DNA of 36,995 nt from Nitrosopumilaceae archaeon (GTDB taxonomy: Archaea > Thermoproteota > Nitrososphaeria > Nitrososphaerales > Nitrosopumilaceae). Of this stretch, positions 1 through 36,995 are shown piece after piece (position 1 is the stretch's first letter; the number at the start of each line of letters is the position of its first letter). Under the pieces are notes generated by a model. The model ran no database searches. It was not told where the DNA came from and saw only the letters and a program-made list of their open reading frames with translations. The stretch spans positions 1 to 36,995 of the forward strand of contig JASHNR010000032.1 in assembly GCA_030041535.1 (NCBI GenBank). Direction: 5' to 3'. The position numbers and the translations under genes are program-made.

Positions 1-316
1 GACCTGAAGCTGCAGGTCTTGGTTTTGCTGGTTCTGGTTTTGGTGCTGGCGGAGGTGCCGTGTGAGATTGTGGTGGAGGTGGTGCGTTAAATCCAGCAGG
101 CAGTGTACCACGTGAAGAGGACGGTTTTGGTGTTGGCGGAGGTGGAGGTGCTTTGTGAGTATGTTTTGCCTCTGCTGGTTTTACCTGCGAAGATAAATTA
201 GTAAGCTTGGCCTCAAGCTCTGCTATTTTTGTCTCAAGTTCGGCAGTATGGAGAGACTCTCCTTCTGAAACTTTTTTAGTAGAACGTGTTTTTTTTGGTT
301 TAGATTCTTTTGACAT
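1..316 (-). CDS. Coiled-coil plus proline-rich protein, 3' part cut by window edge
   Basis: This is the N-terminal 105 residues of a minus-strand gene that runs off the left edge. I translated it from the sequence. A basic start (MSKESKPKKTRSTKK) is followed by a short heptad-like coiled coil at about residues 22-45 with repeated Glu/Leu/Ala. After that comes a low-complexity stretch of Pro, Ala, Lys and Ser with runs of consecutive prolines. No signal peptide or catalytic motif is visible. The ATG at 316 has a TATA-like box about 27 nt upstream (near 343), which fits a leaderless transcript. The function is not recognised. Such Pro/Ala linkers often join a small folded domain to another, which would lie outside the window. 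The identity as a real gene is fairly safe; the product is unknown. Confidence 0.7.
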   Translation of the reverse strand, partial: MSKESKPKKTRSTKKVSEGESLHTAELETKIAELEAKLTNLSSQVKPAEAKHTHKAPPPPPTPKPSSSRGTLPAGFNAPPPPQSHTAPPPAPKPEPAKPRPAASG

Positions 317-414
317 GTACTTGCTTTCTGGTAAAGTAGTTTATTTAGATTTTGATCACGTCTGATTACAGTATTTATAGAAGTTTTATATGACTAAAGA
401 CCAATTTTAAGCCA
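317..414. promoter_or_regulatory. Divergent promoter region
   Basis: This gap separates two divergent genes. On the plus strand an AT box (TTTTATAT, 384-391) is centred about 27 nt before the TTG at 415. On the minus strand an AATAAA-like box near 343 sits about 27 nt before the ATG at 316. Both spacings match archaeal TATA-to-start distances for leaderless mRNA, and they decide the TTG start of the plus-strand gene. Confidence 0.55.
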
Positions 415-792
415 TTGGACGATTTTGAGAAAGAATATCCCGAATTTGACTGGAAAAACACACCAGCATACAAGCATCCCGGGGGAAAGGATTGCCCTTG
501 CCCAAAGCATGAATACATAAGGGAACAGATCAATGTAGCCAAGACGGTAAGCGAGACCTCCAAGGAATCAAGCAGTATTACGTTAAAGTTCTGTCCTGAC
601 CATTATCGCGTTTATCTAAAAGAGGTAATTCCTGCCATGCCGCTCAAGTACAGAATCCTCACCAAGATTGCGCTAAAAATTGGAGCAATAAAGGTTGAAC
701 AGCTAAAGTACATGCAATCAGACCAATGCTTTTACTGTAGGTTCGGCTCTGGCGGTCACGACAAGAAAAACGAGCTGCCACCCATTATCTAG
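415..792 (+). CDS. Small Cys-rich hypothetical protein
   Basis: A 125-residue soluble protein that I do not recognise by function. It has three Cys/His groups: CPCPKH near residue 28, CPDH near 60 and CFYC near 105. Together they could form a zinc or Fe-S site, which is inference from spacing. The centre is helical and basic. The start is a TTG. An in-frame stop lies at 391-393, no ATG is available in frame, and the TATA-like box at 384-391 is about 27 nt upstream. The gene converges with the zinc-finger gene on the other strand and their stop codons overlap by 4 nt. Confidence 0.75.
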   Translation: MDDFEKEYPEFDWKNTPAYKHPGGKDCPCPKHEYIREQINVAKTVSETSKESSSITLKFCPDHYRVYLKEVIPAMPLKYRILTKIALKIGAIKVEQLKYMQSDQCFYCRFGSGGHDKKNELPPII

Positions 793-1019
793 ACTGGACC
801 TATCAAAATTTTCGGTTTGTTTGGAGTGTCATGATGACATTTCTTCCCACATAGTGGACATGTTATCCTGTCCAAAAAGATGCATTGACAAATGTGCGAC
901 TTCATGTAACTGTCTGCAGTTTTACTATATTCCCCAGTTCCATTGCAAAAAGAACATTGAGTATCTAAAAGAACAATCTTCCCACCGCCGCCACAGACGG
1001 AGCATTTTTGGCCTGACAA
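789..1019 (-). CDS. DnaJ-type zinc-finger-like small protein
   Basis: A 76-residue Cys-rich protein. It carries CSVCGGGG (about residues 6-13) and CSFCNGTG (about 22-29), which match the CxxCxGxG repeats of the DnaJ central zinc-finger domain. A CQC and a CPLCGKKC cluster follow toward the C-terminus. There is no J domain, so it is a free-standing zinc module. It may be an RNA- or protein-binding adaptor, which is inference. On the minus strand a TATA-like ATTAAA lies about 27 nt before the ATG (near 1046). The opposite-strand reading 821-1087 overlaps it almost fully and shows no family features, so the minus-strand gene is preferred. Confidence 0.75.
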   Translation of the reverse strand: MSGQKCSVCGGGGKIVLLDTQCSFCNGTGEYSKTADSYMKSHICQCIFLDRITCPLCGKKCHHDTPNKPKILIGPV

Positions 1020-1127
1020 CTTATGCCATTCCCTTAGAGGATATTAAAGTCCTTTTGTTAAAACCCTTTCCTGTTTCTCAGTATTAATCCAGTTAAGCTT
1101 ATACCAGATACACATTCAATAGACGTT
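1020..1127. promoter_or_regulatory. Divergent promoter region
   Basis: This gap lies between the zinc-finger gene and the UbiD-family gene. A CTTATACC box around 1098-1105 is about 28 nt before the GTG at 1128. An ATATTAAAG box at 1041-1049 serves the minus strand. No operator-like dyad stands out. Confidence 0.5.
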
Positions 1128-2570
1128 GTGCCAATTGAGGAGCTTTCCGAGTTTGTAGGCAAGCTCGAAAAAGCAGGTGAGCTAAAAAGAATAAAGACGC
1201 AGGTTGACACCAATCTTGAGATTTCAGAAATTCTCAGTCGTGTCATGTATTCAAATGGTCCCGCAGTCCTTTTTGAAAATGTAAAAAATTATGACATGCC
1301 AGTCTTAGGAAATGCTTTTGGTTCCATGAAGCGATTAGAAATTGGACTAGAGAGTTCTGATTTCACAGAAATCGGTCAGAGAATTGCCGACATGACTCGT
1401 ATGGAAGTTCCAAGTGGAATTTTTGATAAACTACGAAAACTTCCAGAGCTTTCAAAGATAACTGACATTGCACCAAAATTACAAAAAAATGGTCCTGTAA
1501 CAGAAATGTTTGAAGACTTGCCGTCATTTGAAAAAATTCCAATCTTGAAAACATGGCCAAAGGATGCAGGAAGATTCATTACGTTTGGTCTTGCTGCCAC
1601 AAAACATCCCGAGACAGAAGTTAGAAATCTCGGTGTATATAGGATGCAGGTGTTAGACAAGACTCATGCTCTCATGCACTGGCAAAAACACAAACGTGGA
1701 GCACATCATTATGATATCAAAAAAGAGGCTGGTAGTAAGATAGAGGTAGCAGTAATAATTGGGGCAGACCCTGCTACAGTTTTTTCTGCAGTTGCACCAG
1801 TGCCAGAAGGGCTTGACAAGTATGTCTTTGCTGGAATCACAAGAAAGACAGGAATCAAGACTGTAAAATGCAGAACAGTAGATCTCGAAGTTCCTGCAAA
1901 CGCAGAGATGGTACTTGAGGGATATGTAGACCCGTCAGATATCAGAATGGAAGGTCCATTTGGTGATCATACTGGATACTATACACCGCCTGAACCATAT
2001 CCAGTGTTTACATTAACTGGAATTATGAGAAGACAAAAGCCAATCTACCTAACTACCATAGTCGGAAAACCAATCTTGGAAGATGCTTTCATTGGCAAAG
2101 TAATAGAGCGCTCATTTCTTCCACTCATCAGAATGTTTCATCCAGAGGTGGTTGATTTTTCGATGCCTGCTGCAGGATGGTTCCAAGGTATGGCAATAAT
2201 ATCAATCAAGAAACGGTACCCAGGACAGGCAAAAAAAGTCATGATGGGCTTGTGGGGAATGGGCCAGCTTGCACTAACAAAAATTTTTGTCGTAGTAGAC
2301 GAGGACGTCAATGTACATGACATGAATGATGTAATATGGGCCATTACAACTCGCGCAGATGCTGCAAGAGATGTTACCATAGTCAACAATACCCCAACTG
2401 ATACTCTTGACCCGGCATCACCACTGGTCAATCTGGGCTCAAAACTTGGAATCGATGCTACACAGAAAACAAAAGAAGAAGGATACCAAAGAGAAATCCA
2501 GGAACTTGTAAAATCAGATGAAGAGACCAAAAAACTCGTTGATTCCAAATGGTCCAGTTACGGGATTTAG
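1128..2570 (+). CDS. UbiD-family decarboxylase (possibly menaquinone pathway)
   Basis: A 480-residue, full-length UbiD-type (de)carboxylase. This family uses prenylated FMN to remove carboxyl groups from aromatic or alpha,beta-unsaturated acids. Family features seen are the N-terminal segment ending in GPAVLFENV, the central motif EGPFGDHTGYY that contributes the acidic active-site region, and a C-terminal block around RADAARDVTIV. The gene starts with GTG and has a TATA-like box about 28 nt upstream. It converges with an MqnC-type radical SAM gene and the two ends overlap by 4 nt. Futalosine-type menaquinone synthesis needs a late UbiD-like decarboxylase (the MqnL role), so that is the favoured role. 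This is inference from the neighbour; another aromatic acid substrate is possible. Confidence 0.88.
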   Translation: MPIEELSEFVGKLEKAGELKRIKTQVDTNLEISEILSRVMYSNGPAVLFENVKNYDMPVLGNAFGSMKRLEIGLESSDFTEIGQRIADMTRMEVPSGIFDKLRKLPELSKITDIAPKLQKNGPVTEMFEDLPSFEKIPILKTWPKDAGRFITFGLAATKHPETEVRNLGVYRMQVLDKTHALMHWQKHKRGAHHYDIKKEAGSKIEVAVIIGADPATVFSAVAPVPEGLDKYVFAGITRKTGIKTVKCRTVDLEVPANAEMVLEGYVDPSDIRMEGPFGDHTGYYTPPEPYPVFTLTGIMRRQKPIYLTTIVGKPILEDAFIGKVIERSFLPLIRMFHPEVVDFSMPAAGWFQGMAIISIKKRYPGQAKKVMMGLWGMGQLALTKIFVVVDEDVNVHDMNDVIWAITTRADAARDVTIVNNTPTDTLDPASPLVNLGSKLGIDATQKTKEEGYQREIQELVKSDEETKKLVDSKWSSYGI

Positions 2571-3685
2571 TACGTTTTTACAGTATTGTAAAAGTTGTCG
2601 CGCTCTTCCACTTGATATCCGATTTGTTTTACGGCATCAATGATTTTAGGCGCTGTAAGTTCGGTAGACCTTGCGCCTGTACATGATACTACTTCCTCTC
2701 CAAGTAGTGTTCCTCCAAAGTCATCTGCACCATACTGCAATGCCATCTGGGCCATAGCTATACCGTTTGTAAGCCATGATGATTGAATGTGCGGTATAAG
2801 TCCATCATACATTATTCTGGATATGGCAATCATCTTTAGTAGCTCAGTTCCTCCTGCGGCGTACTTGACTGTTTCTTCTTTTTGCATGAGTGTATTATTT
2901 GGCTCAAAGCTCCATGGAATAAATGCCATGAATCCTCCAGTCTTTTCTTGAAGTTCTCCAATCTTTACAAAGTGCTCTGCAATTTCTTTTTTTGTCTCAA
3001 CATGACCATACATCATTGTAGCAGATGCTGGAATATCCATGCCGTGAGCTTCTTCCATTATTCTAAGCCATGTATCACTTGAGATCTTCTTTGGGCTTAT
3101 CACTTGTTTTACACTATCAACTAGAATTTCTGCTCCGGCACCAGGCACTGATTGAAGTCCTGCTTCTTTCAATCTTGAGAGTACCTCCTTGGTGCTTGTG
3201 TGTTCTACTTTTGATATCATATCAATTTCAGATGCTGAAAGGGCATGAACTCCCACTTTGGGAAATTTTTTGCGAATAAGTCTAAACGCGTCTTCATAGT
3301 ACTCGATTCTAAGCTTTGGATTGTGTCCTCCCTGAAACATTACCTGTGTAATGCCAAACATATCCCATGCTGCCTTTAATCTTGATTCAACCTGTTCTAA
3401 TGACACAGTATAAGATTCGTCATGTCCCGGTGGTCTGTAAAACGCACAAAACTTGCAATCTGTTATACATACATTGGTGTAATTGAGAATCATATTGTTT
3501 ACAAACGATGCCCTTTTTCCAAATTTTTTTCTTGTAAGGTGTCCACCTACAAGACCCATTAGATGAACATCATCAGAGTCCAAAAGTCTCAAACATTCAT
3601 CATAGCCAGGTCTTTTTCCAGCAACAGAATTTTCTAAAATGTCGCCTATCTCAGAATGATGAAGTTGTTGAGTTAGTTGGCTCAA
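2567..3685 (-). CDS. mqnC: Cyclic dehypoxanthine futalosine synthase (MqnC-type radical SAM enzyme)
   Basis: A 372-residue radical SAM protein. The cluster motif CX3CX2C is at Cys73, Cys77 and Cys80, followed by AFYRPPGHDE. MqnC-like blocks include QVMFQGGHNP, LSASEI, the PGAGAEIL region, TMMYGHVET and FIPWSFEPNNT. This family cyclises dehypoxanthine futalosine in the futalosine route to menaquinone. The closest alternatives are CofH and CofG of F420 synthesis and MqnE; the GHVET and FIPW blocks favour MqnC. The start is TTG at 3685 with a TTTAAT box centred about 27 nt upstream, so probably leaderless. It converges with the UbiD-family gene. Other mqn genes are not in the window. Confidence 0.82.
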   Translation of the reverse strand: MSQLTQQLHHSEIGDILENSVAGKRPGYDECLRLLDSDDVHLMGLVGGHLTRKKFGKRASFVNNMILNYTNVCITDCKFCAFYRPPGHDESYTVSLEQVESRLKAAWDMFGITQVMFQGGHNPKLRIEYYEDAFRLIRKKFPKVGVHALSASEIDMISKVEHTSTKEVLSRLKEAGLQSVPGAGAEILVDSVKQVISPKKISSDTWLRIMEEAHGMDIPASATMMYGHVETKKEIAEHFVKIGELQEKTGGFMAFIPWSFEPNNTLMQKEETVKYAAGGTELLKMIAISRIMYDGLIPHIQSSWLTNGIAMAQMALQYGADDFGGTLLGEEVVSCTGARSTELTAPKIIDAVKQIGYQVEERDNFYNTVKTY

Positions 3686-3892
3686 TTGATTTTTGATCTT
3701 TTCCTATTGTATTTAATCGTTTGAAAGCTAAAATCATGATATGTGATACGAATTGAAAGTCAGACTTGTACAAGGCACATGCTTTATACAATTTTTTACC
3801 TAGACGATAAAATCTGCCAGTTTTAAGTCAATAACAATGTTCACTAACATAGTTTGACAATTGTTTTATTATAATCTTTAAAAAGTTCTCAC
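3686..3892. other. Intergenic region with promoters and a short palindrome
   Basis: This 207-bp gap lies between divergent genes. It contains the mqnC promoter (AT box near 3713) and a TATA-like stretch at about 3862-3876 before the ATG at 3893. A perfect 10-bp palindrome CTTGTACAAG lies at 3765-3774. A second TATA-like site at 3783-3790 has no ORF behind it. No convincing gene is seen. Confidence 0.4.
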
Positions 3893-4165
3893 ATGAGATT
3901 GCTTTCATATAGCCTGACAGCATTTTTGTTACTTGCAACAAGTGTACCCGTCTTGCTTGTATATGCACAAACAGATCAGTCAAACGCAAGCTCAACCAAT
4001 ATGACAGGACAGGGAGGACATCATGGATTCCATCGTGGAGCTATTATTCGAGATGTGATCATAGCTGCAATAATAGGTGGAGGTGGGTATGCTGGATGGA
4101 GAATCTACAAATCAAAGAAAAAAAACAAAGATGCGTCAAAAAATACATCAAAAGATACAACGTGA
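3893..4165 (+). CDS. Small exported membrane-anchored protein
   Basis: A 90-residue protein with an N-terminal hydrophobic signal or anchor (about residues 4-25, ending at VYAQ). A polar Ser/Asn/Thr and Gly/His-rich linker with potential N-glycosylation sites (NAS, NMT) follows. A second hydrophobic, Gly-rich segment (about 55-70) precedes a highly basic C-terminus rich in Lys. This fits a protein exported across the membrane with a C-terminal membrane segment and a positively charged tail inside. I do not recognise a family. The ATG has an AT-rich TATA-like box 20-30 nt upstream, and a T-rich stretch follows the stop. It is a single-gene unit between mqnC and the aro block. Confidence 0.65.
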   Translation: MRLLSYSLTAFLLLATSVPVLLVYAQTDQSNASSTNMTGQGGHHGFHRGAIIRDVIIAAIIGGGGYAGWRIYKSKKKNKDASKNTSKDTT

Positions 4166-4296
4166 TTTTATCTTTTTTCTAAGAAATCCAAATTTTTCAT
4201 TAATTTTTACTTGAAATGAGACTTGTCTATAATACGCCCAGCATGTTAATTTTCAGTATAATCTTTCATATCAGTCAATGGAAGCATTCCATCTTT

Positions 4297-4319
4297 GCCC
4301 CACTATTTTTAAGTAGGGC
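4297..4319. promoter_or_regulatory. Inverted repeat enclosing the TATA box of the first aro gene
   Basis: The arms GCCCCAC (4297-4303) and GTAGGGC (4313-4319) pair at 6 of 7 positions. They bracket the AT-rich box (about 4304-4312) that lies about 30 nt before the ATG at 4339. A protein bound here would block TBP access, so it is a candidate operator. The other aro promoters in the window do not show it. Confidence 0.4.
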
Positions 4320-4338
4320 ACACTAAGGATTAATTCCA

Positions 4339-5127
4339 ATGGTTAGTGGTTTTCAAATTCGAATGAATCGCATACTACGAAACGGCAAGATGTTGTGTAT
4401 TCCAATGGACCATGGAATATCCAATGGTCCTCTAAAGGGAATCGAGGATCCATATCCCTTGATATACACATGTCAGAATTTTGGCCTTACCTCTGTTATA
4501 ATCAACAAGGGAGTTTTCAAGAATTTACCCAAGCCAACAAAAATTGGATTGATAGTTCATTATTCTGCAAGTACTTCTCTTTCCATGTCTCCAAACAGAA
4601 AGATGCTTACTGGCTCAGTTCAAGAAGCATTGCGTCTTGGAGCTGATGGTGTATCTTTACATATCAACATAGGAGGAAAGGAAGAGCCTGAGATGCTAGA
4701 ACAGCTTGGCACAGTTGCAGATGATTGTCACAAGTGGAGTATGCCATTACTTGCAATGATGTATCCAAGAGGAGAGAACATAAAGAATCCACATGACCCA
4801 ACCATAGTTGGACATGTGGCAAGGATTGGCGCAGAATGTGGTGCCGATATTGTCAAAACGTTGTATACTGGAGACGTGGATTCATTTTCGAAGATAGTAA
4901 AGAGTACCCCGGTTCCAGTAGTAATTGCTGGCGGACCAAAAGCAAAAACAGACAAGGATATTTTGCAAATGACAGAAGAGGCAATGCAGGCCGGTGCCAA
5001 AGGAGTAACATATGGCAGAAATATATTTGAGCATGTCAACCCAGCCAAGATGACTCATGCTCTTGCTGCAATAATATTTAGAAAGGAATCGGCAAAGGAA
5101 GCTGCAAAGTACCTTGACAAAAAATAG
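4339..5127 (+). CDS. aroA': 2-amino-3,7-dideoxy-D-threo-hept-6-ulosonate (ADH) synthase
   Basis: A 262-residue class I aldolase-fold protein of the archaeal ADH synthase / FBA class I family. It makes the seven-carbon amino sugar that replaces DAHP as the entry to the archaeal shikimate pathway. Features are the early CIPMDHGISNGP block typical of the DeoC/FbaB group, LGADGVSLHI, the Schiff-base lysine region around DIVKTLYTGD and the phosphate-binding IAGGPKAKTD. Class I fructose-bisphosphate aldolase is the main alternative. The DHQ synthase II gene starts 14 nt before this stop, a pairing diagnostic of the ADH route. The promoter has a TATA box inside an inverted repeat (4297-4319). Confidence 0.9.
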   Translation: MVSGFQIRMNRILRNGKMLCIPMDHGISNGPLKGIEDPYPLIYTCQNFGLTSVIINKGVFKNLPKPTKIGLIVHYSASTSLSMSPNRKMLTGSVQEALRLGADGVSLHINIGGKEEPEMLEQLGTVADDCHKWSMPLLAMMYPRGENIKNPHDPTIVGHVARIGAECGADIVKTLYTGDVDSFSKIVKSTPVPVVIAGGPKAKTDKDILQMTEEAMQAGAKGVTYGRNIFEHVNPAKMTHALAAIIFRKESAKEAAKYLDKK

Positions 5128-6169
5128 AGAATTCATTATAACCCCCAAGGTATCAAGGGGCCAGCTTGTCAGATTTTTAACTGAAATAGAAAAAGATGGC
5201 ATCAAAATTGTCAATGTAGACCCTTCAGCCCTCAAGGGATTGAAAACAAAACTTACAACTATTTACGCATCACAGAATGCAGATTATGTCATAGTGGATA
5301 AGGCGACCAAAATCAAAGGAAGGAGAGTAGGAATGAGGTTCAAGGTGTTATCAAACGCAGACATTGAAAAAATATTACAGTTTGCAAAGAGGGGACTTGA
5401 CTTTGTAATAGTGGAAGTAAAAGACTGGAAGATAATTCCTCTTGAGAATATTATCGCAAAACTTCACAAAATTCACACAAAAATATTTGCTATTGCCAAT
5501 TCTCCTGAAGAGGTACGAAAGATGTTCTCCATACTAGAGATAGGTGTGGACGGGGTCATATTCTCTACAAGTTCTCTAAATGAAGTAAAGGAAGCACTAG
5601 CATACCTAGGAACAAAAAACTTTGACCTCAAGCCAGCAAAGATTCTTGAAATAAAAGAGGTTGGAAATGGCGAGCGCGTTTGTGTTGATACAGCTTCTAT
5701 GCTTGGTCGTGGAGAGGGAATGCTGATAGGAAGTAGGTCAAATTTTTTGTTTTTGGTCCATAACGAATCGGTGGGCTCTTCTTTTACATCTCCCCGACCA
5801 TTTAGGGTTAATGCCGGAGCTGTCCACTGTTATACACTATCGCCTGACGGGACCACCAAGTATCTCTCAGAGCTTGAAACAGGATCTGAAGTACTAGTAA
5901 CTGATTCGCATGGTAGAGCTAGAAGAGCTACTGTTGGACGCTCAAAAATAGAAAGTAGGCCCATGTTAATGATAAAAGCTCAGATTGATGATGAGGTAGG
6001 CAGTATAATTGCCCAGAATGCAGAGACGATTCGATTTGTTCGTCCAAATGGTCACCTAGTATCCGTGACACATCTCAAAAGAGGAGATGTTGTACTTGCA
6101 TATGCCAAGCCAGCCACTGGAAGACATTTTGGTATGGAAGTAGATGATGAATACATCATTGAAAAATAG
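5114..6169 (+). CDS. aroB': 3-dehydroquinate synthase II (archaeal type)
   Basis: A 351-residue archaeal DHQ synthase II. It oxidatively deaminates and cyclises the ADH synthase product to 3-dehydroquinate. It is unrelated to bacterial AroB. Recognisable blocks are GRGEGMLIGSRSNFLFLVHNES, the PRPFRVNAGAVHCY segment, and the C-terminal GRHFGMEVDDEYIIEK. The start is TTG at 5114, overlapping the end of the upstream gene by 14 nt, so translation is probably coupled. The length is normal. The two genes form the first of four aro blocks in the window. Confidence 0.92.
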   Translation: MTKNREFIITPKVSRGQLVRFLTEIEKDGIKIVNVDPSALKGLKTKLTTIYASQNADYVIVDKATKIKGRRVGMRFKVLSNADIEKILQFAKRGLDFVIVEVKDWKIIPLENIIAKLHKIHTKIFAIANSPEEVRKMFSILEIGVDGVIFSTSSLNEVKEALAYLGTKNFDLKPAKILEIKEVGNGERVCVDTASMLGRGEGMLIGSRSNFLFLVHNESVGSSFTSPRPFRVNAGAVHCYTLSPDGTTKYLSELETGSEVLVTDSHGRARRATVGRSKIESRPMLMIKAQIDDEVGSIIAQNAETIRFVRPNGHLVSVTHLKRGDVVLAYAKPATGRHFGMEVDDEYIIEK

Positions 6170-6319
6170 ATATCAATTCGAAATATTTTGTCAATATATT
6201 ATTTTTCACAAGATTACAAGATGTGTCTGCCTTGAAAAAGACAAAAAGGTCTCAATTTATGCATGACTGCATATCAATTATAGACAAATCTAAATATGTT
6301 AGACCGACAAAGCCGAAAT

Positions 6320-6383
6320 GTCAAGCGGGGCTTCATGCTTTACTCCCCGTTTCGCATGAGAAACAGTTTCATGCCCCCTTGAC
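6320..6383 (+). ncRNA. Candidate small structured RNA of unknown class
   Basis: This 64-nt GC-rich island in AT-rich DNA is closed by an 11-bp stem. GTCAAG at 6320-6325 pairs with CTTGAC at 6378-6383. After a bulged C, GGGGC pairs with GCCCC. Inside, TCATGC and GCATGA can form a second helix, and a short GAAAC/GTTTC hairpin follows. A TATA-like TAAATATGTT at 6291-6300 lies about 25 nt before the first base of the stem, exactly where transcription would begin. A run of seven T at 6481-6487 may end the transcript. The 3' end reads GACA, so a single-hairpin H/ACA guide RNA is one option. It does not look like tRNA, SRP or RNase P RNA. A DNA-level element is the alternative. Confidence 0.4.
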
Positions 6384-6618
6384 AATTAATTATCAATATC
6401 AATAAAACAACATGGATATAACATTAGCGCTCTAAAATTTCTAGAAAATCGCATCGTTACAATTTGCTTCGATCATCGCCTTTTTTTAATACATGTTATT
6501 ATTTTGAAATTTAATTTCGATGCAATAAATTCAATTTTGTATCATCGTTTGATCATTATTTACAAACTTTGTTTCGATATTCTTTCATCAGATCATCAAA
6601 TTCCAACCTTTAGAATTA

Positions 6619-6642
6619 ATCACGTGTACACATGTGATTTTT
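6619..6642 (+). terminator. Hairpin followed by T run
   Basis: A 9-bp hairpin (arms 6619-6627 and 6630-6638, two-base loop, one G-U pair) runs straight into five T residues. It resembles an intrinsic terminator for plus-strand transcripts from the 6320 region. It could instead be an operator of the zinc-finger gene that starts at 6706. Confidence 0.4.
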
Positions 6643-6705
6643 CGCATTAGTAGAAATTCCAGACGTTCATCACATTATTATAGTGAATTTTCTTCCTAGT
6701 ACACA

Positions 6706-6876
6706 TTGAGTCTTCGCTGTAACATATGTTCACAGGAAATAGATGAAAAGGAAATAGAGAATCACGTGAACATGCAACAACATAAGGAGAACAAACTAAA
6801 AATTTCTAAACCAAATGAAAGCGGATCTGACATTAGTGTCGTAAAGATGTGGCGTAATTCCTCCAGTAATAATTAA
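6706..6876 (+). CDS. Small C2H2 zinc-finger protein (56 aa, TTG start)
   Basis: I translated this frame directly. It encodes 56 residues beginning MSLRCNICSQEIDEKE. The first 26 residues hold Cys5, Cys8, His20 and His26 in a C-X2-C-X11-H-X5-H arrangement, close to a classical C2H2 finger. The tail is polar and Asn/Ser/Lys-rich. No ATG is available in frame before the finger. A TTG at 6706 lies about 26 nt after an ATTATTATAG box (6675-6684), the same promoter geometry as other TTG-starting genes here. A role as a nucleic-acid or protein-binding regulator is inference. The hairpin at 6619-6642 lies just upstream. Real gene status is likely but unproven. Confidence 0.6.
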   Translation: MSLRCNICSQEIDEKEIENHVNMQQHKENKLKISKPNESGSDISVVKMWRNSSSNN

Positions 6877-6909
6877 TGGAGTTGATCATCATTAAAGAAA
6901 AAGAAGAAG

Positions 6910-7113
6910 TTATTTGAATTTCTTTTTTATTTGAACTATTTCAGCCATCTCTTCTTTGAGATGTTTTTTCAGGAGGGCTTCATGGTGACGTTTGTGTTTC
7001 CAATAAAGATTCATTACGGATTGTCTTGATCCGGCCCTCTTTAGTGCAGAAGTGTAGTTTCTATGGCTTTTTTCTACCTCTCGAAAATACGACTTGCTGT
7101 TTGAAGTTACCAT
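6910..7113 (-). CDS. Small basic protein downstream of the DNA methyltransferase
   Basis: A 67-residue, strongly charged protein rich in Lys, Arg, His and Glu. It is predicted to be almost all helix, with amphipathic spacing around residues 8-60. I do not recognise a family. It starts 31 nt after the stop of the methyltransferase gene on the same strand, so the two are probably co-transcribed. Its basic nature would suit nucleic-acid contact, perhaps as an accessory to the methyltransferase; this is inference from position only. It has no restriction-endonuclease motif such as PD-(D/E)xK and is too small to be one. Confidence 0.6.
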   Translation of the reverse strand: MVTSNSKSYFREVEKSHRNYTSALKRAGSRQSVMNLYWKHKRHHEALLKKHLKEEMAEIVQIKKKFK

Positions 7114-7144
7114 GGCATGATTGACGATCCTTGATAGATAACCT

Positions 7145-8014
7145 TTACGATCTCAGATTAGAACTATCAAGAATAATCTGTTCTGGGAATTTCCAGTTAG
7201 GTACTAACTGCAAGTCGCGAAGCAGCGGTGGTTCCATGACTCTCTTTGTTGCAATCTTGACATATTTCTCTGACTTGTCAACTCCCATGTACCTTCGCTT
7301 CAGAAACCTAGCCATCTTTGGGGTTTGGCCACTCCCTGCAAAGGGGTCCAAGACTAGATCACCCACATTACTGTAAAGTTGAATCAATCTATACGGAATC
7401 TCTTCTGGAAAAGCTGCGGGATGGAATTTTCGGTAGCTTGGTGGCACAGGAGCAATATGCCATACCGAATTTGCCATCTCCTTTTTCATTATATTATCGA
7501 TCCTAAGTCTACTTTTCTTGTCCTTGACGTTGTGGAATGGTTCCTTTCGCAGTATTATAATCTGTTCATGCATGATATTAGGATAATAATATGTAGGATA
7601 TGGATGCTGTATTGTTACACGGAACCTCTTTTTGCCACCAGTTACCTTGTTCCAAACTATCTCTTCAAAAAACTTCCAGCCACTATCATTTTTTGTCAGT
7701 TCAATTGACAATAATGCCGGTAAAGGTAGTTTGATTTTTCCTTCTATGATCTCATTTCCAATAACAATACAACAGTAACCGCCTGGTTTGGTTACTTGAT
7801 AAACCTGTGAAAATACTTGTTTCATTTCTTCAAGCCAGCTCTCAATTGATACTCCAGCAGTTCCCCTATACCATTTCTGACTTGCCTGATGTTCATCATA
7901 GTTTATGGCGTTATGGTATGGCGGAGACGTCACAGTAAGAGACACAGTATTCTTGCCAATTTGGGAAAGATCTCTTGAATCAGAAACTATGATGGAGTTT
8001 GGTTTCCACACCAT
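7145..8014 (-). CDS. Beta-class DNA methyltransferase (N4-cytosine or N6-adenine), apparently orphan
   Basis: A 289-residue DNA amino-methyltransferase. The catalytic motif IV is TSPPYH (SPPY at residues 30-33) near the N-terminus. The SAM-binding motif I is DPFAGSGQT (223-229) near the C-terminus. This order defines the beta class. SPPY favours N4-cytosine methylation, although some N6-adenine enzymes share it. No restriction-endonuclease gene is adjacent: only a 67-aa basic protein follows and Alba precedes. It is therefore probably a solitary enzyme with a regulatory or host-marking role, which is inference. The promoter region holds ATTAAATAT about 20-28 nt before the ATG, and a perfect 11-bp hairpin lies at 8098-8131. 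The length is normal for a solo enzyme. Confidence 0.9.
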   Translation of the reverse strand: MVWKPNSIIVSDSRDLSQIGKNTVSLTVTSPPYHNAINYDEHQASQKWYRGTAGVSIESWLEEMKQVFSQVYQVTKPGGYCCIVIGNEIIEGKIKLPLPALLSIELTKNDSGWKFFEEIVWNKVTGGKKRFRVTIQHPYPTYYYPNIMHEQIIILRKEPFHNVKDKKSRLRIDNIMKKEMANSVWHIAPVPPSYRKFHPAAFPEEIPYRLIQLYSNVGDLVLDPFAGSGQTPKMARFLKRRYMGVDKSEKYVKIATKRVMEPPLLRDLQLVPNWKFPEQIILDSSNLRS

Positions 8015-8097
8015 CTTCCTAGAGTAGTTTGATATTTAATATTTGTAAGAAGATCTGAGTATCAACTAGTTACATAGTAGAAATCAAAGAAAATCAG

Positions 8098-8131
8098 CTA
8101 AAACATGTTTTCGATGATTTACATGTTTTAG
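8098..8131. terminator. Perfect 11-bp inverted repeat after alba
   Basis: CTAAAACATGT (8098-8108) and ACATGTTTTAG (8121-8131) are exact reverse complements with a 12-nt loop. The repeat lies 7 nt past the alba stop on the minus strand and is followed there by T-rich sequence, which suits a terminator. It also lies about 85 nt upstream of the methyltransferase start, so an operator role for that gene is an alternative. Confidence 0.5.
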
Positions 8132-8137
8132 GCAGTC

Positions 8138-8434
8138 TTATGCATTTTTCTTGACTTCAATTTCTATAGTGGATACGTTTCTTGGTCTTCCGTCATTTGA
8201 CTCGAGCTGTTCAGATCCTATTTTTATTTCCCCTATAGAGTATCCGGAACCGTCTGTCCTTCTAGCAACTATTTGTGCCACGTCGACAGCTCTACCTATG
8301 CTAAGCCCTCTGGCCTTTATCGATATTTTTGGGCGGTTAGCAAGCTGTATGAGCGCCGATGTCACATATGCCATCAAAGGCTTTTTTCCGATGAAGACTG
8401 TGTCTTTTGCTTCCGATCTATTCTCTGTGCTCAT
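8138..8434 (-). CDS. albA: DNA/RNA-binding chromatin protein Alba
   Basis: A 98-residue Alba-family protein. It coats DNA and RNA as dimers and is a main chromatin component in many archaea. The N-terminal VFIGKKPLMAYV carries the paired lysines (17-18) that bind nucleic acid, one of which is acetylated in Sulfolobus. ISIKARGLSIGRAVDVAQIV follows as the second strand-helix block, and the C-terminus is the beta hairpin. The length is typical. A TTTTATGA box (about 8459-8466) sits 25-30 nt before the ATG. The gene is divergent from the exported repeat protein and separated from the methyltransferase by the inverted repeat at 8098-8131. Confidence 0.95.
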   Translation of the reverse strand: MSTENRSEAKDTVFIGKKPLMAYVTSALIQLANRPKISIKARGLSIGRAVDVAQIVARRTDGSGYSIGEIKIGSEQLESNDGRPRNVSTIEIEVKKNA

Positions 8435-8596
8435 GTGATTTTCTTATCTTGGTCGTTTCATAAAAGTTTCTTTAATGTTTGTTCGAGAACTACCTATTAT
8501 TGAGAAAAACGATCAGATGTTATGATGACTTTGATAATATAATCAAGGATGATTGTATGCTAATGTAAATATACCCGTAGAATATACAACCTCTAG
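8435..8596. promoter_or_regulatory. Divergent promoter region alba / exported protein
   Basis: In this 162-bp gap, the minus strand has TTTTATGA near 8462 for alba. The plus strand has TAAATATAC at 8565-8573, about 27 nt before the ATG at 8597. Between them I see no ORF and no clear dyad. Confidence 0.45.
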
Positions 8597-9094
8597 ATGC
8601 TAAATCAAAAACTACGATTTGGACTGGCTGCAATAGCATTGTTGTCCGTAATGATCTGGATAGTGGCCGTACCATCTGTCAGTGCATTGACACCAAGAGA
8701 CTTTTCATACCTAGAAGATGATCATAAGACTGACAGATTCCCGGGTGGCCAAAATATATGCGGAGATCAGCTCTGCACACCAGACCAATGGTCAACAATG
8801 AATCAAGCAATATACAATGCACAACGCAATCCAGGCGAATGCGCCTCATTGAAACAGTGGAAAGAATGCACACCAGCACAGCAAACCAATAGAGGTCAAG
8901 GAATGCCATCATCTGGAAATAACATGCAAGGCATGTCAGGTCAGCATGGAAATAATATGCAGGGAATGTCAGGAATGCCATCATCTGGAAATAACATGCA
9001 AGGCATGTCAGGTCAGCATGGAAACTTTACACATTATACCAATGGTAACTTCACAAACCAGAACAATGGTAACTTCACAAACCAGACAGGCTAA
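8597..9094 (+). CDS. Secreted Met/Gly/Asn-rich repeat protein
   Basis: A 165-residue exported protein. A signal peptide covers about residues 1-30 (hydrophobic core ending VSA-L). The middle (about 31-95) is a small Cys-containing domain with four Cys (CGDQLC, GECAS, KECT), likely two disulfides outside the cell. The C-terminal third is low complexity: two 24-residue units of GMPSSGNNMQGMSGQHGN type, then NGNFTN units that carry N-glycosylation sequons (NFT). The many Met and His residues could bind copper, an attractive idea in a copper-rich ammonia oxidiser, but this is only inference. No family recognised. A TATA-like box lies about 27 nt before the ATG, and aroD follows 21 nt after the stop. 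Confidence 0.75.
   Translation: MLNQKLRFGLAAIALLSVMIWIVAVPSVSALTPRDFSYLEDDHKTDRFPGGQNICGDQLCTPDQWSTMNQAIYNAQRNPGECASLKQWKECTPAQQTNRGQGMPSSGNNMQGMSGQHGNNMQGMSGMPSSGNNMQGMSGQHGNFTHYTNGNFTNQNNGNFTNQTG
8899..9024 (+). repeat. 72-bp tandem repeat inside the exported protein gene
   Basis: A 54-nt segment at 8899-8952 recurs almost identically at 8971-9024, a period of exactly 72 nt (24 codons). The 18 nt between them resemble the repeat core. The near-identical DNA implies a recent duplication. Confidence 0.8.
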
Positions 9095-9115
9095 ACCAAG
9101 TAAAACAGACTAACA

Positions 9116-9790
9116 ATGTCCAATAAAACTTGCGTATCAATTGGCGCGTCTAGTGTAACAATGCTCTCAACCAACCTGAGAAAGGCGCTGAATAAATCAG
9201 ATTACGCCGAACTAAGGTTGGATTTTTTGAATCCAACTCAAATTCCTTATTGTCTAAATGTAGTAAGACCACACCTAAGACGGTGCATCTGTACTCTTAG
9301 ACCCAAGTCAGAAGGCGGCAAGTTTGAGGGTACCGAGACAGCGAGAATATCCATATTAAAATTAATTGCAGAATTCAACCCATATCTTCTTGATGTGGAA
9401 TACAACACATTGAGAAAAAACAAAAGTCTAAACCAATACCTCAAAAGAACAAGAGTAAACATTTTAGTATCATGGCATGATTTCTCAAAAACTCCAAGCG
9501 AGAAGTTGTTAAGATCCATGGTAAAGAAAATGTCAAGATTTTCAAAAAATATCAAGGTTGTAACTACAGCAAGAACGATTAATGACACGTTTAGGATTCT
9601 TAACTTATACAAAGGAATACCACGTAGATCAAATCTGATCGCCTTTGCAATGGGCGATTATGGTAGAATGTCCAGAATTCTATGTGCAAGACTTGGAAGT
9701 CCATTCACATACGTATCCCTTGGAAAACCAATAGCCCCAGGACAATTTAGTCTTGATGAGATGACGTCAATATTTAGATTACAAAAATAA
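9116..9790 (+). CDS. aroD: 3-dehydroquinate dehydratase, type I
   Basis: A 224-residue type I DHQ dehydratase, which turns 3-dehydroquinate into 3-dehydroshikimate through a Schiff base. The catalytic His is in VSWHDFS (His121) and the Schiff-base Lys is in IKVVTTA (Lys147). The N-terminal AELRLDF and the C-terminal SLGKPIAPGQ substrate loop are also typical. The length is slightly short, as is usual in archaea. It stands alone, separated from aroA'-aroB' and from aroE by unrelated genes, and follows the exported repeat protein by 21 nt. The intervening sequence lacks a clear TATA box, so read-through from the upstream gene is possible. Confidence 0.92.
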   Translation: MSNKTCVSIGASSVTMLSTNLRKALNKSDYAELRLDFLNPTQIPYCLNVVRPHLRRCICTLRPKSEGGKFEGTETARISILKLIAEFNPYLLDVEYNTLRKNKSLNQYLKRTRVNILVSWHDFSKTPSEKLLRSMVKKMSRFSKNIKVVTTARTINDTFRILNLYKGIPRRSNLIAFAMGDYGRMSRILCARLGSPFTYVSLGKPIAPGQFSLDEMTSIFRLQK

Positions 9791-9796
9791 AAGCAG

Positions 9797-9825
9797 GTTA
9801 GAAGAGAAACCTCTCACTGTCTAAC
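9797..9825. terminator. Hairpin between convergent genes
   Basis: GTTAGA (9797-9802) pairs with TCTAAC (9820-9825), and an inner AGAG/CTCT pair extends the fold. It sits in the 34-bp gap between aroD and the convergent 77-aa gene, a natural place for a shared terminator. The same six-base arms occur in the hairpin at 25630-25644. Confidence 0.4.
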
Positions 9826-10058
9826 TAGAGACTATTTTCAAAATGTCGTCGAACAAACGAAGATTCGGCTTTTTTTATCCTGACAGATTCTGCTACATCA
9901 TGAGCCATATCAACAAGTTCGTTTTTTGTCATCATGGGTTTTACAACGTCTTCTTTCTCAGAATCAATTTCAAACTCGATATCAGAAAGTATGTTTATGT
10001 TCTCGTCAAGCATCTTGCTGCATGCCTCTATAATGTCTCTAAAATCGTCTGATTCCAT
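9825..10058 (-). CDS. Small acidic hypothetical protein
   Basis: A 77-residue soluble protein, acidic in the N-terminal half (MESDDFRDIIEACSKMLDEN) and more basic at the C-terminus. It is probably two or three helices. No family recognised and no catalytic motif. The opposite-strand frame 9843-10052 is a poor match to protein-like composition, while this frame has normal charge patterning. A TTAATTAA box lies about 26 nt before its ATG on the minus strand, which supports expression. It converges with aroD and is divergent from the membrane zinc-ribbon gene. Confidence 0.6.
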   Translation of the reverse strand: MESDDFRDIIEACSKMLDENINILSDIEFEIDSEKEDVVKPMMTKNELVDMAHDVAESVRIKKAESSFVRRHFENSL

Positions 10059-10158
10059 ACATTGTAAAATTCCTTTTGTATTAATTAACTAATCTCTTAT
10101 TATCTCATAAAAAAACCGTTCTACCCAGCATTATTATAAAAGATAAACTAATACAATA
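10059..10158. promoter_or_regulatory. Divergent promoter region
   Basis: TTAATTAA (about 10079-10087) is placed for the minus-strand gene. ATTATAAAAG (10132-10141) is centred about 22 nt before the ATG at 10159. There is no other structure. Confidence 0.45.
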
Positions 10159-10443
10159 ATGAAGAAAATGGGTCAGTTTTTGAGCAATGTTCCAAGAAAT
10201 GTCATCATACTAGCTGTCGTAGTAACAGCAGTTCTTGGAATCTTTCATCTAATTCCATTACTGATACTTGTATGGATAGTTGCATTGGCATACATCATAA
10301 TATACCAATACAGGACGCCAAAAAATAATGGAGGTAATTTTGTATGTCTTGACTGTGCCACAATTCATCAGCAGGAAAGCTGCCCAAAATGCGGCTCCAA
10401 GTTAAAGAAGTTTTACTCTAGAACGAACAGCTATGGCGTTTGA
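10159..10443 (+). CDS. Membrane protein with C-terminal zinc ribbon
   Basis: A 94-residue protein. Two hydrophobic segments (about residues 16-31 and 32-51) form a tight helical hairpin in the membrane. The cytoplasmic tail carries CLDC (about 64-67) and CPKC (about 76-79), a CxxC-X8-CxxC zinc ribbon. The family is not recognised. Similar small membrane zinc-ribbon proteins are common in these archaea and untested. It precedes aroE by 64 nt on the same strand, but aroE has its own likely promoter, so operon membership is doubtful. Confidence 0.75.
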   Translation: MKKMGQFLSNVPRNVIILAVVVTAVLGIFHLIPLLILVWIVALAYIIIYQYRTPKNNGGNFVCLDCATIHQQESCPKCGSKLKKFYSRTNSYGV

Positions 10444-10507
10444 GTACCAATAGTTTGCCAAACCATTCCTAATACCTTAAATCATGATGCAAGGAAATTA
10501 GTTTTCG

Positions 10508-11329
10508 ATGACAAAAACTTATGCGGTCATAGGTGATCCCATTGATCATTCATTATCACCCGCACTTCATAACCCAGCATTTGCATTTCTAAGGCTAGAT
10601 TGCACTTACATTGCATATAGGATTCCAAAGGGAGAACTCGATGATGGCATTAAAGATTTGAAAAAGATAGGCATTGCAGGTTTCAATGTCACCATCCCAC
10701 ACAAAGTAGACATGATGAGACTACTTGACGAAGCTGATGACGAATGCAAAATGGTCGGAGCAACAAATACCGTAGTCAACACCGACGGTTACCTAAAGGG
10801 ATACAATACCGATGTAGATGGTTTTCTAGATCCAATAAGAAAAAGGAAGATTGATTGTAAAGGCTGTGATGTATTGTTAATTGGTGCAGGCGGAGCTGCC
10901 AGAGCCATCATTGTAGGATTTGCAAAGGAGAAAATTCGTAAAATAACCATTACAAACAGAACACAAGAAAGGGCAGAAGAAATGGTGAGCTTTGCAAAAC
11001 AACTCGGTTTAGAATCTGAATATGTTGATCCGGTAAAAGCCGGAGACATGGCTGCAAATTTTCTTTTTATTGTGAACGCAACTTCGGTCGGTCTTAAGGG
11101 ACTAGGCTGCCCCATATCAACAAAAAACATTACCAGAGATTCCATAGTTTATGATATTGTGTACATGCCTGTAGAAACGCCACTAATTCAACGGTCAAAA
11201 GAACAAAGGGCGACGATCATATATGGTTGGGAAATGCTCCTTGCCCAAGCAATGAAATCTTTTGAGATTTGGACTGGTAAACCTGCCCCATACGAAGCAA
11301 TGAAATTGACACTTCTTGGGAGATTTTAG
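10508..11329 (+). CDS. aroE: Shikimate dehydrogenase
   Basis: A 273-residue NADP-dependent shikimate dehydrogenase that reduces 3-dehydroshikimate. The substrate-binding start is GDPIDHSLSPALHN, FNVTIPHK carries the catalytic Lys, and GATNTVV and YNTDVDGF are typical. The cofactor loop is GAGGAARAI, followed by the adenine-phosphate-binding NRTQERAE. The C-terminus GWEMLLAQAMKSFEIWTG is also canonical. A CCTTAAATC box (about 10472-10480) lies about 30 nt before the ATG. It heads a tight block: aroK starts 2 nt after this stop. Confidence 0.96.
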   Translation: MTKTYAVIGDPIDHSLSPALHNPAFAFLRLDCTYIAYRIPKGELDDGIKDLKKIGIAGFNVTIPHKVDMMRLLDEADDECKMVGATNTVVNTDGYLKGYNTDVDGFLDPIRKRKIDCKGCDVLLIGAGGAARAIIVGFAKEKIRKITITNRTQERAEEMVSFAKQLGLESEYVDPVKAGDMAANFLFIVNATSVGLKGLGCPISTKNITRDSIVYDIVYMPVETPLIQRSKEQRATIIYGWEMLLAQAMKSFEIWTGKPAPYEAMKLTLLGRF

Positions 11330-11331
11330 AA

Positions 11332-12186
11332 ATGGCCCAAGTAAGAGCAAGTATGCACGGTGCAGTCTCAATAGTAAACGCCATCGCAACTGGCAAGGGT
11401 GCAACACTGGGCATATCGCTTGGAATTGAAGCTACAATTGATACAGAGTCAGGAAAGGGAATAATTTTTGAGAACAGGGAATCAAGCCTTAGCTCACGCC
11501 TGATAAGAGCCGTTGTGGAAACATCAATACCAAAATCCGAACTGGAAAAAAATAGACTTAGGATATCTGTCAAAACAGAAATACCAGCAGGATACGGTCT
11601 GAAAAGCTCTAGTGCCATATCTTCTGTGATTTCACTTGCATGTGCCAAACTTTTCAAGCCAAAAGCAACAGACATTGAAATCTTAAGAGACGGAGTACAA
11701 GCTTCAATCCAATCAAAGGTAAGTATTACAGGTGCATTTGATGATGCGTGCGGATGTTACTTTGGAGGATTTGTTGTAACTGACAATACAGATATCAAAA
11801 TAATCAAATCAGAAAAGGTACCAGAAGATCTATCTGCAGTAATATTCATTCCAAAGTCTCGTAAAAGAGGAAATGTGAAAAAATTGAAAATTTTACAAAA
11901 TGCATTCTCTCAAGCATGGGATTTGGCAAATAAATCAGATTACTGGAATGCTATGACACTCAATGGTCTTGCTACTTTCACCATACTTGGTTCTGACCCG
12001 AAGATCTTGGCAGAGTTAATGGAGAGTGGCGCACTGGGAGCATCTGTTTCTGGAAATGGTCCTTCCATTGCAGCAATTGCAAAAAATGACAAGATTTCAC
12101 TGGTAAAAAGAGTATTTTCCTCGCTTGATGGAACTACAATAGTTTCTCCTGTCACCAACCAAAAGGCTGAAGTCCATGAAATGTAA
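11332..12186 (+). CDS. aroK: Shikimate kinase, archaeal GHMP type
   Basis: A 284-residue GHMP-superfamily kinase that phosphorylates shikimate at O3. It is unrelated to the P-loop bacterial AroK. The GHMP ATP-binding motif is PAGYGLKSSSAISS (about residues 84-97). The C-terminal GASVSGNGPSIAAI is the third GHMP motif, and GAFDDACGCYFGG holds the acidic catalytic region. Other GHMP kinases such as homoserine or mevalonate kinase are alternatives by fold, but its position between aroE and aroA fixes the role. The stop overlaps the aroA start by 11 nt. Confidence 0.94.
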   Translation: MAQVRASMHGAVSIVNAIATGKGATLGISLGIEATIDTESGKGIIFENRESSLSSRLIRAVVETSIPKSELEKNRLRISVKTEIPAGYGLKSSSAISSVISLACAKLFKPKATDIEILRDGVQASIQSKVSITGAFDDACGCYFGGFVVTDNTDIKIIKSEKVPEDLSAVIFIPKSRKRGNVKKLKILQNAFSQAWDLANKSDYWNAMTLNGLATFTILGSDPKILAELMESGALGASVSGNGPSIAAIAKNDKISLVKRVFSSLDGTTIVSPVTNQKAEVHEM

Positions 12187-13435
12187 GGTTGAAAAATCGA
12201 AATTATCTGGCATAATATCGTGTCCTCCTAACAAGAGTTATACACATCGTGCCATCTTCTTGGCATCACTTGCAAAGGGAAATAGCACAATTAGAAATGT
12301 GCTGCTTTCTCGAGATACCATTGCAACTATAAATGCCTGCAAGGTCTTCGGTTCCAAGATATCAACCAGTGGCTCTACTGTCAACGTTGAAAGTACTGGA
12401 AGTGTATCTGCGACAGGGCCAGAGATAGATGCATCAAACTCTGGCACGACAATTAGGATATCTGCAGCCATAGCTTCTCTTGTTGATGCCAAGATTACAC
12501 TTACAGGAGATGCCAGTCTCAAGAAAAGACCCATGCAGCCTCTCCTTGATGCTCTTGAGAAACTTGATGCAAAGTGTACATCAACTAATGGTACACCACC
12601 CATTACCGTAAAGGGGAAGATTCTCGGTGGTAGTACCTCCATATCTGGCTCTGTTTCAAGTCAGTTTATTTCTGCACTTTTGATTGCTGCTCCTAAAACT
12701 GAAAAAGGTATTACCTTAGAGATTGAAGGAGATCTTGTTTCAAAACCATATCTTGATGCAACTATTGCAATCATGCAAAAATTTGGTGTCAATGTAAATA
12801 CTATATCACCTTACAAGAAATACAACATACCAAAGCAGGACTACAAGTCAACAGATTTTACAGTTCCTGCAGACTTTTCCAGTATGGCACTTCTTCTTTC
12901 TGCTGCTGTACTAGTAGGAGATGACATGACAATTTCTGCTCCTATTGGAGATTTGCCCCAAGGAGACAAAGAAATGATAACTCATCTGAAAAAGATGGGT
13001 GCGGAGATATCCATAGGAGATACGGTAAGGGTCAAGGCACCGCCCAAGCTTACAGGTGGAAGGTTTGACCTATCAAATACCCCAGACTTGCTTCCTCCAA
13101 TGGCTATCTTGGCTCTTCGAACATCAAATCCAATTGAGATTTACAATGTAAAACATGCAAGGTTCAAAGAGACTGACAGGATTTCCATTTTAGCAAAAGA
13201 GCTGTCAAAGATTGGTATTGTAGTAACAGAAAAAGAAGACGGACTGATTCTAGAGGCACCACAATCCCTCAATGGTGCAGAGCTTGACTCTTCAGATGAT
13301 CACAGATTGTTTATGACATTTTGTATTGCCGGAATGGTTGTAGGAAACTGTACTGTAACAGACCCAGAATCCGTAGATGTCTCCTATCCTGATTTTATCA
13401 AGGAAATGAACAAGATAGGTGCCAATATTTCCTAA
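12176..13435 (+). CDS. aroA: 3-phosphoshikimate 1-carboxyvinyltransferase (EPSP synthase)
   Basis: A 419-residue EPSP synthase, which transfers enolpyruvate from PEP to shikimate-3-phosphate. Features are the N-terminal CPPNKSYTHRAIFLASLA with the PEP-binding Lys, SNSGTTIRI, KRPMQPLLDAL, SSQFISALLIAAP and the C-terminal RFKETDRISILAKEL and DDHRLFMTF blocks. The length is typical. The start ATG lies inside the end of aroK (11-nt overlap), so translation is probably coupled. The stop codon directly abuts the stop of the convergent EVE-domain gene with no gap. Confidence 0.96.
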   Translation: MKCKVEKSKLSGIISCPPNKSYTHRAIFLASLAKGNSTIRNVLLSRDTIATINACKVFGSKISTSGSTVNVESTGSVSATGPEIDASNSGTTIRISAAIASLVDAKITLTGDASLKKRPMQPLLDALEKLDAKCTSTNGTPPITVKGKILGGSTSISGSVSSQFISALLIAAPKTEKGITLEIEGDLVSKPYLDATIAIMQKFGVNVNTISPYKKYNIPKQDYKSTDFTVPADFSSMALLLSAAVLVGDDMTISAPIGDLPQGDKEMITHLKKMGAEISIGDTVRVKAPPKLTGGRFDLSNTPDLLPPMAILALRTSNPIEIYNVKHARFKETDRISILAKELSKIGIVVTEKEDGLILEAPQSLNGAELDSSDDHRLFMTFCIAGMVVGNCTVTDPESVDVSYPDFIKEMNKIGANIS

Positions 13436-13843
13436 TCAATTGTTTGACTTTTTTACAATCTCGTCCCAGAGTTGTTTTGGGACTGGCATTACAGACAGTC
13501 TTGAGATTCTTATCAATTCCCAGTTTTTGAACTTGGAGTCTTTTTTCATCTCTTCGAGGGTCACCGGCCTTTTCAATCTTGAGACTGGTTTTACATCCAT
13601 TACGACAAACCTCTCATCATCTTCTTTGGGATTTGGGTACGGATTACTTGTAATCTCCAGTATACCGACAGCCTGTCTCTCGTCTCCCGTATGATAAAAA
13701 AACGCCCTGTCTCCTTTTTTCATTTCACGAATGTGTTTTAATGCCAAGTTATTGTGAACTCCATCCCAAACAGTCTTTTTTTCTTTTTCCAGCAGGTCAT
13801 AATTATACGCGGTTGGTTCTTGTTTTACAAGCCAGTAATTCAT
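13436..13843 (-). CDS. EVE-domain (PUA-like) protein
   Basis: A 135-residue single-domain EVE protein, starting MNYWLVKQEPTAY and continuing WDGVHNNLALKHIREMKKGDRAFFYHTG. This is the signature of the family related to human THYN1. EVE domains have a PUA-like fold with an aromatic pocket for modified bases in DNA or RNA; 5mC-type DNA bases or modified RNA are the known or proposed ligands. The full length matches the family. The DNA methyltransferase at 7145 could supply a modified base, but no direct link is visible. It faces aroA head-on with zero spacing. Confidence 0.92.
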   Translation of the reverse strand: MNYWLVKQEPTAYNYDLLEKEKKTVWDGVHNNLALKHIREMKKGDRAFFYHTGDERQAVGILEITSNPYPNPKEDDERFVVMDVKPVSRLKRPVTLEEMKKDSKFKNWELIRISRLSVMPVPKQLWDEIVKKSNN

Positions 13844-13877
13844 GATTTTATCCTTGATTCGAGCATTATAGATTTTT

Positions 13878-14666
13878 CTAATGCAATTCTTTTTTCATTA
13901 AATAAAATAACAATCTCTTGTCCAAAAAATCAACCTCTGGCGAAATTTTTTCCTGGATAAAGACTTGGATCCTCTCGGAGTTTAGATCATATGCCTTGTT
14001 CTGAACATATTTTAGAATATCTGACATGCCTTCATTTGTTCCGCTTACAAATACAAATTGAAATACATGAGGAAACTCATTTGACTGGTTCCATATTCCA
14101 GCAGATAGTGTTTTTCCGTCTTTGATAGATATTATGACTCTATTTTGTTCTATGAGGTTTTTGATTTCTTCCTCATCTAACGGCAACCATTTCCATGAAT
14201 TGGCATATGTTGATGATTCAATGATACTGTCTAGTTGGAATGACGGTGTTGCCATTATTGCACTTGATTTTTGTTTTGCTGGAACCATTGAATATAGCCT
14301 CCATTTTTCTTCTATGTGATACCCCATTGATTCTGCAAGTCGTATTGATGGGTGGTTTTCACTTTCAATTATCAATCGAATTACCTTGTTTGGTATGACA
14401 GATTCTGCATGGGTTAGCATGTCAGTGCCAAATCCTTTTTTTCTATATTGTGGATGTACCCTCATTCCCTCAATCCATGCTTCTTTTTTAAAAGAAACCA
14501 CATGATATACGCCAACAACTGAATCATTTTCCTCCAATACATACAAGCCTCCTTTTGATTTCCACTTGTCCCAGACATCTGCAATATAGTCACCCCACTG
14601 GAATGTGTCTTTGCAGAATCCCAAGACTGTATTCTTGTCGCTTTCCTGCGCACTACGTATTTTCAT
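13878..14666 (-). CDS. GNAT acetyltransferase with extra C-terminal domain
   Basis: A 262-residue protein. Residues 1 to about 130 form a GNAT domain: GVYHVVSFKKEAWIEGMRVHPQYRKKGFGTDML holds the acetyl-CoA-binding R/Q-x-x-G-x-G/A loop (YRKKGFG), and SENHPSIRLAESMGY is the later helix. The C-terminal half (about 135-262) has no motif I can name and may be a second degenerate GNAT-like fold, as in other double-domain members. The substrate is unknown. It is divergent from aroC and 34 nt upstream of the EVE gene on the same strand. Confidence 0.8.
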   Translation of the reverse strand: MKIRSAQESDKNTVLGFCKDTFQWGDYIADVWDKWKSKGGLYVLEENDSVVGVYHVVSFKKEAWIEGMRVHPQYRKKGFGTDMLTHAESVIPNKVIRLIIESENHPSIRLAESMGYHIEEKWRLYSMVPAKQKSSAIMATPSFQLDSIIESSTYANSWKWLPLDEEEIKNLIEQNRVIISIKDGKTLSAGIWNQSNEFPHVFQFVFVSGTNEGMSDILKYVQNKAYDLNSERIQVFIQEKISPEVDFLDKRLLFYLMKKELH

Positions 14667-14773
14667 AGTTACATGTTAACCAATTATCTAATTTTTGATT
14701 GTATGGGTCAGGATTTTGTTGAAAATTGCCCGATTCCTATAAGGATTATAAGCATCCAAATGAAAAATTTATC
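14667..14773. promoter_or_regulatory. Divergent promoter region GNAT / aroC
   Basis: An ATTATAAG box at 14745-14752 is about 26 nt before the ATG at 14774, which argues that aroC starts there. The earlier in-frame TTG at 14726 lies upstream of this box. An AAATTAGATAAT stretch near 14690 is placed for the minus-strand gene. Confidence 0.5.
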
Positions 14774-15871
14774 ATGTCTTCAAGCTCAATTGGACAACGC
14801 TATGTCTTTACCAGTTTTGGCGAGAGTCATGGCAGGTGTATAGGAGCTGTCGTAGATGGCTGTCCTGCAGGTTTGGAACTTGAGGAAAAAGATATTCAAA
14901 AAATGCTTGACTTGCGCAAGCCAGGCCAATCAGTCATAACAACTCAAAGAAAAGAAGAGGACAAGGTAGAGATTCTCTCAGGCGTATTTAACGGATACAC
15001 CACTGGAGCTCCAATTACAATGGTAATTTGGAATCAAGATCAGCGTTCTCGCGATTATGAAAATTTAACATTGAGACCAAGACCTGGTCATTCTGACTAT
15101 CCAGCATATATCAAGTACAGCGGATTCAATGATTATAGAGGAGGAGGCAGATTCTCCGGCAGACTTACTGCTACATTTGTAATGGCAGGAGCCATTGCAA
15201 AGAAATTGCTTACTCAGACTATTGGAGTCGACACTTATTCTTACACTTGTCAAGTAGGCAAGATAAAGATGAACAGCCAAGCTGCGTCAAAGATGAAGAG
15301 CTCCATTTACAGCAATGAAGTAAGGTGCCCAGATCCAAAAATAGCAGAAAAGATGCGATCTACCATACTTGCAGCAAAGCGAAGTGGGGACTCTGTTGGA
15401 GGAATTATTGAATCCGTCACTACAAATATTCCAGTAGGTCTTGGCGAGCCAATCTTTGGTTCTCTAGAATCAGATCTTAGCAAGGCATTATTTTCAATTC
15501 CTGCTGTCAAAGGAGTTGAATTTGGTTCTGGTTTTTACGGTTCAACTCTGCATGGTTCTGAGAACAATGACGAATTCATAACAAAGAATGGAAAGATTGT
15601 AACTAAAACAAATAACGCTGGAGGCATACTTGGAGGAATATCTACCGGCATGCCGTTAGTGCTTCGAGTTGCCTTCAAGCCCGCCTCATCCATTGCAAAA
15701 AAGCAACATACCGTAGATGTCAAGACAAAAAAACCAATATCTCTCATAGTTCAAGGCAGACATGATCCATGTGTAGTCCCAAGAGCGCCACCCGTAGTTG
15801 ATTCTCTAGTCTCAGTGGTACTTGTTGATCATGCATTAAGAGCAGGCTTTATTCCACCAGTGATTCGATAA
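14774..15871 (+). CDS. aroC: Chorismate synthase
   Basis: A 365-residue chorismate synthase, which removes phosphate from EPSP using reduced FMN. Family motifs are FGESHGRCIGAVVDGCPAG at the start, RPRPGHSDY, FNDYRGGGRFSGRLTA, the central GGIIESV and the C-terminal GRHDPCVVPRAPPVVDS. I start it at the ATG at 14774 (MSSSSIGQRYVFTSFGESHG): the core family sequence begins there and a TATA box is correctly placed. A 16-residue extension from a TTG at 14726 is possible but unlikely. It leads an operon-like row with the chorismate mutase/aminotransferase (3-nt gap), tyrA and a Nudix gene. Confidence 0.96.
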   Translation: MSSSSIGQRYVFTSFGESHGRCIGAVVDGCPAGLELEEKDIQKMLDLRKPGQSVITTQRKEEDKVEILSGVFNGYTTGAPITMVIWNQDQRSRDYENLTLRPRPGHSDYPAYIKYSGFNDYRGGGRFSGRLTATFVMAGAIAKKLLTQTIGVDTYSYTCQVGKIKMNSQAASKMKSSIYSNEVRCPDPKIAEKMRSTILAAKRSGDSVGGIIESVTTNIPVGLGEPIFGSLESDLSKALFSIPAVKGVEFGSGFYGSTLHGSENNDEFITKNGKIVTKTNNAGGILGGISTGMPLVLRVAFKPASSIAKKQHTVDVKTKKPISLIVQGRHDPCVVPRAPPVVDSLVSVVLVDHALRAGFIPPVIR

Positions 15872-15874
15872 GAA

Positions 15875-17245
15875 ATGTCAGATATTGACAAGCTGCGCGA
15901 CAAGATGGACAGGATAACATTGGATATGCTGAGATTGTTAAGGGAAAGAAATGATACGGCAAAAGAAATTGGTAACCTCAAGAATAATCTTGGACTAGGC
16001 ATAACCAATGAAGAAAGAGAAAGTCAGCTTCGAACCAAAGTCCAGTCATTATGCAAAGAGATAGATCTTGATGAGAAAACAGGTTTGACAATGTTAAATT
16101 TTCTATTAAATGAATCTGTCAAGATACAGTCTACAAACAAACAAACCCATCTTTCAGTGTTCTTGAAGGCAAAGACATTAGAAAAACAGGGAAAAAAAAT
16201 AATTCACATGGAGGTAGGAGAGCCAGATTTTTTTCCACCAAAGATAGTCAATAATGCACTTTCCCAAGTCTATGACAGGGGATACACAAAGTATGGTGAT
16301 TCAAAAGGAATGACAGAGTTTCGAGAAGCTCTTGCAAGCTATGTTACCAAGACATTTGGTATCAAGACAGATTCACAAAATATTCTTGTCTCGCCTGGTG
16401 CGAGATTTTCAGTCTTTCTTGCAATCTCTACTCTGCTAAATCCTGGAAACGAGATAATAATAATAGAGCCCGCATGGCCAGCATACAGAGACAATGCTCT
16501 AAATTCAGGAGTCAAGGTCAGAACTATTCACACAAGCCTAGAAAATAGATGGGAGCCCAAAATAGAAGATATTGAAAACGCAATCAACCAAAATACAAAG
16601 ATGATAGTTCTAAACTATCCAAACAACCCTACCGGGAAAATACTATCAGAAAAATTACTAGACCAAATAATGAACATCTCAATAAAAAACAACCTCTATG
16701 TGTTAAGTGATGAGATTTATTCTTCATATGCATTCAAAAATTGGAAGAGTGTTCTTTCCTACAAGTACAGCAAATCGATTGTGACTCAATCTTTCTCCAA
16801 ATCTCACGCAATGACTGGATTTAGAATAGGGTATGCTGTATCAAGTCCTGATATAATAGACCAGATGGCAAAGCTACAAGCGTTGTCTATGACAAACGTG
16901 TCAGAACCAATTCAATACGTAGCCATGAAAGCGCTTGAAGCCGACACTACCGATAATACTAAAACCATCAAAACTAGACTAGAAGCTGTGATGAAAAAGG
17001 CACAGAACATGGAAATTGAATTTATAGAGCCAGATGGTGCAATGTACCTCTTTGCCAAGGTAAAAAAACAACATTTTGACTCTGTCGAGTTTACAAACAA
17101 GCTTTTAGATTATGGCGTTGCGATAGCACCTGGTGAAGGATTTGGGAATTACCAAGAATTTGTCAGAATATCTGCCTGTCAGCCAGAAGAAACACTTAAC
17201 CAAGGAATGAAGATAATAGAAGAAGTGATGAGGTCAGAAAAATGA
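15875..17245 (+). CDS. Chorismate mutase (AroQ) fused to class I aminotransferase
   Basis: A 456-residue two-domain protein. Residues 1 to about 88 are an AroQ chorismate mutase, with active-site residues by alignment at Arg8, Arg25, Lys36, Arg48, Glu49, Ser81 and Gln85. Residues 90-456 are a fold-type I PLP aminotransferase: NYPNNPTG, SDEIYSSY, the PLP lysine Lys309 in SFSKSHAMTGFRIGY, and the C-terminal VRISAC arginine. Chorismate would become prephenate in domain 1. The aminotransferase could then make arogenate from prephenate, or act on the keto acids after TyrA. tyrA overlaps by 4 nt, favouring a tyrosine role. The substrate of the transaminase is inference; aspartate aminotransferase activity is also possible. 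Confidence 0.9.
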   Translation: MSDIDKLRDKMDRITLDMLRLLRERNDTAKEIGNLKNNLGLGITNEERESQLRTKVQSLCKEIDLDEKTGLTMLNFLLNESVKIQSTNKQTHLSVFLKAKTLEKQGKKIIHMEVGEPDFFPPKIVNNALSQVYDRGYTKYGDSKGMTEFREALASYVTKTFGIKTDSQNILVSPGARFSVFLAISTLLNPGNEIIIIEPAWPAYRDNALNSGVKVRTIHTSLENRWEPKIEDIENAINQNTKMIVLNYPNNPTGKILSEKLLDQIMNISIKNNLYVLSDEIYSSYAFKNWKSVLSYKYSKSIVTQSFSKSHAMTGFRIGYAVSSPDIIDQMAKLQALSMTNVSEPIQYVAMKALEADTTDNTKTIKTRLEAVMKKAQNMEIEFIEPDGAMYLFAKVKKQHFDSVEFTNKLLDYGVAIAPGEGFGNYQEFVRISACQPEETLNQGMKIIEEVMRSEK

Positions 17246-18096
17246 AGAAGAAAATAGCTATAATTGGTGTAGAAGGACAAATAGGCAAATGGTTCACAAA
17301 GTACTTTCTTGAAAAGGGTTTTGAGGTAATTGGTTTTGATGCAGAAAAGGAGATCCAAAATAAATCAGTTACAAAGGCACAATCCCTTGTTGGTGCAATC
17401 TTACCTGCAGATTATGTTATTCTTTGTATTCCAGTCAAGCGTACTCCAGAAACTATAAGACTGATTGCAAAAGAGATGAAAAGAGAATCTTTTCTTATTG
17501 ACGTTTCTTCACTCAAGCTAAAAACTGCAGCTGCTCTATCAAAAATTCCGGACAAGATAAGTCCAATTTGCATTCATCCAATGTTTGGACCCGGAACAAA
17601 GAAGCTAAAGGGACAGAACATAATCTCCATTCCAATTCGTGATGCAAAAAAAGAGCTTTTGGTGGCAAAATCATTGTTTCCTGAAGCAAATTTTGTTCAG
17701 ATAGATGCAACAGAGCATGACAAAAAAATTGCAATAATCTTAGGTATGACTCACTTGGTCAACTTGACACTTGCTAACATACTTGCAAAGGAGGAAAACT
17801 TTACACTCGTAGAAAAGATGGCAGGTACCACATTCAAGGCACAAAAGCTTCTCACTGCTGGAATAATGACAGAATCACCAGAACTCATTGAGACAATAAT
17901 TTCAAATCCAGAAATTAGAAGATATGCTGAAGAATTCTGGAAAGACATAGGCAGGATGCTTATTTTGATTCAGGAAAATAGAACTGAAGAGATTCTCAAG
18001 TATGTTAGTAGTGCAAAAGAGCGACTTGCAAAGAATGTTGACATGGATGATGCATACAAAAAATTAGTATCCATGGTAAACGCTGTTGAAAAATAA
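17242..18096 (+). CDS. tyrA: Prephenate/arogenate dehydrogenase
   Basis: A 284-residue TyrA-family dehydrogenase that oxidatively decarboxylates prephenate or arogenate on the way to tyrosine. The N-terminal IAIIGVEGQIGKWF dinucleotide-binding loop is an atypical GxExxG variant of GxGxxG. DVSSLK and CIHPMFGPGTKK hold the substrate and catalytic His region, and the C-terminus is helical. No chorismate mutase domain is attached because that domain lies in the upstream gene, which overlaps by 4 nt. Whether it prefers prephenate or arogenate cannot be read from sequence. The next gene starts with no gap. Confidence 0.93.
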   Translation: MKKKIAIIGVEGQIGKWFTKYFLEKGFEVIGFDAEKEIQNKSVTKAQSLVGAILPADYVILCIPVKRTPETIRLIAKEMKRESFLIDVSSLKLKTAAALSKIPDKISPICIHPMFGPGTKKLKGQNIISIPIRDAKKELLVAKSLFPEANFVQIDATEHDKKIAIILGMTHLVNLTLANILAKEENFTLVEKMAGTTFKAQKLLTAGIMTESPELIETIISNPEIRRYAEEFWKDIGRMLILIQENRTEEILKYVSSAKERLAKNVDMDDAYKKLVSMVNAVEK

Positions 18097-18501
18097 TTGA
18101 AATCCACAAAAATTGTAACTTCCTTTCTAGTTCACAACGACAAGTATCTCATCTTAAAGCGAAGTGAAAAAGTAAAGTCAATGAAGGGTCTTTGGTCTGG
18201 GATATCTGGAATCATAGAAGGTAGTGAAGAGCCAATCTACAGAGCTAAAAGGGAAATATTTGAGGAAACAGACATAACAGAAAATAAGATTAGTCTTCTT
18301 AAATCTGGACAACAAATTCGTGTAGATTCCCCCCAATACGCAAACCACGAGTGGTTGATTTTCCCCTTCTTGTTTTCTGTACAAGATCCTACAATTACCC
18401 TTAATTGGGAGAATCAAGAATACAGATGGATAAGCCCTTTAGAACTAACACAATATCAAACAGTTCCAAGCCTTGACAAGGTTCTAGCTAGCTTGTTGTA
18501 G
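18097..18501 (+). CDS. Nudix hydrolase
   Basis: A 134-residue Nudix protein. The Nudix box spans Gly38-Ile60: G-X5-E-X7-RE-I-F-EE-T-D-I, complete for the metal-binding glutamates (REIFEE). The usual final Gly is replaced by Asp. It hydrolyses some nucleoside diphosphate linked to another group; the substrate is unknown. The TTG start directly follows the tyrA stop, so it is translated in the same operon. Its 3' end overlaps the convergent thiC gene by 18 nt. A link to aromatic synthesis is not obvious and may be simple hitch-hiking. Confidence 0.9.
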   Translation: MKSTKIVTSFLVHNDKYLILKRSEKVKSMKGLWSGISGIIEGSEEPIYRAKREIFEETDITENKISLLKSGQQIRVDSPQYANHEWLIFPFLFSVQDPTITLNWENQEYRWISPLELTQYQTVPSLDKVLASLL

Positions 18502-19821
18502 TTTTTCTTCTGTTACTTCATCAGATTTGGTGTATCTCTGTTGTGGAAGCATAATGTAAACACATGCCCCTCCACACATTGTACATGGTACAGTATTTCC
18601 CTTGAGTTGACCTGTTCTTGCATGTATCCGTGCTGCTTCTTCAGGATCAATTGATAACGCAATCTGCTTTTCCCAGTTAAGAGTTCGTCTTGCCTCTGTC
18701 ATTTCCATATCCCACTTGATTGCCTTGTCTCGCAATTTGACAAGGTCTGCAGCATGTGCGGCAATTCTATATGCAATCAACCCTGCCTTTACTTCGTCAG
18801 CATTAGGTAAAGCCAAGTGTTCTGCAGGAGTTAGATAACACAGCAAGTCCACCCCTTCGCTTGCAGATATTGCAGCACCTATTGCACTGGCAATATGATC
18901 ATGACCTGATGCTACATCAGTTACAAGCGGTCCCAATACATAATACGGGACATCACCAATCAACGATTTTGCTAGTCTAACATTTGCAGCAACTTCGTTT
19001 AGTGGTACATGTCCAGGTCCTTCCACCATCACCTGCACGTCTTTTTCATGAGCTCTTTTTGTTAGCCTAGATATGTTAATCATCTCCTGGACCTGTAATT
19101 CATCGTGCGAGTCAAGTATGGAACCTGGCCGTAGAGCATCGCCCAAGCTAAAAGTAACATCATATTGTCTTGCCAGCTCTATTAGATAATCAAAGTGCTC
19201 ATAGTATGGATTTTCCTTGTCATATTTTAGCATCCATGCGGCCGTGATAGTTCCTCCCTTGCTTACTATTCCACCGTGTCTTTTTACTGCCAAAATTCTT
19301 TTTGCTATATCTTTTGTAATACCAGAATGTATTGTAGTATAATCGACTCCATCTTTTATGTTACGTTCAAATGCATTGAGATAGTCATCCTCAGTTATAT
19401 CAAGTGGATTCTTGTGTTTTTCAACGCCATAATTGTAAGCCTCGTATACTGGAACTGTACCAAACGTTATAGGAGCTGCCTCAAGCAAAGTCCTTCTGAA
19501 AAGACCTACATCCCCCCCGTCACTTAGATCCATTATAGTGTCTGAGTGATAGTTTACAGCAACTTTGGCCTTTTTTACTTCTTCATCCAGATTCTGATTC
19601 AGAGTAGAATTACCAATGTTGACGTTAACCTTTGTTTTCATTCCCTTGCCAATTCCTACCACGTGAATCTTTTGTGGTCTAACGTTGTTGTGTGGAATTA
19701 TAATCGAGCCGGTTGCTATTTTTGAAATAAGCCAGTCTAAAGTTACATCTTCGTCTTTTGCCACTGTTTTCATTTCTTCGGTGGCAATGCCCCTACGGGC
19801 TGCGCTCATTTGTGTTCCCAA
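18484..19821 (-). CDS. thiC: Phosphomethylpyrimidine synthase ThiC
   Basis: A 445-residue ThiC, the radical SAM enzyme that rearranges aminoimidazole ribotide into HMP phosphate for thiamine. Family blocks are IHSGITKDIAKRI, GGTITAAWML, SLGDALRPGSI, VEGPGHVPLNEV and LGPLVTDVASGHDHI. The cluster motif is at the C-terminus, Cys413, Cys416 and Cys420 (CTMCGGAC), a CX2CX3C spacing rather than the CX2CX4C of well-studied bacterial enzymes. There is no N-terminal extension. The start is TTG at 19821, or ATG at 19809. The TTTAAA box 29 nt upstream of the TTG fits a leaderless start there. It is divergent from thiDN. Confidence 0.95.
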   Translation of the reverse strand: MGTQMSAARRGIATEEMKTVAKDEDVTLDWLISKIATGSIIIPHNNVRPQKIHVVGIGKGMKTKVNVNIGNSTLNQNLDEEVKKAKVAVNYHSDTIMDLSDGGDVGLFRRTLLEAAPITFGTVPVYEAYNYGVEKHKNPLDITEDDYLNAFERNIKDGVDYTTIHSGITKDIAKRILAVKRHGGIVSKGGTITAAWMLKYDKENPYYEHFDYLIELARQYDVTFSLGDALRPGSILDSHDELQVQEMINISRLTKRAHEKDVQVMVEGPGHVPLNEVAANVRLAKSLIGDVPYYVLGPLVTDVASGHDHIASAIGAAISASEGVDLLCYLTPAEHLALPNADEVKAGLIAYRIAAHAADLVKLRDKAIKWDMEMTEARRTLNWEKQIALSIDPEEAARIHARTGQLKGNTVPCTMCGGACVYIMLPQQRYTKSDEVTEEKLQQAS

Positions 19822-19876
19822 TTTACCTTTTTTAGCAATCGATTGAATTTAAACGTGAGTTTCCTATTGTAATGTC
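19822..19876. promoter_or_regulatory. Compact divergent thiC / thiDN promoter with one symmetric TATA box
   Basis: The 55-bp gap holds TTTAAA at 19848-19853, which reads the same on both strands. It is centred about 27 nt from the thiDN ATG (19877) and about 30 nt from the thiC TTG (19821). A perfect palindrome CAATCGATTG (19836-19845) lies beside it. There is no room for a TPP riboswitch. One TBP site may serve both genes, and the palindrome is a candidate regulator site. Confidence 0.5.
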
Positions 19877-21178
19877 ATGAATGTATTATCCATAGCAGGC
19901 TCTGATCCATCTTCGGGCGCAGGCATTCAAGGAGATATAAAGACATTCACATCTCTTGGAGCATACGGAGTCGGTGCAATTACTGCATTGACAAGCCAAA
20001 ACTCTTCAAAGTTTTTCAAATCAGAGCCTGCTTCGTCTGAAATCATCAAGAGTCAGATAAGATCAGTTCTTTCAGATTTCAAGATTGATGCAATAAAGAT
20101 AGGAATGGTCTATGACAAAAAAACCATAAAAACAATTCATTCTGAATTGAAGAATCTAAAAGTGCCCATCGTGCTTGATCCTATTTTTGAATCAACAACT
20201 GGAGGGACGCTTCTTCTGGCTAACGCTTTTTCTGATTTCAAGAAATTACTCATACCTCTCTCATATGTCATAACTCCAAATGTACCAGAAGCAGAAAGGA
20301 TCACAGGTATGAAAATCAAGTCCTGGGGCGATGCAAAAAAAGTAGCCCAGAAGATAAATTCCATGGGTGCAAAAAATGTCATAATAAAAGGTGGACATAT
20401 GCAAGACGATAAGGTAACTGACCTCTTACTTGAAAACAAGAAATTTTACATGTTTTCTCAAAAGAGGCTTACTCGAGAAAATCATGGTGGAGGATGTATA
20501 TTTTCTGCCGCACTTTGTGTAAACATAGCCAAAGGGAAGGGCTTGTTGGAATCTGCAAGTCTTGCACAAAAGATTTCATTTGAATCGATCAAGAACTCGG
20601 CAAGAGTTGGAAAAGGCCTATCCATTGCAAGACAAAAAAATGCTGACATTATAGAATATGACCTGTCCATAGCAATCAATCAATTTGTTAACATCAAAGG
20701 AATTTACAATTACATACCAGAAGTGCAGACAAATTTTGTGTTTTCTAAGCCTTGCCCAGAATCTATTTCCCACATACTAGGACTTGAAGGACGTATAGTC
20801 AAAACAGGAGAATTAGTTGCGGTGGTAGGTACACTCAAGTATGGAGGCTCAAAACATGTGGCCAATGCAGTCCTAGAGATTACAAGAAAATTTCCCTCGA
20901 TAAGATCTGCTGTTAATATCAGATATGACAACAGGATAATCAAAAAAGCTATTGCAGCGAGACTTTGTGTTGCATATTATGATAGAGTTCTGGAATCACA
21001 TGATACCAAGGTTACTGAAGGAAAAACTATATCGTGGGGGATAAAGAGCGCAATTGAGAAACTCGAGAACCCTCCAGATATCATATATCACAGAGGAGAT
21101 GTTGGAAAAGAACCGATGATCTTGCTATTTGGCAAAACTCCAAAAGATGTCTTGACAAAGCTTGTCAAGATTGTGTAG
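19877..21178 (+). CDS. thiDN: HMP/HMP-phosphate kinase fused to ThiN-type thiamine phosphate synthase
   Basis: A 433-residue fusion. Residues 1 to about 250 are ThiD: SIAGSDPSSGAGIQGDIKTF at the start, LDPIFESTTGG, TPNVPEAERITG, IIKGGH and the ATP-binding HGGGCIFSAAL. In the last of these the usual GTGC is GGGC. Residues about 265-433 are ThiN, the archaeal thiamine-phosphate synthase that replaces ThiE (EGRIVKTGELVAVVGTLKYGGSKHVA, MILLFGKTPKDV). The protein thus makes HMP-PP and joins it to the thiazole. It is divergent from thiC, whose product is its substrate. The ATG is probably leaderless. The ThiN domain has no attached HTH, so it is an enzyme rather than the ThiR regulator. Confidence 0.95.
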   Translation: MNVLSIAGSDPSSGAGIQGDIKTFTSLGAYGVGAITALTSQNSSKFFKSEPASSEIIKSQIRSVLSDFKIDAIKIGMVYDKKTIKTIHSELKNLKVPIVLDPIFESTTGGTLLLANAFSDFKKLLIPLSYVITPNVPEAERITGMKIKSWGDAKKVAQKINSMGAKNVIIKGGHMQDDKVTDLLLENKKFYMFSQKRLTRENHGGGCIFSAALCVNIAKGKGLLESASLAQKISFESIKNSARVGKGLSIARQKNADIIEYDLSIAINQFVNIKGIYNYIPEVQTNFVFSKPCPESISHILGLEGRIVKTGELVAVVGTLKYGGSKHVANAVLEITRKFPSIRSAVNIRYDNRIIKKAIAARLCVAYYDRVLESHDTKVTEGKTISWGIKSAIEKLENPPDIIYHRGDVGKEPMILLFGKTPKDVLTKLVKIV

Positions 21179-21226
21179 AATATTTTTATCCTTCAAAATA
21201 AATACTACATTCTTAGACTACATCTC

Positions 21227-21928
21227 ATGAGGGCTGTAATCTTGGCCGGTGGACTTGGAACAAGACTTCAGCCTTATACTACATTTTTACCAAAAGCTAT
21301 GCTCCCACTTGGAGACAAACCACTCTTAGAGCATTTGATTGAATGGATAAAGAATAACGGTGTCGATTCATTTGTCTTATGTGTAAGTTATTTGAGAAGA
21401 ACGATAGAAGATTATTTTGAAGACGGGAGCAGATTTGGTGTGAAAATAGAATACGCAGTTGCAAATAGACCTCTGGCAACAGCAGGACAATTAAAAACTG
21501 CACAAGAGTTTATTGATGATACTTTTGTTTGCGTATACGGAGATTCAATTTTTGAATTTAGTTTGAAAAATATGATTAATTATCATAAAAAGAAAAAATC
21601 CTTTGTAACCATGGGATTGTCCGAATACAAGACCAAGATTCCATATGGATTCATAGAAATGGACAAGACCAGCAGGGTCAAAACATGGCAAGAAAAACCA
21701 GAGGTGAAAGGCAATATCAACATAGGGTGTTATGTCATGGAACCTGGAATTTTTGAGTTAATTCCAGAAGGCAAGCCGTATGGGATGGATCTTGTTATTC
21801 GTAGTGCGTTGGCTAAGAAGAACAGGGTAAGCGGGTATTCGATTAAGAACGGGTTTATCGACATAGGCGACAAATCTTCCTATCGGCGTGCATATCAGCA
21901 TTATTTGGAAAGGCTTGGCCAGATCTAA
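21227..21928 (+). CDS. Sugar-1-phosphate nucleotidyltransferase
   Basis: A 233-residue single-domain NTP transferase. The start AVILAGGLGTRLQPYTTFLPKAMLPLG carries the GGxGTRLxPxTxxxPK signature. VYGDSIFEF gives the metal-binding Asp, and FIDIGDKSSY lies at the C-terminus. It makes an NDP-sugar from NTP and a sugar-1-phosphate. It lacks the left-handed helix acetyltransferase domain of bifunctional GlmU. The downstream gene (9-nt gap) is a glucosamine-6-phosphate acetyltransferase-like protein, so UDP-GlcNAc formation is a reasonable guess. Glucose- or mannose-1-phosphate are alternatives. A TATTTTTAT stretch lies about 40 nt before the ATG. Confidence 0.88.
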   Translation: MRAVILAGGLGTRLQPYTTFLPKAMLPLGDKPLLEHLIEWIKNNGVDSFVLCVSYLRRTIEDYFEDGSRFGVKIEYAVANRPLATAGQLKTAQEFIDDTFVCVYGDSIFEFSLKNMINYHKKKKSFVTMGLSEYKTKIPYGFIEMDKTSRVKTWQEKPEVKGNINIGCYVMEPGIFELIPEGKPYGMDLVIRSALAKKNRVSGYSIKNGFIDIGDKSSYRRAYQHYLERLGQI

Positions 21929-21937
21929 GTCTTCAAC

Positions 21938-22384
21938 ATGACTGAAATTAAGATACGCAAGCTTCAGAAAAAAGATCTCTTCAATGGATTTCTGCATTCG
22001 CTTGATTCGCTTAGGAGTACAAGTGATATGAGTCCAAGAAAAGCTCAGGCCATATTTGATAAGATTTCTGAGAATCCAAATGAAGCAATATACGTTGCAG
22101 TAATGGATTCAAAAATCATAGGTGCGGCAAGCATCATAATTGAACAAAAATTCATACATAACGGAGGGAAGGTCGGCCACATCGAAGATGTTGTGATTGC
22201 AAAAGAATTCCAAGGAAGAGGAATTGGCCAAAAAATAGTATATCGCTTATTGAAATATGCACAAAAACAAGGTTGTTACAAAACCATTCTTGATTGTACA
22301 GAAGATCTTATTCCTTTTTACAAAAAATTAGGATTCAAGTTACATTCTAATTCAATGAGATTTGATTATCTGTCAAAAACGTAA
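21938..22384 (+). CDS. GNA1-like glucosamine-6-phosphate N-acetyltransferase
   Basis: A 148-residue GNAT protein. The core block QKFIHNGGKVGHIEDVVIAK, then QGRGIGQKI, GCYKTILDCTED and PFYKKLGFK, reads closely like eukaryotic GNA1 as I recall it. GNA1 acetylates glucosamine-6-phosphate before UDP-GlcNAc formation. The GHIEDVV strand and QGRGIG acetyl-CoA loop are intact. Bacteria use GlmU on the 1-phosphate instead, so this points to a eukaryote-style order of steps. The neighbouring nucleotidyltransferase gene could provide the next activity. Its 3' end overlaps the convergent membrane-protein gene by 19 nt. The family match is strong by eye; the substrate is untested. Confidence 0.85.
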   Translation: MTEIKIRKLQKKDLFNGFLHSLDSLRSTSDMSPRKAQAIFDKISENPNEAIYVAVMDSKIIGAASIIIEQKFIHNGGKVGHIEDVVIAKEFQGRGIGQKIVYRLLKYAQKQGCYKTILDCTEDLIPFYKKLGFKLHSNSMRFDYLSKT

Positions 22385-22794
22385 TCTCTTTTCGGTCTGG
22401 GCTTCAAGCGAAATAAAAGACCACCAGTTATCATGACAGGTATTGATACTCCCATAAATACAGTTGGAGTAAGTGCAAGTTCTGGAACTACATATGCAGG
22501 AGCTATCAGAGGTATCATGGTATTGACATAGTCCATTCCAATTAATGTCACAACTCCTCCAGCAATGATAAGAGAACCGCAAAGTATTGAGCCATATTTG
22601 CGTGCCAACAAAAATGAAGAACCTGCAAGTACCAATGCAGGTGCTCCACTAATTGAAATAAATTCTAGAACCGATGATGAAGGATCTATATCATATGACG
22701 GATTTTTTAGAAAATGCGATACAGATATCAATTCAGCTACAAACAGTGCAAACATTGCGAAGCTTGCTGCAGCTACCCACTTTTCAACTGCCAC
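22366..22794 (-). CDS. Four-helix membrane protein (DUF998-like)
   Basis: A 142-residue integral membrane protein with four predicted transmembrane helices (about residues 5-27, 45-65, 70-92 and 105-127) and a short basic tail ending KPRPKRDYVFDR. The arrangement resembles small archaeal DUF998-type proteins; that name is tentative. The function is unknown. It starts with GTG, 42 nt after the GalT-like gene on the same strand, so the two may share a transcript. It overlaps the GNA1-like gene by 19 nt at the 3' end. Confidence 0.75.
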   Translation of the reverse strand: MAVEKWVAAASFAMFALFVAELISVSHFLKNPSYDIDPSSSVLEFISISGAPALVLAGSSFLLARKYGSILCGSLIIAGGVVTLIGMDYVNTMIPLIAPAYVVPELALTPTVFMGVSIPVMITGGLLFRLKPRPKRDYVFDR

Positions 22795-22836
22795 AGTTAT
22801 TCTTGATTTACTTCAATAAATAAACCAAATGATTGG

Positions 22837-23853
22837 TTATACTATACCAACTAGACCTGCTAGTTCTTTTCTGCAAGATGAGCCAAGCTCCTCTGCTGCC
22901 TTTTCTGGAGTTACCTTGTTCAAGAAAACGCCATACCCCCTTTCAAGACCAGACCAAGAATCAGACTGTGGATACACTTCGATATGCCAGTGAATCTGTC
23001 GGTTGTTTTTCTTTTCTGGCGAAAGATGAAACACCATGTTGTATGCTGTATTTTTCATTGTACTGGCAAGTCCGCCAAGCGTAGCCCTCAAGATCAAAGA
23101 CAGATCATTTATCTCCTTTTGAGTTATTTTCGAAAAGCTTGTTGTGTGCTTTTTTGGATATATCCAAAATTCGTACGGATGCGAGGGAGCCCACGGACAG
23201 AATGCCAAGAACCCTTCAGTTTGCAGGATCTGCCTTGGTCCTCCTGTCTCAGTATTTACAGTCTGACACATTGGGCATATGCCTTTTTCATTTAGAATCT
23301 TGTGCGCAGCCTCTGCTTCCTGTTCTATTACAGGAGGAATTGTAGAAAATGTGACTATATTGATATGCGGGTGAATAACAGGACCGCCAGCCTCCTTACC
23401 ATGATTTACATAGATTGAGACATAGGTCACCCCTCTTTGTGTGTATAACCACCTAAGTCTATCCTGAATTACAACTAGGACGTTAGACCACTGCTCAATC
23501 GGTATACTGGCAAGTGAGTCCTTGTGTTTTTCAGATGCAACTACGATATAGTGATAACCGTAAGCTGGTTCACTGTAAAGAGGTCTGTCGCTGTAAGAAT
23601 TCTCTGATGTAGTAGCAACTACTGGATTCTTGCTTTCAAATACTCTAACAGACCAATTTTCCACATAATGATCTTCGGTATCCTGAAGTCTTTGCAACAT
23701 GCCATCCTTTGCAACAAGGGAAAGCGATGACGGATTTGTCATAGATTCGTTTCCAGGACAATAAGGACATTTCTTTGAGTCGCCGGCGTTGTGATTATCT
23801 TGAGAAACAATCACGAATTTATCAATAACATAATCCTTGCGAAGATCTCCCAT
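22837..23853 (-). CDS. galT: Galactose-1-phosphate uridylyltransferase-like protein
   Basis: A 338-residue HIT-superfamily protein of the GalT type. The zinc-site motif CPYCPGNES (Cys29, Cys32), YGYHYIVVASEKHKDSL and the nucleophile region HPHIN (161-165) are present. A second CPMC group and HWHIEVYP lie in the C-terminal domain. In known GalT the triad is HPHxQ; here the last position is Asn165. The nucleophilic His (His163) is intact. It may transfer nucleotides between sugar-1-phosphates, but the substrate could differ from galactose. Direct repeats ATCTGCTAA (23854-23862, 23870-23878) precede the ATG. The membrane-protein gene follows. Confidence 0.82.
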   Translation of the reverse strand: MGDLRKDYVIDKFVIVSQDNHNAGDSKKCPYCPGNESMTNPSSLSLVAKDGMLQRLQDTEDHYVENWSVRVFESKNPVVATTSENSYSDRPLYSEPAYGYHYIVVASEKHKDSLASIPIEQWSNVLVVIQDRLRWLYTQRGVTYVSIYVNHGKEAGGPVIHPHINIVTFSTIPPVIEQEAEAAHKILNEKGICPMCQTVNTETGGPRQILQTEGFLAFCPWAPSHPYEFWIYPKKHTTSFSKITQKEINDLSLILRATLGGLASTMKNTAYNMVFHLSPEKKNNRQIHWHIEVYPQSDSWSGLERGYGVFLNKVTPEKAAEELGSSCRKELAGLVGIV

Positions 23854-23994
23854 ATCTGCTAAATTGCCGATCTGCTAAGTTAAAACCTTTTCAATGATCG
23901 GAACATATGATTCAATGCCAAGAGATCTACCTCAAAGACACTAGAATAGATCTTTTTTATCTAAAAGTGATGAAATTAGAATATCAAACACATA
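23854..23994. other. Intergenic region, GalT promoter
   Basis: This gap contains two direct copies of ATCTGCTAA spaced 16 nt apart, then TTAAAAC (about 23880-23886), the likely TATA-like box about 28 nt before the galT ATG on the minus strand. The remaining sequence is AT-rich, with a T run at 23951-23956. No ORF is seen. Confidence 0.35.
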
Positions 23995-24288
23995 TTATTT
24001 TGTTAATACATCTAAGAAATTTGTAATCGTCAGATGATCAGGAAAATCTAAGAGTTTTTCTTTAATCGAATCTACTAAAAACTTGTATGAATTTCCGTAA
24101 AGATCTTTTAGTACTTCCCGCAGGTATTTTGGGTTTTCATAGCAATCAGAAAGAGCAATACCGTATTTTTCATCAAGAAGTTTTGAGACTTCGGTATATC
24201 TTCTAGAGTCAATATCTATGAGTGTTTTTCCAACTGCTAGAATAACAAGATTTTTCTTCATATCAAGATCGTCGCAGGTCATGAACAT
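23995..24288 (-). CDS. Small protein, paralogue of the C-terminal domain of the gene at 29636
   Basis: A 97-residue protein. From residue 10 on it aligns with residues about 63-153 of the 153-aa protein at 29636-30097. Shared positions include I-L-V/A-x-G/L-x-x-x-TL near the start, DC-x-x-NP-x-YL-x-x-x-L in the middle and FL-x-x-L at the end. There is no zinc ribbon here, no signal peptide and no membrane segment. It is probably an alpha-helical domain. Function unknown; I do not recognise a named family. A second possible start is Met10 (MKKNLVILAVG). A 7-bp perfect inverted repeat (24317-24334) lies just upstream of it. Confidence 0.7.
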   Translation of the reverse strand: MFMTCDDLDMKKNLVILAVGKTLIDIDSRRYTEVSKLLDEKYGIALSDCYENPKYLREVLKDLYGNSYKFLVDSIKEKLLDFPDHLTITNFLDVLTK

Positions 24289-24316
24289 ATATCACGCCGG
24301 TTTATGAAAAACCTAG

Positions 24317-24334
24317 ATACAGGTAGTCCTGTAT
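24317..24334. promoter_or_regulatory. Inverted repeat between two divergent genes
   Basis: ATACAGG (24317-24323) and CCTGTAT (24328-24334) are exact reverse complements around TAGT. The repeat lies 29 nt upstream of the 97-aa gene's start on the minus strand, at the core promoter position. It is a candidate operator. Confidence 0.4.
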
Positions 24335-24503
24335 TTGATATCTTTCCGGATGGATTAATTTGATACATTACATATCATATCACACTAATCGCAGATATTG
24401 TCCAGTTTATCCGGTACAAACAAACGCACTACAAATACCCCAACTTTTGGATTTGCCAAAAATTACGCTTAAATTAGAACAAAATATGTGCACAAGCATC
24501 AAA

Positions 24504-25076
24504 ATGTCCACCGAATCACTAAGACAAGACCATGCACTAATTGAGAAAGTATTAAAGGCAATGTGGGCAACAATTCCGCTTTTGAAGAACGGAACCGCCA
24601 TACCCGAACCTATAATTTTACAAGTCATTGATTTTACAAAAAACTTTACTGATTTGTGTCATCATGGCAAGGAAGAAAACTCACTTTTTCCAGAACTTGA
24701 AAAAAAGGGCATGTCAAAAGAGAGTGGGCCTATTGCAATCATGCTTATGGAACATGCATTAACTCGAAAATTGGCTGCAAGGATGGAAGAGTCTTCCAAG
24801 ACATACATAGCCACAGGCAATGCCACTCAATTGATCATAGATATGCAAGAATACATCAATCACCTAGTTCAGCATATTTGGAAAGAAAACAACCGCTTGT
24901 TTGAGATGGCAGAGATGGCTCTACGAAATGATGTGGAACGAATAAACACCGAGCTGTCAAATGTCGAATCAGAAAAACTCAAAGAACTTGGCAAAACAAG
25001 AAAGTCTTATGAAAAACTTGCCGAGGATCTTGCAAAGCAATTTCCATTACAAGACGATAAGATGTCAAAAGCATAG
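24504..25076 (+). CDS. Hemerythrin-domain protein
   Basis: A 190-residue protein with a hemerythrin HHE cation-binding domain. Ligands are arranged in the usual way: His in RQDHALIE (residue 10), HHGKEE in the next helix, EHALTRKL, and HLVQHIWKENN. A non-haem di-iron site is expected. The C-terminal 45 residues are a charged helix. Roles in this family include oxygen, NO or iron sensing and storage; none can be chosen here. The frame is open back to 24360, but I start it at the ATG at 24504. The domain begins there and a TTAAATTA box (24470-24477) lies about 30 nt upstream. ATG 24486 is the alternative. Confidence 0.85.
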   Translation: MSTESLRQDHALIEKVLKAMWATIPLLKNGTAIPEPIILQVIDFTKNFTDLCHHGKEENSLFPELEKKGMSKESGPIAIMLMEHALTRKLAARMEESSKTYIATGNATQLIIDMQEYINHLVQHIWKENNRLFEMAEMALRNDVERINTELSNVESEKLKELGKTRKSYEKLAEDLAKQFPLQDDKMSKA

Positions 25077-25179
25077 AACAACCAAAGGATTTTTCTACTA
25101 TACCATTCCTAAGGAGATATGAAATCCATATCTACATATGGTGGAAAATTTTTTACAGATAAAATAGGAAGGATTTAGA

Positions 25180-25611
25180 TTGGCTGCAAAGACTGGAAAT
25201 AAGGTAAAAGTGGAATATGTTGGAAAACTCGATGACGGATCAGTTTTTGACAGCTCAGAAAACCACGGAAAGCTATTAGAGTTTGAAGTGGGTTCAGGTC
25301 ACGTGATAAAAGGATTTGATGACGCAATTTTGGGAATGAATGAAGGAGATGAGAAAGAGTTCACCATACAGCCTGCTGAAGCCTATGGGCAACATGATCC
25401 AACATTGGTACAAAAGGTTCCAAGAGAGGTATTCCCACAAGAAGCAGATCTTATAGCCGGACTACTCTTTGAGGCAGGTCTGCCAACAGGCGAGAAGGTA
25501 CCTGCAATGATTACCGCAGTTGATGAAGGAATAGTTACAGTAGACCTGAATCATCCTCTGGCAGGCAAGACACTGAACTTTAAGATAAAACTTAAAGAGA
25601 TATCTATTTGA
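25180..25611 (+). CDS. FKBP-type peptidyl-prolyl isomerase (SlyD-like)
   Basis: A 143-residue FKBP-type prolyl isomerase and likely chaperone. KVKVEYVGKLDDGSVFDSS opens the fold, GHVIKGFDDAILGMNEGDEKEFTI is the flap region and GQHDPTLVQKVPREVF marks the insert-in-flap domain of the SlyD class. The C-terminus NHPLAGKTLNFKIKL is typical. There is no metal-binding His-rich tail and no signal peptide, so it acts in the cytoplasm. The start is TTG at 25180, just after GGATTTAGA. A hairpin plus T run follows the stop. Confidence 0.95.
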   Translation: MAAKTGNKVKVEYVGKLDDGSVFDSSENHGKLLEFEVGSGHVIKGFDDAILGMNEGDEKEFTIQPAEAYGQHDPTLVQKVPREVFPQEADLIAGLLFEAGLPTGEKVPAMITAVDEGIVTVDLNHPLAGKTLNFKIKLKEISI

Positions 25612-25629
25612 TTTCCTTATTACAAATTA

Positions 25630-25651
25630 GTTAGAGTATCTAACATTTTTT
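25630..25651 (+). terminator. Hairpin plus T run after the FKBP gene
   Basis: GTTAGA (25630-25635) and TCTAAC (25639-25644) form a 6-bp stem with loop GTA. A run of six T follows at 25646-25651. It lies 19 nt after the FKBP stop codon. The same arms occur in the hairpin after aroD (9797-9825). Confidence 0.55.
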
Positions 25652-25767
25652 AATATATTCAAGTTGGCAAATAATTATGATCGACTTGAAAAATCAAGGT
25701 TTATGTAATATATGAAAAACTTGGAAGATGGGGCTGAATAAGAATTACGAACAATTCCAATGTTCAC

Positions 25768-27024
25768 ATGATCTATGTCTTACTTGATGGGATAGGAGAC
25801 TTGCCACATCCAGACTTGAAAGGAATGACTCCGCTAGGATATGCCACAACCCCAAACATGGATAGGCTTGCAAGTAATGGAGCGATAGGCGAAGTCATTT
25901 CGGTAGGAAAGGGAATAGCTCCTCAATCAGATATTGCCGTCTTTAACATGCTAGGTTATCGATTTGAGAATTCGGTGTATGTAGGAAGAGGAGTCATAGA
26001 ATCAATAGGGATTGGAATTGATTTCAAAAACGGAGACCTTGCGCTGCGTGGAAACTTTTCTACTGTAAATGACGAACGAGTCATAACTGATAGAAGAGCA
26101 GGCAGAAAGATTGAAAGAGAAGACGCGATTGCCATTTCTCACGAATTAGAACAAAAGATCAAGTTTTCAAATCCAAAAGCATCGGTAGTGGTATCTCCAA
26201 CCATAGGGCATAGAGTCATAGTAAGGATAAGATGTGGTGAAGAGTTCCTATCACCAGATATCAGTAACACCGACCCAGCATATGCAAGAATTGACGGCAT
26301 GGGTGTTGCAAAAGCGGTTGGGGATTACTTGAAGATAGAAAGATCACTTCCGTTAAACGAGTCAGCAGGAGCAAAACTCTCTGCCTCACTTGTAAATGAA
26401 TTCACAGATCAATCACTTGCCATTATGAAAAATAGTGAGATAAACAAGAGGCGTAGTACACAGGGCAAGAAACTTCTAAATTCAATACTGTTGCGCGACG
26501 CAGGAAACAAGTTTCCAGACGTCATACCAATAAACCAGTTGCATGAGATGAAATTTTCATGCATAGTTGACATGCCAGTTGAGATCGGCATAGCAAACGT
26601 GCTAAAGATGCAGACATTTAACGCTGGAGGGCTGACTGATTATGAGGAAAAGGCAAGAGTTGCAGCAAAGGCAATGGAGACACAGAATGCCATTTATGTA
26701 CACATCAAGGGCCCAGACGAGTTTGGTCATGACGGAGACGCTATCGGAAAGATGAAAAACATCGAGGAGATTGATACCAAGTTTTTTGGCACTCTGTTAG
26801 ATACCATAGACACCTCAAAGGTTTCAGTTGTAATATCAGGAGATCACTCTACCCCATGCATAAACAAAGGACATAGCGATGATCCTGTCCCAATTTTGGT
26901 ATCGGGCGACTCAGTCAAAAAGGACGGAACTACGAGATTTACTGAAGAGCAGGCAAAAAAAGGAAAAATAGGTTTGCTTGCAGGTGCAGATGTAATCAAG
27001 ACTGCAATTAACCTCATCAGATAG
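25768..27024 (+). CDS. apgM: 2,3-bisphosphoglycerate-independent phosphoglycerate mutase, archaeal type
   Basis: A 418-residue aPGAM of the alkaline phosphatase superfamily, which interconverts 2- and 3-phosphoglycerate. The first metal-binding Asp is in LLDGIGD (residue 7), and the nucleophilic Ser is in IAPQSDIAVFNMLGY (Ser54). ITDRRAGRKI, IKGPDEFGHDG and ISGDHSTPC carry further metal ligands. The length is normal. The ATG lies near an upstream AT-rich TAATATATG box (about 25706-25714), so a leader of up to 30 nt is possible. Its 3' end overlaps the convergent DUF309-like gene by 8 nt. Confidence 0.94.
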   Translation: MIYVLLDGIGDLPHPDLKGMTPLGYATTPNMDRLASNGAIGEVISVGKGIAPQSDIAVFNMLGYRFENSVYVGRGVIESIGIGIDFKNGDLALRGNFSTVNDERVITDRRAGRKIEREDAIAISHELEQKIKFSNPKASVVVSPTIGHRVIVRIRCGEEFLSPDISNTDPAYARIDGMGVAKAVGDYLKIERSLPLNESAGAKLSASLVNEFTDQSLAIMKNSEINKRRSTQGKKLLNSILLRDAGNKFPDVIPINQLHEMKFSCIVDMPVEIGIANVLKMQTFNAGGLTDYEEKARVAAKAMETQNAIYVHIKGPDEFGHDGDAIGKMKNIEEIDTKFFGTLLDTIDTSKVSVVISGDHSTPCINKGHSDDPVPILVSGDSVKKDGTTRFTEEQAKKGKIGLLAGADVIKTAINLIR

Positions 27025-27577
27025 CAAAAGTATCAATCTTTCCAGTTTTTATCATATCAGAAATTTTTTTCTTGAATTCATCAACATCTACATCGTGATA
27101 CTTTCCTGTGGAATTAGCAAGTTTTTGCATTGCACGATTCATGATAGAAAGACAAATCTCATTTTCATACTTTTGATAATGGACAAATGCAGCAGCGGCA
27201 AGAATTATTCCTTGTACAAGGTCTTTTTCACCTTCATATGTTTTTTTCCAGACTCCTTCAAGTACCTCGTGACACTCCCAAAATCTTTCACTATTGAAGT
27301 AAAATTTTCCACTTTCTAATGCATCATCTTTTTCTATTTCTTCCTCTACAAGATGTCTAGCATGATCAAGGCTTCCAATCGATCCTAATTTTTCAACTAG
27401 CAGATCAAGATGTTCTTTTGCAATGGATACATCAAATTCCAAGTATCTTTTTGAAACTCGTGTATCCCTAATGATAGCATTTAATTCCGAAGTCAGCTGG
27501 TCTGCTTTTTTCAGTAGCGCTGGTGCATCATGCGGCAGATAACCGGCATTCTTGAGATGAATCATGAAACGATCCAT
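27017..27577 (-). CDS. DUF309-like protein with N-terminal helical extension
   Basis: A 186-residue helical protein. Residues about 90-160 match DUF309: YFNSERFWECHEVLEGVWKKTYEGEKDLVQGIILAAAAFVHYQKYE, with the invariant HEVLE and W. The first 85 residues are a separate helical region. The domain is conserved across bacteria and archaea, and its biochemical role is not established. It converges with apgM with an 8-nt overlap and is divergent from the S24e gene. Confidence 0.85.
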   Translation of the reverse strand: MDRFMIHLKNAGYLPHDAPALLKKADQLTSELNAIIRDTRVSKRYLEFDVSIAKEHLDLLVEKLGSIGSLDHARHLVEEEIEKDDALESGKFYFNSERFWECHEVLEGVWKKTYEGEKDLVQGIILAAAAFVHYQKYENEICLSIMNRAMQKLANSTGKYHDVDVDEFKKKISDMIKTGKIDTFAI

Positions 27578-27661
27578 ATTGTATCGATGTTCTAATTTCT
27601 TAAAATTGTTAGCTATTTACTCGTTAAGATTTATATGAACTATTAAAAGGATTCACAATAC

Positions 27662-28024
27662 ATGTCCATGATTGAAGTTACACGCGATGTAAAGAACCCT
27701 CTACTTTCAAGAAGAGAGATTACGTGTACGTTCAAAGGACTTGCAGGCAGACTCAAGAGATTAGAAGCTGTTGAGATGATATCAAAACAATTCAATCTTG
27801 AAGGCAAGATTATAATTCCAATAAATCTCAAAAATGAGACTGGCAGGCCAACACTTTCAGGTACATTTTATGTCTACGAAGACGAAAAGTTGGCAAAGGA
27901 ACATCTCAAAGCAGCAATATTCAAAAGGTTAGAAAAAGCCAAGTCAGTACCTACAAAAGAGGCAGAACCCGCACAAGCAGCAGAGGTCAAGCCTGCTGAA
28001 GAGAAGAAGGAAGAGACAAAGTAA
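27662..28024 (+). CDS. rps24e: Small-subunit ribosomal protein S24e
   Basis: A 120-residue S24e. DVKNPLLSRREITCTFKGLAGRLKRLEAVEMISKQFNLEG and GTFYVYEDEKLAKE are the conserved body. The last 30 residues form a Lys/Glu/Ala-rich tail that is longer than the core needs. A TTTATATG box (27629-27637) is centred about 29 nt before the ATG at 27662, indicating leaderless or nearly leaderless expression. A second ATG at 27668 is possible. The S27ae gene starts at the last base of this stop codon, the usual archaeal S24e-S27ae pairing. Confidence 0.95.
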   Translation: MSMIEVTRDVKNPLLSRREITCTFKGLAGRLKRLEAVEMISKQFNLEGKIIIPINLKNETGRPTLSGTFYVYEDEKLAKEHLKAAIFKRLEKAKSVPTKEAEPAQAAEVKPAEEKKEETK

Positions 28025-28197
28025 TGGCAGGCAAGAAAGGCTCAAGCCCCTCAGTTTACAAGTACTACAAGGTAAAAGATGACAAAGCAGAAAAGACAAA
28101 AAAAGAATGTTCAAGATGCGGCAAGGGTGTTTTCATGTCAGACCACAAGGACAGGCGAACTTGTGGTAAATGTGGCTATACCGAGTTCACAAAATAA
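28024..28197 (+). CDS. rps27ae: Small-subunit ribosomal protein S27ae
   Basis: A 57-residue S27ae that I translated directly. A Lys-rich N-terminus (MAGKKGSSPSVYKYYKVKDD) precedes a C4 zinc ribbon: CSRC near residue 34 and CGKC near 50 (CSRCGKGVFMSDHKDR, then TCGKCGYTEF). It is free-standing, without the ubiquitin fusion seen in eukaryotes. The ATG overlaps the S24e stop by 1 nt. The stop abuts the stop of the convergent metalloprotease-like gene with no gap. Confidence 0.96.
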   Translation: MAGKKGSSPSVYKYYKVKDDKAEKTKKECSRCGKGVFMSDHKDRRTCGKCGYTEFTK

Positions 28198-28902
28198 TCA
28201 ATAGAGTTTCTTCTTTCTCAGTTTTGAAGATTTTTGTTCAATTTGCTCTAATTTTTGAGCCAGAGATGGATCAACTTTTGTCTTTGCAAGCACATCAGCA
28301 GGAATCTTGACTATGTTTCTATCAAGTGCAACGTTTATTGTAGGTAATTTCTTTTGAATCCAGTTTTTTAATACCTTATCTTCGAGTTTGTAATCCCTAA
28401 ACCCCTCTGGAAATTTCTTCGTTATGTGTAACAAGAGGGTCTTATCATCAAACACCGAACGAGGTTCGAACAATCTAGTAGTATCAGCATACATACTCTC
28501 AAAGAGGTTTCCCGAGAGCTCATCTGAGACCATCCCCATCTTGGACATTCTTTTAATTAATTCAAGATAATGCAGAAACTCATGGGCAAGTATGGCATGT
28601 ATTGTACCTTTTAGTCCATAGGCGACAAGTGGGGCAGTGATTTGAATAATTATCTCCACCTTCTCGTTTGCAATTACAGGAAGCGTTCTTGCAAATAAGA
28701 TTCCATAGTCAAATGAGCCAGTAGGCTGCGAGATTACAATTGAGGGTTCTACGTATGCCAGTGGAAAATTAATTCCAGATGCTTTTTCTACCCTACTTAT
28801 ACCCTCAAGTACAACCTCAAATCTCTTGACTATTAGTGAGTGAATTTTGTCTGATAGAACGCCATCTTTGTGAGCTTCATTTACTTTTAACAGCGGATCC
28901 AA
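28198..28902 (-). CDS. Predicted zinc-dependent protease-like protein (HExxH)
   Basis: A 234-residue soluble protein with HEFLH (His107, Glu108, His111) in the helix ILAHEFLHYLELIKRM, the zincin signature. The third metal ligand cannot be fixed; Glu or Asp residues follow around DELSGNLFES. There is no signal peptide or membrane segment, so it would be cytoplasmic. The C-terminal 40 residues are basic with a Lys-rich end. Family unknown beyond the zincin motif. The start is TTG at 28902 with a TTTTATTATAG box about 25 nt upstream on the minus strand. It abuts rps27ae tail to tail. Confidence 0.7.
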   Translation of the reverse strand: MDPLLKVNEAHKDGVLSDKIHSLIVKRFEVVLEGISRVEKASGINFPLAYVEPSIVISQPTGSFDYGILFARTLPVIANEKVEIIIQITAPLVAYGLKGTIHAILAHEFLHYLELIKRMSKMGMVSDELSGNLFESMYADTTRLFEPRSVFDDKTLLLHITKKFPEGFRDYKLEDKVLKNWIQKKLPTINVALDRNIVKIPADVLAKTKVDPSLAQKLEQIEQKSSKLRKKKLY

Positions 28903-29015
28903 TCAAAAAAGCTTGAATTCGACTATAATAAAACCTTGATATCGATCTATTCAGATCTTTCGATAATTGAACCTAGAAAGATCCGTTAAAGGAGGCACAA
29001 ATAGTTTCTTTTTAC
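28903..29015. other. Intergenic region with nested inverted repeats
   Basis: The metalloprotease-like gene's TATA box lies at about 28922-28932. Beside it TATCGA (28940-28945) and TCGATA (28960-28965) are exact inverted repeats. Inside them GATCT (28944-28948) and AGATC (28953-28957) form a second, smaller dyad. They could be an operator or a terminator for the small gene upstream. No ORF is seen. Confidence 0.35.
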
Positions 29016-29168
29016 TCATCCTTTCTTTTTGTATGAATCCAAGAGCTTGTCAACAAAGATGCTATTATCAAGTTCAGGATTTGCTTTCTTTGCATCATGG
29101 ATTACCTTAAGAAACCTTACAAATGTTGCTTCTTTTACAGTAATTGTCTTGTATTCTTTGCGAGGCAA
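29016..29168 (-). CDS. Small basic protein (50 aa), ribbon-helix-helix-like
   Basis: I translated this frame directly. It encodes 50 residues: a beta-like strand KEYKTITVKEAT, then two helices (FVRFLKVIHDAKKAN and SIFVDKLLDSYKK). The strand-helix-helix order and size recall ribbon-helix-helix DNA-binding proteins, but the match is by pattern only. It starts with TTG at 29168. An AATTTATC-like box on the minus strand lies 25-33 nt upstream. No toxin partner is adjacent. It probably escapes automatic annotation because of its size and start codon. Confidence 0.6.
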   Translation of the reverse strand: MPRKEYKTITVKEATFVRFLKVIHDAKKANPELDNSIFVDKLLDSYKKKG

Positions 29169-29280
29169 TAAGATAGTGATGCATGGGTTTTTGATAAATT
29201 ATTGGTAGAAATTTTATAGAAATTTGTTATAAAGTTGGCTATTGGGTGGAAACAAGAGCAAAAATTAGTGCAGATGCAGA

Positions 29281-29544
29281 TCAATGACCTTTTCTTCTCA
29301 AGTATTCAACATCAAGAGTCATCTTCATTATTGCAGACTCCATTTTTGAGAGATCCTCAAGCAACTTGTCATCTGCGCTTGTACTGTCAAGGTTGCATTG
29401 CATCTTCATCATTATTTTTGCCATATCATATAGAGTGGGCATCAAATCTGTAACAGAGATACCGTCTCTTGATTTAAGAACGAGTCTACTGTTGCGTACT
29501 AGCGAAGAATTTGCATGGTCAATAAATTCATCTTCAATTATCAT
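29281..29544 (-). CDS. Small helical hypothetical protein
   Basis: An 87-residue soluble protein, mostly helical, with many Met and Leu residues at heptad-like spacing (YDMAKIMMKMQCNLDS, MESAIMKMTLDVEYL). It could dimerise as a coiled coil. No catalytic motif and no recognised family. The ATG is at 29544. On the minus strand a TTTTATAC box lies 26-34 nt upstream, overlapping an inverted repeat (29580-29601). It belongs to a group of single small genes on the same strand. Confidence 0.65.
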   Translation of the reverse strand: MIIEDEFIDHANSSLVRNSRLVLKSRDGISVTDLMPTLYDMAKIMMKMQCNLDSTSADDKLLEDLSKMESAIMKMTLDVEYLRRKGH

Positions 29545-29579
29545 TTCTTGTTTGAATCAAATGGAGCCGGTATAAAATA

Positions 29580-29601
29580 ATTTGTCCCGTACCAGACAAA
29601 T
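29580..29601. promoter_or_regulatory. Inverted repeat upstream of the 87-aa gene
   Basis: ATTTGTC (29580-29586) and GACAAAT (29595-29601) are exact reverse complements with an 8-nt spacer. The repeat lies immediately upstream of the TATA-like box on the minus strand. The spacer contains CGTACC, which recurs upstream of the 153-aa gene. It is a candidate regulator site. Confidence 0.45.
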
Positions 29602-29635
29602 GATAATTTATGATCTTGTTTTCCAATTTCGGATA

Positions 29636-30097
29636 CTAACTCTTGTCACTTAATTTATCCAAAAATTCTCGTATGGAATCATAATAGGCAAATTCTCCCA
29701 AGACGGTTTTAAGTGATTTTGTCATCACAGTGCTGATACTGTTATCAAAATTCTCCAAGATTTGTTTCAGGTATTGAGGATTATCAAGGCAATCAAATAC
29801 ATTGGCATTGTAATCTTCTCGCAACCTGACGGTTACTTTATCAAATATAGAAGGACCCATGCTAAGCAATGTATTTTCTATTGCCAGTCCAACGAGAATT
29901 CGCTTTGGTTTTTTATCTAGGGTACTGACTTGATGTCTGTTTTCTATTTCCTCAGTTTCGACATTTTTTCTGTGTTGTTTTCCTGTCATTAATTCCAAAT
30001 ATTGAAAGAGACAGCTAGGATTAGAGCAGTGATAGTTTCCTGAACCTAGATCAAATTCGATCAATGGCTTTTTACAATCTGGACAATACATTGTCAT
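29636..30097 (-). CDS. Zinc-ribbon protein, paralogue of the 97-aa gene at 23995
   Basis: A 153-residue protein. Residues 1-25 form a zinc ribbon, CPDCKKPL then YHCSNPSCLFQYLELM (CxxC-X14-CxxxxC-like spacing). A charged linker (about 35-60) follows. Residues 63-153 form the domain shared with the 97-aa protein: ILVGLAIENTL, FDCLDNPQYLKQIL and IREFLDKL. No function is known to me for this domain. The added zinc ribbon suggests nucleic-acid or protein binding, so it may be a regulator. It lies among other small genes. A region with CGTACCGGAC (about 30114-30123) precedes it. Confidence 0.72.
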   Translation of the reverse strand: MTMYCPDCKKPLIEFDLGSGNYHCSNPSCLFQYLELMTGKQHRKNVETEEIENRHQVSTLDKKPKRILVGLAIENTLLSMGPSIFDKVTVRLREDYNANVFDCLDNPQYLKQILENFDNSISTVMTKSLKTVLGEFAYYDSIREFLDKLSDKS

Positions 30098-30170
30098 CTA
30101 ATATTACCTCGTACCGGACTTGTATCAGACATTTATTTATGTATGATGACTGTCTTCAAGTATAAAGCAT

Positions 30171-30560
30171 CTAGGAAAAATGTTTTTTAATATTTCCAAC
30201 TTCAATTTTTATCCATTCACAAAAGATTTGCCAAGTCATGTTATCGGTATCAGTCCACTGGAAAAATGTGAACATTATGCCAGTAGAATTCTCTGAAAAA
30301 GGGATGATCCTCAAATATGCTGGTGTCATATGTTGTTCAGTTGGTCCAGCATAGATGTCAATGAGGCCTGCCTTGAAATCGGTTTCAAACCGTATGAAGA
30401 CTTCTCCTATTGGCGTTACTGCTTTGTACTTGCCATCAACAACAGATATTTCTTTTACAAACTGCGTACTCCACTTTGGTAGGTTTTCAAGATTAGATAA
30501 GAATGCGAAAACTTTGTCTTTTGGTACCGACACAACACACGTTTCTGTAACAGAATTCAA
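30171..30560 (-). CDS. SRPBCC/START-like ligand-binding protein
   Basis: A 129-residue protein with the SRPBCC (polyketide cyclase/START-like) pattern. VSVPKDKVFAFLSNLENLPKWST is the first strand-helix pair with the W and P typical of the family, followed by alternating strands (FIRFETDFKAGLIDIYAG) and a long C-terminal helix (IFCEWIKIEVGNIKKH). These proteins bind hydrophobic ligands such as lipids or quinones, or act as cyclases or dehydratases. The ligand cannot be inferred. It is a single-gene unit on the minus strand, and a TTAAAG box lies about 30 nt before the ATG. Confidence 0.75.
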   Translation of the reverse strand: MNSVTETCVVSVPKDKVFAFLSNLENLPKWSTQFVKEISVVDGKYKAVTPIGEVFIRFETDFKAGLIDIYAGPTEQHMTPAYLRIIPFSENSTGIMFTFFQWTDTDNMTWQIFCEWIKIEVGNIKKHFS

Positions 30561-30683
30561 TATTGTTGGTTTTTGTAAGATTTACTTTAATGTTGTTTTT
30601 TGATTTATGATATGCCAGAAACATAGATGGTAATATAACGAGTAAAAATACCATAAGATGTTGACCAGATAAACATATTCATT

Positions 30684-30707
30684 CCAACTATTCCAAATTT
30701 TAGTTGG
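30684..30707. terminator. Inverted repeat just downstream of pus10
   Basis: CCAACTA (30684-30690) and TAGTTGG (30701-30707) are exact reverse complements with a 10-nt spacer, 8 nt past the pus10 stop. The minus-strand sequence after it is not T-rich, so it may be an RNA-stabilising hairpin or an operator rather than a classical terminator. The arms resemble the half-sites in the metal-transporter promoter. Confidence 0.35.
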
Positions 30708-30715
30708 TTAAATAT

Positions 30716-31954
30716 TCATTTTGTAATAATTATTTTGTGAAAATCAAACAACTTGCATTTGCAATTTGTTTCGAGTATACTAGATACGCTTGGTTCTACC
30801 TCTTGTCCTGCAACAAGTCTTTTCAGCGGTATTCCGCCGTCAGATTCCATCATAATCCTAAATGATTTTTCAGATTCTCTTTTGAATTTGATGTCATAGA
30901 TAATTTTCTTGTGCTTACGGCCCGAATTTTCATACAAAACTACAGGTTGTTCCTCTAGTCTTCTCAGCTCTTCCAGTGCATTAGATGCAATCTCATTTTC
31001 TGCATCTATCTCCATAACAACTCTTGTCCTAAACCTTACAGGATCTGAAGGGATTTTTGATATGGCATGTATCCTATGAATTGAAACTCCATCCAGGTTA
31101 ATCTTTTTTGGAAGAGAGACATTCCTCTTGTGTGGGTTTACCAGTTTTACAAAAAATGGCCTTCCATTGCCCATTACAAGGCTTGATTCATCCTCGCTTC
31201 CAATCCAGGTAATCTTTGCCTGTTGTGCACCAAACTTGTCAATCAGAAACTTGGCTATCTTTCCTTCAACGCTATTAAATTCTCGAATTCCGTGAAAATT
31301 ACAGACAAAACATCCTTTTCCTTCACACTGGTCACACGGTTTTTGTTTTTGTTGTAAACCCCTGATATTTTTTGTATATCGTGCTTGTAGTAGTACAGCT
31401 TTTGGTTTTATCTCATAGTATTCCTTTTTGAAATCAATTGTAAACACCACATCTGGGTTCTGATAGTCTACCTTGGATCTTGTCTTTCGTGAGAACGATT
31501 TTCCCATCTCTCGGGTTACGTCGCTTTTGATGCTAGGTATTCCACGAAGCTTAAACTTGGAGCGAATTGAGTCATCTCGATCATGAATTGATGGTTGCAA
31601 TATTGCACCAATTAGAAACGTGGAAAACTGATATTCTTTTGCCATATCAAGTATTTTTTTCAGATGTAGATCAAGATTTGACATCATGATTTTGCAAATG
31701 TAGCATGTTTTTGTTGGCCTCTGCTTTAACATGCTTCTAATCTTATTTCCAAGCCTCTTGTGTGATACTACCCCCAGCTTTTCTGCAAACATCCTGCCAA
31801 GACAGTGATCACACAGAGGATGTTCTTTCAGTATTCCCTTGGTGCTCTCGATAACGGTGGCTAGTTTTTTCTTGTCCACTAGATTATCGTAAATGTGGCA
31901 TGTATTATTCCTAATCAGAAAAACAGGTGTTATGTCATTCTTGTCTAGCCTCAT
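30716..31954 (-). CDS. pus10: tRNA pseudouridine synthase Pus10
   Basis: A 412-residue archaeal Pus10, which makes pseudouridine 54 and, in many archaea, 55 in the tRNA T-loop. The N-terminal region has CDHCLGRMF and CYIC (four Cys zinc site) before a THUMP-type segment. CDQCEGKGCFVC is a second Cys group. The catalytic Asp lies in GSEDESSLVMGNGRPFFVK. Lys/Arg-rich strands follow to the end. The length is typical. It is the last gene of a minus-strand row with the J-domain/ferredoxin protein (47-nt gap), the winged-helix protein and the metal transporter. Confidence 0.93.
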   Translation of the reverse strand: MRLDKNDITPVFLIRNNTCHIYDNLVDKKKLATVIESTKGILKEHPLCDHCLGRMFAEKLGVVSHKRLGNKIRSMLKQRPTKTCYICKIMMSNLDLHLKKILDMAKEYQFSTFLIGAILQPSIHDRDDSIRSKFKLRGIPSIKSDVTREMGKSFSRKTRSKVDYQNPDVVFTIDFKKEYYEIKPKAVLLQARYTKNIRGLQQKQKPCDQCEGKGCFVCNFHGIREFNSVEGKIAKFLIDKFGAQQAKITWIGSEDESSLVMGNGRPFFVKLVNPHKRNVSLPKKINLDGVSIHRIHAISKIPSDPVRFRTRVVMEIDAENEIASNALEELRRLEEQPVVLYENSGRKHKKIIYDIKFKRESEKSFRIMMESDGGIPLKRLVAGQEVEPSVSSILETNCKCKLFDFHKIIITK

Positions 31955-32001
31955 AACACTCCTAAAGACTGGCCACAGGACGTACGCGTGGTCTTATTTT
32001 T

Positions 32002-32682
32002 CTAGTAAGGATATAGTCTTTGTTGTGTTTCTTTGTGAGTAACGCTGATTGCTTTTGTAGGACATGTATGAGCTGCGTCAAGAATTTTCTCTGATTTTGC
32101 ACCCTCCTCGTTTATGACTTTGGATTTTGGATTAACATGTACATTTTTTTCCACATGAAATACTTTGGGAGCGATGGTCTCACAGCTACAACAGGCTATG
32201 CATCTTTCTGGGTCCACTCTTACTGAAATCGGTATTTCTTGTTCTACTTGGATAGGTTCAGCATCTGGCTTTACCTCTGCCTTTACTCTTTCATAGTAAT
32301 CCCAAAATGTATCTTCGTATTGTTTCCAAAAGTCCTGATAGGCATTTTCTGCATAATTGGTATACCTAGTCCAGTCTTCTTGAGGAGTCTTGTCAGAGTC
32401 TTTTGCACCCCATGAGCGTCTTTTTGAGCCAAAGTCATATTTCTTGTTTGAATTTTTGTCTTCATATTTTTCGTGATTTGAATTTGTACCGATGTTTTTC
32501 TTGTAATCAGTTCGAAGTGTCTGGTAGGCTTCGGATATAATCTTAAATTTCATTCCATTCTGATCGGTACTATTCTTGTCTGGATGATGTTTTAGTACCA
32601 ATTTTCGATATGCGGCCTTTACCTCTTTCATTGAGGAACCATCTTTTACTCCTAAGACCTGGTAGCATTGGTAATTATTCAA
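32002..32682 (-). CDS. J-domain protein fused to 4Fe-4S ferredoxin
   Basis: A 226-residue fusion. Residues 1 to about 62 are a J domain with the Hsp70-activating HPD at 33-35 (LKHHPDKN). A charged, aromatic-rich linker (about 65-150) follows. Residues about 150-215 are a single-cluster ferredoxin: Cys161, Cys164 and Cys167 (CIACCSC), with the fourth ligand at Cys207 (HTCPTKAI). There is no Gly/Phe or DnaJ zinc-finger region. The protein could recruit DnaK to an Fe-S or redox process; such fusions occur in related archaea, but their role is not settled. It is 43 nt downstream of the winged-helix gene on the same strand. Confidence 0.9.
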
Positions 32683-32725
32683 TATCTATTGTCAGTTAAA
32701 CTGTTTTAAATGCTTTTTACAGCAA

Positions 32726-33379
32726 TCAGGAGTGTTTTTCATGGTTTGATATGGTTTCTAGGGCTGCCCTTTTTGCAGCCAAGTCAGCAATTTTTTTATT
32801 TTCCGCACTTGCTATTATTACAACGTCTCCATTTTCAGGCTGTAACTTTTCAACTAGTGCAAAAGTTAGTTTTTGATCCTTAATTGGCATGTCATAACTT
32901 TTGTCAGATGTGAAGAGTTTGTCGTCTCGAAATACAAGCGTGGTTGCTCCAAGTGCACCTATCTTTATTGCAGCATCCCTCTGTTCAATACCGCTTCCCA
33001 CATCTTTTGCCAGTCCCTTGACAAGTATTGCGTGGTTGAACTTGCCAAGTGTGATTGAGCATTCTTTGATATCATTTTCTGCAGGCATGGCTTCATTTAG
33101 TTTTGAAAATAAGGACCTTCCTTTGTTTGTCAGCGTCATACCAGCTTTTGACGTAGTAATGAGTTCATTCATCTTTAGATGTTTCACAAGAGTCTTGATG
33201 GAACCCTCTCCAAGACCTACTTCTTCTATTAAAATGGCTCTGCTTGCTCGCATATTCACGTGTACTACCTGAAGTACTTTGAAGATGTGTGCAGGCTCAA
33301 AGGATAGTACCCTACTTGGGTAATATCGCTGTGCTACTTTACCAAGTAGCTTGACGACATTGTGCATCTGGGGTTCCAT
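32726..33379 (-). CDS. Winged-helix protein (DUF4443-like), candidate regulator
   Basis: A 217-residue protein. Residues about 25-95 look like a winged helix: a helix pair with GLGEGSIKTLVKHLKMNELITTSKAGMTLTNKGRSLF, where the last part is the wing. The C-terminal half (about 110-210) alternates strands and helices (ILVKGLAKDVGSGIEQRDAAIKIGALGATTLVFRDDKLF). This resembles the archaeal DUF4443 domain; the name is tentative. The gene begins 22 nt after the NiCoT metal transporter on the same strand, so it is a candidate metal-responsive regulator of the operator at 34322-34383. That role is inference. No His/Cys metal site is obvious. Confidence 0.7.
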   Translation of the reverse strand: MEPQMHNVVKLLGKVAQRYYPSRVLSFEPAHIFKVLQVVHVNMRASRAILIEEVGLGEGSIKTLVKHLKMNELITTSKAGMTLTNKGRSLFSKLNEAMPAENDIKECSITLGKFNHAILVKGLAKDVGSGIEQRDAAIKIGALGATTLVFRDDKLFTSDKSYDMPIKDQKLTFALVEKLQPENGDVVIIASAENKKIADLAAKRAALETISNHEKHS

Positions 33380-33401
33380 GGTGAATGGTTTTTATTTAAT
33401 G

Positions 33402-34292
33402 TTAATGCTGGTGGTCATGGCCCTGATGATCATCGTCATGGGAATGGTCGTGGTCATGGTGATGGTCATGGTCATGTGTTGGTGGTAATGGTTCTTTTTT
33501 TCTGTTTCTTATAGCGTATGCGTAGGTAAATGTAATTGCTAGTACAGATCCTGCCAAAGCAAATCCAAGCCAATCTGGGAATATGGTTAAGGGGGTAAGA
33601 GTCTCTATGACCGAGTCGGCGCAGACTATTAGGGCGACTGCACTTAGTGCATATGACAGGGATTTCATGCCGCCGGTACCTAGTATTCTGATCATTGCGG
33701 CTCGGAACCCCCAGCTGTCCACTGTATCCATGCATACCATGCCAACTGTAAATATTCCTACCATCACTAGTGCTGCTTCGATTCCTTCTGTAGCTGATGC
33801 AGTTGCCGCCATACCTAAGGCGGCCAATTGGGTTGCGGTGTCAAACCCGAGGCCAAAGATAATGCCTACCATATAAGATGAGCGTATCATGCCAGCGTTC
33901 TTGAGTCTGGGCAACAACTTGGTAAGTAGTATGGCTGCAGATGTCTTACCATATTTTCTCATTGCATAGAAGTTAGTTATGCCAATAACTGCTAGTGCTG
34001 CAGCGCCGAGTAATCCTGTTGATATTGAAAACATTCCGCCTTGATCGATTAGATTTGCAGCTACATACACCATGAGAAGTAACTCTGCAAGAACTGATGT
34101 CATGTGACCCAGACTAAATCCGGTGCCAACAAATCTTGTGCTTTTTACCGCATTATGGTATCTAATGAGATTGTCTATTGCAGTGATATGGTCAACATCA
34201 AATGCATGACGTAATCCCAAGGCAAGAAGGGACACTCCCGTTGCTGACCATATTAAGGTACTAACATCCATGTTCTGACCTCCCTGCATCAT
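33402..34292 (-). CDS. Nickel/cobalt transporter, NiCoT family, with His-rich tail
   Basis: A 296-residue polytopic membrane protein. The NiCoT signature HX4DH is HAFDVDHI at His29, Asp34 and His35 in the first conserved helix. SLGHMTSV and FGLGFDTATQLA are the next family motifs. About eight hydrophobic segments are visible. The C-terminal 25 residues are almost entirely His and Asp, a metal-binding tail after the last helix. It imports Ni2+ or Co2+, cofactors of urease and of cobalamin. The ATG at 34292 or, less likely, an internal ATG at 34271 is the start. It leads a minus-strand row with a winged-helix gene. The promoter carries nested inverted repeats (34322-34383). Confidence 0.93.
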   Translation of the reverse strand: MMQGGQNMDVSTLIWSATGVSLLALGLRHAFDVDHITAIDNLIRYHNAVKSTRFVGTGFSLGHMTSVLAELLLMVYVAANLIDQGGMFSISTGLLGAAALAVIGITNFYAMRKYGKTSAAILLTKLLPRLKNAGMIRSSYMVGIIFGLGFDTATQLAALGMAATASATEGIEAALVMVGIFTVGMVCMDTVDSWGFRAAMIRILGTGGMKSLSYALSAVALIVCADSVIETLTPLTIFPDWLGFALAGSVLAITFTYAYAIRNRKKEPLPPTHDHDHHHDHDHSHDDDHQGHDHQH

Positions 34293-34321
34293 GTTGAATG
34301 TAAACCACGAAATTCACGATC

Positions 34322-34383
34322 CATTGTGTCATTCCAACATTATTTAAACTGTTGGATAGTTTATCCAACAAAAAATCACAATG
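34322..34383. promoter_or_regulatory. Nested operator in the NiCoT promoter
   Basis: Three layers are visible. The outer arms CATTGTG (34322-34328) and CACAATG (34377-34383) are exact inverted repeats. CCAACA (34334-34339) faces TGTTGG (34350-34355). GTTGGATA (34351-34358) and TATCCAAC (34362-34369) form a perfect 8-bp dyad with loop GTT. The half-sites alternate at about 15-16 nt spacing. A TTTAAA box (34344-34349), plausible TATA for NiCoT on the minus strand, lies inside the first dyad. This suggests metal-dependent repression. Confidence 0.65.
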
Positions 34384-34464
34384 TAATGATTGTCTGATAA
34401 AAGTTACAAAATATTGGAAACCAAAAACCTCTGGTTTAATATTGCTGATTGTTAAACGCGGTTT

Positions 34465-35064
34465 GTGTTTGAACTAATTGTATTTTTCACTTCATTCAAG
34501 TTTATTTTTGTTGAAGGTGGGGAGCAAGTATTAGTAGGTATAGGTACAGCAAATAGAATCGGATTACGAAAAACTCTGAAAATTACAGCATTTGGGTTTT
34601 CAGTTGGAATGATTCTGTATTTTGTTTTTCTAAAATATGCAGGTTTTGTTCCTACTAATATTCTTGAAGTTGCTCTTGGTATTGGATTATTATTCTTCAG
34701 TAGCTTGATGTTTAAGGAATTTTTTGAGAATGAACACGAAGAAGATACCAAAGAATACAAGGTAACCTATTTTTACATTGTAATGGTTGAAGCAATAGAA
34801 AATTCTGTTGCATTGGCTACATTCAGTTTGATACAGTTAGAAAGTGCATTGATAGGGTTTGCTGTTGCTATTGGTTTTATTATTGGTTTATTGTGGCTAG
34901 GAATTGTCAAGAAAGTACCATTGAGAATAACAAGATTAGTAGCTGGAATACTTCTTACAAGTACGGCAATACCACTCATTCTTTACGGTCTTGGTGTTTT
35001 TACACCAGATTTTATTCACTGGCTTATACCACCACTAACGCCGCCCCACGGTCTTTTACAGTGA
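34465..35064 (+). CDS. Two-repeat membrane protein, possible metal ion exchanger
   Basis: A 199-residue membrane protein with about six transmembrane segments in two similar halves. The first half has FVEGGEQVLVGIGTANRIG and the second MVEAIENSVALATFSLI: each puts an acidic E-x-x-E pair in a helix, as expected from an internal duplication. This is reminiscent of UPF0016/GDT1 cation exchangers and of the uncharacterised COG4280 proteins; neither assignment is certain. It starts with GTG, with a TTTAATATT box (34435-34443) about 26 nt upstream. It is divergent from the Ni/Co transporter across a 172-bp gap that contains the operator. Confidence 0.75.
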   Translation: MFELIVFFTSFKFIFVEGGEQVLVGIGTANRIGLRKTLKITAFGFSVGMILYFVFLKYAGFVPTNILEVALGIGLLFFSSLMFKEFFENEHEEDTKEYKVTYFYIVMVEAIENSVALATFSLIQLESALIGFAVAIGFIIGLLWLGIVKKVPLRITRLVAGILLTSTAIPLILYGLGVFTPDFIHWLIPPLTPPHGLLQ

Positions 35065-35092
35065 GAAAAACGACGTAGACTTACAGAACCAA

Positions 35093-36151
35093 TTAAGCTC
35101 TTGCTTTTACTGTCTGAGCAAATAATCTGTTGAAGCGTTTTTCTGTTCTTTGTTTCCAGTTTGCTGCATGATATGCATACCCTGCAACAAGTGGAAACGT
35201 GATGGTAGCTTCTCCAAATACCATTTGCTCGTAGGTGGTGTCTACCTTTCCCCAGCTGCTCGCTTCTTTTAGCGTAGAGCCTGACAGTGCACCATCTCTT
35301 TCATCAGCTACTGTGAGCTGAACTGCATACTTGTGCATTGGAACATCAAATCCTAAAACTTCAGCAGATACTACAATGTCTTGTGTAAAGTTTTTTGGTA
35401 CGCCTCCACCAATCATCAAGATTCCAGTTTCCTTGTTTGCAAGTTTTACCTGGGTTAGCTCAAGAAAGTCTCTTGCAGAATCTATTGAGACAGAACTTTG
35501 TTTGTTGTGATGTTGGTGAAGAACAAGACCAAAGCCAGCACTACAATCAGAAAATGCCGGAATAAATATCGGTACATCTTTTTTGTAGGCAGAAAGCACT
35601 ATGGAATCAGATGGCTTTGCATGGACTTTATCATCAAGGTATCTTCCCATCTCAACCATGAATTCGCGCGACGAATAGGGCCTGTGTTGCAGAGAATTTG
35701 CAATCTCTGTTACTGTGTTATCACATATACGCAATTCGTCTTCGTCGATGAATGTATCATATATTCTATCAATGTGCAGATCGCGTAGAATTGCATCATC
35801 GATGAACTGTGTTCCTACATAATGTTTGAAACCAAGCCCCTCAAAAAAGTCCTGGTCTACCATGTTAGCGCCAGTTGATACTATAGCATCAACCATGTTA
35901 TGCGATATCATATCAACAATTACTTTTTTTAGCCCAGCACTAATGAGTGAGCCTGCAAGGCATAGAATTACCGCACAGTCCTTGTCTGCAAGCATCTTGT
36001 CATAAATTGTACAAGCGCGATTAAGGTTTCGTGCTTGAAATGCCATATTCTTCATTTCATCTATGAATGGCCTTGGATCATGTTTTGTAATGTCAATATG
36101 GTTAATGGTTTCTTTGAGAAGATCTTTTTTGGAAAAATTTGAGCTAGTCAT
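35093..36151 (-). CDS. dys: Deoxyhypusine synthase
   Basis: A 352-residue deoxyhypusine synthase, which transfers the aminobutyl group of spermidine to a lysine of initiation factor aIF5A. The family pattern is visible: ILCLAGSLISAGLKKVIVDMI, VSTGANMVDQDF, FIPAFSDCSAGFGLV, GGGVPKNFTQD, and SSWGKVDTTYEQ with the catalytic lysine (Lys302). Homospermidine synthase is a related alternative. The ATG overlaps the stop of the upstream ornithine-cyclodeaminase-like gene by 4 nt, so the two are translationally coupled. A convergent membrane-protein gene ends 28 nt beyond its stop. Confidence 0.94.
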   Translation of the reverse strand: MTSSNFSKKDLLKETINHIDITKHDPRPFIDEMKNMAFQARNLNRACTIYDKMLADKDCAVILCLAGSLISAGLKKVIVDMISHNMVDAIVSTGANMVDQDFFEGLGFKHYVGTQFIDDAILRDLHIDRIYDTFIDEDELRICDNTVTEIANSLQHRPYSSREFMVEMGRYLDDKVHAKPSDSIVLSAYKKDVPIFIPAFSDCSAGFGLVLHQHHNKQSSVSIDSARDFLELTQVKLANKETGILMIGGGVPKNFTQDIVVSAEVLGFDVPMHKYAVQLTVADERDGALSGSTLKEASSWGKVDTTYEQMVFGEATITFPLVAGYAYHAANWKQRTEKRFNRLFAQTVKARA

Positions 36152-36995
36152 TGTATTTCTGTAAAGTATGACTCGTACAGGTTTTTTATAAATTTAGGTC
36201 TTGACGCTATATTGACCCGTTTTCCTACCTTTTCTCGTACTGCAAGATCGTAGACCATCTTGTATGTGACAAGATCCTCCATTGCAAACCCAACAGAGTC
36301 AAAGATCGTAATGTCAGCGTCATCTCTTTGGATCTGGTTGGATACGACATGAGCCAGATCAGAATAGATCTTGTCCTTTCCAACCTGTTGTGCCTCACCC
36401 TCGTATACTGCCTGATCCTTAAAATCAACTACAAGTTTGGCTCTTTCTATGAGCGATTTTTCAAGCTCTACCTTGTTTGGAGAATCTCCTCCTACCGCGT
36501 TTATGTGAGTGCCAGTTTTGACCCACTTGTTGTATATCACTGGTGGCGTATTTTTTTCCTTACATGTCACAGTTACCACAATATCTGATTCCCTCGTGGT
36601 AACCTCTTCGTCTGCAAGTATAACAGGCGTTCCAAATATCTTTTCTACTGTTTTTTTAAATGAATGGCTTGCCTCAATGTCAATGTTATATGCATATACC
36701 TTTTTGATATCCCTTACAAGAGATATCGCATGAAGTTGTGGGATAGATTGTGCGCCGTTGCCAATAATGCCAATTATGTCACTGTCATTTCTTGCAAGAT
36801 GTTTTGTTGCAATGGCAGATGCAGTTCCAGTTCTTAATGCAGTAAGAATAGTAGACTCGGTTAACATTAAAGGAAATCCTGTCTTTCCTTCAACTAGTAC
36901 ACCACATGCAATTATTGTAGGCAGATTGTATGTTAGTGGATTTTGCAGATGTGTGTTTACTATCTTACATGCGAAATAACTTTCGTCCTTTGCAG
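36148..36995 (-). CDS. Ornithine cyclodeaminase/mu-crystallin family protein, 5' end cut by window edge
   Basis: At least 282 residues are present; the reading frame stays open to the right edge (translated beginning AKDESYFACKIVNT), so the N-terminus is missing. The NAD-binding core is IGIIGNGAQSIPQLHA. TGTHINAVGGDSPNKVEL and VFDSVGFAMEDL-like (FDSVGFAMEDLVTYKM) are family motifs. Members include ornithine cyclodeaminase, archaeal alanine dehydrogenase and imine reductases; the sequence alone does not choose. Coupling to deoxyhypusine synthase by a 4-nt overlap hints at ornithine or polyamine chemistry, which is inference. Confidence 0.88.
   Translation of the reverse strand, partial: AKDESYFACKIVNTHLQNPLTYNLPTIIACGVLVEGKTGFPLMLTESTILTALRTGTASAIATKHLARNDSDIIGIIGNGAQSIPQLHAISLVRDIKKVYAYNIDIEASHSFKKTVEKIFGTPVILADEEVTTRESDIVVTVTCKEKNTPPVIYNKWVKTGTHINAVGGDSPNKVELEKSLIERAKLVVDFKDQAVYEGEAQQVGKDKIYSDLAHVVSNQIQRDDADITIFDSVGFAMEDLVTYKMVYDLAVREKVGKRVNIASRPKFIKNLYESYFTEIQ

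Follow-up and report, generated by a model that had tools for sequence, protein, structure and literature searches.

The question raised by this locus is what reads the inverted repeats crowded into the promoter of a nickel/cobalt transporter gene, nicoT, and what the arrangement serves. The window, the whole stretch of 36,995 nucleotides that was analysed, is contig C26 of an archaeal genome of 1.83 Mb. Of the named relatives found, Candidatus Nitrosotalea sp. TS is the closest, with 93% identity in a protein encoded beside nicoT, and the host is accordingly a Nitrosotalea-like ammonia-oxidising archaeon. Ammonia-oxidising archaea make B12 and depend on cobalt supply. The NicoT protein scored 70.2 bits against the NicO transporter domain PF03824 (cut-off 27.7) and carries the NiCoT signature HX4DH (RHAFDVDHITAID, HAFDVDH in translation), as well as a His-rich C terminus; its likely start codon is the ATG at 34271, the longest reading frame opening at 34292. 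The adjacent gene, located 22 bp downstream on the same strand, encodes a protein of the DUF4443 family, matching PF14544 over positions 1–100 of 100 (E 9.9e-30, 102.9 bits, cut-off 27) and possessing an N-terminal winged-helix DNA-binding domain recognised by CggR_N (39.2 bits, cut-off 30). The features of the locus are collected in the table.

Table. Features at and around the nicoT promoter (coordinates of the window)
Feature	Coordinates	Strand	Remarks
DUF4443 gene, candidate regulator (CggR-like winged helix + DUF4443 domain)	32726–33379	−	PF14544, CggR_N, fold, linkage
nicoT, NicO-family Ni/Co transporter	33402–34292	−	Pfam PF03824, E 2.4e-19
Shine-Dalgarno-like GGAGGT	34278–34283	−	precedes likely nicoT start codon at 34271; from sequence
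nicoT transcription start, approximate	34316–34322	−	estimated at about 33 nt from core, as in cbtB promoters that seem leaderless
Outer 7-bp repeat, left arm CATTGTG	34322–34328	+	not conserved
Extra half-site TCCAACA	34333–34339	+	downstream of TATA box; absent from 11 related promoters
nicoT TATA box TTTAAATAA	34340–34348	−	3 nt downstream of operator core; spacing common to most of 109 related sites
Operator, perfect 21-bp palindrome	34350–34370	−	17-bp core TTGGATAAACTATCCAA at 34352–34368, nicoT strand
Outer 7-bp repeat, right arm CACAATG	34377–34383	+	not conserved
Divergent membrane protein gene	34465–35064	+	PF16955 (OFeT_1), E 6e-4, weak, below cut-off

The sequence-only reading of this region had described three nested layers of repeats, and all the repeats that it listed exist. 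The innermost is a perfect 9-3-9 inverted repeat, TGTTGGATA-GTT-TATCCAACA, lying just ahead of the TATA box of nicoT, and the half-sites TCCAACA/TGTTGGA are present at 34333–34339, 34350–34356 and 34364–34370, with the TATA box between the first two; successive centres are separated by 17 and 14 nt, and not by a regular 15–16 nt as had been stated. The 11 related nicoT promoters examined all keep the inner dyad and the TATA box, and all lack the extra half-site and the outer CATTGTG/CACAATG repeat; what is conserved is therefore one compact operator, the inner dyad. An operator at this promoter was correctly recognised, whereas the nesting is not a conserved property and the idea of cooperative half-sites loses its support. 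The palindrome alone is not rare: a perfect short-spaced dyad with 9-bp arms arose in 63 of 3000 simulated 172-bp intergenic stretches (about 2%), and the window contains three of them, compared with 0–4 per simulated window. The exact dyad pattern, allowing up to three mismatches, occurred once in the window against 0.07 expected. The inner dyad counts as a feature because it is conserved, and not because it is palindromic.

The extent of this conservation was determined by pattern scans of genomes, with the reversed pattern as control. When 250 genomes of the host's family were scanned for TTGGATAAACTATCCAA with at most one mismatch, 57 were found to contain it, against 3 for the control, and the operator pattern reached 13 of the 22 genera of the family; in a second archaeal family it was present in 47 of 70 genomes, against 5 for the control. 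The recurring form was TTGGATAAAC[C/T]ATCCAA followed by a TATA box, at the promoters of nicoT, cbtBA, cbiX and csoR. In a set of 109 distinct TATA-associated sites, the bases T1, G3, G4 and A5 and the mirrored T13, C14, C15 and A17 were invariant in at least 98%, and the operator was mostly separated from the TATA box by 3 or 4 nt. The genes downstream belonged to few classes: nicoT, cbtB-cbtA (cobalt transporter), csoR (metal repressor), cbiX and a few uncharacterised ones, the DUF4443 gene being located in or beside these units. Sites in the second family were located at cbtBA, nicoT and csoR; the DUF4443 gene lies there on the other side of the motif and is transcribed away from cbtBA or nicoT, and in two genomes the site separates nicoT from a cbiX-DUF4443 pair facing it. 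In the host's own genome (G000), a second exact copy of the 21-mer stands at a promoter that leads into an RcnA-like/CsoR cluster, and cbiX, which encodes the cobaltochelatase of B12 synthesis, is preceded by a symmetric variant. A weaker copy on contig C22 (L066:1937-3777) is followed by a small cysteine-rich ORF, DUF6659 and MetE-like genes; the Pfam match of the MetE-like (B12-independent methionine synthase) gene after this own-genome site is weak. Sites with two or three mismatches in the own genome (forward 9 and reverse 13, versus 6 and 5 for the reversed pattern) were set aside as chance-like at the 8 loci checked outside C22, such as L336 and L337, which have no TATA context. Matches to CTGGATAAACTATCCAATC in about ten genomes (L045, L046, L051–L053, L056, L060, L061, L094 and L096) were also rejected, as they fell within a coding gene with no TATA box.

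The protein most likely to read the dyad, as judged from gene neighbourhood and co-occurrence, is the winged-helix DUF4443 protein encoded just downstream of nicoT. NiCoT loci were chosen by protein similarity, blind to the motif, and the dyad, which had been expected upstream of the NiCoT genes of relatives, was found at 8 of them and was absent from 22. The DUF4443 gene was adjacent in all 8 dyad-bearing loci and in none of the 22 dyad-free ones (Fisher p 1.7e-7; 2 of the 22 are distant homologs, giving a conservative count of 20), and the earlier suspicion of this DUF4443-like neighbour as the regulator proved to be well directed. Additionally, 110 regions upstream of cbtB were read, the dyad being called at two or fewer mismatches in 12 core positions; it was present in 43 of 49 regions from genomes with DUF4443 and in 6 of 61 from genomes lacking it. 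This linkage is more than a clade effect, because it is kept within the single genus g11, where the dyad at cbtB was found in 22 of 26 genomes with DUF4443 and 0 of 24 without (p 1.7e-10; counts taken without full phylogenetic correction). In genus g19, the dyad at cbtB occurs in one genome, G064, which is likewise the sole genome there to bear DUF4443. Several g11 genomes lacking DUF4443 presented a decayed left half-site and an intact TATA-proximal half, as would be expected if the promoter also makes use of the near half. The DUF4443 gene was not detected in seven genomes with the dyad at cbtB (G009, G043, G051, G061, G069, G071 and G083), among which G061 and G069 are both 99% complete, and another protein may therefore read the dyad in such genomes. 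Genome G138 has five operator sites, and DUF4443, nicoT and cbtB genes were not found in it; an assembly gap is likely, since nicoT and cbtB are missing as well.

We consider it probable that the dyad serves as operator for a set of cobalt-acquisition genes, and that the DUF4443 protein represses this regulon at cobalt or corrinoid sufficiency. The operator, its targets and its linkage to DUF4443 were obtained by computation; we infer direct binding by DUF4443, repression over activation and the identity of the effector. A dimer of the protein would bind TTGGATA-N3-TATCCAA, which directly precedes the TATA box and whose final bases would double as the BRE needed by TFB; with sufficient cobalt, or a corrinoid made from it, binding would block TFB. 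The genes repressed in this manner would be the cobalt importers nicoT and cbtBA, the cobaltochelatase cbiX and the CsoR-type metal repressor; the DUF4443 gene would also regulate itself, because it lies in or beside these units. Since the dyad recurs at cobalt genes, almost always in DUF4443-bearing genomes, it is very likely, on these sequence comparisons, a switch matching cobalt uptake to need.

Repression was preferred on account of the position of the operator. In those cbtB promoters that seem to be leaderless, with the core and the ATG separated by about 33 nt, the operator ends in an AA at −34/−33, which is the position of the BRE adenines (PMC4158304), so that a bound protein should compete with TFB. 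Moreover, two deep lineages have the dyad on the downstream side of the TATA box, just before an ECF-transporter-like gene, and a site downstream of TATA is the usual position of archaeal repressors (PMC4158304). Both observations stand against the opposite sign, according to which DUF4443 would be an activator recruiting TFB at cobalt scarcity; this reading can appeal to the location of the site just upstream of BRE/TATA, as for TrmBL1/Tgr at activated genes (PMC4158304), but the coincidence of the operator end with the BRE itself makes it unlikely, though still worth weighing.

As for the signal, the targets of the presumed repressor (cobalt importers, a cobaltochelatase and a metal repressor) suggest that the operator responds to metal, and a corrinoid effector is equally possible. 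The cobalt-linked DUF4443 proteins have in common an N-terminal His (H6) and a C-terminal HEKH motif (H213, H216), and these three histidines are candidate metal ligands. H6 and HEKH are absent from the DUF4443 proteins of deeper lineages, which do not adjoin cobalt genes, and both are lost in the marine g11 DUF4443 clade, in which the operator is kept. The idea that DUF4443 constitutes an archaeal family of cobalt-import regulators, binding Co(II) itself through the N-terminal His and the HEKH tail and shutting import, is advanced tentatively, with doubt outweighing confidence. If true, DUF4443 would act as a protein-based sensor of cobalt in the control of an importer, and import would be tied to efflux via control of CsoR. 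The AlphaFold2 model of the protein was confident (pLDDT 90, pTM 0.89), and its best Foldseek match in the PDB was 2p8t, PH0730 from Pyrococcus horikoshii (E 3.4e-10, TM 0.65/0.74), while the N-terminal domain matched the DNA-binding domain of CggR in its operator-bound structure; about 110 columns of the protein also aligned weakly with aspartyl-tRNA synthetases.

Readers other than DUF4443 were also weighed. The dyad might be recognised by another helix-turn-helix protein, either a small one often encoded near cbtBA or a DtxR-type regulator. The small HTH gene was found near the motif in 14 loci, including those of G071 and G083, which have the dyad and no DUF4443, and DtxR-type operators have an 8-3-8 layout shared by the dyad. 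Nevertheless, the small HTH gene was adjacent in just one dyad-bearing NiCoT locus (L098) and the dyad closely tracks the presence of DUF4443, so that such a reader is improbable and the small HTH protein is a weaker candidate than DUF4443. A CsoR/RcnR-family repressor reading the dyad and regulating its own gene is still less probable: the dyad precedes csoR genes in the host's family and in one genome of the second, and the host genome carries one csoR, but PF02583 was found in only 32 of 250 genomes and 4 of 22 genera, compared with 13 genera for the dyad. With a distribution too narrow for a common reader, CsoR behaves as a target. Operators before csoR-type genes were recorded at L062, L073, L076, L080, L081, L083, L085, L088, L090, L101 and L370, mostly adjoining an RcnA-like NicO gene, and the import regulon may control this efflux repressor.

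The least probable of the protein readers is NikR, which is also encoded here and would use the dyad to make nicoT respond to nickel. NikR_C proteins were found in the host genome and in 48 of 61 sampled genomes of the family, and NiCoT proteins can carry nickel. However, NikR sites are inverted repeats of 27–28 bp with N13/14 spacing (PMC545781), whereas the dyad is compact, with half-sites about 10 bp apart from centre to centre; in the 8 nicoT promoters that bear the dyad, the best match to the NikR-type repeat had 4–6 mismatches in 14 positions, in agreement with the early remark that this is not a NikR-type site. Genera g3, g12 and g19 have NikR and no dyad at cbtB, with G064 of g19 as the one exception, and a perfect GTATTAC-N14-GTAATAC was found in 3 of 20 dyad-free NiCoT paralogs and in 0 of 8 dyad-bearing ones. 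Spacing, distribution and paralog operators were all against NikR as the common regulator. NikR-like dyads were observed upstream of the NiCoT paralogs without a cobalt operator at L015, L017 and L034 (and L021); Ni-type and Co-type NiCoT paralogs appear, from these promoter sequences, to be split by operator. Finally, a cobalamin riboswitch was rejected, as the region gave no match to an Rfam cobalamin aptamer or other riboswitch at E ≤ 1 save a chance snoRNA.

Cobalt import is usually thought to be under B12 riboswitch control. Bacterial B12 riboswitches share largely the same targets as the operator described here (cobalt importers, cobaltochelatase and metE, one own-genome site preceding a MetE-like gene), but the present element is a DNA operator upstream of TATA. 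The NikR regulon likewise controls a Ni/Co permease through an inverted repeat, although of the long N13/14 type (PMC545781), which was found here at other NiCoT paralogs. The cobalt sensors CsoR/RcnR, CoaR and NmtR resemble the proposed system in acting on cobalt homeostasis by one-component regulation, but they govern efflux (in one case an enzyme) and not import (PMC7689651, section 5.2). TrmB, TrmBL1 and Tgr also use a palindromic operator beside BRE/TATA or at the start site (PMC4158304), although they are sugar regulators with unrelated motifs. No protein-based cobalt sensor regulating a cobalt importer had been identified according to a 2021 review (PMC7689651). DUF4443 was not mentioned in the literature searched, a body of text that leaves out most subscription journals, and PH0730 was named there only in a transcription-factor catalogue; PH0730, a member of the DUF4443 family with the same two-domain architecture by sequence and fold as the candidate regulator, is annotated only as a hypothetical protein, in contrast to the cobalt-linked role proposed here. 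As far as could be checked, the operator represents a known kind of one-component regulon with a regulator family and a proposed role that are undescribed, as the sequence-only reading had supposed of the regulator. Since the protein family can be named, the operator is defined and its targets are listed for two families, control of cobalt import becomes directly testable; the DUF4443 domain gains a likely function, and a testable candidate is provided for a protein-based cobalt sensor at an importer.

Some further observations were made at related loci. Genes for an uncharacterised protein family (SPSIAISFVNGSL...) immediately follow the operator at loci of two archaeal families (L066, rc 3761; L088:5670; L368). 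In the deep lineages (L322:4728 and L326:1629) the dyad stands after the TATA box and before the start codon of a gene for an ECF S-component-like protein, close to DUF4443; in L326 this gene is followed by a DUF4430 gene. In another lineage, at L378 and L386, two operator-like copies stand in tandem before cbtB, TTGGATAAACCATCCAG and then TTGGACAAACTA..., and may act cooperatively. The divergent membrane protein gene of the window has its own likely TATA box at about 34434–34443, some 63 bp away from the operator, and adjoins nicoT in this genome only, among the NiCoT loci compared, so that its control by the same operator, raised as a possibility by the sequence-only reading, is only conjectural. 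An OFeT_1-like gene of this type was also found near the operator-bearing csoR loci L058 and L080, and the divergent gene may therefore be metal related, though it is no conserved neighbour of nicoT.
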